Assembly: GCF_022921075.1 (NCBI RefSeq)
Contig: NZ_CP095050.1
Location: forward strand, 4,526,001 to 4,590,000
Direction: 5' to 3'
DNA: 64,000 nucleotides
From: Hymenobacter sp. 5317J-9
Lineage (GTDB): Bacteria > Bacteroidota > Bacteroidia > Cytophagales > Hymenobacteraceae
This document shows positions 1 to 64,000 of this stretch, one piece after another; within the stretch, counting starts at the first letter, position 1, and every line of letters begins with the position of its first letter. Below the pieces are notes generated by a model. That model made no database searches and was not told the DNA's origin. It saw only the letters and a list, made by a program, of their open reading frames with translations. A program made the translations under genes and the position numbers.

Positions 1-1
1 G

Positions 2-709
2 GGCGTGGAACTGGTGCTGAGCGCCGAAACCCGCCGCGTGTCCCGCGCCGCCGACGGCCGCATCACCCTCACCGTGGACACCAAAGACGGCGAGCGGCGG
101 CTGCACGGCAGCCACCTGCTGGTGGCCGTGGGCCGCGAGCCCAACACCCGCGACCTTGGCCTGGAGCACACCAACATCACGCTGAACAAGAAAGGCTACA
201 TCGAAGTCAACGAGCACCTGCAAACCGGCACCCGCGGCGTGTACGCGCTGGGCGACGTGAAGGGCGGCCCGCAGTTCACCCACATCAGCTACGACGACTA
301 CCGCATCGTGCGCGATGCCCTGCTGCATTCCGGCAAGCGCACCACCGCGCACCGCCCCCTCCCCTACGTGGTGTTTACCGAACCGCAGTTGGGCCGCATC
401 GGCCTCTCGAAAAACCAAGCCAAGGAACAGGGCATTGCCTACCGCGTGAGCCGGCTGCCGGCCCGCACCATCGGCCGGGCCCAGCAAACGGGCGAAACCG
501 ATGGCTTTGTGGAAGTGCTGGTGGGCGACGACGACCGCCTGCTCGGCGCGGCCGTGTTCTGCGAGCAGGGCGGCGAAATCATGACCATGTTCCAGCTGGC
601 CATGGCTGGCAGCCTGCGCTATCAGGAGCTGCAGAACATGATTCTGGCCCACCCCACTTGGGCGGAAGTGCTGAACAATGCTTTTCAGCGGCTGAAGCCG
701 GGGGAATAG
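2..709 (+). CDS. Pyridine nucleotide-disulfide oxidoreductase, C-terminal part (5' truncated by window)
   Basis: The reading frame is open from base 2, so the gene starts before the window; about 235 residues are visible. They cover the end of the NAD(P)-binding domain (GREPNT), the second FAD-contacting motif (YALGDV) and the whole C-terminal dimerisation domain, ending with HPTWAE. That is the His-x-x-x-x-Glu arrangement found in dihydrolipoamide dehydrogenase, glutathione reductase and mercuric reductase. The redox-active CxxxxC pair would lie upstream and cannot be seen, so the substrate cannot be assigned. A mercuric-reductase-like or dihydrolipoyl-dehydrogenase-like flavoprotein is most likely. 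A palindromic repeat begins one base after the stop codon and may act as the transcript end. Confidence 0.85.
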   Translation, partial: GVELVLSAETRRVSRAADGRITLTVDTKDGERRLHGSHLLVAVGREPNTRDLGLEHTNITLNKKGYIEVNEHLQTGTRGVYALGDVKGGPQFTHISYDDYRIVRDALLHSGKRTTAHRPLPYVVFTEPQLGRIGLSKNQAKEQGIAYRVSRLPARTIGRAQQTGETDGFVEVLVGDDDRLLGAAVFCEQGGEIMTMFQLAMAGSLRYQELQNMILAHPTWAEVLNNAFQRLKPGE

Positions 710-710
710 C

Positions 711-809
711 GTCATGCTGAGCGCAGTCGAAGCATCTCGCTTGTGGTAGTAATCCAACCGAAAGGGTTTACTGCTCCACGCCAGATGCTTCGACTGCGCT
801 CAGCATGAC
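711..809. repeat. Dispersed palindromic element, copy A
   Basis: Two perfect 27-base arms (711-737 and 783-809) flank a 45-base loop. The arm core is GTCATGCTGAGCGCAGTCGA. The same element recurs at 10098-10191, 34342-34441 and 51327-51422. It sits between the convergent ends of two genes, so its hairpin could help end both transcripts. It has no U-tract. Confidence 0.9.
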
Positions 810-829
810 CGTTCAGTACCCCAGTCCAA

Positions 830-1198
830 TCAGGCGAGCTGCTTTTCCTCCAAAAACTCGCGCACCGAGGCCGAGTCGTTCAGCACCTTCAGCGCCACGA
901 GGTGCAGCAGGGTGGTCAGGCTGTAGCCCAACCAAGGGCTCCCCCATTTCCAGGCGGTGAACAGTATCAGAGCGCCGAACAGAAACTGGAGCCCGTTGAC
1001 AAACAGGGCAAGGCTGCGCGCATGCTTCCACCGCCCGAACAGCAGTAGAATCACCAGCACATCCAGGGACTGCCCGTGGCCGACGTTGCCGGTTTCACTC
1101 ACAAACCACAGCTTGTAGTGCGCCGGCAGCCAAGAGCTGAGCAGCATGCAGATGGATACCAGAATCAATAGGCGAAAACCTTTGCTGTTGATGGGCAT
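830..1198 (-). CDS. Small integral membrane protein, unknown function
   Basis: This is a 122-residue hydrophobic protein if the ATG at 1198 is used (N-terminus MPINSKGFRL). A longer frame exists upstream, but its extra N-terminus is compositionally odd and I reject it. Hydrophobic stretches near residues 7-24, 43-55, 60-80 and 86-105 suggest three or four membrane helices, with a charged C-terminal tail (REFLEEKQLA). I recognise no family motif. It is transcribed towards the palindrome at 711-809 and diverges from the gene at 1590, with the 41-bp tandem repeat between them. Confidence 0.55.
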   Translation of the reverse strand: MPINSKGFRLLILVSICMLLSSWLPAHYKLWFVSETGNVGHGQSLDVLVILLLFGRWKHARSLALFVNGLQFLFGALILFTAWKWGSPWLGYSLTTLLHLVALKVLNDSASVREFLEEKQLA

Positions 1199-1300
1199 GG
1201 CGGCGTGGGCCAGTGGGTGGGCGGATTGGGACACGAAGTAAAGGGATTGGGTGAAAAAGGCAATGCCCCGCCAAGGACAGCCGATGGCCCCGGCGGGGCA

Positions 1301-1517
1301 TCCAACGCTTCCGCAAGCCATTCAATGGCTCCGGAAAGGCGTCCAATGATTCCGCAAGTCATTCAACGCCTCCGCAAACCGTTCCAACGGTTCCGCAAGC
1401 CGGTCAACGGCCCCGCATACGCTGCCAACGCGTCCGCAAACCCGTCAACGCATCCGGAAAGACTTCCAACGGCTCCGGAAATGCTGTCAACGCATCCGAA
1501 GAGGCATCCAACGCTTC
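1301..1517. repeat. 41-bp tandem repeat (about 5.2 copies) built of alternating 20- and 21-bp half units
   Basis: Copies begin at 1301, 1342, 1383, 1424, 1465 and (partial) 1507. Each 41-bp unit contains two diverged half units: a 20-mer of the form yCCAACGsnTCCGCAAgyc and a 21-mer of the form ktCAACGcmTCCGgAAAg. The CAA triplets occur at 1303, 1323, 1344, 1364, 1385, 1405, 1426, 1446, 1467, 1488 and 1509, a mean spacing of about 20.6 bp. The period is not a multiple of three, so selection as protein-coding repeat is unlikely. It lies in the divergent gap between the genes starting at 1198 (-) and 1590 (+). Confidence 0.85.
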
Positions 1518-1589
1518 TTACGGTCTGGCATATTGGCAAAAAAACGTACTATTACGGTGCACATTCTCAACCCTTTTTCTACAACACGC

Positions 1590-2315
1590 ATGGATGACCT
1601 ACAGCTACCCTTTGCCTTCCGCATCAACGAGCTACTGCCCATAGCCCGCCTGCTGCGCGCCAGCTACCAGCGCGACCGCGCCGACTTTGTGGACCTGCTG
1701 CCCGAGGACTACAAGCCCAAGTTCCTGGCCGACTACGACGCGGCCGTGCTGGCCGTGGAAAAAGCTACGCGCAGCAGCGTAGCCGTGGCCCGACGGCAGA
1801 ACATTACCGAGCGCATCGACGCGCTGCTGGCGGCGCTGCCGCAGCTGCTCAACCGCCTCGAAGCGCGGGTGCGGCGGGCCGAGGGCCTGACGGTGCCGGC
1901 CAAGAAGTTCGGCATCGAGCCGGCCCGGCGCGACCGCAACAACCACGAGCACGAGGGTCTGGCCGATTCGCTGAAAACCCTGCTCCAGAACATCGAGGCC
2001 AACAAAGCGGCCCTGCTGGCCAAGGGCCAGACGCAGGCCGAAATCGACCAGTTGCAGGAACTCTACGACGACCTGGTGGCCGACAGCACCGCCCAGGGCA
2101 GCAGCCTGAGCGACCAGCGCCTGCTCACAGCCGACAACGTGCAGGTGTTCCGCGCCCTCTACAAGCCAATGAAACAACTGATGGACGACGGCAAAAGCCT
2201 CTACAAAACCAGTGACAAAGCCAAGCTCAAGGACTACACCCTGCGCAACGTGCGCCAGCAGGTGCGCAAGGAGAAAGGCGGCGACGCGCCGACGGGTAGC
2301 CCGCAACCGGGCTAG
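1590..2315 (+). CDS. Uncharacterised helical protein
   Basis: The protein has 241 residues from the ATG at 1590 (MDDLQLPFAF). A start at 1533 is possible, but it would add a peptide that reads through the upstream spacer. The protein has no signal peptide or membrane segment. It is almost entirely predicted helix with many Leu/Ala/Glu/Arg heptad-like stretches, for example LLAALPQLLNRLEARVRRAE around residue 85, and ends in a basic then Gly/Pro-rich tail. It resembles the four-helix-bundle hypothetical proteins common in Bacteroidota, but I assign no function. A strong terminator follows directly. The upstream region is the 41-bp tandem repeat, which may carry its control sites. Confidence 0.7.
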   Translation: MDDLQLPFAFRINELLPIARLLRASYQRDRADFVDLLPEDYKPKFLADYDAAVLAVEKATRSSVAVARRQNITERIDALLAALPQLLNRLEARVRRAEGLTVPAKKFGIEPARRDRNNHEHEGLADSLKTLLQNIEANKAALLAKGQTQAEIDQLQELYDDLVADSTAQGSSLSDQRLLTADNVQVFRALYKPMKQLMDDGKSLYKTSDKAKLKDYTLRNVRQQVRKEKGGDAPTGSPQPG

Positions 2316-2333
2316 GCTTTTGGATTATGCATG

Positions 2334-2369
2334 AAAAAGGGCACCCGCTTGGCGTGGGTGCCCTTTTTT
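2334..2369 (+). terminator. Rho-independent terminator after the gene at 1590
   Basis: The stem AAAAAGGGCACCC / GGGTGCCCTTTTT has a 9-base loop and is followed by T6. It faces the convergent end of the HEPN gene and could serve both strands. Confidence 0.85.
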
Positions 2370-2406
2370 GTGTGCCTTTGGAAGAACCGGCGCGAGTTAT
2401 GTTGTG

Positions 2407-3198
2407 CTAAACTCGCGCCAGTTGGGACGTCAGAGGGGGCAGGACTTGGTATTTAAACATCATTGAGTCATCTGTCCCATCAATACTCGCGTGAAACTCT
2501 CGCTTACTTCTTATTACGATAAGAATACTGGTATCAAGACTTACATATCTATTTGTGAGTTCTAACTGAAGATTAGAACTATCCTGCCAGTCTTTTCCCC
2601 AAATAATATATTCTAATCTCTCGCCTTGAGGGTCTGTTGCAGACACTATGAATTCGAGGATATCACCTACTCTGAGAACAGTTTTTGTACGAACCACTGC
2701 TGATTCACCTATTTTCCAGCTGTTTCCATAATTATCATGAACACTCTCTAATCTCGGGAAATAACTTTCTCCTGTCTCTTCCATACTTCTAAATTTTGTA
2801 ATCCGGTTACGAATTTCCCCAGCAATTCCTATAGCGAGGTGTTTTTGATAACTTAGTAATTCTCGTCCATGAGCATTTGAATTTCTGCAATTTTCTAAAA
2901 TACCTAAGAACACGTCGAGTTCTTTTTTCTCACCGAAAGCGGATTTAAACAACTCCCAATTCTTCCCAAGAATATTTCCCAAATCATAGAAATCGGAATA
3001 GTATATAATTCGAGGGTCACATGTAGAATAACGTTGTTTCTTTTTCTCCACTTCAAGCTTCTCTCCCCATTTTTTAATTCTGTCTTCTGGAAGGCCGCAT
3101 TTGGTCACCCATTCCTGGCCGAATTTATTTTCGAGCACAGCTGAGATATAATCTCTCAAAACGTTCTCTACATCTTGTAGTGCTTGCTTTTCATTCAT
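2407..3198 (-). CDS. HEPN-domain protein (Swt1-like HEPN) with C-terminal beta-rich domain; candidate RNase
   Basis: This 263-residue soluble protein is visibly AT-rich compared with its GC-rich neighbours. Residues 1-125 are helical and carry RNSNAH at 105-110, an R-x4-H motif typical of HEPN ribonucleases. The preceding helices (for example DVENVLRDYISAVL) and the Lys/Glu-rich region fit the Swt1-type HEPN group. Residues from about 150 to the end look beta-rich (VVRTKTVLRVGDILEFIVSA). HEPN RNases cut tRNA or other RNA in abortive-infection, toxin-antitoxin and CRISPR-associated settings. No nucleotidyltransferase antitoxin or other defence gene is adjacent. Terminators isolate it on both sides, and its composition suggests horizontal transfer. 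The family call is good; the biological role is inference. Confidence 0.72.
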   Translation of the reverse strand: MNEKQALQDVENVLRDYISAVLENKFGQEWVTKCGLPEDRIKKWGEKLEVEKKKQRYSTCDPRIIYYSDFYDLGNILGKNWELFKSAFGEKKELDVFLGILENCRNSNAHGRELLSYQKHLAIGIAGEIRNRITKFRSMEETGESYFPRLESVHDNYGNSWKIGESAVVRTKTVLRVGDILEFIVSATDPQGERLEYIIWGKDWQDSSNLQLELTNRYVSLDTSILIVIRSKREFHASIDGTDDSMMFKYQVLPPLTSQLARV

Positions 3199-3213
3199 GG
3201 ATTTGACAAATTA

Positions 3214-3249
3214 AAACCCCCGCGCCAGCCAAAGCCGACGCGGGGGTTT
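3214..3249 (-). terminator. Rho-independent terminator of icd
   Basis: On the minus strand the stem AAACCCCCGCG / CGCGGGGGTTT is followed by TTAA. It separates icd from the HEPN gene, which must therefore have its own promoter in or just after this hairpin. Confidence 0.8.
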
Positions 3250-3278
3250 CTAATGGTGCTTAGGCTGAAGCCAAGCTA

Positions 3279-4544
3279 CTACATATTCTTGATAATCTCC
3301 TGGGCGAATTCGCTAGTTTTCAACAGCGTGGCGCCTTCCATCTGGCGTTCGAAGTCGTAGGTGACGCGCTTACTGGCGATGGCGGCTTCGAGGCCTTTGT
3401 TAATGAGGGCAGCGGCTTCTTTCCAGCCCATGTACTCCAACATCATCACGCCGGAGAGGATGACCGAGCCGGGGTTCACCTTGTCCTGGTTGGCGTATTT
3501 GGGGGCCGTGCCGTGGGTGGCTTCGAAGATGGCGTGGCCGGTGAGGTAGTTGATGTTGGCGCCTGGCGCGATGCCGATGCCGCCCACGATGGCGGCCAGG
3601 GCGTCGGAGATGTAGTCGCCGTTCAGGTTCAGCGTGGCCACCACCGAGTACTCGGCGGGGCGCAGCAGAATCTGCTGCAGGAAAGCATCGGCGATGCTGT
3701 CCTTGATGATGAGCTTGCCTTGCTCCTGGGCTTGCTTTTGCAGCGCGTCGGCCACCTGCACGCCCTGCTTGGCCACGATTTTATCGTACTGGGCCCAAGT
3801 AAACACCTTGGCGCCGAATTCCTTCTCGGCCAGCTCGTAGCCCCAGGTCTTGAAGGCGCCCTCGGTGAACTTCATGATGTTGCCCTTGTGCACCAGCGTC
3901 ACGCTGGGCAGCTTGTTGTCGAGGGCGTACTTGATGGCGGCGCGCACGAGGCGCTCGGTGCCTTCCTTGCTCACCGGCTTGATGCCGAACGAGGACGTTT
4001 CGGGGAAACGGATTTTCTTCACGCCCATCTCGTCCACCAGGAATTCCAGCATTTTCTGGGCCTGGGGCGTGCCGTTCATGTACTCGATGCCGGCGTAGAT
4101 GTCCTCGGTGTTTTCGCGGAAGATGACCATGTCGGTCAGCTCCGGGTGGCGCACCGGGGAGGGCACGCCGTCGTAGTAGCGCACGGGGCGCACGCAGGCA
4201 TACAGGTCGAGCTCCTGGCGCAGGGCCACATTCAGCGAGCGGATGCCGCCGCCCACGGGCGTGGTCAGCGGGCCTTTGATGCCCACGAGGTAGTCGCGGA
4301 AAGCGTCGAGGGTTTCGTTGGGCAGCCAGTTGTTGGTGGCTTTGTAGGCTTTCTCACCGGCCAGCACTTCTTTCCACACCAGCTGCTTTTTGCCGCCGTA
4401 GGCTTTTTCCACTGCGGCGTCGAACACCAGCTTGGAGGCGCGCCAGATGTCCGGACCCGTACCGTCGCCCTCAATAAAGGGAATGGTGGGTTTGTCCGGG
4501 ACCGTCAGCTTGCCGTTTTTAATGGTGATTTTTTGCTCTGCCAT
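3279..4544 (-). CDS. icd: NADP-dependent isocitrate dehydrogenase
   Basis: The enzyme decarboxylates isocitrate to 2-oxoglutarate in the TCA cycle and makes NADPH. Its 421 residues match the length of the E. coli-type homodimeric enzyme (416). Substrate-binding residues are visible in [18 protein letters not shown] (S103, N105, R109) and at R119. [10 protein letters not shown] (R143, Y150) follows. The Mg2+/NADP part contains [20 protein letters not shown] and [17 protein letters not shown], with the Lys and Tyr typical of NADP specificity. Ser103 corresponds to the serine phosphorylated in E. coli, but no AceK is visible here. The 5' leader carries an array of TGACAAC-type heptamers (4556-4583). 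Confidence 0.97.
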
Positions 4545-4555
4545 GTGGGTAATTT

Positions 4556-4670
4556 GTTGTCAGTTGTTAGTTGTCCGTCGTCAGGGTTTTGGTGGTAGAA
4601 GTCGTCAATTGCCGGGCGGTGGCGGCCCCGTGGCTATCAGCCTGACAACTGACAACCAACAACTGACAAC
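4556..4670. repeat. Inverted pair of TGACAAC heptamer arrays upstream of icd
   Basis: Right array, plus strand, 4643-4670: TGACAAC, TGACAAC, CAACAAC, TGACAAC. Left array, minus strand, 4556-4583: TGACGAC, GGACAAC, TAACAAC, TGACAAC. The two arrays are inverted copies over about 32 bases with five mismatches, so the gap between the M16 gene and icd can fold into a long hairpin. A third array lies in front of pheT (43790-43817). Confidence 0.85.
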
Positions 4671-4676
4671 TGGGTA

Positions 4677-7655
4677 TTAGTAGCCGAAAATCTCTTTCAG
4701 CGTGAGCTGCTGCACCTGGCCATACTTGGCCAGCTCCTTAAAGTTTAGTCGGTCTTTGGAGCCAATAACAAGAATAACTTGGTTTTGTCCCTTAATCTTG
4801 GCTTGCTGAAATTTCTTCAGCTCGTCGAAAGTCATCTTTTGGGTGCTGGCGTATACGTCGCGGCGGATGTCATAATCCAGTCCCAGGCGCTTGGCCCGTT
4901 CGTAGCTCATCAGGATGTTGCCCTTGGTGATGCGCTCGGTGCTGATGCTGTTGCGGATGGCGTTTTTGGCGATTTCCAGGTTGGCATCGGCCACGGGCAT
5001 GTCGGTTAGCAACGCCTCCATGCCGGCCATGGCCTCGGGTAGCTTGTCGCTCTGGGTGCCGATGTAGCTCAGGTTGTAGTTGGAACGGCCCAGCTTGTCG
5101 GCGTTCGAGTAGCCGGAGTAGGCCGAGTAGGCCAGCGCCTTGCTCTCGCGCAAATCCTGAAACACGATGCTGCCCATGCCGCCGCCGAAATACTCGTTAT
5201 AAAGCGCCACCGTGGGGGCCAGGTCCTTGCTATACAGGTCGCCCTTGGTCAGGAACAGGATTTCGGCCTGCACCATGTTGTAGTCCACCCAATAGACCTT
5301 TTTGTCCTTCAGCGGCTGCTCGGCGAAGTCTTTAGCAGCCGGTGCGGGCGTCAGCTTGGCGGGCGTGCGGTGGTCGGCTTTTAGCACGGCCACGGTAGCG
5401 TCTTGGGCACGCGGGCCATAGTACAGCACCCGATGCTGATACGTCGGCAGCTTCTTAATCAGAGCGGTAAGTTGCTCCGGCTTCAGCGCCTTCAGCTCTT
5501 TCTCGCTCAAGATGTTGGTGAAGGGGTTTTTCGGGCCGTACTTCACGTAGTTCACCATCGCCTGATTCAGAATCACGCGCTTTTCGAGCTTGGCGTCCTG
5601 GCGCTGCTTGAGCACGCCGGCCACCATATTTTTCAGGGCGGCAGCATCGGGCTTGGGCGCGTTCAGCAGTTGCTCAAATAACCGGAGTGCTGGCTCCAGA
5701 TTGGCGTCGAGGCCGTTGAGTGTGACGAAGGTGCGGTCGGCCCCGCTGTTCACGCTGAACGAGCAGCCCAGCTTGTAGAACTCCTGCTGCAGCTGCGCGG
5801 CCGAGTACTGGCCCGCGCCGAGGTATTGCAGGTAGTCGGCGGCCAAGCCCCAGCGCGGGTCCTGGTTGTTGCCCAGGTCGAACACATAATACAGATTGAA
5901 CAGGCCATTTTCGGCGTTGTGCGTGTAGTACAGCGGCAGGCCGGGCTTGATTTCGGTTTCCTGGATGTCCTTTTTGTAATCCACAAACACCGGCTGCAGC
6001 TCCGTGCTGGGCATGGCCGTGAGTTGCTTGTAGTAAGCCGAGGCCGCGTCGCGGTTGGCCGGCACGGGCGTGATGGCGGGCTTCACCACCTTCACCTTGT
6101 TTGGGTCGGTGCCGGTGCGCTTGAACACGGTCACGTAGTTCTGGCCGTAATGGTCGTTGGCAAATTTCACGATTTCGGCCTTCGTGATTTTGCCGAAATC
6201 GTCCTGCTGCTGCAGGTAGTCCTTCCAGTCGATGCGCTCGATAAAGGCCTCGTACATGGCGCTGGCGCGGGCCTCGTTGCTTTCGTAGCTCTTGGTGCGC
6301 TCCAGCTTTTCGTTGTTGATAATGGCCGGAATCAGCCAATCAGGAAAGTTGCCGGCTTTCACCTTAGCCAGCTCGCCCAGCAGCAGCGCTTTCACGTCCT
6401 CCAGCTTCTGCCCCTGGCGCGGCGTGCCGTAAATGACGTGCGTGGAATAGTCGTCGTTCAGGTCCGTAAACGAGGCGGCTTGCAGCACCTTCTGCTGCTG
6501 GTTCAGGTCGAGGTCGATGAGGCCGGCCTGGCCGTTGGTCAGGATTTTATCCAACATGCGCAGCCGCACACCGTCTTTCGAGGCCTTGCCCGGCAGGCGG
6601 TAGCCCAGCATCACGTTCTCCGACTGCGGCCCCAGCACTTCCTTGGTGATGGGCGCCGTCATGGGCGCTTCTACTGGTGCATTGAAGGCCGGCACCGGCT
6701 TGCTCGGCATGGCGCCGAAATATTTATCAATCAGCCGAATGGTCTGGTCAAAATCTAGGTCACCACTTAGGCACAGCGCCACATTGTTGGGCACGTAGTA
6801 CTGGCCGAAATACTTTTTAATCTCCGTGATGGACGGGTTTTGCAGGTGCTCAATCGTGCCGATGGTCGTCTGCGTGCCGTAGGGGTGCGTGGGATAGAGC
6901 GCGCCATTCAGCGCCTCAAACTCTTTGTTGAAGTCTGAGTCCAGCCCGCGGTTCTTCTCCTCGTACACGGCCTCCAATTCGGTATGGAACAGGCGCGGCA
7001 CCATTTCGCGCAGGCGCTCGGCCTGGATGGCGGCCCACTTCTCCAGCTGGTTGCTGGGAATGTCTTCCTGATACACCGTTTCCTCGTTCGAGGTATGGGC
7101 GTTGGAGCCCTTCGCGCCGATGGCTCCCATTACCTTGTCGTACTCGTTCGGCACGGCGTACTTAGCCGCTACGCCCGAAATCGAGTCAATCTGGTGGTAG
7201 GTGCGCTTGCGGGCGGCGGGGTCGTTGCGCTGGCCGCGGTATACTTCGTACAGCGCTTCAATCTTGTCGAGCTCTACTTTTTCCTTGGCCCAATCCTGCG
7301 TGCCCAGTTGCGAAGTGCCCTTGAACACCATGTGCTCGAGGTAGTGCGCGAGGCCGGTGGCGGTAGCGGGGTCGTTCTTGGAGCCGGCGCGCACGGCCAG
7401 GTAGGTCTGGATGCGCGGGGCATCCTTGTAATCCGACAGGTAAACTGTCAACCCGTTGTCCAGGTGGTAGATGCGCACGCCCAGTGGGTCGCCGGGCACC
7501 GATTCGTAGCGGTATTCTTTGGGGGCGGCGGGAGCGGAAGCAGGCGCTACAGTGGGTGCAACTGTTGCAGTCGTAACTGGCTTGCTTGATTGGCACTGAG
7601 TGGCAAGTCCCAGCGCTGCCAGGGCCGGAAACAGCAGCAAAAAGTTGTTTTTCAC
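4677..7655 (-). CDS. Exported M16 family zinc metallopeptidase (two M16 modules)
   Basis: An insulinase/pitrilysin-type protease of 992 residues from the GTG at 7655. That start gives a compact signal peptide (VKNNFLLLFPALAALGLA) and lies 37 bases downstream of a near-perfect promoter. The longer frame would begin with TTG at 7721, inside the -33 box, so I reject it. Cys21 follows the hydrophobic segment and could be lipidated, although the -1 residue (Gln) is unusual. The inverted zinc motif HYLEH is at residues 104-108. The distal Glu is in the downstream LEAVYEEKNRG segment. A second M16 fold (from about residue 560) lacks the motif, as is usual in this family. Likely a periplasmic or surface peptidase. 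The gene at 46490 is a second M16 protease. Confidence 0.92.
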   Translation of the reverse strand: MKNNFLLLFPALAALGLATQCQSSKPVTTATVAPTVAPASAPAAPKEYRYESVPGDPLGVRIYHLDNGLTVYLSDYKDAPRIQTYLAVRAGSKNDPATATGLAHYLEHMVFKGTSQLGTQDWAKEKVELDKIEALYEVYRGQRNDPAARKRTYHQIDSISGVAAKYAVPNEYDKVMGAIGAKGSNAHTSNEETVYQEDIPSNQLEKWAAIQAERLREMVPRLFHTELEAVYEEKNRGLDSDFNKEFEALNGALYPTHPYGTQTTIGTIEHLQNPSITEIKKYFGQYYVPNNVALCLSGDLDFDQTIRLIDKYFGAMPSKPVPAFNAPVEAPMTAPITKEVLGPQSENVMLGYRLPGKASKDGVRLRMLDKILTNGQAGLIDLDLNQQQKVLQAASFTDLNDDYSTHVIYGTPRQGQKLEDVKALLLGELAKVKAGNFPDWLIPAIINNEKLERTKSYESNEARASAMYEAFIERIDWKDYLQQQDDFGKITKAEIVKFANDHYGQNYVTVFKRTGTDPNKVKVVKPAITPVPANRDAASAYYKQLTAMPSTELQPVFVDYKKDIQETEIKPGLPLYYTHNAENGLFNLYYVFDLGNNQDPRWGLAADYLQYLGAGQYSAAQLQQEFYKLGCSFSVNSGADRTFVTLNGLDANLEPALRLFEQLLNAPKPDAAALKNMVAGVLKQRQDAKLEKRVILNQAMVNYVKYGPKNPFTNILSEKELKALKPEQLTALIKKLPTYQHRVLYYGPRAQDATVAVLKADHRTPAKLTPAPAAKDFAEQPLKDKKVYWVDYNMVQAEILFLTKGDLYSKDLAPTVALYNEYFGGGMGSIVFQDLRESKALAYSAYSGYSNADKLGRSNYNLSYIGTQSDKLPEAMAGMEALLTDMPVADANLEIAKNAIRNSISTERITKGNILMSYERAKRLGLDYDIRRDVYASTQKMTFDELKKFQQAKIKGQNQVILVIGSKDRLNFKELAKYGQVQQLTLKEIFGY

Positions 7656-7691
7656 GAAAGGCGTAAGCGGGTAGCTGGGGGATTCAAAAAA

Positions 7692-7722
7692 CAAAGGTAG
7701 CTGGCTGATAGGGGAATACAAA
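7692..7722 (-). promoter_or_regulatory. Bacteroidota-type promoter for the M16 protease gene
   Basis: On the minus strand TTTG (7722-7719) is followed by a 19-base spacer and TACCTTTG (7699-7692), an exact match to the Bacteroidota consensus TTTG-N19-TAnnTTTG. Transcription would start near 7685, giving a leader of about 30 bases to the GTG at 7655. Confidence 0.78.
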
Positions 7723-7822
7723 ACGAATTTTCGTCTTATCTTGGCAGATTATTCCGCCCGGAACCAAGCAACGGTTCGCCCAGCGCATTTCTCCCCAAAC
7801 GTTTGCGGGATTTTCCTGAGCT

Positions 7823-7920
7823 GTAGAGACGCAACACATCGCATCTCGTCGTTGAACGGCTTGCATTGTGGCGGTGCCACGACGGCGCGGATGCTGAGAC
7901 GCGCAGTGTCGCGTCTCTAC
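7823..7920. repeat. Inverted repeat of the GTAGAGACGC type
   Basis: The arms GTAGAGACGCAACAC (7823-7837) and GTGTCGCGTCTCTAC (7906-7920) pair with one mismatch around a 68-base loop. The sequence differs from the GTCATGCTGAGCGCAG palindrome family. It lies between the dnaX stop and the M16 promoter. I see no second copy in this window. Confidence 0.7.
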
Positions 7921-7938
7921 TTCATCCTACCCTTTTCC

Positions 7939-10011
7939 TTAAAAGTCGGCTTCCAGGCCCAGACGTTGCTTGGCCTCGCGCAACGCCGGGAACCGCTCGG
8001 CCAGGTACTCAAACTTGTCCGAAGACGTGTAGAGCTTACGGGCCGTGGGCGCGGCCGTGCTCACCACGGGCTGCACGTTGAGGCGGGAGTTGCCGGTGCG
8101 GCGGCGCAGCTCGGCCAGAAACTCCACCCGCATTTCGTTGAACTGGTCAACCTGAATGGGGTTGTCGACGGCCAGCTCGATGGTGTGGTCGGCGTCGGCC
8201 ACCACGGGGCGGTTCAGCACCCAGAATTCGCTCATGCGGTCCTGGGCGCGGCGCTCTTCGGCCAGTTCCTTCCACACCCGCTCCAGCAGGGCGGGGTCGA
8301 CGGGCGCCACCGGGCCGCTGCTGGTCTGGGGCTCGGCCAGGGCGGCCGTGTTTGCAGCGGTGGCCGCGGCGCGACTGCTGAGGCTTTTGAGGCTGGGCAG
8401 CTTGCTGCCGGTCAGGCTGGGAATTTTGGCAAAGGCGGCCTGGGGCGTGGGGCGTGGGGCGGGCTCCACCCCCTCAAAGCTGGGCACGCCAATTTCGACG
8501 TGCGGCAGCGTGTCGCGCATCTGGTGGCGCTCGGTAACGGCCGCCGTGGGCTCGCTCTCGATGCTGGGCGTGTCGTGCAGCTCGTCTACGCCGTTTTCGA
8601 TGGGCAGCGGCTCGGGGCCATCGGCCGGGGCGGGGCCGGTGGCCACGGGCGCCCCGGCCGGCATGGGCAGCGGCGCCGGCGCAGCGCGAGGCGCCGATAC
8701 GTAAGGAGCGGCCGGCGACTCGGTGGCGTAGGCAGCGGGCGCTGCGTGCGAAGCTGTCGGCGTAGCTCCCGCGGCTATCGGGGCGGGTTGGGCGTGGCCG
8801 TTGCTGCCGTTGTTGGCGGGCGCCGGCGTGGCCGGCGCTTCGCTGTTACTTAAGCTGCTAGTTTTTTTTTTAGCCTCGCCGTTTCCGGCAGGGCTTAGCT
8901 CGCGAACGAACTGCACAGCGCCATTTAAGTAGGCCAGCTTCATCAGGGCCAACTCGACGTGCAGGCGCTGGTTTTTGGCTTGTTTGAACTCCCGGTCGCA
9001 CTGGCTGATGAGGTTGAGAGCCGAAAGCAGGAAGGCCAGCGGCGCGGCCTGAGCCTGTTGCACGTACTTCAGCCGGATGCCCTCGGACACTTCCAGCAGT
9101 TGCACGGTCACGGCGTCTTTGCACACCAGCAGGCCGCGCAGGTGCTCGGCGGTGCCCACCACGAAGTTGTGCAGGTCGAAGCCGTTCTGCATCACCTCAT
9201 CGAGCAGCAGCAGGGCGGCCGAGAGATTTTCGGTGAGCAGGCTGTCGACAAGGCGGAAGTAGTAGTCGTAATCGAGGATGTGCAGATTCTGCACCACCTC
9301 CTTGTAGGTAAGGTTGTTGCCGCCGAAGGTCACCATCTGGTCGAACATCGACAGAGCGTCGCGCAGGCCACCGTCGGCTTTTTGGGCCAGCAGGTGCAGG
9401 GCGTCGTCTTCGGCCGATACACCTTCCTGGGTGGCCACGTAGCGCAGGTGCCCGCGCATGTCCTCTACCTTGATGCGGCTGAAATCGAAAATCTGGCAGC
9501 GCGACAGGATGGTGGGAATAATCTTGTGGCGCTCGGTGGTGGCGAGGATGAAAATGGCGTAGCTCGGCGGTTCTTCCAGCGTCTTCAGAAACGCGTTGAA
9601 GGCCGCATTCGAGAGCATGTGCACCTCGTCAATAATGTAAATCTTGTACTTGCCGGCCTGCGGGGCGTAGCGCACCTGCTCCACCAGCGAGCGAATGTCC
9701 TCCACGGAGTTATTCGACGCCGCATCGAGCTCGTGTACGTTGAAGGAGGCGTTTTCTTGGAAGGCCACGCACGAGGCGCAGGTGCCACAGGCCTCGGTTT
9801 CGGCCGTGAGGTTGGTACAGTTTATCGTCTTGGCCAGGATGCGGGCGCAGGTGGTTTTGCCCACGCCCCGGGGGCCGCAAAACAGGAACGCCTGAGCCAG
9901 GTGCTGGCTCTGAATGGCGTTTTGCAGCGTGGTGGTGACGTGCTGCTGCCCCACCACGCTGCGAAACGTGGAAGGACGGTACTTGCGGGCCGAAACGACG
10001 AAATTATCCAT
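7939..10011 (-). CDS. dnaX: DNA polymerase III subunit gamma/tau
   Basis: This is the clamp-loader ATPase of the replisome; the full-length product (tau) has 690 residues. Visible motifs are the Walker A site GPRGVGKT (46-53), a zinc knuckle (C65, C75, C78, C81), the Walker B IIDEVHML and the SRC-type sensor in ILSRCQIFDF. After domain III (to about residue 375) comes a Pro/Ala-rich linker of roughly 180 residues and a C-terminal domain that should contact the polymerase. Codons 381-383 plus the next base form A10. One base gained or lost there leads at once to a stop, giving a 384- or 386-residue gamma-like product. A -7 box lies just upstream at 10024-10031. Confidence 0.96.
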   Translation of the reverse strand: MDNFVVSARKYRPSTFRSVVGQQHVTTTLQNAIQSQHLAQAFLFCGPRGVGKTTCARILAKTINCTNLTAETEACGTCASCVAFQENASFNVHELDAASNNSVEDIRSLVEQVRYAPQAGKYKIYIIDEVHMLSNAAFNAFLKTLEEPPSYAIFILATTERHKIIPTILSRCQIFDFSRIKVEDMRGHLRYVATQEGVSAEDDALHLLAQKADGGLRDALSMFDQMVTFGGNNLTYKEVVQNLHILDYDYYFRLVDSLLTENLSAALLLLDEVMQNGFDLHNFVVGTAEHLRGLLVCKDAVTVQLLEVSEGIRLKYVQQAQAAPLAFLLSALNLISQCDREFKQAKNQRLHVELALMKLAYLNGAVQFVRELSPAGNGEAKKKTSSLSNSEAPATPAPANNGSNGHAQPAPIAAGATPTASHAAPAAYATESPAAPYVSAPRAAPAPLPMPAGAPVATGPAPADGPEPLPIENGVDELHDTPSIESEPTAAVTERHQMRDTLPHVEIGVPSFEGVEPAPRPTPQAAFAKIPSLTGSKLPSLKSLSSRAAATAANTAALAEPQTSSGPVAPVDPALLERVWKELAEERRAQDRMSEFWVLNRPVVADADHTIELAVDNPIQVDQFNEMRVEFLAELRRRTGNSRLNVQPVVSTAAPTARKLYTSSDKFEYLAERFPALREAKQRLGLEADF
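8862..8871 (-). promoter_or_regulatory. A10 slippage site in dnaX (predicted gamma/tau switch)
   Basis: On the coding strand the sequence reads GCT AAA AAA AAA ACT AGC AGC TTA A. With 11 A residues the frame becomes AAA AAC TAG. With 9 it becomes AAA CTA GCA GCT TAA. Both out-of-frame readings therefore stop within four codons, exactly at the end of domain III. Slippage at an A-run in dnaX is established for Thermus thermophilus, and ribosomal frameshifting for E. coli. Its use here is inference. Confidence 0.7.
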
Positions 10012-10023
10012 AAGTTCTGTCTA

Positions 10024-10031
10024 CAAAGTTA
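10024..10031 (-). promoter_or_regulatory. Possible -7 element for dnaX
   Basis: On the minus strand TAACTTTG matches TAnnTTTG and ends 12 bases before the ATG, so the leader would be only a few bases long. I see no good TTTG at -33. Confidence 0.4.
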
Positions 10032-10097
10032 CCCAGAAACGGGCGGCTTTGGAAGGGAAATCGGGCAGGTTTGGGACCAACTGACGTTACCGCAACG

Positions 10098-10191
10098 GTC
10101 ATGCTGAGCGCAGTCGAAGCATCTCTACCGCGTAACTAATTCACTGCTTGCAACGAAGCGGTAGAGATGCTTCGACTGCGCTCAGCATGAC
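10098..10191. repeat. Dispersed palindromic element, copy B
   Basis: Perfect 34-base arms (10098-10131 and 10158-10191) flank a 26-base loop. It is the same family as 711-809, and the first 27 bases of the arms are identical to that copy. It lies upstream of tmRNA. Confidence 0.92.
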
Positions 10192-10329
10192 GTTCTTTTA
10201 TTCCGACGCTCCCAATCTGCCTACCTATCAAACACCTAAACCGCCGGAAACCTTCCCTGCTCCCCCATCGTTTCAACTTCACCGCGTACCTTCGCGGCCC
10301 GCTTCGGCGGAAATCGTTCTTTACCATTT

Positions 10330-10698
10330 GGGGATGACCGGAATTGACAGCTTGCGCAAATTGCGGGTAAGCGTGCCAGGAGTTGATGGAAGCTCTCCTG
10401 TCAAAAAATCTATCGAAAAACACCCGGCGACTATTCGTACGCCATGGCTGCCTAGTTTAGAATTAGGTAACGTCATCGTTCCGCCCGGGTAAGTTTCTAC
10501 ACCTGGGAGTTCGGAGCGTCGTAAGTAGAAAATAGCCTCCGCAGAGCTGTGATGCGGGGGCGAAACTCAACTGCAGCTAAGGGAAACTCAAGGGCCTGAC
10601 TGACGCCTGAGGCTCCTCGAAAATTCAAGTCTGGATACGCACGTAGAAAGCACGCCAATTTCCTTGTCTGGACCAGGGTTCGAATCCCTGCATCTCCA
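10330..10698 (+). ncRNA. ssrA: tmRNA (transfer-messenger RNA)
   Basis: tmRNA rescues stalled ribosomes and tags the unfinished protein for proteolysis. The 5' end GGGGATGACCGGAATTGACA and the 3' end GGTTCGAATCCCTGCATCTCCA form the tRNA-like domain: GGGGATG pairs with CATCTCC, and the T arm carries GGTTCGAATCC. The discriminator A is base 10698; CCA is not encoded, as the DNA continues CTTT. The 369-nt length is normal for a one-piece tmRNA. The tag frame is 10426-10455. A terminator follows at 10703. TACCTTCG at 10287-10294 is a possible -7 element, which would leave a short leader to be trimmed by RNase P. Confidence 0.96.
10426..10455 (+). other. tmRNA proteolysis-tag reading frame
   Basis: The frame GGC GAC TAT TCG TAC GCC ATG GCT GCC TAG encodes GDYSYAMAA then stop. 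The hydrophobic AMAA end is the expected ClpXP/ClpAP degron. The exact resume codon (Gly at 10426) is inferred from the length of known Bacteroidota tags and was not measured. Confidence 0.85.
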
Positions 10699-10702
10699 CT
10701 TT

Positions 10703-10735
10703 AAACCCCGTTTGCAGCTTGCAGGCGGGGTTTTT
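10703..10735 (+). terminator. Terminator of tmRNA
   Basis: The stem AAACCCCG / CGGGGTTT is followed by a T-run starting five bases after the tmRNA 3' end. Confidence 0.85.
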
Positions 10736-10846
10736 CGGTTTTAGACAGTACCGCCCCTCTCGTTGGGTGAGTTCACCAGCGGCCCGCATTGCGCAGCAAA
10801 CTTGATGGGCGGCGGCCGTATTTTTAATTGCCCCGCAATAAATATT

Positions 10847-13387
10847 TTACTTGCCCAGACTGTTGAGGGCGGTGCTGGGAATGCGAATGCTGACCTGGGT
10901 GCCGTGGCCCGGGGCAGAGACGATGGCCAGGCGGCCGTCGAGGAGGCGCACCCGGTCGCGTAGGGCTTTGAGGCCGCTGCTGTTGGGGCGCGGCAGGTTG
11001 GGGTCGAAGCCGTGGCCGTTGTCGACGGCCTGCAGCAGCAGGAAGCCGTCGCGCTCGGCCAGTTGCAGCGAGGCCTCGGTGGCGCCGGCGTGCCGCACAA
11101 TGTTGTTGGCCAGCTCCTGGGCCATGCGGAACAGGGCCAGCTCCAGGGCGGGCGGCACTTCGGGAAAGCTGCCGGCCACGCAGGTAAACTGCGGCCCGCC
11201 CGGCGTGGTGAGACGCTGGCAGATGTCGCGCACGCTGGCCACCAGGCCAAAGTCTTCGAGGATGGTGGGAATGAGTTGGTGCGAAAGCGAGCGGGTTTGC
11301 TGAATGGCAGTTTTGAGCAGTTGCACCGTTTGGCGCTTGCCGTCGGCAAAGGCGGCGGGCCCGGCAGCTACCGACAGCTGGTCGAGCCGCAGCTGGGCGG
11401 CGTAGAGGAGCTGGCCCAAGCCGTTGTGCAGGCTTTCGGCAATGCGACGGCGCTCGGTTTCCTGGGCCTCCAGCACGGCGTTGGCCAGCTGTTGCTGCTG
11501 CACCAGTTGCAGGCGCAGCAGCTCGGCGGTGGCCTGCTGGCGGGCCGTGATATCTTGCCAGGTCACCACCAGGCCGTCGCCGAGGGGCGTGGCCGCCACG
11601 TGAAACCACGCCTCGGTGCCGTTGTGCGGGTAAGGCACCTCAAAATCGACGGGCTGCTGCTGCTCGGCCGCCTGGCGCAGGCGCTCAAACACGCCACTGG
11701 GGCCCACGCCGGGCTCTTCTTCCAGCAGGCGGCGGCCTACCACGTCGTGCCGCTGCAGCAGGCGCTGGGCGGCTTCGTTGGTGAGCACCCATTCAAAATC
11801 GACGAGTTGTCCCTTGGCGTCGCGCACGCTCTTCATTACCTCGAAGCTGGCCAGACTGGCGTTGAACACGGTGTGCAGTAGCTCCTGGCCTTCGCGCAGG
11901 GACTGCTCCAGCTGTTTGCGGGGCGTAATGTCGAGCGACGCCGAAATCAGGCCGTCGTCGAGGCGGGTGTACTGCACGTCGAACCAGCGCCCGCCCTGGC
12001 CAAAGTCGTGGTAAAGCTCCAGGCGCTGGGGCCGGCCGGTTTCGATGACCGCACGCATGATTTCCCACACCGGCAGCTTGCGCAGGCCGGGCAGCTGGGC
12101 GCTCACCAGCTCGTGGACGGGCACGGGCGTGGCAATGGCCTGGGTCAGGGACTGGTTGACGGCGGCCGAGCGCAAATCGACCAGCTGGCCCGCCTCGTCG
12201 CGCACGGCGTGGAAGTAGCCCAGTTGCACGGGCACAGCCTCAAACAGGGCGTTGAGCTGGGCGTGCGCCTCCTGCAGGGCCAGCTCGGCCTTTTTGCGCC
12301 CCCCAATGTCTTCCACCGTCACCAGCAACCCATCGTGGAAGGGCACCACCGTATACCGGAACCAGGAGTCGACGCCGTCGCCGCGGTAGCAGTCCTCAAA
12401 GTCGAGCGGCTGGCCCGTGCGCGCCACGCTGGCGTAGTGCTCAAACAAGCCCGACGCCACCGTGTGGGGCCAGTCGACGAGGCAGCGAGTGCCGGCCACA
12501 CGGCGGCCGGCCATAGCGTCGGCGGCGGCGTTGGTGAGCACAAAGTCGAAGTCGACAAGGTCGCCGGCCTCGTTCCGCACGTTGCGCAGCATCTGAATGG
12601 CCAGTGAAGAGCTGTCGAAAATGGCCGCCAGCAGGTCGCGGCTGGTGCGCAGCTCGGTTTCGGCGCTCTTGAGCTCGGTCACGTTGTGGGCCAAAGCCAA
12701 CACGCTTTGCACCTGCCCGTTGTGCACTTCGGGCACCAGCAGCGAGTGAAAAAAGACCGGGCCCTTCGGCATGTCGTATTGGCTGTAGTGCTCCTCGGGC
12801 TGGCCCGTGGCAAACACACGCTGCAGCTTGGCCATGTAGGACGCGCTTTGCTCGGGCGGCGCGCCCATCTCGGCCATGGTGAGGCCTAGGAGCTCGGCTA
12901 GGGGGCGGCTGGCTTCGGCGGCCATGGCGGGGTTGCCGTACAGCAGGCGCAGGTCGGGGCCCCAGCGCACCACGGCGTCGGGGGTGTGGTCGGCCAGGGC
13001 GCGGTACTGCTGGTGCTGCCGCACGCGCAGGCTCACGTCCTGCCAATACACCAATAACTCGTCGGGGCCCGACTGGGTGGTCATTTCAATCCAGCGCCCG
13101 GCGTGGGGCAGGAAATATTCGCCCTTCACGGGTTGGGCCCCGCTCAGCGCAGCGAGCAAGGCCTGGCGCAGGGCGTCGGGAAAGTCGGGGGGCAGGGCCT
13201 GGGCGAGGGGCTGGCCCTGCAAGGCTTCGCCGGGGCGGCCCAACAGCTCAGCCGCCAGCGGATTGACGAGGCGGAGGAGGCCGTCGGGCCCCAGCACAAG
13301 CACGGCCCAGGGCATGGTGTGCACGATGCGCTGATAGAGCGAATCGGCGGCGGGCGGCGCGGAAGCAGCGTAAGGAATGGCGTTCAT
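10847..13387 (-). CDS. Multi-PAS sensor histidine kinase (NarL-type HisKA_3)
   Basis: The protein has 846 residues from the ATG at 13387; a GTG five codons earlier is also possible. It has no signal peptide or membrane helix, so it should be cytoplasmic. About five PAS-type modules occupy residues 20-625 (linker endings such as VSLRVRQHQ, VTELKSAE, IGGRKKAE, ITPRKQLE and ITARQQAT). Then comes a HisKA_3 dimerisation/phosphoacceptor helix with ERRRIAESLHNGLGQLL (His in SLHNG) and a HATPase_c domain with ELANNIVRHA, DNGHGF and SGLKALRDR. HisKA_3 kinases usually signal to NarL/FixJ-type response regulators, and none is adjacent, so it is an orphan here. It runs tail-to-tail with tmRNA. The ligand is unknown. 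Confidence 0.9.
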   Translation of the reverse strand: MNAIPYAASAPPAADSLYQRIVHTMPWAVLVLGPDGLLRLVNPLAAELLGRPGEALQGQPLAQALPPDFPDALRQALLAALSGAQPVKGEYFLPHAGRWIEMTTQSGPDELLVYWQDVSLRVRQHQQYRALADHTPDAVVRWGPDLRLLYGNPAMAAEASRPLAELLGLTMAEMGAPPEQSASYMAKLQRVFATGQPEEHYSQYDMPKGPVFFHSLLVPEVHNGQVQSVLALAHNVTELKSAETELRTSRDLLAAIFDSSSLAIQMLRNVRNEAGDLVDFDFVLTNAAADAMAGRRVAGTRCLVDWPHTVASGLFEHYASVARTGQPLDFEDCYRGDGVDSWFRYTVVPFHDGLLVTVEDIGGRKKAELALQEAHAQLNALFEAVPVQLGYFHAVRDEAGQLVDLRSAAVNQSLTQAIATPVPVHELVSAQLPGLRKLPVWEIMRAVIETGRPQRLELYHDFGQGGRWFDVQYTRLDDGLISASLDITPRKQLEQSLREGQELLHTVFNASLASFEVMKSVRDAKGQLVDFEWVLTNEAAQRLLQRHDVVGRRLLEEEPGVGPSGVFERLRQAAEQQQPVDFEVPYPHNGTEAWFHVAATPLGDGLVVTWQDITARQQATAELLRLQLVQQQQLANAVLEAQETERRRIAESLHNGLGQLLYAAQLRLDQLSVAAGPAAFADGKRQTVQLLKTAIQQTRSLSHQLIPTILEDFGLVASVRDICQRLTTPGGPQFTCVAGSFPEVPPALELALFRMAQELANNIVRHAGATEASLQLAERDGFLLLQAVDNGHGFDPNLPRPNSSGLKALRDRVRLLDGRLAIVSAPGHGTQVSIRIPSTALNSLGK

Positions 13388-13609
13388 TGCGGACGGGCCC
13401 ACTACCGTTCTTGCCCAACGACCCGGTGGTTGCCCGCAGCGCCTCTCGGCCCGGCCACCCAGCGGCCGGGGCGGCGGCAGGGGTAGTGGTCAGCACGAAA
13501 GTAACGAATTTGCGGAGGCCGCCACCGGGCGCGCCGGGCCTGCTTTGGCCCAAGCCCAACCGTAGGCACGGTGGCAAATCACGTGCTCAGCCGCCTCTCA
13601 CCTCTCACC

Positions 13610-13984
13610 TCATAGTACCAGCTCTTGCAGCAGCCGCGCCAGCGTGTGGCCGGCATCGGCGCACAGGCCGGGGTGCACGGGCGAGGTCTGCACAATGGTG
13701 CTGCGCATTGCCGTGAGCCAGCGAAACCGCTCGGCCAGCGGCAGCTGCCCGATGGTGCCGCCGGTGGCCCGACCCTGGCAAATGCGCTCGAAGGCGTGCA
13801 GGCGGGCCGCCACCTCGTCCAGGTCGAGGCCGGGGGCAAAGGCGCGCAGGCGGGCTTCGGACACGGCGCAGCGCACCTGCAGAAAGCCCTGGGCCCGGCA
13901 CAGCAGCACCACGCCTACATTCATGAACTCTTCGCGCTCCACGCGGGGCACCACGCGCAGCACGGCGTACTCAAATAAGTGCAT
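13610..13984 (-). CDS. DUF3037 family protein
   Basis: This 124-residue protein begins MHLFEYAVLRVVPRVEREEF, followed by MNVGVVLL, the conserved beginning of DUF3037. I chose the ATG at 13984 because family members start just before this YAVLRVVP segment. Its start overlaps the end of the HipA-like kinase gene by 14 bases, so the two are translationally coupled. The function is not known. The conserved hydrophobic N-terminus and a helical C-terminal half (residues 40-124) suggest a small partner protein for the kinase. About 220 GC-rich bases between this gene and the kinase at 13387 hold nothing I can identify. Confidence 0.75.
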   Translation of the reverse strand: MHLFEYAVLRVVPRVEREEFMNVGVVLLCRAQGFLQVRCAVSEARLRAFAPGLDLDEVAARLHAFERICQGRATGGTIGQLPLAERFRWLTAMRSTIVQTSPVHPGLCADAGHTLARLLQELVL

Positions 13985-14765
13985 GGCGGGCAGCTTGGGC
14001 TTCCTGAACAAAGGTTTCGGAGGCCGCGAGGCGGGCTTCGAGAAAGCGCACGTAGTCGGCGCGCTGCGCGGCGGCGGGGGCGTCGCCGTTGGTGAGCCAC
14101 TCGTCGGGCACCAGCGCCACAATGGCGCGCAGCACCTCGGGCGTGAGGCGGGCGCGGCCGTCGGCGTCGGCGGCGGCCAGCTCGCTGGCCTGGGGCAGCA
14201 GCACGTGGTCCTTCACCTGCGGGAAGGAGCGCGGGCGGGGCGCGGCCCATTCAGGGCCGGCGTGGTGGGCGTAGAGGGCCGCGCCGTGGTCGATGAGCCA
14301 GAGCTCTTTGTGCCACATCAGCATGTTGGTGTTGCGGGGCGTGCGGTCCACGTTCAGGGTGAGGCAGTCGAGCCACACAATCTGGGAAGCCAGGCGCGCG
14401 TCGACGGTGGTCACCAGCGCGTCGAAGGTGATGGCGCCGGAGAGGTAGTGCAGGGCCAAGTTGCGGCCGGTGCTGGCGCGCAGCAGGTCCTGAATTTCCT
14501 CGTCGGGCTCGGTACGCCCGAAAGCCTCGTCGAGCTCGCAGAACACCAGTTCGGGCACGCGCAGGCCCAGGGCCCGGGCCAGCTCGCCCACTATCAGCTC
14601 GGCGATGAGGGCCTTCACGCCCTGCCCCGCCCCCCGAAACTTCACCACATACAGAAAGCCGTCGTCGGCCTCGACCAGGGCCGGCAGGGAGCCGCCCTCT
14701 CGGAGCGGGGTCACGTAGCGCGTCACGGCCACGGTGCGGAGTTGGGGGGTAAAGGAAGCCGGCAT
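13971..14765 (-). CDS. HipA-like kinase family protein
   Basis: The protein has 264 residues from the ATG at 14765 (MPASFTPQLR). The kinase fold is indicated by an N-terminal YVVKFRG strand with its Lys, the catalytic-loop-like NVDRTPRNTN (Asp and Asn) and the metal-binding IDHGAAL. That pattern is seen in HipA-like and phosphoinositide-kinase-like proteins. It is much shorter than classical HipA (about 440 residues). No HipB-type helix-turn-helix antitoxin is adjacent, so a standard HipAB toxin-antitoxin pair is unlikely. It is the first gene of a two-gene operon with the overlapping DUF3037 gene. The substrate is unknown. Confidence 0.75.
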   Translation of the reverse strand: MPASFTPQLRTVAVTRYVTPLREGGSLPALVEADDGFLYVVKFRGAGQGVKALIAELIVGELARALGLRVPELVFCELDEAFGRTEPDEEIQDLLRASTGRNLALHYLSGAITFDALVTTVDARLASQIVWLDCLTLNVDRTPRNTNMLMWHKELWLIDHGAALYAHHAGPEWAAPRPRSFPQVKDHVLLPQASELAAADADGRARLTPEVLRAIVALVPDEWLTNGDAPAAAQRADYVRFLEARLAASETFVQEAQAARHALI

Positions 14766-14915
14766 ACAGCAGGAAAACGAAAGGCCCGGCAAAGGTCGGA
14801 CAATTCGGGAAGTTTTAGCCAGCACCACTGCGGCGTAACCCGACCTATCTATACGCCAACCAAAATATAACAAAACCCAGTAGTTAAATATCAGTTTCAA
14901 GAAGCGGTAAATAAT

Positions 14916-15010
14916 ATATCATATTCGTTTGAAAGGCACACTAAATTCAATACATTTGAATTATACCCTCGCATAATTGCTATTATGGCATTCAGAAAAG
15001 AATATGATAT
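14916..15010. repeat. 11-bp inverted repeat bracketing the 15107 promoter
   Basis: ATATCATATTC (14916-14926) and GAATATGATAT (15000-15010) are perfect inverted copies 73 bases apart. The promoter at 14928-14958 lies between them, and the left arm ends one base before its -33 box. The surrounding 14,880-15,105 stretch is very AT-rich, unlike the rest of the window. Confidence 0.6.
14928..14958 (+). promoter_or_regulatory. Bacteroidota-type promoter for the 15107 gene
   Basis: TTTG (14928-14931), a 19-base spacer and TACATTTG (14951-14958) give an exact consensus match. The predicted start near 14965 gives a leader of about 140 bases, unusually long for this window. The leader contains the small frame at 15009-15041. 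Confidence 0.75.
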
Positions 15011-15041
15011 GAAAATTCCAATCAAACGACCTTGGACATAG
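15009..15041 (+). CDS. Possible leader peptide frame (10 codons)
   Basis: Within the long AT-rich leader, ATG at 15009 opens MKIPIKRPWT and stops at TAG 15039-15041. There is no independent evidence of translation. It may be chance, or an upstream ORF acting on the gene at 15107. Confidence 0.2.
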   Translation: MKIPIKRPWT

Positions 15042-15106
15042 TCATATTTTTCAGTTCTTTTTTCTTTTAAAATTCATATTTCACATCAAACTCAAATTTT
15101 ACCCAT

Positions 15107-17800
15107 ATGAAACATTTTGACTTTGCTGGAAACAAGTTGGATTCCCTGGCATGGGGTCCGGGCCGGTGGTCGCGGTGGACGGGCTGGCGCGTGCTGCTGC
15201 TGTGCTTGCTGTTTGGATTGGGCGCGGCCCGCCCGGCCCGCGCCAGCCATTACCGGTATAGCTCGCTTACGTGGCGCACGGTAGCCACAGACCCCAGCCT
15301 GCGCACCATTGAATTCAAGGTGAGCCGCGCTTACCGGCGCAGCGCCACCGCCTTTTCTCAGGTCACGGTGGGCTCCACGCTACCGGCGGAGCAGCTTGAT
15401 TTTGGCGACGGCAGCAGCAGCCTCATCACGTTGGTGGTGACTTCCGTGGACGTGGCCGGAGAAGTTTTTTATGGCGAAACCAACATCGTGCACACCTACG
15501 CCACGACGGGCGATTTTGTGGCTTCGTTCACGGATTGCTGCCGCCTGAGCACGCTGGTCAACAACGCCAACGGGGCGTGGTACGTGAGCAGCGCCATCAA
15601 CGTCGGCACCGGCAACAACTCGCCCGTGTCGACGCTCTCGCCGGTGGTTAACCTGGCCACCGGGCAGGCCAATGCGTCTTTTCTGCTGCCGGCCAGCGAC
15701 CCCGACGGGGACCCGCTTACGTTTTCGCTGGCCACGGCGGCCGACCTCAACGGCAATGCGTTTGTGAACGCGCCGGGCCTGGCCGTGGACGCCAACACGG
15801 GACGGGTAAGCCTCAGCACGACGGGGCTGGCCGTGGGCGGACTCTACAATGCCATTGTGAAGGTGAGTGACGGCCGCACGAGCATTCTGGTCGATTTCAT
15901 TATCAGCATCACGGCGTCGTCTACGCCGCCCGTCTTCGACTACAGCGTGACGCCGCCTAATGGCTTTGTGTACCGGCTGGCGCCCGGGCAGACGCTGAGC
16001 TTTGGGGTGCGGGCCACCGATGCCGATGCCGGTGACACCGTGCGCCTGCAAGCTTTTGGCCTGCCGCTCACTGCTACTACGGCGCCGGCTTTTCCGGTGA
16101 GCGGCAACCCCGTGCAGAGTCGCTTTTCGTGGACGCCTACTGCGGCCAACCTTGGTACTTCGGTTGTCTATTTCGTAGCCCGCGACCTGACCGGCGTCCA
16201 AACTTCTACTTCGGTGACGATAGAAGTGAGCACCCGGCCGCAATTTGACGTTCCGCCTACGCCGGCCAACCAAAGCCTGATGCAAGTGACGCCCGGCACG
16301 AACCTCAGCATGGCGGTGCAAGCTTCGGCGCCCAATGCCGCCGACCTGGTGAGCATTGTAGGCGCAACGGGCACTGTGCCGGCCATGGCATTCTCCTCAG
16401 GGTGGCCCACGGCGCAGGGCAACCCCACGCGCACCCAACTAACCTGGACGCCAGCCGCCGCCGACTGGGGCCCGCACGCCGTAACGTTTACGGCCCGCAG
16501 CGCCAGCAACCAGCAGGCCACGCACACGCTCAACCTCCTGATTAACTCAGCGCCTTCCTTCACTTCGCAGCCCGCCAACCTGGCGCTGACGGTGGGCCAG
16601 TCGTTTGTGTACACCATCACGACCACCGACCCCGACCTGCCCTACGGCGACCGCCTCGACGTGCTGGCCACTACCCTGCCCTCCTGGCTGCGCTTCGTGA
16701 ACAACGGCAACGGCACGGCCACCCTTAGCGGCACGGCCACGCGCGCCGGCGCCTACCCCGTGACGCTGGACGCCGAAGATATTTACCACCACGGCAACAG
16801 CTACGGCCGCGTGATGCAGGCCTTCACCATCAACGTGGCGGGCTGCTCGGTGGCCGCCACCGCCACGGCCACCAACCCCACCTGCGCGGGCGCGGCCAAC
16901 GGCAGCATCGCGCTGGCCGTGACCGGGGCCACGGCCCCCGCCACCTACGCCTGGACGGGCCCCAACGGCTTCCGGGCCGCGACGCAGAACCTGAGCGGCC
17001 TGGCCGCCGGCACCTACGCCGTGACCGTGACCGGCGCCAACGGCTGCACCGCCACGGCCCAGGCCACCCTCGCGCAGCCCGCGCCCGCCGCCGCGCCCGC
17101 CATCACGGTGAGCATTGTGGGGGCCGTACCGGTGAGAAGCCTGCCAAACACCATTTTCCTGGGCTACGGCCCCCAAACGGCCACCCTCACCGCCACGGGC
17201 GGCACCAGCTACCGCTGGAGCCCGGCCGCCGGCCTGAGCAACCCCACCAGCGCCAGCCCCGTGTTTGCGCCCAGAAGCGCGGGCCAGTACGTGTACACCG
17301 TGACGGCCACCAACGCCAGCGGCTGCACGGCCTCGGCCTCGGTGACGCTGAACGTGGTGGAGGCCCGCTGCGGCAACAACGACAACAACCCCAAGGTGCT
17401 GGTGTGCCACAACGGCCACGAAATCTGCATCTCGCCCAACGCCGTGCCGGCGCACATCGGCCCCGGCTCGACGCACAATGACCTGCTGGGCAGCTGCAAC
17501 ACCAACGCTGGCGGCTCCATCCCGGCGCCCGTGCTGCCCGATGTGGTGCTCACGGCCTTCCCCAACCCGGTGGCCAGCACCACCACGGTGAACTTCCAAG
17601 CGCCGGTGTCGGGCGTGGCCTCGGTGCGCGTCTTCAACCAGATGGGCGTGCAGGTGGCTACTCTGTTTGAGGGCCCGGCCGTGGGCGGCCGCGAGTACCA
17701 GCTGGAAGTAGACGCCAGCCGCTGGCCCGCCGGCCTCTACCTCTGCCAGTACGTGGGCGGCGGCCAAACCAGCACCCAGCGCCTGATGGTGAACAAATAG
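15107..17800 (+). CDS. Large T9SS-exported protein with Ig/cadherin-like and SprB-type repeats
   Basis: An 897-residue secreted protein. A long basic N-terminus precedes the hydrophobic signal core LLLCLLFGLG, cleaved near ARA-SHYRY. Residues about 60-575 form several beta-sandwich modules of the dystroglycan/cadherin-like kind (NLATGQANASFLLPASDPDG, RATDADAGDTV). Residues about 580-660 are a SprB-like repeat (CSVAATATATNPTCAGAANG; AGTYAVTVTGANGC). A Cys/His module CHNGHEICI follows near residue 766. The C-terminal 75 residues (FPNPVASTTTVNF ... AGLYLCQYVGG) are a T9SS type A sorting domain, so it should cross the outer membrane and be surface-bound or released. A strong promoter precedes it and a terminator follows. 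Likely an adhesin-like surface protein. Confidence 0.88.
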   Translation: MKHFDFAGNKLDSLAWGPGRWSRWTGWRVLLLCLLFGLGAARPARASHYRYSSLTWRTVATDPSLRTIEFKVSRAYRRSATAFSQVTVGSTLPAEQLDFGDGSSSLITLVVTSVDVAGEVFYGETNIVHTYATTGDFVASFTDCCRLSTLVNNANGAWYVSSAINVGTGNNSPVSTLSPVVNLATGQANASFLLPASDPDGDPLTFSLATAADLNGNAFVNAPGLAVDANTGRVSLSTTGLAVGGLYNAIVKVSDGRTSILVDFIISITASSTPPVFDYSVTPPNGFVYRLAPGQTLSFGVRATDADAGDTVRLQAFGLPLTATTAPAFPVSGNPVQSRFSWTPTAANLGTSVVYFVARDLTGVQTSTSVTIEVSTRPQFDVPPTPANQSLMQVTPGTNLSMAVQASAPNAADLVSIVGATGTVPAMAFSSGWPTAQGNPTRTQLTWTPAAADWGPHAVTFTARSASNQQATHTLNLLINSAPSFTSQPANLALTVGQSFVYTITTTDPDLPYGDRLDVLATTLPSWLRFVNNGNGTATLSGTATRAGAYPVTLDAEDIYHHGNSYGRVMQAFTINVAGCSVAATATATNPTCAGAANGSIALAVTGATAPATYAWTGPNGFRAATQNLSGLAAGTYAVTVTGANGCTATAQATLAQPAPAAAPAITVSIVGAVPVRSLPNTIFLGYGPQTATLTATGGTSYRWSPAAGLSNPTSASPVFAPRSAGQYVYTVTATNASGCTASASVTLNVVEARCGNNDNNPKVLVCHNGHEICISPNAVPAHIGPGSTHNDLLGSCNTNAGGSIPAPVLPDVVLTAFPNPVASTTTVNFQAPVSGVASVRVFNQMGVQVATLFEGPAVGGREYQLEVDASRWPAGLYLCQYVGGGQTSTQRLMVNK

Positions 17801-17820
17801 CCGTCCTTCACCCGCAAGCA

Positions 17821-17856
17821 AAAGGCCCCCTGAAGCACTTCAGGGGGCCTTTTTTT
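17821..17856 (+). terminator. Bidirectional terminator between convergent genes
   Basis: AAAGGCCCCCTGAAG pairs with CTTCAGGGGGCCTTT and is followed by more T residues. It ends the 15107 gene and can also end the DUF5916 gene on the other strand. Confidence 0.9.
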
Positions 17857-17873
17857 ACGTGACGCAAAATGGG

Positions 17874-20438
17874 CTACCGGGCGCTCAGGGTGCGGCGCAG
17901 GGTGAGGTAGTCGAGGTAGTAGAGCACCTTGACGGACACCGAGTTGTTGTGCGGCGTGTTGATGGTGTTGTTGAAATTGTCGAAATACAGCGGCGTGGCT
18001 TCTTCGGCCTGCAGGAAGGTGGAGCCGGCGTTTTTCCAGACGATGCTGACCTGCGAGCCGGGCGCAAACCACCACGAGTACACGGCGTCGACGTTGAAGG
18101 CGTTGTAGGTGTTGTCGCGGTTGCGGCGGTAGTCCACCAGCTTTTCGTCGCCGTCGTTGCCCAGGGCCGAGAAGTCACGGTAGTGCACGTTGCTGGTGTA
18201 GTGGCGCAGGCGCAACGTGAACGACATGCGGTTGGTGAAGGTGTAGGCCGTCGACACCACGTTGGAGACGGTGGCCACGTCGCGCCGGCCCAGAATGACC
18301 TGGCCCAGGAAGGGTTGGTCAAGCGGTTCGGCGCCGTCCATACCGCCGTTCACGTAGCCGATTTGGTTGCGGTACAGGCTCCAGTCGATGCTGTAGCGGA
18401 AGGTGAGGTGGTCATTCACGCGGTAGCGCGGGTAGAGGCCGAAGCTGTAGCCCGTGCGCCGGGCCCGGGGCAGGCGCTCGTCCAAATTGTAGTGCTGCAC
18501 CCCGAAGTTCCACCCGTAGGCAAATTTCTTCCGCGTGTCGGAGTTCTCAAACAGCACGATGCGGGCGTTGCCGGGCACGCGCACATATTTGGAGCCCAGC
18601 GGGCTCACGCGCGGCTCGTAGAAGTCGTGCGTCACGGGGTCGAGGTTGAAATCGAACCCAAACTGGTTGAAGCTTTTGGTGAAGGTGGTGTTGGCGCCGA
18701 GGTAGTAGCCGAACGACTGGTACAAGGTGGGCTTGTAGAGCAGCGAATGGTTGATTTCGCTGAAGACGGAGAAGTTGTTCACCTTCCAAAACGGCTTGTA
18801 GATGCGGTAGGCCGCGCCCAGGCCCTGCGAGATGTTGTTGTTGCCGAACAGAATGCCCAGGTCGTTGGGGTTGTAGGTATTCGACTCGATGCCGTGGTTG
18901 GCGTACCAGGTGAAGTTGCCCGAGATTTTGCTTACGCCAACCTGGTATTTAAAGCCCTCGCGGTCGGACACTGCCTCGTCTTTGCCAAACACCTGGCCGC
19001 GGCGGCTGGAGTACACCACGCGGCCGTCGACGGCGTAGGAATTGGCCTTGTTGGCGAAGCGGAAGAGGCCGCCGGTCACGTTGGCGTCGTAGGTGGCGCC
19101 GGCGCGGGTCACGTTGGTGTTGATGAGCGAGACGTAGGAGTTGTTTTTCAGGCTCTGGTCCAGCACCACGATGTTGTAGTTGGCGAAGGGCTGCGTGAGC
19201 ACGCTGCGCTCCTCCCCCGTTTCCCGGTTGCGGATGGTGGCGTACACATCGTTGCTCAGGGCGTTGAACACGCCGATGCCCAGCCCCTTGCCGGTGCGGC
19301 CCGACACCTTGGTGGCGTTGAGCAGCGGCGTTTCGGAGGGGTTGCGCACGATGCGCTCATTGGTGCCGGTTTTCACGTCGTAGAAACCGACGGGCGTGGC
19401 CCCCACCCTTCTGGAATAAAACAGGTTGCCCTTATTGAACAGCTCGGTGCCCTCCGTAAAAAACGGCCGGTTCTCGTTGAACTGCACTTCGAAGGGCGAG
19501 AGGTTGAGTACCTGGTTGTCGCTCTGCACCTGCCCGAAGTCGGGCACCAGCGTGGCATCCAGCGTGAAGCTCTCGTTGATGCCCCACTTGAGGTCAGCCC
19601 CGCCGTTGAAGCTGGTGGTGGTGCGCTTGGTGCCTTCGGCATTCAGCGGATTGTGGTTGACGTAGGTGCTCACGTAGGGCGTGAGCGAGAGGCGCAACGG
19701 CGGCTTCAGGTCCTTCAGGCCGGTGAGCAGGCCCCACTGGTTCACGAAGCCGCTCACCTGCGGCTTCACCTCCGTCCAGAAAAACTTTTGCCGGGTCACG
19801 CGCCGCTGCCGCCCGAAATTCAGGCCCCACACCTGCTCCGCGGCACTGCTGAAGCGAATGGCCGAATAGGGAATGCGCAGTTCGGCCACCCAGTCGGTGC
19901 CGCGCAGGGCGGTACGCGAGTCCCACACGGCGTTCCAGTTGCCGTCTTCGCCGTTGGTGGGCGACATGCGGGCGTCGAGCTGCACGCCACCAGAGGAGAC
20001 AATGAACTCGTAGCCGTTGAGGTGGTCGTTATACGTGTCGAAAAACACCCCGAACCAGTCCGAATTGCCGAGGTTGTCGCGGGCGCTGAGCTCACGCAGC
20101 ACCGAATCGGGCGAGATGTCGTGCATCACGGCGCCCACGTAAATGGCCGCGTCGTCGTAGAGCACGCGCACCTCGGTGGGGTATTTTTCCCGCCCGCCCG
20201 GCTTGGGCTCGTATTCGTAGAATTGGGTGGCAATGGGCGCGGTCTGCCACACGGCCTCGTCGAGCAGGCCGTCGAGCTTGGGCGCCTCCGTGATGCGCAC
20301 GGCCTGCAACTGGCGCCTGGGCGCAGCCGCGGCGGCAGAAGCAGGCGCGGCCGCGGGGGCCTGGGCCCGGGCCGCCGGCCAGGATATGGCCAGCAGAGCC
20401 AGCAGAATGAAGGAACGCAGAGAAAAGGTGGGGCACAT
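17874..20438 (-). CDS. DUF5916 outer-membrane protein with CBM9-like N-terminal domain
   Basis: The protein has 854 residues from the ATG at 20438 (MCPTFSLRSFILLALLAISW), which gives a normal signal peptide ending at ARAQ. After an Ala/Pro linker, residues 45-230 match the carbohydrate-binding family 9-like fold (ITEAPKLDGLLDEAVWQ, VLYDDAAIYVGAVMHD, GYEFIVSSGG). The rest is a DUF5916 domain of alternating amphipathic beta strands (YQVGVSKISGNFTWYANHG, RMSFTLRLRHYTSN), consistent with an outer-membrane barrel. The usual family features are present, such as FTEGTELF and NLSPFEVQFNENR. Family members are often near proteases or surface systems; their substrate is not known. Confidence 0.9.
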   Translation of the reverse strand: MCPTFSLRSFILLALLAISWPAARAQAPAAAPASAAAAAPRRQLQAVRITEAPKLDGLLDEAVWQTAPIATQFYEYEPKPGGREKYPTEVRVLYDDAAIYVGAVMHDISPDSVLRELSARDNLGNSDWFGVFFDTYNDHLNGYEFIVSSGGVQLDARMSPTNGEDGNWNAVWDSRTALRGTDWVAELRIPYSAIRFSSAAEQVWGLNFGRQRRVTRQKFFWTEVKPQVSGFVNQWGLLTGLKDLKPPLRLSLTPYVSTYVNHNPLNAEGTKRTTTSFNGGADLKWGINESFTLDATLVPDFGQVQSDNQVLNLSPFEVQFNENRPFFTEGTELFNKGNLFYSRRVGATPVGFYDVKTGTNERIVRNPSETPLLNATKVSGRTGKGLGIGVFNALSNDVYATIRNRETGEERSVLTQPFANYNIVVLDQSLKNNSYVSLINTNVTRAGATYDANVTGGLFRFANKANSYAVDGRVVYSSRRGQVFGKDEAVSDREGFKYQVGVSKISGNFTWYANHGIESNTYNPNDLGILFGNNNISQGLGAAYRIYKPFWKVNNFSVFSEINHSLLYKPTLYQSFGYYLGANTTFTKSFNQFGFDFNLDPVTHDFYEPRVSPLGSKYVRVPGNARIVLFENSDTRKKFAYGWNFGVQHYNLDERLPRARRTGYSFGLYPRYRVNDHLTFRYSIDWSLYRNQIGYVNGGMDGAEPLDQPFLGQVILGRRDVATVSNVVSTAYTFTNRMSFTLRLRHYTSNVHYRDFSALGNDGDEKLVDYRRNRDNTYNAFNVDAVYSWWFAPGSQVSIVWKNAGSTFLQAEEATPLYFDNFNNTINTPHNNSVSVKVLYYLDYLTLRRTLSAR

Positions 20439-20725
20439 AGGACAGCAGAGAAAAGGACAACAAGGAGCATTCAGCGCCCGTGGAGTTGCTTGCGCAGCAG
20501 AAAAAAGCACGGGAGCAGGGCGGACTTTGCAGGCTGGTTTCACTCACCAAAACCAGTCCGTAGCCGCTGGCACCGGAGCGCCAGCTTGCAGACCAGCGCC
20601 CCCGTGTTGCCCCACTCCCGTTGCTTAGTTCTTTCGCCCGAAGGGCTTGTTTGCAGGCATATTTTTCCACGGCAGAAAGCCAGACAGGCCTCCTTTTGCG
20701 CGGAAACTCCCGTTGTGTGGAATGG

Positions 20726-21463
20726 TTACTTCCGCTTGCGGAAATACACGTCGTTGCTGATGGATTCGAGCTTGACGAGCGGGCCGCTGCCCTTCAGCGT
20801 GCCGCGCACCTGGTAGCCCACGATGGGGTTTTTGCGGGGCTCCGAGGAAAAGGCGATGTCCTGGTCGGTGTATACCTCGCCGGTGATGGTTTTCAGGGCC
20901 AGCTCGGCGCCCAGGGTGGCAGGCCAGGCCACGTCCACGAAGCCGCTCAGCGACTTGGCCTCGATGGGCCCGGTGAGGCCCGCGATGTCGATGTTGCCGC
21001 TGAGGGTGCTCACGCGCAGGCTCACATCGGCCGGCACCGTGATGTCGTATTCAATCACGGCGCACACCTGGCGGTAGGTTTCGCCGTCGCGGGTTTTGCC
21101 ATCGCTGCGGTAGGTGTAGGTATCGCCGTAGTACGAGCCGCCGGCGGGGCAGTCGCCGGGCTCGGCCTTGCGCAGCATCTCCTTATCAAACTCCGACGTC
21201 ACTTTCACTTCGTCGCCGCTCTGCTCGGTGCCGAGCAGCAGGGCGTCGTTGAGGCGGTTCTGGTTGATGCTCACCGAAGCTTTCAGCGTCATTTTGCCGC
21301 TGGCGCCCGCCCGAATGCGGATGCTACTGGCCTGCTTCAGGTTGAGGAAGAGGCGCTGGCCTTTGGCCAGGTCCACGCTTTTTTCGATGATTTTTTGGGC
21401 GAAGGCCGAAGGCGTGCCGGCCATAGCCAGCAGCGTGAGGAAGAAGAGAAGAAAGCGGCGCAT
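20726..21463 (-). CDS. Exported DUF4097-like protein (module A, gene 4)
   Basis: The protein has 245 residues from the ATG at 21463 (MRRFLLFFLTLLAMAG, signal peptide ending SAFA-QK). The mature part has the DUF4097 pattern of short beta turns of the form 'x-V-S-T-L-S-G-N-I-D-I' and 'L-K-T-I-T-G-E-V-Y-T-D', expected to stack as a single-stranded beta-helix. It differs from the neighbour at 21581 by a Cys-containing insertion (GDCPAGGSYYGDTYTYRSDG) near residue 120. It ends with an exposed ISNDVYFRKRK. It is the last gene of the first sigma/anti-sigma/DUF4097 module. Its counterpart in the second module is at 28419. Such proteins are called putative adhesins; the function is unproven. Confidence 0.8.
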   Translation of the reverse strand: MRRFLLFFLTLLAMAGTPSAFAQKIIEKSVDLAKGQRLFLNLKQASSIRIRAGASGKMTLKASVSINQNRLNDALLLGTEQSGDEVKVTSEFDKEMLRKAEPGDCPAGGSYYGDTYTYRSDGKTRDGETYRQVCAVIEYDITVPADVSLRVSTLSGNIDIAGLTGPIEAKSLSGFVDVAWPATLGAELALKTITGEVYTDQDIAFSSEPRKNPIVGYQVRGTLKGSGPLVKLESISNDVYFRKRK

Positions 21464-21580
21464 GGGGATGGTTTTTGCAGAAGTGGAAGGTGGAGAGTAG
21501 GACACAGCTGTCGCCGTGTATATGTCATGCAGCGCGCGGCGCGGCATGACCGGTTTTCAGGGTTCGGCTGAAGCCGTGCC

Positions 21581-22348
21581 CTACTTGGCTTTGCGGACGA
21601 AAATGTCGCCGCTCACCGTCTTGAGCGACACCGAATTACCGCCGCCATTGATGGTGCCGTCCACCACCTGGCCGCCAATGTGCTGCATGTTGTCGCCCTT
21701 GCTGCCGAGGCTCAGGTCGAAGTCGGTATACACCTCGCCCGATACCGAACGCAGGTGCAGCGTGGACTTGGTGTTCGAGGGCATGCTCACGTCCACGTCG
21801 CCGCTCACCGTCGAGATGGAACTGGGGCCCTGACGCATGGGCGCAAACCGCACCTGGATGTCACCGCTCACGGTGTTGGCCACCACGGGCCCGGTCACGT
21901 TGGTGAGCTTGATGTCGCCGTTTTTCACGCTCAGCTCCAGGTCGCCGGCCACATCGCGCACGGTCACGTCGCCACCGTTCCAGTTGGTTTGCATGAACTG
22001 CACCGACGCGTTACGCGGCACCTGAATCACGTAGTCGGCCTCTTTGCGCGAAGCGCGCACAATGCGTACCGTGTTGTCGGTCTGCGTCACCGAAAGGCCG
22101 ATTTTGGTATTGTCGACGGCCGAGTTGTAGATGGGCCGCAGGCCTTCGGCGCGCTTGGGCGCCTCCTCAAATCCGTTGCCCTTTATCACCAGGTCGTTGC
22201 CGTCGATGCCTTCCACGGTCACGTCGCTGCCCGACATTTCGAGCACGATTTTGCGGTCTTTGCCGCCGAGTTTGGTCCGGTATTCTTGAGCCTGGGCCGT
22301 GTGGGCCGCCAGTGCGCCCGCCAATGCGAGCAGTAAGAACTTGTTCAT
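21581..22348 (-). CDS. Exported DUF4097-like protein (module A, gene 3)
   Basis: A 255-residue protein with signal peptide MNKFLLLALAGALAAHTAQA. The mature chain consists of repeated beta-helix turns, for example GGDVTVRDVAGDLELSVKNG, TGPVVANTVSGDIQV and SISTVSGDVDVSMPS, and ends LKTVSGDIFVRKAK. The turns repeat every 20-25 residues with Gly-Asp at the corners, the hallmark of DUF4097. The gene is between the anti-sigma factor gene (22449) and a second DUF4097 gene (20726), all in one direction with short gaps, so all are probably co-transcribed from the sigma-factor gene at 23838. Confidence 0.85.
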   Translation of the reverse strand: MNKFLLLALAGALAAHTAQAQEYRTKLGGKDRKIVLEMSGSDVTVEGIDGNDLVIKGNGFEEAPKRAEGLRPIYNSAVDNTKIGLSVTQTDNTVRIVRASRKEADYVIQVPRNASVQFMQTNWNGGDVTVRDVAGDLELSVKNGDIKLTNVTGPVVANTVSGDIQVRFAPMRQGPSSISTVSGDVDVSMPSNTKSTLHLRSVSGEVYTDFDLSLGSKGDNMQHIGGQVVDGTINGGGNSVSLKTVSGDIFVRKAK

Positions 22349-22448
22349 ATAGAGTAAAAAAATTAAGCAAGTGATGTCCTGGCACGGCGCCGGGCTGCGG
22401 CGCCGCGTGCAGAAAAAAGGGAGAAAAAGGGTGGAGAAACGAGGGTGA

Positions 22449-23279
22449 CTATATCAGTTTGCCAATGCCGGCCTCGGCTTGGGCGCGCACTACCGGCAAG
22501 GCATCAGGACGCTTGGAAAGCTTTTCGAGCTGGGGCACGGCGCGGCGCACGCGCATGGCCACCACCATATCAATCAGCGTAATCTGCACGTTGGGGTCGG
22601 TTTGGATGGCGAGCGAGTGTACCAGGCCTTCGCGCACTTGCGGGTCCTGGCGCAGGCGGTAGAGGGCCTCGCAGGCGGCCAGCCGCACGTTGGGGTTGGC
22701 GTCGAAGTTGAGCGTGTTGAGCAGCACCTGCACGGTGGGGTCGCCGGGCTCGGTTTGCTTGCTGGTGTTGGTCACCAGCTGAATCCGGTCGCTGGCCGAG
22801 GCTTGGCGCATGGACTGGGCTAACTCTACGGGGGCCGGCTTGCTATTCGTGGCCACGCTATTAGCACTGCCACTGTTCCAGCTCAGGTTGCGGCCCAGCA
22901 GCACACCGGCGGCAATGAGCACGATGCTGGCCGCCACGCGCATCCAGGTATTGGCCAGGGCGGTGGGCCACATCGATACCACCTTGGCCTCGGGCTGCAC
23001 CGGGGCCGTCGCCACCGGCGCTTCGGGTTTCAGCAGCTGCTTTTGCTGCTCCAGCATGGCCATGAAATTGGCGCGCAATGCCGTACGGGGCACTTCGGGC
23101 AGGGCTGCGTCCAAGTCGTCGGAAAGAGCGCGGAGCTGGGTTACCTGCAGCTGGCAGGTGGGGCAAGCGGGCAAATGGGCGGCCACGCGCTCGGCCTCGG
23201 CGGCCGACAGGCTGCGCTCGACGTAGGCCGGCAGCAGCGCTTCGAGCTCGTGGCAGGCAGATAGTTCGGGCGTTTTCAT
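22449..23279 (-). CDS. Membrane anti-sigma factor with zinc-finger and C-terminal HEAT-like domain (module A)
   Basis: The protein has 276 residues from the ATG at 23279, five bases after the stop of the sigma gene. Residues 1-45 carry a zf-HC2 type anti-sigma motif (ACHELEALLPAYVERSLSA, then HLPACPTC). One membrane helix (VAASIVLIAAGVLLG, near 115-130) follows a cytoplasmic linker. The exported part, from about 165, contains helical HEAT-like repeats (DPTVQVLLNTLNFDANPNVR, QVREGLVHSLA, VQITLIDMVVAMR). By analogy with known zf-HC2 proteins, the N-terminus should hold the partner sigma factor inactive. The outer HEAT domain may sense or bind an envelope partner (inference). It is paralogous to the gene at 30120. 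Confidence 0.85.
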   Translation of the reverse strand: MKTPELSACHELEALLPAYVERSLSAAEAERVAAHLPACPTCQLQVTQLRALSDDLDAALPEVPRTALRANFMAMLEQQKQLLKPEAPVATAPVQPEAKVVSMWPTALANTWMRVAASIVLIAAGVLLGRNLSWNSGSANSVATNSKPAPVELAQSMRQASASDRIQLVTNTSKQTEPGDPTVQVLLNTLNFDANPNVRLAACEALYRLRQDPQVREGLVHSLAIQTDPNVQITLIDMVVAMRVRRAVPQLEKLSKRPDALPVVRAQAEAGIGKLI

Positions 23280-23283
23280 GGTC

Positions 23284-23838
23284 TTAATTGGCGAAATAGA
23301 TTTTGCGCAGCGCCTGCAGGGCACGGTGGGCTTTCACCCGGGCGGCTTCGGCGGTGCAGCCCAGCAGCTTCCCGATTTCCTCGTAGCCGAACCCCTGAAA
23401 GCGGTTCAGCACCAGGATTTCGCGCTGCGGAGTGGGCAGCAGGCTCAGGGCCTCGTGCAGGTCGTCGTGATGGGTGTTCACGCGCATTTGGGAGAAGGCC
23501 GCGCCGCGCAGGGCCCCGGTGCGCTCCACGTCCTCCACGTCGGCATCGGCGGCGCGCAGCTTTTGCTGGCGCTGCCAGTTGTCGGCGTGCACGTTGCGGG
23601 CCATCTGGTACACCCAGGCCTTGAAGGGCTGGGTGGGCTGGTAGCTGCTGCGGTATTTGAGGATGCGCTCGAACACGGTTTGGGTGAGGTCTTCGCTGGT
23701 TTCGCGGTCGTTGGTGAGGCGGGTGAGGTAGTTGAACAAGGGCCCGTGGTAGCGCTCGAACAAGGGCACGAGTTGGTCCAGGTCATCGGCGCGCACGGCG
23801 GCCATCAGTTCTTCGTCGCTCGTACTCGTGGCAGTCAC
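23284..23838 (-). CDS. ECF-type RNA polymerase sigma factor (module A)
   Basis: The protein has 184 residues from the GTG at 23838 (VTATSTSDEELM). The longer frame would start with TTG and add an unrelated peptide, so I reject it. Region 2 is seen in LVPLFERYHGPLFNYLTRL and AWVYQMARNVHADNW. Region 4 is LPTPQREILVLNRFQGFGYE followed by EIGKLLGCTAEAARVKAHRA, a helix-turn-helix for the -35 element. No anti-sigma or extra domain is fused. The anti-sigma gene begins five bases after its stop, so the two are probably co-transcribed. The likely regulon includes this operon. A close paralogue is at 31052. Confidence 0.92.
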   Translation of the reverse strand: MTATSTSDEELMAAVRADDLDQLVPLFERYHGPLFNYLTRLTNDRETSEDLTQTVFERILKYRSSYQPTQPFKAWVYQMARNVHADNWQRQQKLRAADADVEDVERTGALRGAAFSQMRVNTHHDDLHEALSLLPTPQREILVLNRFQGFGYEEIGKLLGCTAEAARVKAHRALQALRKIYFAN

Positions 23839-23964
23839 GGGTGGGATGTTGGGGGTGAGTTGAAAGGAGTACCGGAGTTTGGCACAGGCGTTACAAGGTG
23901 CTGAAAAAAATTTGGGCACGACGGGTGAAACAGGCCCCCGCAATTCGGTAACTCGCTTGTAATG

Positions 23965-23992
23965 TTGAGGTAATGAGGCGGCAATAGTTTTG
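23965..23992 (+). promoter_or_regulatory. Probable promoter of the choice-of-anchor I gene
   Basis: TTG (23965-23967), a 17-base spacer and TAGTTTTG (23985-23992) fit the Bacteroidota form with a slightly short spacer. The ATG lies 27 bases after the box. Confidence 0.45.
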
Positions 23993-24018
23993 GCTGATTA
24001 TTCACCCAGCCCTCTTCC

Positions 24019-26793
24019 ATGCCCTCACACCCTTACTCTTCTCGCCTTTCCATTGCCTTCGCGCTGGCTATGAGCGCTGCCGGCACCGCCGCCCAAGCCC
24101 AGTCCGTGGCCCAGAGTTTCGAAAGCAGCACCGCCGATACGTGGGCCTTCACCCCCACCCCGGCTACTTACAACGACCTCGCCGCTACCGACCAATGGTC
24201 GGTGCTCACCACCATCGGCACGGCCGGCACCGGCGTCACGGTCACTACGCCATCGGCTGGCACCAACCTGTGGGGCGGGCGCGATTTGGAAGGCCCGCTG
24301 ACCAATAACCTGAGCATTTGGCATTACCTCGATTTTGCGCCGGTAGCCATTGCCACGGGCGCTACAGCGGCCAACACGATTACCTTCAAGTACAACAGCA
24401 CGGGGTTCGACACGCCCGACTCGCTGGCCTACGTGGTGCAGTTCGACAACGGCACGACCTGGCCCGTGCCGCGCACCTACACGCAGCTCAACAAAAACAC
24501 GGCTGCCTGGACCACCGTGGCGGTGCCCGTGCCGGCCGGCAGCACCCACGCCCGCCTGCGCCTGGCCGTGCGCCAGAACGGCAACGACGACTGGGTGGCC
24601 TTCGACGAAATCAGCCTGGGCCGCAGCGCCGCCGTGGTGTTGCCCGACCTGGGTTTCACCGGTGCCACCACGCCGCTGATTGTGACCGAAAACGCCGGCA
24701 CCGTGACGCTGCCGCTCAGCCTGCGGAATGCCAACGCCACGGCCAGCACGGTGCAGGCCGTGGTGGCGCCGCTGGGCACGGCCACGGCCAGCGCCGATTT
24801 CACCTTCGCCACCACCCAAACCATCACCTTCGCGCCGGGCAGCACCACGGCCACGCTCACGCTGCCCATCATCGATGACGCCACGGCGGAAGCCGCCGAA
24901 TACTTCACGGTGCGCCTGCAAAATCCCACCAATGCCACCCTGACGGCCGGCGCTACGGAGTTGATGGTGTTCATCAAGGACAACGATACGCAGGCGCCCA
25001 CCCGCACCAACAACCTCAGGCTGAACCTACTGGGCAGCTACCAAAACGGCGCCAGCGGCACCAACTCGGCCGAAATCATTGCCCACGACCCCAGCACGCA
25101 GCGCCTGTACGTGGCCAATTCGGTGGGCGGCAAGCTCGACATCCTGAATTTCGCCACGCCGGGCATGCTTACCTCGGTGGCCTCCATCAACATCCTGCCC
25201 TACGGCGGCATCAACTCGGTGGCCGTGCGCAACGGGCTGGTGGCCTGCGCCATCGAGAACTCGGCACCGCAGCAAAACGGCAGCATCGTGTTTTTTGACC
25301 AAAACGGCACGTTCATCAAGCAAGTGACCGTGGGCGCCATGCCCGACATGATAACCTTCTCGCCCGACGGCCACTACCTGCTCACGGCCAACGAGGGCGA
25401 GCCCAACGCCACGTACTCCGACGACCCCATCGGGTCGGTATCGGTAGTGGACATGACGGGCGGCATCGCGGCCGTGACCCAGGCCCGCGTGAGCACGCTG
25501 GATTTCAGCGCCTACAACGCCCAGGCCGCGGCCCTGCGCACGGCGGGCATTCGCATCTATGGCGGGCCGGCGGCCGGACCGGCCAGTTCGGTGGCCCAGG
25601 ATTTGGAGCCGGAGTACGTGGCCATTTCGGCCGATTCGCGCACGGCCTACATCGGCTTGCAGGAAAATAACGCCATGGCCACGCTCGACCTCACCACGCT
25701 GCAGTTTACCAGCCTGCGCGCCGTGGGCTTCCAAGACCACAGCCAGCCCGGCTTCAGCTTCGATGCTTCGGACCAGGCCGCCGAGGTGCTGATGGCTAAC
25801 TGGCCGGTGCGCGGCATGCGCCAGCCCGACGCCATTGCCGCCTTCGACCTGCCCGCCAGCCTGGGCGGGGGCCGCTACCTGCTCACGGCCAACGAAGGCG
25901 ACGCCCGTGAGTATACAGGCACCGGCGGCCTCGTCGAAGCCGTGCGCCTCGGCGATGCCGGCTATGTGCTCGACCCCACGGCTTTTCCGCAGGCCGCCCT
26001 GCTGAAAAACGCCAGCGCCCTGGGCCGCCTCAACGTGACCAACAAGCTGGGCGACACCGACGGCGACGGCGACTTCGACCAGATTTATGCCTTTGGCGGC
26101 CGCTCGTTCAGCATCCTCAACGCCGGCACCGGCGTGCTGGTGCACGACAGCGGCGACCTGCTGGAGCGCGTGACGAGCACCGACGCGGCCTTCGGCGCCA
26201 TCTTCAACGCCAGCAACACCACCGGCAACCCCGTCCGGAAAAACCGCTCCGACGACAAAGGCCCCGAGCCGGAAGGCGTCACCATTGGCATGATTCGCGA
26301 CACGGTGTATGCCTTTGTGAGCATGGAGCGCGTGGGCGGCGTGGTGGTGCTGAACGTGAACGACCCCGCCAACCCGCGCCTGGTGCAGTACATCAACAAC
26401 CGCAGCCTGACCACCGGCACCGGCGACCAGGGCCCCGAGGGCATCGTCTTCGTATCGGCTGCCAACAGCCCCACCGGCGCCCCGCTCCTGCTGCTGGCCA
26501 ACGAGGTGAGCAGCACCGTGGCCGTGTACCAAATCGGCCTGCGCGGCGTGGTGACGAGCGCCAAAAACGGCGCCCCGGCCCCCGAAGCGCTGCACTGCTA
26601 CCCCAACCCCGCCGCGCCCGGCGCTGCCGTGCGCCTGAGCCGCCCCGTGGCCGGCGCCCTGCTCGACGGACTGGGCCGCGCAGTGCGCCAGCTGCCCACC
26701 GCCACCGACCACCTGGACGTGCGCGGCCTACCGGCCGGCCTGTACCTGTTGCGCGCCACCGACGGCGCCACCAGCCGCCTGGTGGTGCGGTAA
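24019..26793 (+). CDS. Choice-of-anchor I family protein with Calx-beta domain and T9SS sorting domain
   Basis: A 924-residue exported protein with signal peptide ending AQAQ near residue 28. Residues about 30-205 are a beta-sandwich with FDTPDSLAYVVQFDNGTTW. Residues about 215-325 are Calx-beta-like (VTENAGTVTLPLSLRN, PIIDDATAEAAEYFTVRL). Residues about 340-850 show the choice-of-anchor I propeller (AEIIAHDPSTQRLYVANS, LLTANEGEPNATYSDDP, DLEPEYVAISADSRTAYIGL, ANEGDAREY, GPEPEGV). A Ca-binding-like DTDGDGDFD occurs near residue 680. The end (CYPNPAAPGAAVRLS, LPAGLYLLRATDGATSR) is a type A sorting domain for T9SS. Proteins of this family are surface or secreted; some are linked to phosphatase-like activity, which I cannot confirm here. 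Confidence 0.9.
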   Translation: MPSHPYSSRLSIAFALAMSAAGTAAQAQSVAQSFESSTADTWAFTPTPATYNDLAATDQWSVLTTIGTAGTGVTVTTPSAGTNLWGGRDLEGPLTNNLSIWHYLDFAPVAIATGATAANTITFKYNSTGFDTPDSLAYVVQFDNGTTWPVPRTYTQLNKNTAAWTTVAVPVPAGSTHARLRLAVRQNGNDDWVAFDEISLGRSAAVVLPDLGFTGATTPLIVTENAGTVTLPLSLRNANATASTVQAVVAPLGTATASADFTFATTQTITFAPGSTTATLTLPIIDDATAEAAEYFTVRLQNPTNATLTAGATELMVFIKDNDTQAPTRTNNLRLNLLGSYQNGASGTNSAEIIAHDPSTQRLYVANSVGGKLDILNFATPGMLTSVASINILPYGGINSVAVRNGLVACAIENSAPQQNGSIVFFDQNGTFIKQVTVGAMPDMITFSPDGHYLLTANEGEPNATYSDDPIGSVSVVDMTGGIAAVTQARVSTLDFSAYNAQAAALRTAGIRIYGGPAAGPASSVAQDLEPEYVAISADSRTAYIGLQENNAMATLDLTTLQFTSLRAVGFQDHSQPGFSFDASDQAAEVLMANWPVRGMRQPDAIAAFDLPASLGGGRYLLTANEGDAREYTGTGGLVEAVRLGDAGYVLDPTAFPQAALLKNASALGRLNVTNKLGDTDGDGDFDQIYAFGGRSFSILNAGTGVLVHDSGDLLERVTSTDAAFGAIFNASNTTGNPVRKNRSDDKGPEPEGVTIGMIRDTVYAFVSMERVGGVVVLNVNDPANPRLVQYINNRSLTTGTGDQGPEGIVFVSAANSPTGAPLLLLANEVSSTVAVYQIGLRGVVTSAKNGAPAPEALHCYPNPAAPGAAVRLSRPVAGALLDGLGRAVRQLPTATDHLDVRGLPAGLYLLRATDGATSRLVVR

Positions 26794-26826
26794 GGTGTGC
26801 TTAGCTTGACCTAAAACTCTGGAAGT

Positions 26827-26863
26827 AAAAAGGCCCGCTGTGCTAAGCACAGCGGGCCTTTTG
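26827..26863 (+). terminator. Bidirectional terminator between 24019 and 26893 genes
   Basis: AAAAGGCCCGCTGTGCT pairs with AGCACAGCGGGCCTTTT over a 3-base loop and is followed by a T-run. It serves the convergent genes on both sides. Confidence 0.9.
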
Positions 26864-26892
26864 CTAGCTAGTAGCATCAGCACCAGGTTTCT

Positions 26893-28380
26893 CTATTTGG
26901 CTGCCGAACCCGTTTTTTTCAAGTACTCTGCCGCGCCGTTGTTGTTCGGATTGAGGGCCAAGGATTGTTTGTAGTTTTTGATGGCCAGCGTACGGTCGCC
27001 CAGCAGCTCGTAGGTTTCGCCCAGGCTGTCGTAGACGTTCCAGGACTTGGGGTACATACTCACGTTCAACTTGAATATTTCGAGCGCCTGCTTAGGCTGG
27101 CCCTGCTGGACTAGCGCGTAGCCCCAGGTGTTCAGGTAATCTTCGGTGAGGTGCAGTTCGGGGTGCTGCTTTTTGACTGCGGCTACCGCCTCTGGAGCTT
27201 GGGCAAAGTTGCGGCGCAGCAGTTTGGCTTGCAGGGCGGCCAGGGCTGGCGGTGTGCCGTAAGCAGCCGCCAATACTTCCTCGGCTACTGCCCGCAGGCT
27301 ACTTTGTGTGCCGGGGTCCGACTCGTTGGAAAGCAGCACGATGCCGAATTTTAGCTCCGGGTACACCGCGCAGTAGCTGGCGAAGCCGAAGGTGCCACCA
27401 GTATGTTCTAGCTGGCGCTTGCTGTCCACTGTTTTCGACATCACCCAACTCAAGCCCACGGCTTCTTCGTCGAGTCGGCCCCACGTAGGGCGGTGGGTCA
27501 GGGCTACGGCGGCATCGTTTTCGTTGAGCTGGTACTGCAGGTACTTGGTCATGTCGGCGGCGCTGTACTGCAAGCCGCCCGAGGCATACATAGTAGCTGC
27601 GCTGGTGCGCGGCATGGGCGTGCCGTGCTCATTGTAACCCACAGGCAGCGGCGCTTCGGTGGCGGCGTTGAGCTGCAGTGGCTTGTTAATATATTCGGCT
27701 ACCAGCTTTGGGAAAGGCCGCTTGTACACGTTTTCGAGCACGTAACCCAGCAGCTGAGCTGCGGTGTTGGAATGGCGGGATGTGAGGCCCGGAGCAGCTT
27801 CCAGCTTCACTTGGCGCAAGTCCGCCAAGAAGTTCTCCTTGGTGTAGCCCTTGAGCGATTCCACCATCAGAAAAGGAATGGAATCGGGCCTGGCCCGCTG
27901 GTAGGACGCCGGGTGGTCGGGCAAATTGTCGGGCAGGCCCGACGTAGTATTGGCTAAGTGCAGCAGTTGAATGGGCTGGCCTGCAAACTCCAAGTTGGCG
28001 TAGGTACCAGGCAAGTATTTTCGCACGTCATCGGTCAGCTTCGCTCGTTTTTCCATCACAGCCTTGGCCAGCAGCAAGCTCCCAAAGGTTTTGCTGATTG
28101 AGCCGATTTCATACACCGTGTTTTTGGTTGGTGTCAGGCTCTTGCCTTTCTCCGTGGTGCCGAAGTTGTAAAACTGAGTCCGGCCGTCTTTGATGATTCC
28201 CACCGACAGCCCCACCCGCGAGGGCTGCTGGATGAAGGCGTTGCCAATGCGCTGCACCGCCGCCGCTAGCTGCGCTGGAGTGGTAGCAGCGGCGGTGCTC
28301 GAACGCAACTGCCCAACAGCTGGCAACTGCATTAGGAAAGCGAAGAGGCAGGTAATTGCCGAGAAAGAAGGGATGGTCAT
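26893..28380 (-). CDS. Exported serine hydrolase (beta-lactamase/PBP-like) with C-terminal TPR segment
   Basis: The protein has 495 residues from the ATG at 28380; the longer frame would start with TTG. A signal peptide ends near AVGQ. Residues about 40-380 are a class C beta-lactamase-like fold: SISK (the S-x-x-K nucleophile motif), SNT as the second motif (S-x-N rather than the usual Y-x-N) and HTGG as the third. A C-terminal helical part holds two TPR-like repeats (YLNTWGYALVQQGQPKQALE, VYDSLGETYELLGDRTLAIK). The family includes esterases, D-amino-acid peptidases and penicillin-binding relatives. The exact substrate is not predictable. It lies between the two sigma modules, transcribed in their direction, 38 bases after the second module's last gene, so it may be read as a continuation of that operon. 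Confidence 0.88.
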   Translation of the reverse strand: MTIPSFSAITCLFAFLMQLPAVGQLRSSTAAATTPAQLAAAVQRIGNAFIQQPSRVGLSVGIIKDGRTQFYNFGTTEKGKSLTPTKNTVYEIGSISKTFGSLLLAKAVMEKRAKLTDDVRKYLPGTYANLEFAGQPIQLLHLANTTSGLPDNLPDHPASYQRARPDSIPFLMVESLKGYTKENFLADLRQVKLEAAPGLTSRHSNTAAQLLGYVLENVYKRPFPKLVAEYINKPLQLNAATEAPLPVGYNEHGTPMPRTSAATMYASGGLQYSAADMTKYLQYQLNENDAAVALTHRPTWGRLDEEAVGLSWVMSKTVDSKRQLEHTGGTFGFASYCAVYPELKFGIVLLSNESDPGTQSSLRAVAEEVLAAAYGTPPALAALQAKLLRRNFAQAPEAVAAVKKQHPELHLTEDYLNTWGYALVQQGQPKQALEIFKLNVSMYPKSWNVYDSLGETYELLGDRTLAIKNYKQSLALNPNNNGAAEYLKKTGSAAK

Positions 28381-28418
28381 GCTGGTACCGACGTGAGGGC
28401 ACGGCAATTCGGGTTGGG

Positions 28419-29279
28419 CTACTTAACCTTCCGTAGGTAAATGTTGCCGTTAAAGGTTTTCATCATCACTTCGGCGCCGCCGCCGTTGATTTGGCCATAG
28501 GTCCAATCGTCGGTGCTGAGGCGGGTGAGGCCATTTTGGGAGGTGCGCGTCACTTTGGGGGCTGACTTATCTACGGCCACATCGAAGTCGCTGTACACTT
28601 CGCCGCGCTCCGATTTCATTTTGAGCGAGGCCTTGGCATTGCCGGGGAAGGTCACGTCGACTTTGCCGTTGAGGGTGGAGAAGGCCATGGGCGCGCCGTT
28701 GTTCACGCTTTTGAAGGTGGCTACGAGGTTGCCGTTCACGGTATTGGCCACGGCCGAGCCCGACACGTTGGTGAGTTGAATGGCACCGTTGACGTTGGAG
28801 ACCTCCAGCTGGCCATTCACGTTTTCGATGAGGATGTCGCCGTTGTTCACCGTGCTGAGCTGCAACGAGAAGTTCTGCGGCACTTTAATGGTGAGGTCGA
28901 CCGGGTGGGCGTGCGACTGCGTGGAGATTTCCACGTGGTTGTTCTTCTCCTCGGCGGTCAGGTTCAGCCCGCTCACCGACGAGAGGCGCTTCATGCCGCC
29001 GGGCGGCGTAGGGGGTTCGGGCGTGCGGCGGCTGGCCTTGGCGGCGCGGGCGGCGGCGTCAATCACCACGTCTTTGCCGCTGTAGCCAGTCACGTGGATG
29101 AAACCGTTCACGAGGCCCACTTCCAGCGAGCCGGGCTTGCCGGGCGAGGTGAGGGCCACGGTCAGAGATTCTTTGGTGTCGTCTTGCGCCTGGCTGGCCA
29201 GGGCACTGCCGACCAATAGGAGGGCCAGCGTCAGCCGGCGCGCCAGTTGCACGGGGGATAATTGGAGGGAAATAGTCAT
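28419..29279 (-). CDS. Exported DUF4097-like protein (module B, gene 4)
   Basis: A 286-residue protein with an N-terminal signal segment (RRLTLALLLVGSALASQAQ). A basic Ala/Lys/Arg-rich piece with Pro/Gly (RRTPEPPTPPGGMKRLSS) precedes a beta-helix of DUF4097 turns (STVNNGDILIENVNGQLEVS, VNGAIQLTNVSGSAVANT, LNGKVDVTFPG). It ends MMKTFNGNIYLRKVK, very like the end of the gene at 21581. Last of the four co-directional genes of the second module. Its start is 17 bases after the stop of the gene at 29297, indicating co-transcription. Confidence 0.85.
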   Translation of the reverse strand: MTISLQLSPVQLARRLTLALLLVGSALASQAQDDTKESLTVALTSPGKPGSLEVGLVNGFIHVTGYSGKDVVIDAAARAAKASRRTPEPPTPPGGMKRLSSVSGLNLTAEEKNNHVEISTQSHAHPVDLTIKVPQNFSLQLSTVNNGDILIENVNGQLEVSNVNGAIQLTNVSGSAVANTVNGNLVATFKSVNNGAPMAFSTLNGKVDVTFPGNAKASLKMKSERGEVYSDFDVAVDKSAPKVTRTSQNGLTRLSTDDWTYGQINGGGAEVMMKTFNGNIYLRKVK

Positions 29280-29296
29280 TGCGAGGGGTGGTTTAA

Positions 29297-30187
29297 CTAC
29301 ATTTTGGAGACGGTCACGTCGCCGTTGAGGGTTTCGAAGCGGAAGTCGGGCCCGCCCTTGCCGATGCGCACGGCGGTGTCTTTGGTGAGCTGGTACACGG
29401 TGCCGCCGCCCTTGCCTTCCTTGTTTTTGGTGACTTGCACCGGCAGGATTTCGGCGTCGGGAAAGTCGGTATAAAACTCGCCGTGCATGCTCTTGAAGTG
29501 CAGGTTGGCGCCCAGGCTGGCAGGGTATTTCACCCGGATTTTGCCGTTGATGGTGTGGTAAGACGAGGCGCCGGCCGGGTTGGCGGCGTAGGTGGCGTCC
29601 ACGTTGCCGTTCACGGTGTGGGCCCGGGTGGTGCCCCGCACGTTGGTGAGGGTGATGGGGCCGTTCACGTTGTTCACGTGCAAGGGGCCGGTCACGTCCT
29701 TCACTTCCATCGAGCCGTTGTTGACGGTGCCCACGTGCAGGTTCATGGCGTAGGGCACCTTCACCACAAAGTCGAACTCGTAGCGGTAGTCAATGTCGCG
29801 GTCGCGGCTGTTCCAGCGGTTGTGGTTTTCGTGGGGGCGCGAGTCGTAGGGCCCGGCGATGTACACCACCACGCTGTCGCCGTGCTGGGTGAAGCCCAGT
29901 TGAGCTTCCTTCTTGCCCTGTTCCAAAGTAGCCGCGTCGTCGGCCCGGACGGTTTTAGTGGCTTCTACCACCACTTTGCTGCCGGCGTAGCCTTCCACTC
30001 GCACCGAGCCGAAGATGTTGTAGAGGGCCAGCGTACTCTTGCCGGCATCGGCCGTGAGGGTAAATTCTTTGTTGATTGTTGAGGTGGCTTCCTTGCTTTG
30101 GGCCCGGCCGGCGGCGGCGCTACACAGCAAGAATAGCAGGGCGAGCAGTGGCCGGTTGGAGCTGCGGCGAAACGAGAGTCTGGTCAT
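29297..30187 (-). CDS. Exported DUF4097-like protein (module B, gene 3)
   Basis: A 296-residue protein with a signal peptide (LLALLFLLCSAAAGRAQ). The mature part opens with AGKSTLALYNIFGSVRVEGY and continues with repeated turns such as GTVNNGSMEVKDVTGPLHVN and TVNGNVDATYAANPAG, ending FETLNGDVTVSKM. A charged His/Arg/Asn-rich insertion (PHENHNRWNSRDRDIDYRYE) near residues 117-137 is unlike the other three DUF4097 proteins and may lie on the surface. Its start codon lies 68 bases inside the end of the anti-sigma gene, so the two are translationally linked. Confidence 0.85.
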   Translation of the reverse strand: MTRLSFRRSSNRPLLALLFLLCSAAAGRAQSKEATSTINKEFTLTADAGKSTLALYNIFGSVRVEGYAGSKVVVEATKTVRADDAATLEQGKKEAQLGFTQHGDSVVVYIAGPYDSRPHENHNRWNSRDRDIDYRYEFDFVVKVPYAMNLHVGTVNNGSMEVKDVTGPLHVNNVNGPITLTNVRGTTRAHTVNGNVDATYAANPAGASSYHTINGKIRVKYPASLGANLHFKSMHGEFYTDFPDAEILPVQVTKNKEGKGGGTVYQLTKDTAVRIGKGGPDFRFETLNGDVTVSKM

Positions 30188-31043
30188 GGCGGGGGGAGGA
30201 TTGGGGCGCGGCGGGCCGGCCGGTTGAGAGGGTTTGAATGCTTTCCTGAATTTTGCTTTTCACCGATTCGTCGAGGTTGGGCTGCTTCAGCAGCTCGCGC
30301 ATCTGCTGCACCGAGCGGCGCTCCTGCAACTGCACCATCACGTCGGCCAGGGCGGTTTGCACCAGCGGCGAGTCCTGCTGGGCCAGCGAATGCACAAGGC
30401 CTTCGCGCACCTGCGGGTCTTCGGCCAGGGGCGCCAGGGCTTCCAGGGTGGCCAGGCGCACGTTCACGTTGGGGTCGTTGTTGAGCGTGCTGAGCAGGGC
30501 ATTCACCACTTTGCCGGTGGGCTCGTCGAGCTGCTTGGTGTAGCTCACGGCCCGCAGCCGCTCGGTGGCCGAAGGGTTTTTGATGAGCGAAAGCAGCATC
30601 ACCTGCTTCATGTGCGTCACCTCGCTGGCGAGGTCGGCAATCTGCTGCTGTTGGTTGCCGGCGGCTGGCGGCTGGCGGTTCAGCCAATACCCGCCAATGA
30701 GCCCCACTCCTATCAGGCACAGGCTGTACACGGCCCGCAGAATGGGCCGGGGCACGTCCAGGTGCAGCCACCACTGCCACAAGCCTTTCAGCGAGTAGTC
30801 CGGCGTGGCTTTCACTTCTTCCTTGAAGGAAGCCAGCATGGCGTAGAACTCGGGGCGCAGGCTCGGGCCGGGCTCCGGCACGGGCACCTGCCCCAGGGTT
30901 TGCCACAGGCGCTGGGTTGTTTGCAGCTCCTCGCGGCACTCGGCACACTCGGCCAGATGGGCCCGGAGCTGAGTCTGCTCGGCGTCGGAAAGCTGGCTGC
31001 TGAGATAGTCAACCAGCTGGTCTTTTACGTGGTCACAGTTCAT
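30120..31043 (-). CDS. Membrane anti-sigma factor with zinc-finger and HEAT-like domain (module B)
   Basis: A 307-residue protein with the same layout as the gene at 22449. It has a zf-HC2 N-terminus (MNCDHVKDQLVDYLSSQLSD, HLAECAEC), a cytoplasmic linker, one membrane helix (VYSLCLIGVGLIGGYWL, near 105-121) and an exported HEAT-like part (NALLSTLNNDPNVNVRLATL, DPQVREGLVHSLA, LADVMVQLQERRSVQQMREL). The exact shared string PQVREGLVHSLA shows common ancestry with module A. A Pro/Ser/Gln-rich tail extends the C-terminus, and the gene end overlaps the next gene by 68 bases. It starts eight bases after the sigma gene's stop. Confidence 0.85.
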   Translation of the reverse strand: MNCDHVKDQLVDYLSSQLSDAEQTQLRAHLAECAECREELQTTQRLWQTLGQVPVPEPGPSLRPEFYAMLASFKEEVKATPDYSLKGLWQWWLHLDVPRPILRAVYSLCLIGVGLIGGYWLNRQPPAAGNQQQQIADLASEVTHMKQVMLLSLIKNPSATERLRAVSYTKQLDEPTGKVVNALLSTLNNDPNVNVRLATLEALAPLAEDPQVREGLVHSLAQQDSPLVQTALADVMVQLQERRSVQQMRELLKQPNLDESVKSKIQESIQTLSTGRPAAPQSSPRHDQTLVSPQLQPATARPAILAV

Positions 31044-31051
31044 AGCGTAGC

Positions 31052-31603
31052 TTAATTTTCGATGCGGAGATAAGTCGTTTTCAGCTCGTTCATGGCGCGG
31101 TGTACGCGCACCTTCACGGCGCCTTCGGTGGTGCCCAGCACCTGGGCAATTTCCCCGTATTTCATTTCCTGAAAGCGGCTCAGCACCAGCACCTCGCGGT
31201 GGTCAGGGCTGAGCTGGGCCAGGGCCTGGTGCAGCACGGCCACTTCCTGGGCCCGCTCCAGGCCGGCGTCGGCGGGGCTGCCGCCACCCAGGTGCTCGGC
31301 CACGTCGTCCACATCGGCGTGGTGCCGGGCGTGACGGTTTTTCTTCACGTGGTCGGCCAGCACGTTGCGGGCCAAATGGTACATCCAGGTGCGGAACTCG
31401 CCCTCGCCGGTGAAGGTGTGGCGATACTTCAACATGCGGTAGAACACGTTCTGCACCAAGTCCTCGCTGGCGGTCGAGCTGCCCAGCATGTGGTAGAGAA
31501 AGCCAAACAGCGGCCGGTGGTAGCGCTCAAAAAGCAGGCCCATGCGGTCCACGTCGCCGGCTTTCACCCGTAGCATTAAGGCATTGTCCGATAGCGAGTC
31601 CAC
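31052..31603 (-). CDS. ECF-type RNA polymerase sigma factor (module B)
   Basis: The protein has 183 residues from the GTG at 31603; an ATG nine codons later (31576) is an alternative. Region 2 is seen in MGLLFERYHRPLFGFLYHML and FRTWMYHLARNVLADHVKKN. Region 4 is LSPDHREVLVLSRFQEMKYG then EIAQVLGTTEGAVKVRVHRA. The two regions are joined by a His/Asp-rich linker (ARHHADVDDVAEHLGGGSPA). The anti-sigma gene follows after eight bases. It is paralogous to 23284 (shared FERYH, VYxMARNV and VLSRFQ-type strings). It is the promoter-proximal gene of module B; the 268 bases upstream hold no promoter I can name. Confidence 0.92.
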   Translation of the reverse strand: MDSLSDNALMLRVKAGDVDRMGLLFERYHRPLFGFLYHMLGSSTASEDLVQNVFYRMLKYRHTFTGEGEFRTWMYHLARNVLADHVKKNRHARHHADVDDVAEHLGGGSPADAGLERAQEVAVLHQALAQLSPDHREVLVLSRFQEMKYGEIAQVLGTTEGAVKVRVHRAMNELKTTYLRIEN

Positions 31604-31871
31604 GCAGTAAGGAGGGGATTATTGGGGTATTTGCCTGTGGACACCGCCGTGCCCGGCGAAGGTTACCGGAAGGTGACAAGATTTTTTATTCCGGTGGCGG
31701 CCATCTCGGGCATTCGCGCACCGGAGCCCTGAAAATCAAATAGAAAACCACAAATAAATAGCTGATTTACTGAATACTGGGGTAATTCCTTCGCAACCTT
31801 GCCCCCGCACCGGTCCGTAAAGCCCCGTCCACAACGCTTCCTTCCTTTCCACATTTCCAATTCGTTTCGTC

Positions 31872-32321
31872 ATGAAAACCACCAAAATCCTCCTCGCCCT
31901 TCTCCTGACTACCGGCCTAAGTAGCGCGGCCTTTGCCCAAACCACTTCGGGCACCATGGGCACCACCTCGGGCAGCACCACCAGCGCCGGCTCGATGAGC
32001 GGCCGGCCGGCTACCGGCTCCACCACCGGCACCATGAACACCAGCACCAGCGGCTCCAGCACCAGCGGGTCGATGTCGGGCAGCACTTCGGGCACCATGG
32101 GCACTACCTCGGGTACTTACGGTACCACGTCGGGCACCATGAACACCACTTCGGGCAGTACCACGGGCAGCACGGGCAGCACCACCGGCAACATGGGCAC
32201 CACTTCCGGCAGCACCATGGGCACCACCAGCGGCACCACCTCGGGCGCCAGCACGTCGGGCCGCATGAAGTCGAAAGACAAAGCCTCGAAAGGCAAGATG
32301 AAAACCTCGACGCCTCGCTAG
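31872..32321 (+). CDS. Exported Ser/Thr/Gly-rich low-complexity protein with basic tail
   Basis: A 149-residue protein. The signal peptide (MKTTKILLALLLTTGLSSAA, ending AFAQ) is followed by roughly 110 residues made almost entirely of Ser, Thr, Gly and Met in variants of TSGTMGTTSGS. The chain ends in a Lys-rich tail (RMKSKDKASKGKMKTSTPR). No catalytic residues exist. The repeat is imperfect at DNA level (GGCACCATGGGCACCAC blocks), so copy number could vary. It may be a flexible surface or periplasmic protein. I recognise no family. Confidence 0.75.
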   Translation: MKTTKILLALLLTTGLSSAAFAQTTSGTMGTTSGSTTSAGSMSGRPATGSTTGTMNTSTSGSSTSGSMSGSTSGTMGTTSGTYGTTSGTMNTTSGSTTGSTGSTTGNMGTTSGSTMGTTSGTTSGASTSGRMKSKDKASKGKMKTSTPR

Positions 32322-32358
32322 CAACTTTTTGCGGCTCAGGGCCGTAAGGCACTTAAGC

Positions 32359-32393
32359 AAACCGGCTGTTTCACCAGAAGCAGCCGGTTTTTT
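32359..32393 (+). terminator. Terminator after the Ser/Thr/Gly-rich gene
   Basis: AAACCGGCTG and CAGCCGGTTT pair and are followed by TTTT. Confidence 0.8.
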
Positions 32394-32419
32394 AGTGTCC
32401 ACCCTTTCCCCAGCTCCCC

Positions 32420-32803
32420 ATGAAACCCTTCCTCCTACTGGCCGGCCTGCTGCTGGCCGCCTCGGCGCAGGCCCAAACCGTGCCCTTCGACCCCACCGCG
32501 CCCGTGCGCGGCGGCAGCCAGGGCCAAACCACCATTCCGCCCGTGAACCCGGCCCTCAACCAGAGCACCATTCAGGGCCCGCCCGAAATGCAGCGCACGC
32601 CCACCAACCGCGACGCTCAGCGCAGCCGCCCGCTCGACAACACGGGCGGGGCCCTGCTGCCCGCTGGCACGCCCGAACTCTCGCCCACGGCCGTGCCCGA
32701 CGTGCGCGAGCAGCCCCTCATTCGCGACAACAAACCCCGCCAGTCCAACGAAGTGGTGCCCAGCCGCTCGCGCCGCAGCAACAGCAGCAACGTGCCGCGT
32801 TAA
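32420..32803 (+). CDS. Small exported Pro/Asn/Arg-rich protein, unknown
   Basis: A 127-residue protein with a clear signal peptide (LLLAGLLLAASAQAQ). The mature part is predicted disordered: rich in Pro, Asn, Thr, Gln and Arg with no hydrophobic core (RGGSQGQTTIPPVNPALNQS) and a Ser/Arg/Asn C-terminus (SRSRRSNSSNVPR). I recognise no family. It stands between two terminators, so it is its own transcription unit; the short spacer after 32393 must hold its promoter. Confidence 0.65.
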   Translation: MKPFLLLAGLLLAASAQAQTVPFDPTAPVRGGSQGQTTIPPVNPALNQSTIQGPPEMQRTPTNRDAQRSRPLDNTGGALLPAGTPELSPTAVPDVREQPLIRDNKPRQSNEVVPSRSRRSNSSNVPR

Positions 32804-32821
32804 CCCTTTTCTTGCCGCACG

Positions 32822-32858
32822 AAAAAGCCCCGCTCACTAACATGAGCGGGGCTTTTCT
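32822..32858. terminator. Bidirectional terminator (32420 gene / 32876 gene)
   Basis: GAAAAGCCCCGCTCA-type arms pair with TGAGCGGGGCTTTTC; T-runs occur on both strands between convergent genes. Confidence 0.85.
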
Positions 32859-32875
32859 GATTAACCTTAAGCAGC

Positions 32876-33232
32876 CTACTTCTTCTTGCTTTTTTCGGCG
32901 TGGGCCAGCAGGTCGCTGCCATGCTTGCGGAGCAGGTCGGCCAGCTCTAGCAGGGGCTTTTTCACGTCGGACGCGGCGCCGGCGCTAAGCTGGCTGGTTT
33001 GGTTGCCCAGCATGGTGAGCGAGTTGCCGATGGCCGTGGCGCTCAGAGCGCCGCTGGTGAGCAGCGACTGCAGGTTGCCGATTTCGCGGGCAATGTCCTG
33101 CAGGCCGGGCTCGCCGCTTTGCAGGAAGGTTTGCTGCCAGGTTTCGGTGTTATCCATGGCCGAGCCCAGGGGCAGGCTGGTGAGGCCGTTTTTGAGGGCG
33201 CTGACGGTGGCAAGAAGTTGGTCGGAGGGCAT
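32876..33232 (-). CDS. Small helical cytoplasmic protein, unknown
   Basis: A 118-residue protein with no signal peptide. It is predicted helical (DQLLATVSALKNGLTSLPLG, LLELADLLRKHGSDLLAHAE) and ends in a Lys-rich tail (EKSKKK). The pattern LGSAMDNTETWQQTFLQSGE suggests a small helical bundle. I recognise no family. The gap to uvsE is 60 bases and both run in the same direction, so they may share a transcript. Confidence 0.6.
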   Translation of the reverse strand: MPSDQLLATVSALKNGLTSLPLGSAMDNTETWQQTFLQSGEPGLQDIAREIGNLQSLLTSGALSATAIGNSLTMLGNQTSQLSAGAASDVKKPLLELADLLRKHGSDLLAHAEKSKKK

Positions 33233-33292
33233 TGGATTGACGAATTGATTGGGGAATGTGCTGATGTGCTGAAAAAGGGTTGGACCAACGGG

Positions 33293-34294
33293 CTATAACT
33301 CTTCGCTTTTAACCTTTACGTCCTTTTTCGCGCGTTTGGCTTTGGTGGGCGCGTTGGGGTCGGGCGGCAGGTTCAGGGGAGGCACCGGGATATTGGGCGC
33401 GGGCGCGCTCAGGCCCAGCTCGCGCAGAATGGCCACGGCGCGCAGGGCGCTGGCTTCCTTGTTTTTGATTTCAAGCATCATGTCGAAATTCAAGCCTTGG
33501 AGGTCGGCGAGGAAGCCGCGGAAAAGGTCGTCTACCAGGTCGTCGGTGTGCTTGCCCTTGCGCTCGCCCAGGGCCTGCGAGCTGTAGTCCATCATGGGCA
33601 CGCCGTCGGCGGTGGGGTGCCAAGTGGCAGCGGCCAGGCGCAGGGCCTCGTGCATGGGCTCGCCGTGGTTGAGGCACTCGTGGTGAAAATTATCGAACAG
33701 AATGGGCACGCCGGTGAGTTCGTGCAGGTGCAGGCAGTCGCGCAACGAGTACAGCCGGTCATCGTTTTCGACCACCACGCGCGCCTTCACGGCGGCGGGC
33801 AGCGTGGCGTGCACCTGCGCAAACCGCTCAATGGCCACTTCCCGCTCGCCGTACAGCCCGCCCACGTGAATCTGCAGCTTGGCCGTGCCATCGAGGCCCA
33901 TCAGGTCCAGCATCGAGCCCTGGTACACCAGCTCCTGAATGCTGCGCTGCACGATGTCGGGGCTGGGCGAGTTCAGCACCACAAACTGGTCGGGGTGAAA
34001 GCTCACCCGCAGGTCATTGGCCTTGATGTAGTCGCCGATGGCCCGGAAGTCGGCCGCGAAATGCGTCTGCCAGGGAAAGGTGTTGATTTCGTGCGAGCCG
34101 AAGGGCACAATGCCCGAGCCCATCCGAAAGAAAAGCAGGCCCTGGGCCACGTTCCATTCCAGCATGCGGCGCAGGCAGGCCAGGTTGGCCGTCACGGCCG
34201 CCACCAGCCGCTCCTCGCTGTAGGAGGCCAGTCGGAAGGTGTTGGCGGCGCTGCAGTCCATCGCCTCGTTCACGCAGGGATACCCAATTTTCAT
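33293..34294 (-). CDS. uvsE: UV damage endonuclease UvsE/UvdE
   Basis: A 333-residue AP-endonuclease-like TIM-barrel enzyme that nicks DNA 5' to UV photoproducts as an alternative excision-repair route. The N-terminus MKIGYPCVNEAM is typical. Metal ligands of the barrel are visible: SFHPDQFVVLNSP, LQIHVGGLYGERE, VVVENDD, LFDNFHHECLNHG and HPTADGVPMMDYSSQ. A C-terminal extension rich in Pro and Lys (KAKRAKKDVKVKSEEL) follows the catalytic domain. Repair of this kind suits a pigmented, radiation-exposed Hymenobacter-like organism (inference). No other repair gene is adjacent, and a palindromic element precedes it. Confidence 0.93.
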   Translation of the reverse strand: MKIGYPCVNEAMDCSAANTFRLASYSEERLVAAVTANLACLRRMLEWNVAQGLLFFRMGSGIVPFGSHEINTFPWQTHFAADFRAIGDYIKANDLRVSFHPDQFVVLNSPSPDIVQRSIQELVYQGSMLDLMGLDGTAKLQIHVGGLYGEREVAIERFAQVHATLPAAVKARVVVENDDRLYSLRDCLHLHELTGVPILFDNFHHECLNHGEPMHEALRLAAATWHPTADGVPMMDYSSQALGERKGKHTDDLVDDLFRGFLADLQGLNFDMMLEIKNKEASALRAVAILRELGLSAPAPNIPVPPLNLPPDPNAPTKAKRAKKDVKVKSEEL

Positions 34295-34341
34295 ACGTTG
34301 GGCTTACGGGTAAAAGCAGTTAGCAGTTTATTAGTACAGAA

Positions 34342-34441
34342 AAGAACGTCATGCAGAGCGCAGCGAAGCATCTTTACCGCACAGCCAATTCATTTACTGG
34401 TGGCGGGCAAGATGCTTCGCTGCGCTCTGCATGACGTTCTT
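34342..34441. repeat. Dispersed palindromic element, copy C
   Basis: Perfect 33-base arms (34342-34374, 34409-34441) flank a 34-base loop. The core is a variant of copy A with GTCATGCAGAGCGCAGCGAA. The arms differ from copy A at several positions, yet both arms changed together, as expected if pairing is maintained or arms were copied. Confidence 0.92.
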
Positions 34442-34458
34442 CTTGTCTGCTATAAGTT

Positions 34459-35157
34459 CTACGGCTCGTAGCCGCGGTTGTCCTTGAAAGCCTTGTTGTA
34501 CTCGGCGCGGGCTTTGCGGAGTTTCTCGGCCTTCAGCTCGGCTTCGATTTCCTCCATCTTGCGCCGCTGCTTGCCCTCGCGCGAAAACTGGTCGTAAATC
34601 AGGCTCACCGGGCTCTGGATGGTGGGCACCGGCGCCTTGGGCGCGGTAGAGTCGACGGCGAAGAGCGGCTGGGGCTTGGGCGGGCGCTTCACGGCGCTGG
34701 TCACGGGCGGCTTGGGGCGCTTGATGTTGCGCAGGGCCCGGTTGATGACGGCGCGGTCGGCGCGGTCGCTCACCACCTGCACATTCCCCAATTGCACGCT
34801 GTCGCGCTGCAACTGAATGCGCACCACCAGCTGCGACAGCCCGGTGCCGCCCATGGCCATGCGCTGGGTTTTGAAGCCCAGGGACCGAAACAGCACCGTG
34901 TCGGTGGGCAGCACGTCGAGGCCGAAATTGCCGGCGGCGTCAGTCACCACGCCGCGGCGGGTGCGCTGCACCTGCACGGTGGCACCGGGCACGGGCAGGC
35001 GCGAGCCGGCTTCGGCCACGCTGCCGCTCAGGCGCACGGTGTTGGGGGCCTGCGCGCGGGCGCCCAGCGCCAGCAGCCACAGCCCCGCCAGCAGGGCCAG
35101 CGGCTGGCTCCACCGCGGCCAACCGGCACGCACACAAGGCACTACTTCAATACACAT
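34459..35157 (-). CDS. Exported carboxypeptidase-regulatory-like domain protein
   Basis: The protein has 232 residues from the ATG at 35157 (the longer frame starts with TTG). Signal segment LALLAGLWLLALGARAQ. Residues about 40-120 form a CarboxypepD_reg-like beta-sandwich: VRLSGSVAEAGSRLPVPGAT, VQVQRTRRGVVTDAAGNFGL, VLFRSLGF. This is the fold found at the start of TonB-dependent SusC proteins. It then becomes Pro/Lys/Arg-rich with a long charged helix (KQRRKMEEIEAELKAEKLRK). No barrel or TonB plug follows, so it is not a SusC. Stand-alone proteins of this kind are common in Bacteroidota and their role is unknown. Confidence 0.78.
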   Translation of the reverse strand: MCIEVVPCVRAGWPRWSQPLALLAGLWLLALGARAQAPNTVRLSGSVAEAGSRLPVPGATVQVQRTRRGVVTDAAGNFGLDVLPTDTVLFRSLGFKTQRMAMGGTGLSQLVVRIQLQRDSVQLGNVQVVSDRADRAVINRALRNIKRPKPPVTSAVKRPPKPQPLFAVDSTAPKAPVPTIQSPVSLIYDQFSREGKQRRKMEEIEAELKAEKLRKARAEYNKAFKDNRGYEP

Positions 35158-35207
35158 CAACAGAATACGCACAACGCTACCACAAAGTAGCAACCCAATG
35201 AGCCAAA

Positions 35208-35239
35208 AAAAGCCCGCGCCGTTGCAGGCGCGGGCTTTT
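35208..35239 (-). terminator. Terminator of the 35311 gene
   Basis: AAAAGCCCGCGCC pairs with GGCGCGGGCTTTT over a 6-base loop. Read on the minus strand it is followed by T residues. Confidence 0.87.
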
Positions 35240-35310
35240 CAGCGACGGTTCGGCCATTTGCATCGACCAAACCCGTGCTTTCCGATTTTGGTGCCGTTGG
35301 CACCGTCGGG

Positions 35311-36015
35311 CTACTTGATTTTGGCTTTGCCGCCGTCTTCGGGCTTCATTTTGATGGTGCCGTCATCGCCGGCCATCTTCATTTTGTTGCCCTGGGCATC
35401 TTTCACTTTGATGTCGCCGTCGGCTTTCACTTTCATTTTACCGCCATCGGCGCTGCCCGACGACATGGTGCCGGCGTCGGCGCTCATGTTGCTGCCATCG
35501 GTGGTGGTGCTCGACGAGCTCATGTCGGAGCTCATATTCGAACCCGAATTCATGTCCGACGAGTTGGACATGGCCGAGTCGTCTTCGTTTTCCATGCCGT
35601 AGTAGGTGGTGCGGCTCGACTCGTAAGCCTGATACTGCGTGGGGTCGGTAAACACGTTTTTGAATTCCGCGTCCGTCTCGGTCATCGACGCCCGCATGGC
35701 GGCGGCCATGCCGGTGGTGTCGGTGGCGTACTGGCTACGCATGTCGTTCATTTTCTTGTACCGGTTCACGTACACGGTGCGGATTTTGGTCTTGGTGGCC
35801 TCGTCTGTAATCTTCATGTCGGCCACCATTTTGTCGGCAATGCGCTGGGCGCGGGCCTCAATTTGGGCTTCCGTCATCGGGCCTGTGGTCGTGGTTGTCG
35901 TGGTCGTCGTCATGCCGTCGCCGGCAGCGACGGTGGTGTCGGTGGTTTTTTCCTGCGAGCAGGAAGCCAGCGAAAGGGCAGCAGCGCCCGCGAGCATCAA
36001 GAGGGAATTTTTCAT
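35311..36015 (-). CDS. Lipoprotein with Lys-rich repeat tail
   Basis: A 234-residue protein with an N-terminal lipoprotein signal (LLMLAGAAALSLASCSQEK; Cys19 follows LAS). A run of nine consecutive Thr residues follows near residue 36. The middle, about 46-140, is helical (MTEAQIEARAQRIADKMVAD, TKIRTVYVNRYKKMNDMRSQ). A Ser/Asn/Met/Asp-rich stretch and a tail with strings such as GGKMKVKADGDIKVKDAQGN end the protein. The tail alternates Lys with hydrophobic residues and Asp/Gly turns and resembles the tail of the M16 protease at 46490. Function unknown; likely membrane-anchored in the periplasm. Confidence 0.78.
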   Translation of the reverse strand: MKNSLLMLAGAAALSLASCSQEKTTDTTVAAGDGMTTTTTTTTTGPMTEAQIEARAQRIADKMVADMKITDEATKTKIRTVYVNRYKKMNDMRSQYATDTTGMAAAMRASMTETDAEFKNVFTDPTQYQAYESSRTTYYGMENEDDSAMSNSSDMNSGSNMSSDMSSSSTTTDGSNMSADAGTMSSGSADGGKMKVKADGDIKVKDAQGNKMKMAGDDGTIKMKPEDGGKAKIK

Positions 36016-36119
36016 GAGAAGGGATGAGAAGGGAATAAAAAGACAACCGTAATTGGTTTGGGGGCGCTTTACGGCAATCTAGCAATTGTTGTTTCCTTCC
36101 CGGCAGGCTGGCACTGCAG

Positions 36120-36153
36120 GAACGTCAGCGTCGCTGCGCTTTGCATGACGTTC
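36120..36153. repeat. Short degenerate copy of the palindromic element
   Basis: The arms GAACGTCA (36120-36127) and TGACGTTC (36146-36153) match the outer end of copy D, but most of the stem and loop is missing. Probably a deleted remnant. Confidence 0.55.
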
Positions 36154-36178
36154 TTCCTTGACGCTTTTCAGTCTCTGC

Positions 36179-37416
36179 CTACGCCCGGCGCAGCTCGAAC
36201 ACGGTGATTTCGGGCAGGAAGCCCACGCGGCCGGGGTAGCCCAGGAAACCCAGGCCCACGTTCACGTACAGTTTCTGGCGGCCCTGCTCGTAGAGGCCGG
36301 CCCACTGCTTGTACACGTACTGCACGGGGCTCCATTTCATGAACGGCAGGTTCACGCCGAACTGCATGCCGTGGGTGTGGCCGCTCAGGGTGAGGTCGAT
36401 GTCGGGGTAATTCAGCACCTGCGCCTCCCAGTGCGAGGGGTCGTGCGAGAGTAGAATTTTGAAGGGCGCGTCGCCGCTGGCGGCGTGGGCCTTGGGCAGG
36501 TTGCCGTGCTTGGGGAAGTTGGCGTGGCTGCTCCAGTTCTGCACGCCCACCACGGCGATTTTATCGCCGCCGCGCTCAATGGTGTGGCTGGTGTCGTTGA
36601 GCAGCGTCCAGCCGATTTTGGCGTGGTTCTGCATGAGACGCTCCAGGTTGGCGCGCTTCTCGGCCGGACTTTCCCACTGCACGTAGTCGCCGTAGTCGTG
36701 GTTGCCGAGGCTGGAAAAGATGGGCAGCTCGGACTTGATGCCCTGCAGGGCCGGAATGTGCGGCTCAACCTCGGTGGCGCGGTTGTTCACCAGGTCGCCG
36801 GTCATCAGGATGAGGTCGGCGCCCTGGCGGTTTATCATGGCCACGGCCCGCTCCAGCGGCTCGGTGGAGTTGAAGCTGCCGGTGTGCAGGTCCGAAATCT
36901 GCAGCACTTTGAAGCCGTCGAAGGCCGGGGGCAGGTTGGGAAACCTCAGCTGCACGCGGCGCACGGTGTAGTCGGTGCCGCCCTTGGCCATGCCCCATAG
37001 CAGCCCGAAAAACGGAATAGCGCCCAGCCCCAGGGCCAGCTTGGCCAGAAACTCGCTGCGCGGAATGGCCTCGCCCGCCCCCCCGCCGGCCGCGTGGCCG
37101 AGCTCAGGACCCAGCGGCCCAACCGGGTCAGGTCTTCGAGCAACAGCGGGATGAGCATGACCATTTTGGCGGCCAACAGCAGCAGCGGCAGGCTCATGAG
37201 GTAGCTTTTGAGGACGGTGTTGCCGGTTTGGCGCGTGCTGCCGGCCCAAATGGCCAGCCACCACACCACGCCCGTGAGCACCCAATAGCCTATCGACACC
37301 CAACGCCGCACGCCCGGCGACGAATGCTGCACCAAGGTGCGCACCGCCTGATACCCATACCATTCGGCCAACACAATCAGGCCCAACACCAACCACAACA
37401 CAAACGGATTTCGCAT
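36179..37416 (-). pseudogene. Membrane metallophosphoesterase, interrupted by a frameshift in a G7 run
   Basis: The N-terminal half (from ATG 37416, MRNPFVLWLVLGLIVLAEWY) encodes about four membrane helices up to LTRLGRWVLSS. The calcineurin-like phosphoesterase domain then continues in another frame from AIPRSEFLAKLALGLG. It has the family motifs ISDLHTG, MTGDLVNN, LGNHDYGDY, LLSHDP and SGHTHGMQFG. The frames meet at a run of seven G (minus strand; 37078-37084). One extra G would give RPAGGAGEAIPRSEF and a full protein of about 412 residues. The cause may be a real mutation, slippage variation or a sequencing error in the homopolymer. In intact form it would be a membrane-bound metal-dependent phosphoesterase of the YkuE/YaeI-like group. 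Confidence 0.8.
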
Positions 37417-37543
37417 ATTCTAACAACAGAGCGGAGAAAGCCCCCGCAGCATAACGCAGCGGCGGCGCCCAAGTTTAAACGCAGCCCGCAGGCTTTTGCT
37501 TTACATTTAACGGACATTTCACCTTCTGCCACTTCCGCGCTGT

Positions 37544-38278
37544 ATGGAACCGCTTGACCCTCTGCCTTCTGCCGCTCCCTCCTACCCCACCCCCACCGCC
37601 TCGGGCATCAAGAGCTGGGCCGAGGACGACCGGCCCCGCGAAAAGCTGCTGAGCAAGGGCCGCGCCGCCCTCTCCGACGCCGAGCTGCTGGCCATTCTCA
37701 TCGGCTCGGGCACCACGAAGCTCACGGCCGTCGACGTGGGCAAGCTCATGCTGCAGGGCGTGGGCCACGACCTCAACGCCCTAGCCCGCGAAAGCGTGAA
37801 GCAGCTCTGCCGCCACCCCGGCATCGGCGAGGCCAAGGCCATCACGGTGGTGGCCGCCCTGGAGCTGGGCCGCCGCCGCAAGGAGGCCGACGCGGCGCCA
37901 CGCAACACCATCACCTGCTCACGCGACATCTACAACCTCATGCGCCCGCACCTGCTCGATTTGCCGCACGAGGAATTCTGGGTCATCCTGCTGAACCGGG
38001 CCAACGTGGTGATGCGCAAAACCGCCATCAGCCGCGGCGGCGTGGCCGGCACCGTGGCCGACCCGAAGATGATTTTCAAGGAGGCGCTGGAGCAGCTGGC
38101 CAGCAGCATCATCCTGGTGCACAACCACCCCAGCGGCAACCGCAACCCCAGCGGCGCCGACATTCAGCTCACCAAAAAGCTGAAAGAAGCCGGCAATTTT
38201 CTGGATTTGCCCATTCTGGACCACCTCATTTTTGCCGAGCAGGGCTACTACAGCTTTGCAGATGAGGGGATACTGTAG
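37544..38278 (+). CDS. radC: RadC family JAB-domain protein
   Basis: A 244-residue protein. The N-terminus (ASGIKSWAEDDRPREKLLSK) and a helix-hairpin-helix (HPGIGEAKAITVVAALELG) precede the MPN/JAMM domain. Its metal motif HNHPSGNRNPSGAD fits the H-x-H-x(9-10)-D pattern, with a further conserved stretch ILDHLIFAEQGYYSF at the end. RadC proteins are widespread; the name suggests DNA repair, but biochemical evidence is weak. The gene stands alone, 117 bases after the divergent phosphoesterase start. Confidence 0.93.
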   Translation: MEPLDPLPSAAPSYPTPTASGIKSWAEDDRPREKLLSKGRAALSDAELLAILIGSGTTKLTAVDVGKLMLQGVGHDLNALARESVKQLCRHPGIGEAKAITVVAALELGRRRKEADAAPRNTITCSRDIYNLMRPHLLDLPHEEFWVILLNRANVVMRKTAISRGGVAGTVADPKMIFKEALEQLASSIILVHNHPSGNRNPSGADIQLTKKLKEAGNFLDLPILDHLIFAEQGYYSFADEGIL

Positions 38279-38294
38279 TAGCAGGGCAAAAATT

Positions 38295-38948
38295 ATGACA
38301 CCAGCCAGAAAAACCTTTCGCCTTGTAAAACAGCGCCGTGCGCCGGCCATTTTCCGACAACACGTTCGCGCGCTGCTTCCCTACAACCAAAACCGCTACC
38401 TCCGCTACCGGCACAGCGACGCAGACTCGCATACTCCCTGGTACGGGGCGTCTTTTCAATTAGCCAGCGAAGCGCACAACATTTCGCAAGGGATAGACTT
38501 TGGGCTGCCAAAATTTCTGGACCATTACGAGGCGTTTTTTAAGCAGTTGGTCGCACAGTTTGATGACGGCTCGTGCTGGCTAGTCACCCACGATATCAAG
38601 GGCTATAGCTGGTGGCCGAACGACGAGCCCACGTTGCCCGCGCTACGCGCCCTGTTTGCCCAGCACCGCGTGCCCAACACCTTCAAAGGCGCCTTGCAAT
38701 TGACAAAGCCGGAGCTTTTCCGCCATGCCCGGGAATTCCTATCCTACCCCACTGGCGTGTTCGGCCGAGAAGGGGCCCTGTACAGTGATGTGGACGTTTC
38801 CCATGGCAAAAGGCCATTAGTCATCAAAATATCGGCTCATTTGAACGTGGACTTCCTGAGTACTGACCAAGAGCTTGTACGAGCGGTGGTGAAGCAGCAT
38901 CGCAAGCCGGTCTTTACCATAAAACCATACCGGGGCACTTCCTTCTAA
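38295..38948 (+). CDS. Uncharacterised protein
   Basis: The protein has 217 residues from the ATG at 38295; a start 21 codons earlier would overlap radC. It lacks a signal peptide or membrane helix. The N-terminus is basic (MTPARKTFRLVKQRRAPAIF). The centre is aromatic-rich (DAMP-type motifs absent; LVTHDIKGYSWWPNDEPTLP is distinctive) and the C-terminus is strand-like (LVIKISAHLNVDF, KPVFTIKPYRG). I recognise no family. It sits 16 bases after radC and before a DUF4279 gene in the same direction, so it may be co-transcribed. Confidence 0.6.
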   Translation: MTPARKTFRLVKQRRAPAIFRQHVRALLPYNQNRYLRYRHSDADSHTPWYGASFQLASEAHNISQGIDFGLPKFLDHYEAFFKQLVAQFDDGSCWLVTHDIKGYSWWPNDEPTLPALRALFAQHRVPNTFKGALQLTKPELFRHAREFLSYPTGVFGREGALYSDVDVSHGKRPLVIKISAHLNVDFLSTDQELVRAVVKQHRKPVFTIKPYRGTSF

Positions 38949-39021
38949 TTACCCACTCCTTTCACTACCCGAACGGTTTTCGTAAACCTGTCGACTCTCC
39001 TGCCGTGTGCGGGGCCTTTTT

Positions 39022-39450
39022 ATGAAAAACGAAATCGACGTGCGCCTGTGCTTCTGGGAATTTGAGGACCTGCCCCCCGAAGCCATCACCGAAATGCTAG
39101 GCGTTGAACCCACCAAAGTGATGCGCCAAGGGGAGCCACGGGGCCCCAAGGGCCTGCGCGTATGGCCCTACAACGGCTGGGTCTGGGAGGCCAGCGCCGA
39201 CAAATCGGTGCCTTTCGAAGACCAATGCACCACCGTGCTTGACTTGCTGGTGGCCCACCGCGACGCTGTGCTAAGCTTCTGCCACCGCTGCACGCCCGAG
39301 CTTTCCTGCGCCTTACGGGTCTACGTCGACAACGGCGAGAGCACGCCCTCGGTCCACCTTAACACCCGCTACCACGCCCTGGCCAGCGAGTTCAACCTCA
39401 GCTTCGACCTAGACCTCTATTGCATGCCCAATGGAGAAGCACAGGCGTGA
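39022..39450 (+). CDS. DUF4279-like protein
   Basis: The protein has 142 residues from the ATG at 39022; a GTG five codons upstream is possible. It has the short beta-alpha pattern of DUF4279: LCFWEFEDLPPEAITEMLGV, a WPYNGWVWEAS segment, a helix (EDQCTTVLDLLVAHRDAVLS) and an edge strand pair with LRVYVDNGESTPSVHLN. Soluble, no signal. Its function is not known. The 215 bases before the next gene contain no clear promoter or terminator. Confidence 0.65.
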   Translation: MKNEIDVRLCFWEFEDLPPEAITEMLGVEPTKVMRQGEPRGPKGLRVWPYNGWVWEASADKSVPFEDQCTTVLDLLVAHRDAVLSFCHRCTPELSCALRVYVDNGESTPSVHLNTRYHALASEFNLSFDLDLYCMPNGEAQA

Positions 39451-39665
39451 GTTCCATTTCCGAACCTCGATTCTCTTCGACCACCTCATTTTTTTCACAA
39501 AGAGCCATTGTAACAAGAGCCTTACGAGGGAGCAGGGTCTTCCTTCGTCTGAACTTGTGCGGAGCAATCGGGTTATGGTCACACTTTTTCGGCAGCAGTT
39601 CCTCCCAAAAGGTACGGCCACCTGAAAAATTTGACCACACTTCTCACTCAATTCACAAAAGACCG

Positions 39666-40442
39666 ATGAAACTTACCCTCCTTCTGGCGGCCACGCTGGC
39701 GGCCTTCACCGCGCAGGCCCAGACGGCCGCCCCTGCGGCGCGCGCCGCCGCCGACCAGATTGCCACCAAGAAAGGCCCGCTCACGGTGCAGCCCATCACG
39801 CACGGCAGCGTGGTGCTGACCTGGGGCGGCAAAACCATTTACGTGGACCCCTACGGCGGGCCCGCAGGCTACACCGGACTGGCTGCCCCCGATGTGGTGC
39901 TCATCACCGACATTCACGGCGACCACCTCGACCCCAAAACGCTGGCCGGCCTTTCCCTGGGCAAAGCCCTGATGATAGTGCCCCCGGCCGTGGCCGCGCA
40001 GCTGCCTGCCGAGTACAAGAAGCAGGTGCGCGTGCTGCGCAACGGCCAGAAGCTCGACACGCTGGGCATGAGCGTGGCGGCCATCCCGATGTATAACCTG
40101 CCCGAGGCGGCCGACGCGCCCCACACCAAAGGCCGCGGCAATGGCTACGTGCTGGGCTTGGGCGGCAAAAACGTGTACCTGTCCGGCGACACCGAGGACA
40201 TTCCCGAAATGCGCGCCCTCAAGAACATCGACGTGGCGTTTGTGTGCATGAACCTGCCCTACACCATGGACGTGAACCAGGCCGCCCAGGGCGTGCTGGC
40301 CTTCAAGCCCGCCATTGTGTACCCCTACCACTACCGCGGCCAGAACGGCCTGAGCGACGTGGCCAGCTTTAAGAAGCAGGTGAACGCCGCCGACAAAAAA
40401 ATCGACGTGCGCCTGCGCAACTGGTACCCCACGGCCCAGTAA
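39666..40442 (+). CDS. Exported metallo-beta-lactamase-fold hydrolase
   Basis: The protein has 258 residues from the ATG at 39666, with a signal peptide (LTLLLAATLAAFTAQAQ). An MBL fold of the UlaG/ZipD-like short type follows: ITHGSVVLTWGGKTIYVDPY, then LITDIHGDHLDP (H-x-D-H motif with the first His replaced: DIHGDHLD), YLSGDTED (metal Asp) and YPYHYRG (final His). It probably hydrolyses an ester or phosphodiester in the periplasm. No neighbour indicates the substrate. It ends at a shared terminator facing the M1 peptidase gene. Confidence 0.88.
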   Translation: MKLTLLLAATLAAFTAQAQTAAPAARAAADQIATKKGPLTVQPITHGSVVLTWGGKTIYVDPYGGPAGYTGLAAPDVVLITDIHGDHLDPKTLAGLSLGKALMIVPPAVAAQLPAEYKKQVRVLRNGQKLDTLGMSVAAIPMYNLPEAADAPHTKGRGNGYVLGLGGKNVYLSGDTEDIPEMRALKNIDVAFVCMNLPYTMDVNQAAQGVLAFKPAIVYPYHYRGQNGLSDVASFKKQVNAADKKIDVRLRNWYPTAQ

Positions 40443-40457
40443 CGCCCCGCTGCCAAT

Positions 40458-40508
40458 GCAAAACCGTCCTGCCGAGCCAACTGCTCAGCAGGACGGTTTT
40501 GCGTTTTT
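40458..40508. terminator. Bidirectional terminator (39666 gene / 40537 gene)
   Basis: GCAAAACCGTCCTGC pairs perfectly with GCAGGACGGTTTTGC around a 15-base loop, then T5. It lies between convergent genes. Confidence 0.88.
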
Positions 40509-40536
40509 GCGGTTTTTCGCTGGCGCGCGTCTGCCG

Positions 40537-42990
40537 CTACTTCGCCGCCTCGATGGCCGCCACGGCCTGGTCGACCAGACTGGCCGCCACCGCCGCATTG
40601 GCCCGCTTGCCTTGCTGCTGCTGCACCTCCCGCAGCAAGCCTTCCACGCGCTGGTAGTCCACGTAGCGCTTATACTGCACGGTAAGGTCCCGGATGCGGG
40701 TGATGCCTTCGGCCAGCGCCGTCGGGTCATCAATGCGGCCCAGCATCTCGCCGAAGCCCTGCAGCATCTGGAAACGGCCGTTGGGGTCGGCCGCGTCGAA
40801 TTTCGTGCGCATCCAGGGCCACTGCGATACGCTGCCCGCCTGCCCGTACACCAGCACAATGGCCCCCGTCAGCGGGCCCTTGCTATCGGCTTCAAAAGCC
40901 TTGGCCCGGGCCAGCGCCTGCGCCGGGTTCAGGGGCAGCAAGGCTTCCAGCGCCGCAGCCTGCACCCGGTACGACGGGCTGCCCAAAGCCTTGCCGAACA
41001 GCGGCGCGTAGCTTTTCTGCTTGAGCGAACCCAGCGCCGCCAGGGCGGCTGCCTGGGCTTGCGGCGCGGCATCGGTGGCAGCCATTTTTTCCAGCATGGG
41101 CGTAGCGGCTTTGCGCAGGGGTGCGTTTTTGAGGTCGAGCACCTGCACGGCCATCTCGCGGAGAGCAGGCGTTTTGTCGCCCAGGCCGGCGAGGAGGACT
41201 TTCTGAGCCTGCGGGTCGGCGGGTTTGCTTTGGGCGGCGCGCAGGGCCTCGCGGCGGTCGAGGTAGCGGGCGGCGTGGCGCTGCTGGTAGGCAAACTCAG
41301 CCAATGGTTTGTGGTCTTCCTTCTGCCACACCAGCACCTTTTGGGCGTCCACGTTCACCAGGTCGGGCCGGGCCGCAAGGGGCATGGTGAAAGTCTGGCT
41401 GGCCTCGGTCATCATCACCGACTGGTGCTGCACCTTGCCGCCCACGTAGTAGTCGATGGTGAAAGGCAGCTGAAACGGCTGGCCCGCCTGGGTCTGCTTC
41501 ACGGTCACGGACTGTACTTTCCGGGCGACATCCCAGGCGTAGTCGATGGTGACGACGGGGTGGCCAGCGCCGTAATACCACTGGGTAAAAAACCAGTTCA
41601 GGTCCTGGCCCGACACTTCTTCCAGCGCCAGGCGCAGCTTGTGGGCCTCGCCGGTGCCGAAGGCATTTTCGGTTAAATAGCGCTTCAGGCCCTGAAAAAA
41701 CACCTCCTCGCCCAGGTAAGCGCGCAGCATGTTCAGGATGTTGCCGCCCTTCTGGTACACGACGCCGTCGAACATGTCGTCCTTCTCGGCGTAGCGCGCC
41801 CGCACCACCGGCAGCAGGAAATTGGCGGGGTCGCGGAAGTAGGTACGCAGGCTAATGTCGGCTTGCTGGGCGGCGGCATCGGGGCCGTACTCGTGCTCGG
41901 CCCAGATGATTTCGCTGAAGTTGGCGAAGCTCTCGTTCACGGTGAGTTGGCCCCAGCTTTCAGCCGTCACGTAGTCGCCAAACCACTGGTGAAACAGCTC
42001 GTGGGCGATTTCGCGCTCCACGCCGGCGTACTGCCAGTCCAGCAGGTCGCGGGCCGAGCCTTGGGCGTGCTCGCCAAACAGCGAAGCCGTGGTGTTTTCC
42101 ATGGCGCCGGCCACGAAATCGCGGCACACCACCTGGTGGTACTTGTTCCAGGGGAAGTCGACGCCCAGTCGCTGCGAGAAAAACTCCAGCATGCGCGGCG
42201 TCTTGCCGAAAATGGCGCGGGCCTGGGCGGCGTACTGCGGCTCCAGGTAATAATTGACCTCCTTGCCGCGCCACGTATCCTTCGTGATGCGGAAGTCGCC
42301 CACGGCCATCATGAACAGGTAGGGCGCGTGGGGCTCGTCCATTTTCCAGGTGTCGGTGCGCAGGCCGGGAGCGGTGGCCACCTGCTTCACCAGCTGGCCG
42401 TTCGAGAGCGTGACGTACTTGGCAGGCACGGTCATCGAGATTTCCTGGGTGGTTTTCTGGTTAGGTTCGTCGATGGTCGGGAACCAGGCGGAGTTGGAAT
42501 CCGGCTCGCCCTGCGTCCAGATTTGCACGGGCTTGCCGGCCACGGCGCTGTCCGGATTGATGAAGTAGAGGCCTTTGGCACCTTCGATGGCGCGCCCGCC
42601 CTTCACGTTCAATTCGTCGGGCTTGGCCGTGTATTCAATGTAAACCGTGTAGGCCTCGCCGGCTGGCACCGGCTGCTTGAGATGAATCAGCAGCTGCCGC
42701 TGGTTGTACTCGTATTTCAGCGTCGACTGCGCGTTGCCCTGCACCAGCGCCACGGTAGCAATGTTCATGCCCTTGGCGTCGAGCCGCAAGGAATCGGTGG
42801 CCGCGGCGTAAGGTTTAAGGGTGACCCACTCCCGGCCAATCAGGTGGCGTTTTTCATAATCAAACTCAACATCGAGGCGGGTGTGCACCATGTTGTTTAT
42901 TTGCCGGGCCGCCGGGCGGTAAGGGGCGGGCTGTTGGGCGAAGGCTGGCGCCGCGGCCAGCAGGAATAGTAGAAACCGAAGTTGTTGCAT
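40537..42990 (-). CDS. Exported M1 family aminopeptidase with HEAT-like C-terminus
   Basis: An 817-residue protein with a signal peptide (FLLFLLAAAPAFAQ). An M1 peptidase (gluzincin): GAMEN at 295-299 for substrate binding, HELFH at 330-334 for zinc and E353 in NESFANF. Residues about 30-230 form the N-terminal beta domain. After the catalytic domain (to about 515) the chain has a beta-rich part and then helical repeats (LAGLGDKTPALREMAVQVLD) of HEAT/ARM type to the end. It probably removes N-terminal residues from peptides in the periplasm. It diverges from the DUF1684 gene across a short gap that carries a 15-base palindrome. Confidence 0.93.
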   Translation of the reverse strand: MQQLRFLLFLLAAAPAFAQQPAPYRPAARQINNMVHTRLDVEFDYEKRHLIGREWVTLKPYAAATDSLRLDAKGMNIATVALVQGNAQSTLKYEYNQRQLLIHLKQPVPAGEAYTVYIEYTAKPDELNVKGGRAIEGAKGLYFINPDSAVAGKPVQIWTQGEPDSNSAWFPTIDEPNQKTTQEISMTVPAKYVTLSNGQLVKQVATAPGLRTDTWKMDEPHAPYLFMMAVGDFRITKDTWRGKEVNYYLEPQYAAQARAIFGKTPRMLEFFSQRLGVDFPWNKYHQVVCRDFVAGAMENTTASLFGEHAQGSARDLLDWQYAGVEREIAHELFHQWFGDYVTAESWGQLTVNESFANFSEIIWAEHEYGPDAAAQQADISLRTYFRDPANFLLPVVRARYAEKDDMFDGVVYQKGGNILNMLRAYLGEEVFFQGLKRYLTENAFGTGEAHKLRLALEEVSGQDLNWFFTQWYYGAGHPVVTIDYAWDVARKVQSVTVKQTQAGQPFQLPFTIDYYVGGKVQHQSVMMTEASQTFTMPLAARPDLVNVDAQKVLVWQKEDHKPLAEFAYQQRHAARYLDRREALRAAQSKPADPQAQKVLLAGLGDKTPALREMAVQVLDLKNAPLRKAATPMLEKMAATDAAPQAQAAALAALGSLKQKSYAPLFGKALGSPSYRVQAAALEALLPLNPAQALARAKAFEADSKGPLTGAIVLVYGQAGSVSQWPWMRTKFDAADPNGRFQMLQGFGEMLGRIDDPTALAEGITRIRDLTVQYKRYVDYQRVEGLLREVQQQQGKRANAAVAASLVDQAVAAIEAAK

Positions 42991-43008
42991 GAGGCAGAAA
43001 AGGAGCGC

Positions 43009-43027
43009 CGAAGGTAGCGCGGCTACC
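43009..43027. promoter_or_regulatory. Palindrome and -7-like boxes between divergent genes
   Basis: GGTAGC-GCG-GCTACC (43013-43027) is a perfect palindrome. On the minus strand TACCTTCG (43016-43009) resembles a -7 element placed about 19 bases before the M1 start. The palindrome overlaps that element, as an operator would. Confidence 0.35.
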
Positions 43028-43077
43028 TGATGCCGCTGCGGCCCCGGCAGTTGGCTGCCTGCTCAAAAAGAAGAAAC

Positions 43078-43689
43078 ATGATTAAGAAAATAGCCCTGGC
43101 GGCCGCCATCATCGGCATCGTCTTGTATTCGATAAACGGCAGCCGGCCCGATTCCGGCGCATATGCGGCACAGATGCGCAAAGCCCGCGGCGAGAAAAAC
43201 CGCTCGTTTCGCGAGTCGGCCCAGTCGCCTCTCTCGGAAGCCCAAAAGGCGCAGTTCGACAGCCTCAAATACTACCCCGCCGATTTAGCGCTGGTAGTCG
43301 AAGCCACCGTTTCGCGCAATGCCGCGCCCGACACCACACTACTCCAAATGAGCGACAACCGCGCAGAAAAATACCTGCGCTGGGGCCAGGCCAAATTCCG
43401 CATTGGCACCCAGGCTCAGCAGCTGGCGCTGTACCTGAAAGCCGACGGCAAGGATTCTACCCTCTTCATTCCCTTCACTGACGCCACTAACGGCCGCGAA
43501 ACCTACGGCGGCGGCCGCTACCTCGACGCCGCCCTTCCCGAGCCCGACGCCACCGAAATTAAGCTCGATTTCAACCAGGCCTACAACCCCTACTGCGCCT
43601 ACAACAACGACTACAGCTGCCCCGTGCCGCCCGCCGAAAACCGGCTGGACGTGCCCATTGCGGCCGGCGAGAAGTCGTTTCACGAATAG
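43078..43689 (+). CDS. DUF1684 family protein
   Basis: The protein has 203 residues from the ATG at 43078, with one N-terminal hydrophobic segment (IKKIALAAAIIGIVLYSI) that could be an uncleaved anchor or a signal. It has the conserved DUF1684 features: RGEKNRSFRESAQSPL near the start, LYLKADGKDSTLFIPFTDAT, RETYGGGRYLDA and AYNPYCAYNNDYSCPVPPAE near the end, where conserved Asn/Tyr/Cys/Pro residues sit. The family's function is not known. It is divergently oriented to the M1 peptidase. Confidence 0.88.
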   Translation: MIKKIALAAAIIGIVLYSINGSRPDSGAYAAQMRKARGEKNRSFRESAQSPLSEAQKAQFDSLKYYPADLALVVEATVSRNAAPDTTLLQMSDNRAEKYLRWGQAKFRIGTQAQQLALYLKADGKDSTLFIPFTDATNGRETYGGGRYLDAALPEPDATEIKLDFNQAYNPYCAYNNDYSCPVPPAENRLDVPIAAGEKSFHE

Positions 43690-43740
43690 CAACGGCACCC
43701 GAGTAGCGCAGCCCAGCCTTGCCCGCGCAACCGATTCACG

Positions 43741-43772
43741 TTTACGGAGCTTCACGGTGCGCCGTACCTTTG
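43741..43772 (+). promoter_or_regulatory. Probable promoter of pheT
   Basis: TACCTTTG (43765-43772) is an exact -7 match. TTTA at 43741-43744 gives a 20-base spacer with one change from TTTG. The leader would run about 45 bases and includes the heptamer array at 43790-43817. Confidence 0.55.
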
Positions 43773-43789
43773 CCACGTCGTCAGCGGCC

Positions 43790-43817
43790 TGACAACTGAC
43801 AACTAGCAACGGACAAC
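43790..43817 (+). repeat. TGACAAC heptamer array in the pheT leader
   Basis: Four heptamers in register: TGACAAC, TGACAAC, TAGCAAC, GGACAAC. The array ends six bases before the pheT ATG. It is preceded by GTCGTCA (43777-43783), which can pair imperfectly with it. It is related to the two arrays upstream of icd. Confidence 0.85.
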
Positions 43818-43822
43818 TCATC

Positions 43823-46264
43823 ATGCGCATTTCCCTCGATTGGCTTAAAACTCTCATTCCGACCGACAAACCCGCCGCCGAGATTGGCGCTCTGCTCACC
43901 GGCTCGGGCCTGGAAGTGGAAAGCATGGAGGAGTTGGAAAGCATTCCTGGCGGCCTGCGCGGCGTGGTGCTGGGCACGGTGCTCACCTGCGAGCGCCACC
44001 CCGACGCCGACAAGCTCAGCCTGACCACCGTGGACGTGGGCGACGGCACGCCCCGGCAGATTGTGTGCGGCGCCCCCAACGTGGCCGCCGGCCAGCGCGT
44101 GGTGGTGGCCCTCGAAGGCGCCGAGCTGCACCCCGCCTCCGGCGAGCCCTTCAAAATCAAGAAAAGCAAAATCCGCGGCGCGGCCTCCGAAGGCATGATT
44201 TGCGCTGAGGACGAAATTGGTCTGGGCCAGTCGCACGCCGGCATCATGGTGCTCGATACCGACCTGCCCAATGGCACGCCGGCCGCCGACTACTTCGGCC
44301 TGGGCTCCGATACGGTGTACGAAATCGGCCTCACGCCCAACCGCGCCGATGCCGCCTCGCACTACGGCGTGGCCCGCGAGCTGCGCGCCCTGCTGGGCCA
44401 GCCCTGCCACCTGCCCGACGTGAGCGGCTTCGCGGCACCGGAGTCGGCTGCGGCCAACGTGAAGGTGACGATTGAGGACGTGGAAGCGGCGCCGCGCTAC
44501 GCCGGCCTGCTGCTCGACAACGTGCAGGTGGGACCCTCGCCGGAGTGGCTGCAGCGCCGCCTGCGCAGCATCGGCCTGAGCCCCATCAACAACGTAGTGG
44601 ACGTGACCAATTTCGTGCTGCACGAGTTGGGCCAGCCCCTGCACGCCTTCGACGCCGACCAGATTACCGGCAACCACATCCGCGTGAAGCGCGCCGAAGC
44701 CGGCGAAAAGTTCGTGACGCTGGACGGCGTGGAGCGCAGCCTCAAGGCCGAAGACCTCGTGATTGCCGACGCCAACGGCGCGCCGATGGCGCTGGCCGGG
44801 GTATTCGGCGGCAAGACTTCGGGCGTGAGCGAAAGCACCACCCGCGTATTCCTCGAAAGCGCCTACTTCGGCCCCGTCGCCGTGCGTCGCACTTCCCAAA
44901 CGCACCAGCTAAAAACCGACGCCTCGTTCCGTTTCGAGCGCGGCACCGACCCCAATATGGTGCTCACCGCGTTGCAACGGGCGGCGCTGCTGCTCCAGGA
45001 AGTGGCCAGTGCCACCATCGCCGCGCCCGTGGTGGATGAGTACCCCGCGCCTGTGCAGCCCATCACCGTGCGCCTGCGCCTGCCCCGCGTGGAGCGGCTG
45101 GTGGGCCAGTACATCGCACCCGAGCGCATCCGTCAGATTCTGACGGACCTGGACATTGACATCGAAATCACCGAAGAAAACCTCGACCAAGGCGACCAGG
45201 CCACCTGGGTGCTGACCGTGCCGCCGCACAAGGTGGACGTGGCCCGCGAGGCCGACGTGATTGAGGAAATCCTGCGCATCTACGGCTACAACAACGTGGC
45301 GCTGCGCCCGAACAACTCGGCCTCGTTCCTGGCCAAGTTCCCGAACCCCGACCCGGAGGTGACGCGGGTGAAAGTGGCCTCGCTGCTCAGCGGCCAGGGC
45401 TTCTCGGAGATTCTCACCAACTCGCTCACCAACTCGCAGTACTTCGAGAAGGAAGGCGAGCCGGAGGCCTCGCTGGTGCGCATTCTGAACTACAACAGCG
45501 TTGACCTGAATGTGATGCGGCCCACGCTGCTGCACTCGGGCTTGGAGATTATTCGGCACAACCTCAACCGTCGCCAGCGCGACCTGAAGCTGTACGAATT
45601 CGGCAAAGTGTACGCGCAGAATGAGAACGGCAAGTACCAGGAAAAGAACAAGCTGGTGATTTATCTGACGGGTAATGCCACGGCCGAAACCTGGCAGCAC
45701 AAGTCGGATAAAGCGGCGTTCCACGACCTGGCGGGCGCGGTGCAGCAGGTGCTGGCGGCCCTGGGCTTCGGCGGGGCGGCCTCGCAGCCGGTGCAGCACG
45801 CCTACCTGGCCGGCGGCCTCGCGCTGCTGGTGCACAACCAACCCGTGGCCCAGCTCGGCGCCGTGTCGGCTTCGGTGCTCAAGAAAATGGACGTGGGCCA
45901 GCCGGTGTGGTACGCCGAGCTGGATTGGGACGCGCTGAGCAAGAAATACAAGCCCACCCTCACGGCCCGCGAGCTGCCCAAGTTCCCCGAGGTGCGCCGC
46001 GACCTGAGCTTGGTGGTGGATGCGTCGGTGACCTTCGACCAGCTCCAACAGATTGCCCGGAAGACGGAGAAAAAGTTGCTGCAAAGCATCAACGTGTTCG
46101 ACGTGTACGCCGGCGAAAACCTGGGCGCGGGCAAGAAGTCCTACTCGGTGAGCTTCACGCTGCAGGACTACGGCCAGACGCTCAGCGAGCAGGCCATCGA
46201 CCAGGTAATGCAGAGGCTCATTCAGCAGTTTGAGAAGCAGGCCGGGGCCGTCATTCGGCGCTGA
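43823..46264 (+). CDS. pheT: Phenylalanyl-tRNA synthetase beta subunit
   Basis: An 813-residue essential enzyme subunit that charges tRNA-Phe together with PheS. The domains in order are: N-terminal fold and EMAP-type tRNA-binding domain (about 40-155; ADKLSLTTVDVGDGTPRQIV), the B3/B4 editing domain (about 215-385; NNVVDVTNFVLHELGQPLHA), B5 (about 400-475; RLPRVERLVG), the core catalytic-like module (about 485-690; SFLAKFPNPD) and the FDX-ACB anticodon-binding domain at the C-terminus (PKFPEVRRDLSLVVDASVTF). Its length is normal for bacteria. pheS is not adjacent here, which is common in Bacteroidota. Confidence 0.97.
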   Translation: MRISLDWLKTLIPTDKPAAEIGALLTGSGLEVESMEELESIPGGLRGVVLGTVLTCERHPDADKLSLTTVDVGDGTPRQIVCGAPNVAAGQRVVVALEGAELHPASGEPFKIKKSKIRGAASEGMICAEDEIGLGQSHAGIMVLDTDLPNGTPAADYFGLGSDTVYEIGLTPNRADAASHYGVARELRALLGQPCHLPDVSGFAAPESAAANVKVTIEDVEAAPRYAGLLLDNVQVGPSPEWLQRRLRSIGLSPINNVVDVTNFVLHELGQPLHAFDADQITGNHIRVKRAEAGEKFVTLDGVERSLKAEDLVIADANGAPMALAGVFGGKTSGVSESTTRVFLESAYFGPVAVRRTSQTHQLKTDASFRFERGTDPNMVLTALQRAALLLQEVASATIAAPVVDEYPAPVQPITVRLRLPRVERLVGQYIAPERIRQILTDLDIDIEITEENLDQGDQATWVLTVPPHKVDVAREADVIEEILRIYGYNNVALRPNNSASFLAKFPNPDPEVTRVKVASLLSGQGFSEILTNSLTNSQYFEKEGEPEASLVRILNYNSVDLNVMRPTLLHSGLEIIRHNLNRRQRDLKLYEFGKVYAQNENGKYQEKNKLVIYLTGNATAETWQHKSDKAAFHDLAGAVQQVLAALGFGGAASQPVQHAYLAGGLALLVHNQPVAQLGAVSASVLKKMDVGQPVWYAELDWDALSKKYKPTLTARELPKFPEVRRDLSLVVDASVTFDQLQQIARKTEKKLLQSINVFDVYAGENLGAGKKSYSVSFTLQDYGQTLSEQAIDQVMQRLIQQFEKQAGAVIRR

Positions 46265-46489
46265 TTTTCTTCCCCGACCCTCCACCTTGCCGAGGCGCTC
46301 CAGTTTCTGAATGCCGGAAACATGGGGGCCTCGGTTACTTTTTATCGGCACCCTCCTGTAATCGGGTATCCCCGACGGCGATAGATCGGTGTCAGGAGTG
46401 CAACTTTGGTCTCAGGTGTGCGGCTTCTTCGCTAAGTTGCAGCCTGATTTCAGCAATATTTTCATAAAACCCCGCCTTTACTTGCAAGA

Positions 46490-49495
<3,006 letters not shown>

Positions 49496-49522
49496 CCCGT
49501 TCGGCTAAATCCTGCCTGCAGG

Positions 49523-49573
49523 AACGTCGTGCTGAGCAGAACGAAGAACATTCGTTTTGTTTGGCACGACGTT
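49523..49573. repeat. Degenerate palindromic element, possible terminator of the M16 gene
   Basis: AACGTCGTGC (49523-49532) and GCACGACGTT (49564-49573) pair, with an inner imperfect stem CAGAACGAA / TTCGTTTTG. T-rich sequence follows, so it may end transcription after 49495. It looks like a decayed member of the dispersed family. Confidence 0.6.
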
Positions 49574-49705
49574 TTTGTTTGTGCGATTTCCGGGTCGGGC
49601 AAGTAGTAATACGTGCCATATAAATCAAGTACTTATACTTGGAAATGCGGGCAAAATACAGCGGAGCTTTGACGGAATACTTCGCTCACCTTTCTGCTCA
49701 CTGCC

Positions 49706-51274
49706 ATGAAAAAGCAACACCTTCTACCCGTCCTGCTCGGCGCCGGCTTTTGGCTGGCCAGCTGCTCATCCAACAATTCCAAAACGGAAACCGAAACCAC
49801 AACCAGCGCCCCGGCCGCCGACGCCACAGACACCACCGGCGCTAAGATGGCCGCCCGGCCCGGCCCCAACGTGCAAGCCGTAACGTTGCCCAATCCCGGC
49901 ATTCCCGGCTTTAAATTCCCGGAAGACAGCACCGTCATTAACGGCTGGATTCAGAACCGCGACGCGGCTAAAATCAGCCAGCACGGCTGGGGCATCTGGA
50001 CGGCCCTGTCCTCGCCGACGCCGCAGCGGCTCAACGGCGACACCCTGCGCGTGTATGAAACCTGGCCCACCAAAGACGAAGTAGATGCCGCTCAGCAAGC
50101 AGCGCCCAAAGCCAATTTCCGCGCCATGCTCTTGCAACGGCCCACGCTGCGGCGCCGGCTAAATCGACCCCGGCAGCTATTCCGCGACCCGGACTTCCGC
50201 CAGGGGCTGAAGGCCCGGGCCAAAGTGGCCAGCGCCCACGCCATGACGGCCGACTCGCAGGAAGACGTCTTCGAATCGGTGAGCTACGACCCGGTGGCGG
50301 CCTCCTTTATTGTGCAGAACAAGCTGTTCTGGGCTTCCACGCTGCAGGGCATGATAAACAAAGGCCAGGGCGACATCCCGCAGCTACCCCGCGAAGCCAT
50401 CGCCATCAAGCCCGTGTACGAGGTGGTGCCCGGCGGCAAGCGCGGCCGCGGCCTGTACCAGATGAAGGTGTGGACCGGCACCACCAACGCCCGGGTTCCC
50501 TTCGGTCAGGAAAAATGGTCGAGCTGCGTGTACGTCGACACCGCCAACGGCGGCAAAGGCCAGGGCCAGGTGAGCCCGGGCTGCGCCCCCGCCACCCCGG
50601 CCACCACCTACAACCTGCGCGACTTCGTGCACTTCAAGCTGACGGCAGAAGAAGCCGCGGCCATGAACGCCGAGCTCGACCCCGGCACGCCGCCCGTGGC
50701 CTACGCCGGCGACTACGCCATTCTCGTGGCCATGCACATCACCACCAAAGAAATCAAGCGCTGGACCTGGCAAACCATGTGGTGGGCGCCCAACCCCGAC
50801 CGTGCCCCGCTGCCTAGCAACCCCGGCGTGGTGGCCCAGCGGCCGGTCCAGCTCGTGGGCGCGCCGCGCCACTACGCCATGGCCATTTCTTACCAGATGA
50901 TTGACCCGGTGCAGCCCTTTGCGGGCGGCAAAAGCGTAGGCCAGTCCATTTACGTGTTCAACCCCTACCTGGAAGCCGGTTTCGGGCCGGGCACGTTCAG
51001 CAACAGCGGCCACCTGCGGGAGTCCTCCCGGGTGGTCACCAACGGCTTGGTGGTCATCAACGACGTGGGCGTGCGCACCAACTGCATGAGCTGCCACGCC
51101 CAGGCCAGCTTCACACCCTTCGCGGCCATCACGTCCAAAAAGATGCTCCCGCTGGGCTACCTCGGCGATACTTATGTGGACATGGGCAGCCCCAAATTCA
51201 AAGGCCGCCTGCGGACTGATTTCCTGTGGTCGATTGCCGACATGGCCTCCGCGCCACCGGATTCGCTGAAGTAG
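49706..51274 (+). CDS. Lipoprotein with single c-type haem motif (CxxCH)
   Basis: A 522-residue protein with a lipoprotein signal (LLGAGFWLASCSS; Cys21) and a Thr/Ala-rich flexible linker to about residue 60. One haem-binding site CMSCH is at 460-464 (TNCMSCHAQA). No distal Met ligand is obvious. The middle has conserved-looking strings (AILVAMHITTKEIKRWTWQT, WWAPNPD) that resemble a family of putative cytochrome-containing proteins also found in Proteobacteria. There is no other cytochrome gene nearby. It likely sits in the periplasm, anchored to a membrane, and carries electrons or binds a ligand through the haem (inference). Confidence 0.78.
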   Translation: MKKQHLLPVLLGAGFWLASCSSNNSKTETETTTSAPAADATDTTGAKMAARPGPNVQAVTLPNPGIPGFKFPEDSTVINGWIQNRDAAKISQHGWGIWTALSSPTPQRLNGDTLRVYETWPTKDEVDAAQQAAPKANFRAMLLQRPTLRRRLNRPRQLFRDPDFRQGLKARAKVASAHAMTADSQEDVFESVSYDPVAASFIVQNKLFWASTLQGMINKGQGDIPQLPREAIAIKPVYEVVPGGKRGRGLYQMKVWTGTTNARVPFGQEKWSSCVYVDTANGGKGQGQVSPGCAPATPATTYNLRDFVHFKLTAEEAAAMNAELDPGTPPVAYAGDYAILVAMHITTKEIKRWTWQTMWWAPNPDRAPLPSNPGVVAQRPVQLVGAPRHYAMAISYQMIDPVQPFAGGKSVGQSIYVFNPYLEAGFGPGTFSNSGHLRESSRVVTNGLVVINDVGVRTNCMSCHAQASFTPFAAITSKKMLPLGYLGDTYVDMGSPKFKGRLRTDFLWSIADMASAPPDSLK

Positions 51275-51326
51275 CCGCGGCTTAGGGTCGAGTTCGGGCA
51301 GGCAGGCAGCGGCTCAACACTCGGTT

Positions 51327-51422
51327 GAACGTCATGCTGAGCGCAGCAGAAGCATCTCGCGTGCAAGAGTAACTATTTACTACTGCACGCGAGATGCTTC
51401 TGCTGCGCTCAGCATGACGTTC
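51327..51422. repeat. Dispersed palindromic element, copy D (best copy)
   Basis: Perfect 39-base arms (51327-51365, 51384-51422) flank an 18-base loop. The core GTCATGCTGAGCGCAGCAGA matches copy A with internal changes mirrored in both arms. The 304-base gap between the gene ending at 51274 and the one starting at 51579 holds only this element plus plain sequence. Confidence 0.93.
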
Positions 51423-51578
51423 TGATGTAATGGCATTCTGAATTTTACGACTTCCAGCCCTCTGCGTCTGCGCTACTCTACCTTTCAAACCTCTCTGAGG
51501 CACAAGCCGCGAGCAAGTGCCGGGTAAAGCGTAGCTTTCGGCCCGCCGCTTTATCTTCACCCAAAAATTTACTCGACC

Positions 51579-51875
51579 GTGGCCTCCTCCCAACAACTTG
51601 CGCAACTCGACCGCCTGGAGCGGCAGATTACCACCTTAGTGGCTGCCTATCAGGAACTGCGCGAGGAACTGGCCGACGCCAACACCACCATTCAGCAGCT
51701 ACGCGCCGACGTGCGCGAGAAGGACCGGCAGCTCAAGGAGCGACAAAACCAGGAAAATATTGTTAAACTTGTACACACCATAGCTGGGGAACCCACCCAC
51801 GCCAACGAACTTAAACTGCGCCTCAACGAATACATCCGCGAACTGGACAAGTGTCTTGCCTATTTGAGAGACTAA
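51579..51875 (+). CDS. Small coiled-coil protein upstream of zapA (ZapB-like)
   Basis: The protein has 98 residues from a GTG at 51579 (decoded Met, ASSQQLAQLDRLERQIT). It is almost wholly coiled coil (LREELADANTTIQQLRADVR, EKDRQLKERQNQENIVKLVH). This length and the position just before zapA are like ZapB-type division proteins, although the sequence shows no ZapB signature I would trust. It is 40 bases from zapA in the same direction, so the two are likely co-transcribed. Confidence 0.7.
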   Translation: MASSQQLAQLDRLERQITTLVAAYQELREELADANTTIQQLRADVREKDRQLKERQNQENIVKLVHTIAGEPTHANELKLRLNEYIRELDKCLAYLRD

Positions 51876-51915
51876 CCCGACTGAACCCCTCACCCTGAGC
51901 CCTAATTATCGCTGT

Positions 51916-52209
51916 ATGAGCGAGCTAGCCATCAAAATTCGTATTGCTGACCGGGACTATCCCATGCGCGTAGACGTGCAGGATGAGGAACGGCTGCGCC
52001 TGGCCGGAAGGCTGCTGGGCGACAAGCTGCGCGAATTCCGAGAAGGCTACGGCATTCAGGACAAGCAGGACTTGCTGGCCATGGTAGCCCTGGCCACCAT
52101 GGCCGACCAATTGAAAGTGAGCAAGGAAAAGGATGGCACCGACGCGGCGCTGACCGAACGGCTCGCTCGTTTCGACGAGCTGCTATCAGGCGTGGTGCTG
52201 GCGGGCTAA
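51916..52209 (+). CDS. zapA: Cell division protein ZapA
   Basis: A 97-residue protein. ZapA stabilises FtsZ bundles at the division site. The N-terminal strand-helix [18 protein letters not shown], the [17 protein letters not shown] helix and the [20 protein letters not shown]-terminal helix match the family pattern and length (about 100 residues). It is preceded by a coiled-coil gene and followed after 134 bases by rny. Confidence 0.88.
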
Positions 52210-52306
52210 GCGTAGCCCCGCCCGGCACCCACACACTCGTTGGCCCGGTTGGGCGGTGCGGCAATCGGCCGCTTCCGCTTAGCCCGGGCACTTCTGTTCT
52301 ACCTGG

Positions 52307-52339
52307 TTATGGTTTTTTTACCCACCCCAAAAACCATAA
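52307..52339 (+). promoter_or_regulatory. Strong hairpin directly before the rny start codon
   Basis: TTATGGTTTTT (52307-52317) and AAAAACCATAA (52329-52339) pair perfectly over an 11-base loop, ending four bases before the rny ATG (52344). The hairpin would cover the ribosome-binding region. It is not followed by a T-run, so a terminator is unlikely; a translation or RNA-stability control element is more plausible. Confidence 0.6.
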
Positions 52340-52343
52340 TTCC

Positions 52344-54032
52344 ATGTCACCCATCATATTGTACTGTATACTGACCGCGGTGGTCGCCCTTGTGGCGGGC
52401 ATCGTGGTGGGTAGACAGCTGGCCGGCAAAGCCCGGCTGGACCACGAGGGCGAGGCTCAGGCCCGCGCTCAGCAAATCCTCCGCGAGGCCGAGGAAAAAG
52501 GCAACCGCCTTCGCGACGAGAAAATCAAGCAGGCTGACGAGCGCCTGGAGCAGTCGAAGAACAAGTTCAAGACGCTGCGCAATGAGTTTGACACCGAAAG
52601 CCGCCGCCTCAAGCAGGCCCTCGACCAGGAGCTGACCGAACGCCGCCAAGGCGTGGTGGAGCAGGAACAAAGCATCAAGCTGCTCACCGAAACTACCCAG
52701 CGCCAGCTGGAGCAATTGCAGAAGAAAGAAGCTGATTTAGAGCGCCAGCGCGAGAAAAACCAAACCGATACCCAGCAGCTGCGCGACAAGCTTGAGGCCC
52801 AGGCCGAAAAGCGCCGCCTCGACCACGAGGAGGCCATGGCCGAGCTAGAAGCCAAGCAACGCGAAGCCGATGAGCAGCTGCACACCGTGCAGCGCCAGCT
52901 GGAAACCATTGCCAACCTGACCGCGGCCGAAGCCCGCGAGCAGCTGGTGGAGTCGCTCAAAAACGAAGCCCAGATTCAAGCCAGTTCCTACATCAAGGAC
53001 ACCGTGGCCCAGGCCAAACTCACGGCTACCAAAGATGCGAAGAAGATTGTGCTGGAAACCATTCAGCGCACCGCTTCGGAGCACGCCATCGAGAACTGCG
53101 TGTCGATTTTCAACATCGAAAGCGACGACGTGAAGGGCAAAATCATCGGCCGCGAGGGCCGCAACATCCGCGCGCTGGAAGCGGCCACGGGCGTCGAAAT
53201 CATTGTAGACGATACCCCGGAAGCCATCATCATCTCGGGTTTCGACCCGGTGCGGCGCGAAATTGCCCGCCTCTCGCTGCACTTGCTGGTGAAGGATGGC
53301 CGCATTCACCCGGCCCGTGTGGAGGAGATTGTGGCCAAAACACGCAAGAACATTGAGGAGGAAATCGTCGAAATCGGCGAGAAAACCATCATCGACCTGG
53401 GCATTCACGGCCTGCATCCGGAACTGATTAAGATGGTGGGCCGGATGCGCTTCCGCTCGTCCTACGGCCAGAACCTGCTGCAGCATTCGCGCGAAGTGGC
53501 CAACCTTTGCGCCACGATGGCCGCCGAGATGGGCCTCGACGTGAAGAAAGCCAAGCGCGCCGGCCTGCTCCACGACATCGGCAAGGTGAGTACCGAGGAG
53601 CCCGAGCTGCCCCACGCCATCTTGGGTATGGAGATGGCCAAGAAGTGGAAAGAGCACCCCGACGTGGTGAATGCCATTGGCGCTCACCACGACGAGATTG
53701 AGATGACGGCCATGATTTCGCCGCTCGTGCAGGCTTGCGACGCCATTTCGGGCTCGCGCCCCGGCGCCCGCCGCGAGATGATGGAGAGCTACATCAAGCG
53801 CCTCAAGCAGCTCGAAGAAACCGCCAACGGCTTCAAGGGCGTGAACCAGTGCTTCGCCATCCAGGCCGGCCGCGAGCTGCGCGTGATGGTGGACGCCGAG
53901 AACGTGACCGACGAGCGCGCGGCCGAGCTGAGCTTCGAGATTTCGCAAAAAATCGAGAAGGAAATGCAGTACCCCGGCCAGATTAAAATCACCGTAATCC
54001 GGGAGATGCGCGCCGTGGCCTACGCCAAATAA
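52344..54032 (+). CDS. rny: Ribonuclease Y
   Basis: A 562-residue membrane-bound endoribonuclease that starts mRNA decay. It has an N-terminal membrane helix ([20 protein letters not shown]), a long coiled coil (residues 25-200), a KH domain ([32 protein letters not shown], near 260-310) and a catalytic HD domain (residues about 375-470): [10 protein letters not shown] with LLHDIGKV and [10 protein letters not shown]. Domain order and length are as in Bacillus RNase Y. Likely acts at the inner membrane on mRNA. A hairpin sits over its start region. Confidence 0.97.
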
Positions 54033-54061
54033 CACGCTCTGGCACACGCGCCAACGCAACT

Positions 54062-54101
54062 AAAAATAGCCCTCGCGACTCTTGTTGCGGGGGCTATTTT
54101 T
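54062..54101 (+). terminator. Terminator of rny
   Basis: AAAAATAGCCCTCGC pairs (one wobble) with GCGGGGGCTATTTTT and runs into a T-rich tail. Confidence 0.88.
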
Positions 54102-54137
54102 GTAATTCCCTTTCGCTACTTCTTGCACTCACCCGTG

Positions 54138-54932
54138 ATGAAGAAACTGCTACTTTATTTGCTTGGCGGGGTAATGTGCTCGGCAATGACCGGCTGCGTG
54201 GTGTATATGCCCATGCAGTGCGCGGCCCCACAGATTACCGATAAAAACCAGGGCGAGCTAAGCCTCAGCACCTACCTCAATGGGCGGGCCGAAATAGCGG
54301 GCACCTACTCGCCGGCGCGGCACGTGCTGGTGCGGGCCGCCTTTAGCAACCTGCGCAGTAATTCCCAGGACAGCACCTACTACCGGGGGCACCAGTTCGA
54401 CGTAGGCGTGGGCACTTACTGGCCGCTGGGACACCGCTTGCTGCTGGGTGGCCTGGGCGGTTTCGGAAAGGCTCAAAGTGCGGCGGCCTTTACCGATGGC
54501 GGCTTTCTTTTCGGCCGTCCCAGCCGGCATGAGTACGACGCGCGCTACAACAAGGTGTTCGGCGAAATATATGGCACGCTGCAGGCGAGCGAAGGCTTTT
54601 CGATTGGGGCGGCATACCGCGTCACGCAGGTGAATTTCACCACCCTGACCGACCAAAATGTGCCCGTCGACCTCAGCCGCATGACCCGTAGCGAGCCGAT
54701 GCTATACCTGCGCTGGCGCTTGGGCTACGGCAACACCGAAGACCGGCCCGTGCAGCTGCAGGCCGCCTGGGGCACCTCGGGCACATTTGGCTATTACGAC
54801 GGCGACCGTTCTACCCCGTACCCGCCCGGCGTGCGCGACCTGAAGCAGACCCGGAGCTATGCCGCCATCGGCATCACCCTTTTTCCGCACTGCCTGTTCC
54901 GCAAAGACCGGCTTAGCAGCGAAGGACGGTAA
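54138..54932 (+). CDS. Outer-membrane lipoprotein, unknown
   Basis: The protein has 264 residues from the ATG at 54138, with a lipoprotein signal (LLLYLLGGVMCSAMTGCVV). The mature part alternates short hydrophilic and hydrophobic strands (AEIAGTYSPARHVLVRAAFS, FDVGVGTYWPLGHRLLLGGL, MLYLRWRLGYGN) and ends with a strand-like AAIGITLFPHCLFR, resembling an eight-stranded outer-membrane barrel. I recognise no named family. It is 65 bases upstream of the amidase gene in the same direction. Confidence 0.72.
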   Translation: MKKLLLYLLGGVMCSAMTGCVVYMPMQCAAPQITDKNQGELSLSTYLNGRAEIAGTYSPARHVLVRAAFSNLRSNSQDSTYYRGHQFDVGVGTYWPLGHRLLLGGLGGFGKAQSAAAFTDGGFLFGRPSRHEYDARYNKVFGEIYGTLQASEGFSIGAAYRVTQVNFTTLTDQNVPVDLSRMTRSEPMLYLRWRLGYGNTEDRPVQLQAAWGTSGTFGYYDGDRSTPYPPGVRDLKQTRSYAAIGITLFPHCLFRKDRLSSEGR

Positions 54933-54997
54933 ACAGCCCGTTATTTGTGGGAAGCGTGGTCGTTTGACCCAATTCCCACCTTCCGAAACCCATTTGT

Positions 54998-55966
54998 ATG
55001 CCCTTTCGCTACTGCCTGCGCTTGGCTGGCCTGGCCGCGCTGGCTTCCTGCGCCGCCCAGCGCAACCCCTACGCCGCCACCAACAAGTCCTACAAAGCGC
55101 AGGTGAAAGCCTACGCCAAGGCCCTGCGCGCCACGCCCGTGCCCACGCCCGGCGCCGACAGCCTGCTGCAGGGCGCCTACTGGGTGGGCACCACCAATTT
55201 CAACCTGCGCAAGCCCAACTACGTCATCATCCACCACACGGCGCAGGATTCCACGGCCCAGACGCTCAAGACGTTTACGCTGCCGCGCACGCAGGTGAGT
55301 GCGCACTACGTCATCGGGCGCGACGGGCGGGTTTTTCACATGCTGAACGACTACCTGCGCGCCTGGCACGGCGGCGCGGCCAAGTGGGGCAACACCACCG
55401 ACATCAACTCGTCCTCCATCGGCATTGAGCTCGACAACAACGGTACCGAGCCGTTTTCGGAACCGCAGATGGCCAGCTTGTTGCGCGTGCTGAGCGGCTT
55501 GAAACGAACCTATGGCATTCCGACGGCCAACTTCGTGGGCCACGCCGACATTGCCCCGACGCGCAAAAACGACCCCAGCGCCTTGTTTCCCTGGAAGCGT
55601 CTGGCCGATAACGGCTTCGGCCTGTGGTACGACCCTGGCCCGCTGCCCAGCCCGTTTGGAGCCGACAGCGCCGCGGCCCTGGCCAGCCGCCTGCTGAACC
55701 CGACGGTAACCCTGCCCGAAGACGACCCGGCCGCCCCCCCGCTGCCCGCCGACACCAGCAAGGTCGACGCCCAGCTGGCCCGCCTCAACGGCCCGATTAC
55801 CGTGTTTAATCCGCGGGATGCGCTGCGCATCATCGGCTACGATACCCGGGATTTGCCGGCGGCAATTCGGGCGTTTAAGCTGCACTTCATCCAGACGAAC
55901 GTGGGCGGGCCGCTGACGGAGGCCGACAACCGCATTCTCTACAATCTGTATAAGAAGTGCTTGTAA
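54998..55966 (+). CDS. N-acetylmuramoyl-L-alanine amidase (Amidase_2), lipoprotein
   Basis: A 322-residue protein with a lipoprotein signal (LRLAGLAALASCAAQ; Cys18). An amidase_2/PGRP-like domain occupies about residues 65-205, with zinc ligands in YVIIHHTAQDS, YLRAWHGGAAKWGN and VGHADIAPTRKNDP, and a conserved SSIGIELDNNG strand. A C-terminal stretch (about 235-322; LARLNGPITVFNPRDALRII) may be a peptidoglycan-binding or regulatory extension. It probably cleaves the bond between MurNAc and the peptide stem in cell-wall turnover or recycling, like AmiD (outer-membrane amidase of E. coli). Confidence 0.9.
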   Translation: MPFRYCLRLAGLAALASCAAQRNPYAATNKSYKAQVKAYAKALRATPVPTPGADSLLQGAYWVGTTNFNLRKPNYVIIHHTAQDSTAQTLKTFTLPRTQVSAHYVIGRDGRVFHMLNDYLRAWHGGAAKWGNTTDINSSSIGIELDNNGTEPFSEPQMASLLRVLSGLKRTYGIPTANFVGHADIAPTRKNDPSALFPWKRLADNGFGLWYDPGPLPSPFGADSAAALASRLLNPTVTLPEDDPAAPPLPADTSKVDAQLARLNGPITVFNPRDALRIIGYDTRDLPAAIRAFKLHFIQTNVGGPLTEADNRILYNLYKKCL

Positions 55967-56040
55967 GTGGCCCCGGGCCGCTATATTTAGCCGATACTGG
56001 CCTGCGGGTGCCGCGGCCGCCCGGGGCTTAAATTGATTGT

Positions 56041-57279
56041 ATGCCAGAAGTTTCCCAGCGCGGGCAGGCCATGCCCGTTTCGCCGTTTCGCAAGCTGTTG
56101 CCCTTTGCCGAAGCCGCCCGCCAGCAGGGCAAGGTGGTGTATCCCTTGAACATCGGCCAGCCCGACGTGCTGACGCCGCCCGCCATGCTGGAAGCCGTGC
56201 GCACCGCCGACATCCAGGTGCTGGGCTACGCGCCCGGCGCCGGCACCGACAGCTACCGCCGCAAGCTCGAAGCCTACTACCAGCGCGCCGGCATTCCGGC
56301 CCGCTTCGAAGACATACTGGTGACCACGGCGGGCAGCGAAGCCATCCACTTCGCCCTGCTCTCCTGCCTCAATCCCGGCGACGAAATCATCATCGCGGAG
56401 CCGTTTTATGGCACCTACACGGCCTTCGCCATTGCGGCGGGGGTAAACATCGTGGCCGTCACGGCCCGCATTGAAGACAATTTTGCCCTGCCGCCCATTG
56501 CCGACTTCGAGGCCGTGATTACGGCGCGCACGCGGGCCATTCTGGTGTGCAATCCCAGCAACCCGACCGGGTACGTGTACCGGCGCGACGAGCTGGAAGC
56601 CCTGCTGGCCCTGTGCCGGCAGCACAACCTGTTTCTCATTTCCGACGAAGCCTACCGCGAATACTGCTACGACGGCGCCCGGGCCACCAGCGCCCTGAGC
56701 CTGTCTGGCGGCGAGCAGCACGTGGTGATGGTGGACACCATTTCGAAGCGCTATAGCGCCTGCGGGGCCCGCGTGGGCGCGCTCGTCACGCGCAACGCCG
56801 AGCTGTGGCAGGCCGCCTTCCACTTCGGCCAGATGCGCGTGTGCCCACCCGTGCTGGAAATGCTGGCCGCCGAAGCCGCCGCCGACCTGCCTCCCTCCTA
56901 CTTCGACGGCACCCGCGCCGAGTATCAGGCCCGGCGCGACCTCACCGTGGGCCGCCTGCGCGCCATGCCCGGCGTGACCTGCCCCGTGCCCGGCGGCGCG
57001 TTCTACGTGGTGGCCCGCCTGCCCGTCGACGATGCCCAGCGGTTCGGCCAGTGGCTGCTCGAAGAATTCACCTATGAAAACCAGACGCTGATGCTTTCGC
57101 CGGCCAACGGCTTCTACCATACGCCCGGCTTGGGCCGGCAGGAAGTGCGCCTGGCCTACGTCATCAACCGCCCCGACTTGGCCGCCGCCCTCACCTGCCT
57201 GGCGCAGGCCCTGCTCCAGTACCCCGGCCGCGTCGAACCCCAACCAGCCGGCCGCGTAGAAGCTGCCATTGCCTCCTGA
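56041..57279 (+). CDS. PLP-dependent class I/II aminotransferase
   Basis: A 412-residue fold-type I aminotransferase, soluble. It carries the expected conserved sites: substrate Gly/Pro segment NIGQPDVLTPP, TTAGSEAIHFALL, NPSNPTGYVY (Asn171 region), SDEAY (Asp202), and VDTISKRYSACGARVGAL with Lys236 as Schiff-base lysine, and RLAYVIN (Arg contacting the carboxylate). Family Ib aspartate/aromatic aminotransferases are nearest, but the amino acid substrate is not predictable. A cytochrome b gene follows after 24 bases. Confidence 0.92.
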   Translation: MPEVSQRGQAMPVSPFRKLLPFAEAARQQGKVVYPLNIGQPDVLTPPAMLEAVRTADIQVLGYAPGAGTDSYRRKLEAYYQRAGIPARFEDILVTTAGSEAIHFALLSCLNPGDEIIIAEPFYGTYTAFAIAAGVNIVAVTARIEDNFALPPIADFEAVITARTRAILVCNPSNPTGYVYRRDELEALLALCRQHNLFLISDEAYREYCYDGARATSALSLSGGEQHVVMVDTISKRYSACGARVGALVTRNAELWQAAFHFGQMRVCPPVLEMLAAEAAADLPPSYFDGTRAEYQARRDLTVGRLRAMPGVTCPVPGGAFYVVARLPVDDAQRFGQWLLEEFTYENQTLMLSPANGFYHTPGLGRQEVRLAYVINRPDLAAALTCLAQALLQYPGRVEPQPAGRVEAAIAS

Positions 57280-57303
57280 TTTTAATTCTTTTTTAATTCC
57301 CCA

Positions 57304-57966
57304 ATGGACACCCGCATTGCCCCCGCCGTCGAAGTTCCCATCAAAGACTACCGCGGCTCGCTGCGCTTCTGGCACTGGGCCAATGCCCTGCTCATCAGCC
57401 TTCAGCTGATGACTATTCTGTTTCAGAAGGTGATTGTGAAGGCCAAGACGGCGGTGCCGGAGCTGCAATCATCGGGCAAGGACGTGTCGGTGCCGCAGGC
57501 GCGCGAGCTGGCGCACATCATCAGCGAGCGTATCTGGGCCTGGCACATCTACTTTGGCTGGACCATTATCGCGCTGTGGGTATTCCGGCTGGGCTTGCAA
57601 CTGTCGGGCCCGTCGGAGCTGCGCTTCTCGGCCCGGCTGATGGAAATCCTGCGCCGCTACCGCTTGGCCCCGCCGGCCGATAAGAGCAAGGCCGGCAAGA
57701 TTCTGTTCGCCAAAACCACTTACGCGCTGTTCTACCTATTCATCACCATCATGGTGTGCACCGGCCTCATTCTGGTGTTTGAGGACGTATCGTGGCTCAA
57801 AGGCATCCATCACCTGGCCGAGGAAACGCACAACGTAACCATGTACCTCATCATTGGCTTCATTCTCATCCACGTGGTGGGCGTGGTGTGGGCCGAAATC
57901 AGCGAGGACCACGGGCTGATTTCGCGCATGGTAGGGGGCGAGGCGCCGAAGGCCAAGGTTTCCTAA
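57304..57966 (+). CDS. Cytochrome b561-like di-haem membrane protein
   Basis: A 220-residue protein with four membrane helices (about 20-45, 78-100, 138-160, 178-200). Haem-binding candidates are His24 (RFWHWAN), His82 (WAWHIYFG), His170, His171 or His177 (LKGIHHLAEETHN) and His191 (ILIHVVG), the usual pattern of the bacterial Ni/Fe-hydrogenase/cytochrome b561 group. It likely transfers electrons across the membrane to an unknown acceptor. No dehydrogenase or hydrogenase subunit is adjacent. Confidence 0.85.
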   Translation: MDTRIAPAVEVPIKDYRGSLRFWHWANALLISLQLMTILFQKVIVKAKTAVPELQSSGKDVSVPQARELAHIISERIWAWHIYFGWTIIALWVFRLGLQLSGPSELRFSARLMEILRRYRLAPPADKSKAGKILFAKTTYALFYLFITIMVCTGLILVFEDVSWLKGIHHLAEETHNVTMYLIIGFILIHVVGVVWAEISEDHGLISRMVGGEAPKAKVS

Positions 57967-57969
57967 CGG

Positions 57970-58158
57970 GCGCCTCACCCCCGGCCCCCTCTCCCAAAGG
58001 AGAGGGGGAGCCAATCATACTTTTAACAAGTCAACCGAAAATAAAAAAGCCCGCAGTTGCGGGCTTTTTTATTAAAGAACTTTTTTGAGGCTTGCCCGGT
58101 GTCCCCTTTCCCTGAGGCTTCGCGCTTCAAGCGAACCGGGAGTCAGGGGGTGAGGCGC
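57970..58158. repeat. Long inverted repeat of the GCGCCTCACCCCC type around a terminator
   Basis: GCGCCTCACCCCC (57970-57982) and GGGGGTGAGGCGC (58146-58158) are perfect inverted copies. Inside lie a CCCCTCTCC-AAA-GGAGAGGGG hairpin (57986-58008), the terminator at 58040-58073 and a TTCGC/GCGAA hairpin near 58118-58134. It sits between the convergent cytochrome b and M1 genes. Confidence 0.7.
58040..58073. terminator. Bidirectional terminator (cytochrome b gene / M1 peptidase gene)
   Basis: AATAAAAAAGCCCGCA pairs with TGCGGGCTTTTTTATT over a 2-base loop. T-runs are present on both strands. Confidence 0.88.
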
Positions 58159-58170
58159 CTGCTCAAACAC

Positions 58171-60525
58171 CTACTGGCCGCTGCCTACGGGCTTCTGCTC
58201 CAGCTTCTGCATGGGGCTGGTGGTGCGGCTGGTTTGCTGCTGCATGGGGTTCGCAGGGGCCTGGAACTGCTGCTGGAACAGCTCGAAGCGCGAGGCGGCG
58301 GGCTGGCGCGGGAAGGCGTTGTTGCTCACGTCCGTGTCAGCCGTTTGCTGGAAGGGGTCGATGACGAAGCTGATGACGGGCTTCTTGGTCACGATGATTT
58401 TCGTGACCTGGGCGTTGTTTTTGCGCCAGATTTCGGCCGGAATGGTCTGGATTTCCTGCGAGTTGTCGGCGTAGGTCATCTGCAGCACCACCGGCATTAC
58501 GAGGCCGCCCACATTGCGCAGGCTCAGCTCGTAGAAGTTCTGGGTGTCGCCCAGGCGCTGCTTTTGTTCGTCGGTGAGGGTACCCAGGTAGGCGGTGTAG
58601 CGCTGCTGGTCGGCGGGCGTCACGGCCAGCGGGTCGTAGTTGTTGTAGAAGTCCTTCAGCTCGGGCTTTTCCTCCACCAAGGTCTGCTTGATGTCGGTGG
58701 CGTTGCGCTGGGCCGTGATGGACTGCGGCGCGGCGGCCTTCAGCTGCTGCAGGCGGGCGTTTTCTACCTGCGGGTTTTTGGTGCTCACGTTGTACGACTT
58801 CACCGACTCGAGGCTGATGTCGGTGTGGTCGATGGTGTAGAACCAGCCGCGCCAGAACCAGTCGAGGTCCACTGCCGAGGCGTCTTCCATGGTGCGGAAG
58901 AAGTCGGCCGGCGTGGGGTGCTTGTAGGCCCAGCGCTGGGCGTATGTTTTAAAGGCGTAGTCGAACAGCTCGCGGCCCATCACCGTTTCGCGCAGGATGT
59001 TGAGGGCCGTGGCGGGCTTGCCGTAGGCGTTGTTGCCGAACTGCAGCGCCGACTCCGAGTTAATCATAATCGGGGTTTGCAGGGTCTTATCCGTGGCCAT
59101 GTAGGCCGTGATGTTGCGGGGCTCGCCGCGGCGGCTGGGGTAGTTGCGCTCCCACTCCTGCTCGGTCAGGAACTGCACGAAGGAGTTCAGGCCCTCGTCC
59201 ATCCAGGTCCACTGCCGCTCGTCGGAGTTCACAATCATCGGGAAGAAGTTGTGGCCTACTTCGTGGATAATCACCGAAATCATCCCGTATTTCCGCTCGG
59301 CCGAGTAGGTGCCGTCCTTCTCGGGGCGGCCGCCGTTGAAGCAAATCATGGGGTACTCCATGCCACCGATGGCGCCGTGCACCGAAATGGCGACCGGGTA
59401 GGCGTAGGGAATGGTGAATTTCGAGTAGGTTTTGATGGTGTGGGCCACCACCTGCGTCGAGTACTGGCCCCACAGCGGGTTGCCCTCTTTGGGGTAATAG
59501 CTCATGCACAGCACGGGCTTGCCGCTCTGCGTGATTTGCATGGCGTCCCAGATGAATTTGCGCGAACTGCACCAGGCGAAGTCGCGCACGTTTTTGGCCA
59601 CGTAGGTCCAGGTTTTGGTGCCCGTGGCGCGGCTGCCTTCGGCTTTCGTGGCCTCGTCCTGGGTCACGATGAGCACGGGCTTCTTGGCGCTTTTGGCCTC
59701 GGCCATGCGCTTCAGCTGTGCGGCGCTCATTACCTGGGATGCGTTCTGGAGCGTGCCGGTGGCGCCCACCACGTGGTCGGCCGGTGCGGTGATGCTCACT
59801 TTGTAGTCGCCGAAGGGTAGCGTGAATTCACCGTTGCCGAGGAACTGCTTGTGCTGCCAGCCCTGGTTGTCGGAGTACACGGCCATGCGAGGGTAGAACT
59901 GGGCCATCTCGTAGAGGTAGTTCTTGTCGGCCGGGAAGTACTCGTAGCCGCAGCGGCCGCCCTTGGTGGCGTCGTTGATGTTGTAGTGCCACTTCACGTT
60001 GAACGACACCGACTGGCGCGGCTGCAGCGGCGTGGGCAGGTCCACACGCATCATGGTGTGGTTCGTGACGGTGTGCAGGGCCTTGCCGTCCTTGCTGGTC
60101 ACGCTTTCGATGCGGAAGCCGCCGTCAAAGTCGTCCACCAGCCCTTCGAGGGTCTGGAAGGTCACTTTGTCGCTCAGCGAATTCACCTCGGTGGCCGTCG
60201 TCATCGAGTTTTTGTCCCAGATGTTCTGGTCGAGCTGCACCCAGAGGTAGGGCAGCGCATCGGGCGAGAGGTTGGTGTAGGTGATGGTTTCGCGGCCGGT
60301 GAGGGCCTGCTTGGCATCGTCGAGGGTGACTTTGATGTCGTAGTCGGCGCGCTGCTGCCAGTAGTCGGGGCCGGGGGCGCCGCTGGCGGTGCGGTAGCTA
60401 TTGGGAGTCGGCAGCATCGTTTCGAGCTGCGCGAATTTATCGGTGCCGGAGTTGGTGGTTTGCGCAGCGGCGGGCAGCAGGCCCGTCAGCGCCAGCCCCA
60501 AGCCAGCAAATAGAAAACGACGCAT
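58171..60525 (-). CDS. Exported M1 family metallopeptidase
   Basis: The protein has 784 residues from the ATG at 60525 (MRRFLFAGLGLALTG; the longer frame starts with TTG). A signal peptide ends near AAAQ. Gluzincin motifs: HEVGH at 421-425, E444 in DEGLNSF, and GGMEYP at 387-392 in place of GAMEN. The C-terminus is Gln/Ser/Pro-rich (FQAPANPMQQQTSRTTSPMQ) without a recognised sorting domain. Family members of this type act on peptides in the periplasm or outside the cell. It differs from the M1 gene at 40537 in lacking HEAT-like repeats. Confidence 0.92.
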   Translation of the reverse strand: MRRFLFAGLGLALTGLLPAAAQTTNSGTDKFAQLETMLPTPNSYRTASGAPGPDYWQQRADYDIKVTLDDAKQALTGRETITYTNLSPDALPYLWVQLDQNIWDKNSMTTATEVNSLSDKVTFQTLEGLVDDFDGGFRIESVTSKDGKALHTVTNHTMMRVDLPTPLQPRQSVSFNVKWHYNINDATKGGRCGYEYFPADKNYLYEMAQFYPRMAVYSDNQGWQHKQFLGNGEFTLPFGDYKVSITAPADHVVGATGTLQNASQVMSAAQLKRMAEAKSAKKPVLIVTQDEATKAEGSRATGTKTWTYVAKNVRDFAWCSSRKFIWDAMQITQSGKPVLCMSYYPKEGNPLWGQYSTQVVAHTIKTYSKFTIPYAYPVAISVHGAIGGMEYPMICFNGGRPEKDGTYSAERKYGMISVIIHEVGHNFFPMIVNSDERQWTWMDEGLNSFVQFLTEQEWERNYPSRRGEPRNITAYMATDKTLQTPIMINSESALQFGNNAYGKPATALNILRETVMGRELFDYAFKTYAQRWAYKHPTPADFFRTMEDASAVDLDWFWRGWFYTIDHTDISLESVKSYNVSTKNPQVENARLQQLKAAAPQSITAQRNATDIKQTLVEEKPELKDFYNNYDPLAVTPADQQRYTAYLGTLTDEQKQRLGDTQNFYELSLRNVGGLVMPVVLQMTYADNSQEIQTIPAEIWRKNNAQVTKIIVTKKPVISFVIDPFQQTADTDVSNNAFPRQPAASRFELFQQQFQAPANPMQQQTSRTTSPMQKLEQKPVGSGQ

Positions 60526-60605
60526 AGAATGAACGTGAGTGGGAAAAATCTGCAACAGTTAGGAAGGTCGGTAAAGTTACGCTGAGGTTGCGGCAGTGAG
60601 GAACC

Positions 60606-61199
60606 TCACGGCCACAGCTGTTGCATCAGCAGCACGGTGGCAATGCCCAGGGCCGCGCCGCTGGTGGTGAGCAGCCAGTCGCGCCGGGCCACGCGCAGGC
60701 TGCCCAGCAGCACCGCCCCCAGCAGCAGAATGGCGCTCACAATCAAAATCTGGCCCAGCTCCACGCCCACGTTGAAGGCAAACAGTTCTTCCACCGGCCG
60801 GCTGCTGGCCCCGAGTAAGGCCCGCAGGTAGCTCGAAAACCCCAGCCCGTGCACCAACCCAAAAACAAGCGCCAACACATTGGGCACGGCGGCAAACACG
60901 GGCGTCCGCCGCGTAATCAGCCGGCCGGCGCCCTGCATGTTGAGCAGGGCCGTGACCATGATGGTAACCGGAATCAGGGCCTCAATCACGGCCGGGCCGA
61001 AGTTCACCACGCCCAGCGTGGCCAGCGCCAGCGTGAGCGAGTGCCCCACCGTGAAGCTCGTGACCAGGGCCAGCACCCGCCGCCAGTCGTTCAGCACGTA
61101 GGGCGCGCACAGCGCCAGCAGAAACGTGAGGTGGTCGGCCGCGCGCGGCGTGCAAATGTGCAGGAAGCCGAGCTGCAGGTAGGTCTGAAAAACGGACAT
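60606..61199 (-). CDS. HupE/UreJ family membrane protein
   Basis: A 197-residue protein with six or seven membrane helices. The N-terminal conserved metal-type motif is HICTPRAADH (H14, D22, H23), and a second is FGLVHGLGFSSYL in the middle. HupE/UreJ proteins transport nickel or cobalt in systems with hydrogenase or urease; no such gene is adjacent, so the cation is unknown. A -7-like box is four bases before the ATG, so the mRNA may be leaderless. Confidence 0.85.
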   Translation of the reverse strand: MSVFQTYLQLGFLHICTPRAADHLTFLLALCAPYVLNDWRRVLALVTSFTVGHSLTLALATLGVVNFGPAVIEALIPVTIMVTALLNMQGAGRLITRRTPVFAAVPNVLALVFGLVHGLGFSSYLRALLGASSRPVEELFAFNVGVELGQILIVSAILLLGAVLLGSLRVARRDWLLTTSGAALGIATVLLMQQLWP

Positions 61200-61203
61200 A
61201 CTA

Positions 61204-61211
61204 CAAAGCTA
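61204..61211 (-). promoter_or_regulatory. Probable -7 element of the HupE/UreJ gene
   Basis: On the minus strand TAGCTTTG is an exact TAnnTTTG, four bases before the ATG. No clear TTTG at -33 is visible. Confidence 0.45.
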
Positions 61212-61263
61212 CGGCAAGGGCAAAAGACCCACGCGACGCACCAGCCTAGGCAGCTTAGCACGC

Positions 61264-61297
61264 AAAAAGCCCCGGCCAATGCTGGCCGGGGCTTTTT
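61264..61297 (-). terminator. Terminator of the giant repeat-protein gene
   Basis: AAAAAGCCCCGGCC pairs perfectly with GGCCGGGGCTTTTT over a 6-base loop. Confidence 0.9.
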
Positions 61298-61321
61298 CAG
61301 AATACCGAAAACGGCAGAAGG

Positions 61322-64000
61322 CTATTGCTTCACCACGCGGCGCGTGTCGAGGCCGCCTTCGGTTTTCACGCGCAGCACGTACACGCCCGAAGCCAGTTGA
61401 GTAAGGTCAATGGCCCGCGTGGCGGTGCCCGTCGAAGCCGGTACGGCGACGGTGAACACCACCTGTCCCAAGGCATTCAGCACGGTCAGCTCCGAGGCGT
61501 GGCGGTAGCCGGTCAGCTCCACGGTGAGGCGGCCGTCGTGCGTCGGGTTCGGGAACACGCTGAGCGAGGTGCCGGCCAGCGGCTTCACGCCGGAGGTTAC
61601 GACCAGCGCAGCCGAGGGCAGCGACACGCAGCCGAAGGCGTTGGTAGTGGTCACGGTGTAGGAGCCGAGTTGGGATGGGGTGCCGTTCACCACGTAGGTC
61701 TGGCCGGTGGCGCCGGGGATGAGCGTCTGGCCCAGGTACCACTGGTTGCCGGTCGTCGCGCTCGAGGTGAGCGTGGTGGTCGCGCCGTTATACGTGGCCG
61801 TGATGGTGGGCGTGGCCGGGCGCGGGTTCACCGTGACGGTGACGGTGGCCGTGGCCGAGCAGCCCCCGGCGTTGGTGGCCGTCAGCGTATACGTCTGGGT
61901 AATGGGCGCGCCGGTCGTGTTAGGCAGCGTCACGGTAGGCTGCGCGGCGGTTGCGCTGCTCAGGCCCGTGGCCGGGCTCCAAGCATAGGTAGTGCCGGCC
62001 AAGGCCGCCGTACCGAGCGTAGCTGTAGCGCCGCCGCAGATGGTCACGGCCGGGCCCGCGTTGGCGATGGCCGCCGGAGCCACGGTCACGGTAGCCGTGG
62101 CCGTAACGGCCGCACAGCCACCAGCCGCGGCCACCGTATTGGTCACGGTGTAAGTACCGGGCGTCGAAGAAGCCAGCGTAATGGCGCCCGTGGTGGCATT
62201 AAGCGTCAGGCCCGTGGTCGAGGTGAACGTGCCCGCGGTGGCGCCCGTGGCCAGGGAAACGGTTGGGTTAGTGGTGCCGCTCACGCAGAACGTGGGCGTA
62301 CCCGTGCCGTAGCTGAACGTGGCCACCGGGGCCGCCGTCACCGTCACCGAAGCCGTGGCCGACGAGGGGCAGGTGCCGCCCACACTGTACGTCACGGTGT
62401 AGGTGCCGGGCGTCGAGCTCGCGAGGGTGATAGCACCCGTGGTGGCATTAATCGTCAAGCCCGTGGTCGAAGAGAAGGTCCCGCCGGCCGTACCCGTCAC
62501 CGTCGCAACGGGATTGGTGGCACCGCTCACGCAGTAGGTAGCGGCCGGGTACGTGAACGTGGCCGTGGTGGCTGGGTTCACCGTCACGGTAGTGGCCGTC
62601 GAGGTAGCCGAGCAGCCGCTGGCGTTGGTCACCACCACGGTATAGGAACCGGAGGCAATGGCCGTGAAAGTGTTGGCAGCCGCAGCGGCGCCCAGGCTGG
62701 TGGTGCCGTTGAAGAACTGGTAGGTGTTGCCCGCGCCGGCCGGCGCCGTGAGCACCACCGAGCCGCCCGCGCAGAACGTGGTGGGCGTGGTGGTCGTCAG
62801 GGTTGCCGTGGGGGCGGCGTTGATGGTCACGCTGGTGGTGGCCGTGGCGGCGGCGCAGCCACCGGCTGCGGCAATGGTGTTGGTCACGGTGTAGGTGCCG
62901 GCCGCGCTGGTGGCCAGGTTGATGGCACCCGTAGTAGCATTAATGACCAGACCCGTGCCCGAGGCCGAGAACGTACCACCGCTGGCTCCCGTGGCAAACA
63001 CCGGTGCCGGCGTGGCCGTACCGCCCGCGCAATAGGCCGTGCTGGCGTAAGTGAACGTGGCCACCGGCGCAGCAGTCACGGTCACGGTAGCGGTGGCCGA
63101 CGAGGGGCAGGTGCCACCTACGCTATAGGTAACCGTGTAAGTACCCAGGGTCGAAGCAGCCAGGTTGATGGCGCCCGTAGTAGCGTTGATGGTCAGGCCC
63201 GAAGTGGAGCTGAACGTGCCGCCGGTGGTGCCCGTCACCGTGGGCGTGGGGTTGGTGCCGCTGGTGCAGTAAGTGGTGCCGCTGTAGGCGAAGGTGGCCG
63301 TGGTGGCCGGGTTTACCGTCACCGTGGCAGCCGTCGAGGTAGCCGAGCAGCCGCTGGCGTTGGTCACCACCACCGTGTACGAACCCGCGGCCGTGGCCGT
63401 GAGCGTGTTGGTGGCCGACGCCGCCCCCAGGCTGGTGGTGCCGTTGAAGAACTGGTAGGTGTTGCCCGCGCCGGCCGGCGCCGTGAGCACCACCGAGCCG
63501 CCCGCGCAGAACGTAGTAGGGCCGCCGGCCGTGAGCGTGGCCGTCGGGGCCGGACGCACCGTCACCGTTACGGGCGTGGAGTACACTTGGCGGCCATCCG
63601 AAGTCAGGATAACGGCCCGGTAGGTGGTGGTAGCCGTCAGGTTGGTAAAGGTGAGCGTGGCGGTGGTGTTGACGGGCGATACCGGCGTAAAGCCCGTGCC
63701 GTTGTCAAACTCGTAGTTGAGGATGGTGCCCACGTTGCCGGCCAGCGTGAGGGTGCCCGTGTTGGCGCCGGCGCACACCGGCGCCGTTGCCGAGCTAGTG
63801 AGCGCGCCGCCTTCGGTATTGGCAATAACGAAGTAGTCCTTACCGGGCGTCAGGTCCAGCGTCGACACGATGCCGGTGGGCAGGATGGGCGCCACGGTGG
63901 TGGCGGCCACGGCGGCTCCACCCAGGGAGGCGTAGTCGCCGTTGGCGGTAGCGGCCTGGGCAATAACGGCCGTAGCGGCGTTGCCCACCACGTCATCGGC
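61322..64000 (-). CDS. Giant repeat-rich T9SS adhesin, C-terminal part (5' end beyond window)
   Basis: The frame is open to the window edge, so only the last 893 residues or so are visible. The chain is made of Ig/PKD-like beta-sandwich repeats of about 75-85 residues, rich in Thr, Ala, Gly and Val, each ending VTVTVxxAP-type edges. Examples are [26 protein letters not shown] and [15 protein letters not shown] higher-order unit of about 245 residues (735 bp) is present twice. The last 75 residues ([31 protein letters not shown]) form a T9SS type A sorting domain. It is a likely large surface adhesin or matrix protein. Base composition and repeats make it prone to recombination. Confidence 0.88.

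Follow-up and report, generated by a model that had tools for sequence, protein, structure and literature searches.

A conserved A10 run in dnaX of Hymenobacter is a candidate slippage site for making both gamma and tau, with a predicted RNA hairpin at its 5' edge

Transcriptional slippage in dnaX is established for Thermus thermophilus (Larsen 2000, as described in PMC1088944 and PMC5009743), and these descriptions give a run of A9, stops in both other frames, tau encoded in the DNA frame and gamma made from slipped transcripts. The dnaX gene of Escherichia coli, as described in PMC3711429 and PMC5009743, instead carries the heptamer A_AAA_AAG, with an SD-like element on its 5' side and a stem-loop on its 3' side, and undergoes -1 ribosomal frameshifting. 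With GeneTack, Antonov 2013 (PMC3711429) predicts 17 dnaX genes divided into two ORFs; 12 contain poly-A, which is 10 As long in nine of the 12. Genes of this kind can make tau only through a shift, and polymerase slippage was proposed. A part for RNA structure is described in Roseiflexus IS630 (Penno 2015, via PMC5009743), in which a nascent-RNA hairpin directly 5' of a T5C5 motif in the transposase gene stimulates slippage, with one-base loss only and the hairpin as the enabling feature.

The dnaX gene that we describe here lies in a 64,000-nucleotide stretch of DNA from Hymenobacter sp. 5317J-9, which we analysed as a whole and refer to as the window (Table 1); its best segment is 92-95% identical to other Hymenobacter loci (L001 and L069). 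A T10 run on the plus strand at 8862-8871 is A10 on the coding strand, beginning at cds base 1141 (codon 381, phase 0) and reading AAA AAA AAA ACT, and both the sequence and the cds position agree with a preliminary description of this DNA that placed the run at codons 381-383. The same description held that gain of one A gives AAC TAG, that loss of one gives CTA GCA GCT TAA, and that either ends the protein within four codons, at about 42 kDa against 75 kDa for the complete product. The computed translations bear this out: one added A yields a 384-aa product with the C-terminus KKKN (42.7 kDa), and one lost A yields a 386-aa product with the C-terminus KKKLAA (42.9 kDa), against 74.9 kDa for tau. 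Domain III (Pfam PF12169) covers residues 238-363 and A10 lies 3' of it, such that truncation would fall right after domain III, as had been claimed. The window gene is a single 690-aa ORF, so tau and gamma do not occupy different DNA frames here.

Table 1. Features of the dnaX locus, in window coordinates
Feature	Position	Strand	Basis
dnaX, DNA polymerase III gamma/tau, 690 aa (tau, 74.9 kDa)	7939..10011	-	TIGR02397 and PRK14971 matches; ORF 10011-7939
A10 run, candidate slippage site, codons 381-383 and base 1 of codon 384	8862..8871	-	
Stretch common to gamma and tau, 5' of A10: ATPase domains and domain III	8872..10011	-	
Tau-only stretch (linker and C-terminal region), absent from gamma	7942..8861	-	
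A-C-TAG; reads AAC TAG with one added A, giving a 384-aa gamma	8858..8862	-	
CTA GCA GCT TAA; stop reached with one A lost or two added, giving a 386- or 387-aa gamma	8850..8861	-	
Predicted hairpin AGCCCTGCCGGAAACGGCGAGGCT, flush with the 5' side of A10; candidate nascent-RNA stimulator of slippage	8872..8895	-	Fold, relatives, recoding controls, paired changes

The likeness to Thermus dnaX that the preliminary description drew, judged on published descriptions of Thermus, stands for the A run with stops in both frames, extends to tau in the DNA frame, and fails for run length, which is A9 in Thermus and not A10 (PMC1088944). The two also differ in tRNA-Lys, of which Thermus has two (PMC5009743) and the genome of the window one; in the window gene, a predicted hairpin ends at the run. 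A10 occurs once in the window, at least one A10 occurs in 9 of 100 dinucleotide shuffles, and the 5.4-Mb genome holds five A10/T10 runs, that of dnaX among them. The run is thus rare, as had been said; a chance origin is only moderately excluded by the window itself and is decisively excluded by conservation across relatives.

We consider it likely that the dnaX A10 is a programmed slippage site at which RNA polymerase slips, perhaps with the aid of the hairpin, such that one gene would yield gamma of 42.7 kDa and tau of 74.9 kDa; that some frameshift at A10 yields gamma is more likely still. On T10, the rA:dT hybrid inside RNA polymerase would span 9-10 bp and allow the transcript to shift by at least one base. 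A hairpin abutting the run would form in the transcript at the time when the hybrid is occupied by the run, and may favour that shift. Transcripts with 10 or 10+3n A would give tau and all other lengths gamma, because both other frames of the window gene stop within four codons. The polymerase is favoured by the run length, by the stops in both frames, by shifts that occur in both directions and, to a lesser degree, by the 5' hairpin; a single tRNA-Lys UUU, an excess of +1 cases and a strong downstream fold in the window argue against it. We infer from comparative sequence analysis that transcripts vary in length, that gamma exists and accumulates in cells, that the hairpin acts in slippage, and that slipping is mainly the work of the polymerase and not of the ribosome. 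The comparisons among relatives support the slippage reading of the preliminary description as a prediction, and they extend it by the 5' hairpin, by a phylum-wide reach, by relatives with gamma in the DNA frame and by a sister genus in which A7 is followed by a predicted hairpin.

Our genus set consists of the best 80 of 95 encoding stretches, 79 titled Hymenobacter and one Hymenobacteraceae; some strains are present twice, at least one locus (L064) belongs to genus g5 such that the sets overlap, and the genomes are related, so that counts are not independent trials. One of the six search peptides contains KKK, and because back-translation accepts AAG, A10 itself was not selected by the search. 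Across these loci (best 80 of 95) the run is A10 in 74 and A11 in six, KKK is kept, and synonymous breakage of the run, which the preliminary description had named as a check, is found in 0 of 80. The Thermus-type features are found throughout: at least nine As stand at the gamma/tau border in 80/80 loci, and both other frames stop within 10 codons in all 76 genes with tau in frame 0, compared to 7.7% of control positions (within five codons, 68/76 compared to 2.3%). The lysine codons at the site, counted in 79 genes, are 237 AAA and 2 AAG, both AAG from A11 genes, against 639 AAA and 1132 AAG (36% AAA) elsewhere in the same genes; L045, which lay outside the first site window and was recovered by a wider one, is absent from the 76, and its run was counted as elsewhere in the codon tally. 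The pattern GCN-A10-NTNR is present somewhere in 102 of 120 genus genomes, nearly always once, and the reversed pattern gave one match in the genus genomes.

Four of the 18 genomes without this pattern (G041, G065, G186, G190) have A9 or A11 genes; G186 failed the motif anchor and has A9 at the site as judged by eye, and G195 was without a match over the cut-off. The A9, A10 and A11 registers are therefore all present in Hymenobacter dnaX, and six Hymenobacter, one of the six judged by eye, have the two-ORF layout: A11 with a frame-0 stop in L069, L078, L079 and G190, and A9, again with a stop in frame 0, in G041 and, as judged by eye, G186. Single cases of this kind may be sequencing errors.

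Beyond the genus, we used the dnaX domain family to sample relatives in the family, the order, the class and the phylum, and retrieved their loci. The family loci taken are a partial set (2 from genus g2, 21 from g3, 5 from g4, 6 from g5 and 6 from g6). The order set holds 71 of 73 non-genus genomes (G241 and G264 without full match), the class set 78 of 85 (G281, G307 and G340 without full match; G285, G299, G341 and G342 left out) and the phylum set 49 of 61 (G364 and G389 without full match; eight left out; G353 and G418 failed the motif anchor). At the site that follows domain III, a run of at least nine As is found in 62/71 genes at the order level, 64/78 at the class level and 30/49 at the phylum level, and in 15/15 genes of the sister genera g4-g6 plus 2/2 further genes; it is found in 0/21 genes of g3 and 0/2 of g2. 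Runs of that length are present in the coding stretch 5' of the site in three order, one class and no phylum genes, and the whole read frame minus the site holds 11, 4 and 0 of them, respectively. The site is common and not universal, being absent from 19 of the 49 phylum-level genomes. Among 192 runs of at least A7 outside Hymenobacter, 141 are A10, with 19 A7, 2 A8, 21 A9 and 9 A11, and over order, class and phylum the run lies in phase 0 in 16 genes, phase 1 in 84 and phase 2 in 56. Because A10 dominates and sits in three codon phases, it is the nucleotide run, and not KKK, that is conserved. Stops in both other frames within 10 codons accompany it in 21/25 order, 37/41 class and 15/19 phylum genes (controls 25-30%).

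Outside Hymenobacter, 72 genes have a DNA frame that stops shortly past the site and encodes gamma only, with the tau tail placed in a different frame. A profile built from 148 tau tails that are in frame matches all 72 of these out-of-frame tails (E below 1e-5), and matches the third frame in 0/72. The shift that tau requires is one A more in 69 genes and one A less (or two more) in three; of the 72, three come from the family and have A6-A7. A homologous tau tail kept out of frame needs working slippage, and therefore the site should work in these relatives at least. The GTDB taxonomy places Chlorobi in Bacteroidota. The three species named in the text of PMC3711429 are Chlorobi, and, like the two-ORF dnaX genes described there, many relatives found here have tau out of frame; the window gene, unlike those genes, has tau in frame. 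Among the matches listed in the openly available full-text literature, there is nothing on slippage in Hymenobacter dnaX or on a dnaX 5' hairpin, and at the level of the phylum only PMC3711429 and a remark on Chlorobium in PMC5009743.

The RNA directly 5' of the window run is predicted to fold as AGCCCUGCCGGAAACGGCGAGGCU, which ends flush against A10; as a whole, the 60-nt stretch 5' of the run has no unusual stability (z -1.03; 28 of 200 shuffles match or exceed it). A predicted hairpin of -6 kcal/mol or better ending 0-2 bases from the run is present in 71 of the 80 Hymenobacter genes, with loop lengths that vary among relatives. This resembles Roseiflexus IS630 as described in PMC5009743, where the hairpin is likewise directly 5' of the tract; here, unlike there, the tract is A10 in a replication gene and the hairpin is a candidate stimulator only. 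The mean 5' hairpin energy is -11.2 kcal/mol in Hymenobacter against -4.5 kcal/mol elsewhere in the same genes, and -11.7 against -3.0 kcal/mol at other positions in the three sister genera g4-g6. Compared to synonymous recodings, the Hymenobacter hairpin has a small excess of stability (z -0.62; z -0.37 with the 5' arm alone recoded, and in 26/80 genes over half of the 5'-arm recodings are equally stable), and the excess is clearer in g4-g6 (z -1.43; 5' arm alone, -1.14). Swapping arms between genomes weakened the hairpin in g4-g6 (-11.7 to -9.4), barely did so within Hymenobacter (-11.22 to -10.87), and gave no weakening within g4 and g6 (-9.41 to -9.39).

Paired changes in the 5' stem were scored on 15 chosen rows, seven of them Hymenobacter rows selected because they share a register. 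In four of the nine pairs both partners have changed, and the covariation score of 0.483, against 0.299 in shuffles, is reached by 0/500 shuffles; few events stand behind this score, because most of the paired changes separate genera and the Hymenobacter rows were picked for register. One paired change falls inside a single genus (L130 compared to L114, both g6). Outside the family, a 5' hairpin of -6 kcal/mol or better is predicted at 14/62 order, 25/64 class and 10/30 phylum sites, and a general phylum-wide 5' hairpin, weak as it is outside the family, was dropped. The predicted 5' hairpin at the dnaX A10 of Hymenobacter and its sister genera is new here; selection for it, and a part for it in slippage, are only partly supported by the predicted folds. 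A clean hairpin story is weakened because the window and g4-g6 are predicted to fold downstream too, and because arm swaps within g4 and g6 change nothing.

That the ribosome slips, by -1 programmed frameshifting on A_AAA_AAA inside the run to make gamma in the style of E. coli dnaX, strikes us as rather unlikely, and a range of observations bears on it from both sides. The 43 tRNA matches in the genome include a single tRNA-Lys, with anticodon UUU, and because E. coli likewise has one tRNA-Lys (PMC5009743), a -1 slip of the ribosome on AAA AAA is plausible. Gain of one A has the same effect as a -1 shift, the stop of that frame is the nearer one, and 69 of the 72 two-ORF relatives need a shift in that direction. 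Yet A7 would suffice for a ribosome and A10 is kept, the stop in the other frame is conserved as well (76/76 within 10 codons) where a pure -1 shift needs one stop, and the opposite direction, or a shift of two bases, is required in three relatives and in those A11 genes of Hymenobacter that stop in frame 0. The same two products from the same gene are predicted here as in E. coli dnaX; unlike the E. coli site as described in PMC3711429 and PMC5009743, the window run is A10 followed by C, which contains A_AAA_AAA and lacks the heptamer A_AAA_AAG.

Downstream structure is equally two-sided. The 60 nt that follow the window run (8802-8861, minus strand) form a strong predicted fold (z -2.42, 3/200 shuffles as stable), a point for the ribosomal reading, with a core GC stem that starts ~23 nt after the run and weak outer pairs from 3 nt. 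The A10 sister genera g4-g6 likewise tend to have a hairpin downstream (z -1.15, a stability reached at 34% of control positions; z -1.41 in a separate test of downstream structure in sister genera with A10). Against this, 20 sampled Hymenobacter genes have no excess of hairpins at ribosomal spacing (z -0.19), and 50-nt windows downstream of the Hymenobacter run give z -0.52, with 22/79 genes in the top tenth. Downstream structure is on these values unconvincing as a stimulator in Hymenobacter, despite the strong fold in the window.

The sister genus g3 is arranged differently. Its run is A7 in 20 of 21 genes and A6 in one, upstream structure is weak (-2.05 against -5.66 for recodings in 12 tested genes, 2/12 at -6 kcal/mol or better), and a hairpin is predicted to start 3-9 nt after the run (12 genes; -9.9 kcal/mol, z -2.15, a stability reached at 3% of control positions), at 5-6 nt downstream of A7 in several genes, a point that favors the ribosomal reading. 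A downstream hairpin should be unavailable while the polymerase sits on the run, and we therefore read the predicted g3 arrangement of A7 and downstream hairpin as a ribosomal layout, which resembles that of E. coli as described in PMC3711429 and PMC5009743. As a proposal, the mechanism would have changed between sister genera, polymerase slippage acting at A10 and ribosomal frameshifting in g3. Three observations count against a clean contrast: the downstream lean of g4-g6, a g3 stem without covariation signal (189/500 shuffles reach its score), and stops in both frames that g3 keeps, as judged by eye. At the edge of these arrangements, L088 and L097 (g2) and L096 (g3) have A6G or A7G at the site; their DNA frame encodes gamma, tau lies a single base off, and the two g2 genes have stable structure downstream of the site (z -1.92).

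We tentatively entertain a broader reading, in which two-product dnaX would be an ancient, phylum-wide trait of Bacteroidota with A10 tuned to the polymerase hybrid, and the family of the window would have two versions that can replace each other: polymerase slippage at A10 preceded by a nascent-RNA hairpin and, in one sister genus, ribosomal frameshifting at A7 followed by a hairpin. The product encoded in the DNA frame would then drift freely, because slippage supplies the other. A FastTree tree of the sampled genes that have at least nine As, on which the Hymenobacter two-ORF genes were deliberately included, requires a minimum of 33 changes in the register of the run; 50 shuffles gave a mean of 60 changes and a lowest value of 54.

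These register changes, together with the occurrence of A9, A10 and A11 within Hymenobacter, are what phase variation would also predict, in which replication slippage varies the length of the DNA run between cells and each cell makes tau or gamma. We regard this as very improbable and reject it as the main cause: a variable tract would spread more than a run that is exactly A10 in 74/80 loci, and tau is presumably essential, so a cell locked into gamma should die without slippage in expression. That A10 is incidental to protein constraint on a Lys-rich linker, only tau being made, has the retention of KKK in the Hymenobacter loci in its favor and is least credible of all, ruled out by the three codon phases of the run across the phylum, the ratio of 237 AAA to 2 AAG at a site in genes with 36% AAA elsewhere, and the stops in both other frames beside it, with the out-of-frame tau tail past the site in 72 relatives likewise against it.

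If polymerase slippage at A10 is as we propose, production of gamma and tau together would be the rule in most of a phylum, and a single-frame gene finder would report gamma alone for many species and tau alone for others. Sister genera would seem to reach the same two proteins by polymerase slippage in some of them and ribosomal frameshifting in another. A cellular candidate would be added to hairpin-aided transcriptional slippage, and the result would bear on the purpose of gamma.

Several minor observations accompany these data. An insertion of ~34 residues follows KTINC (residue ~65) in the DnaX of 34/80 Hymenobacter (L038, L049 and L054, for example), beside conserved cysteines that we take to be a zinc module; the distance from P-loop to DEVH is 116-119 with the insertion and 82-83 without it, and the window protein is without it. 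Just upstream of dnaX, the window holds an inverted repeat whose perfect 34-nt arms are separated by 26 nt (10098-10131 and 10158-10191), which looks like an interspersed palindromic element. A low-scoring tRNA-Asp call (anticodon ATC, 41 bits) at G000:C1:3421690-3421765 (L403) is possibly a degenerate tRNA gene. A second A10, on contig 3 (G000:C3:16579-16588, L363), codes for SAKKKS in a long open frame (713 aa to the locus end) that is a possible second slippage gene.
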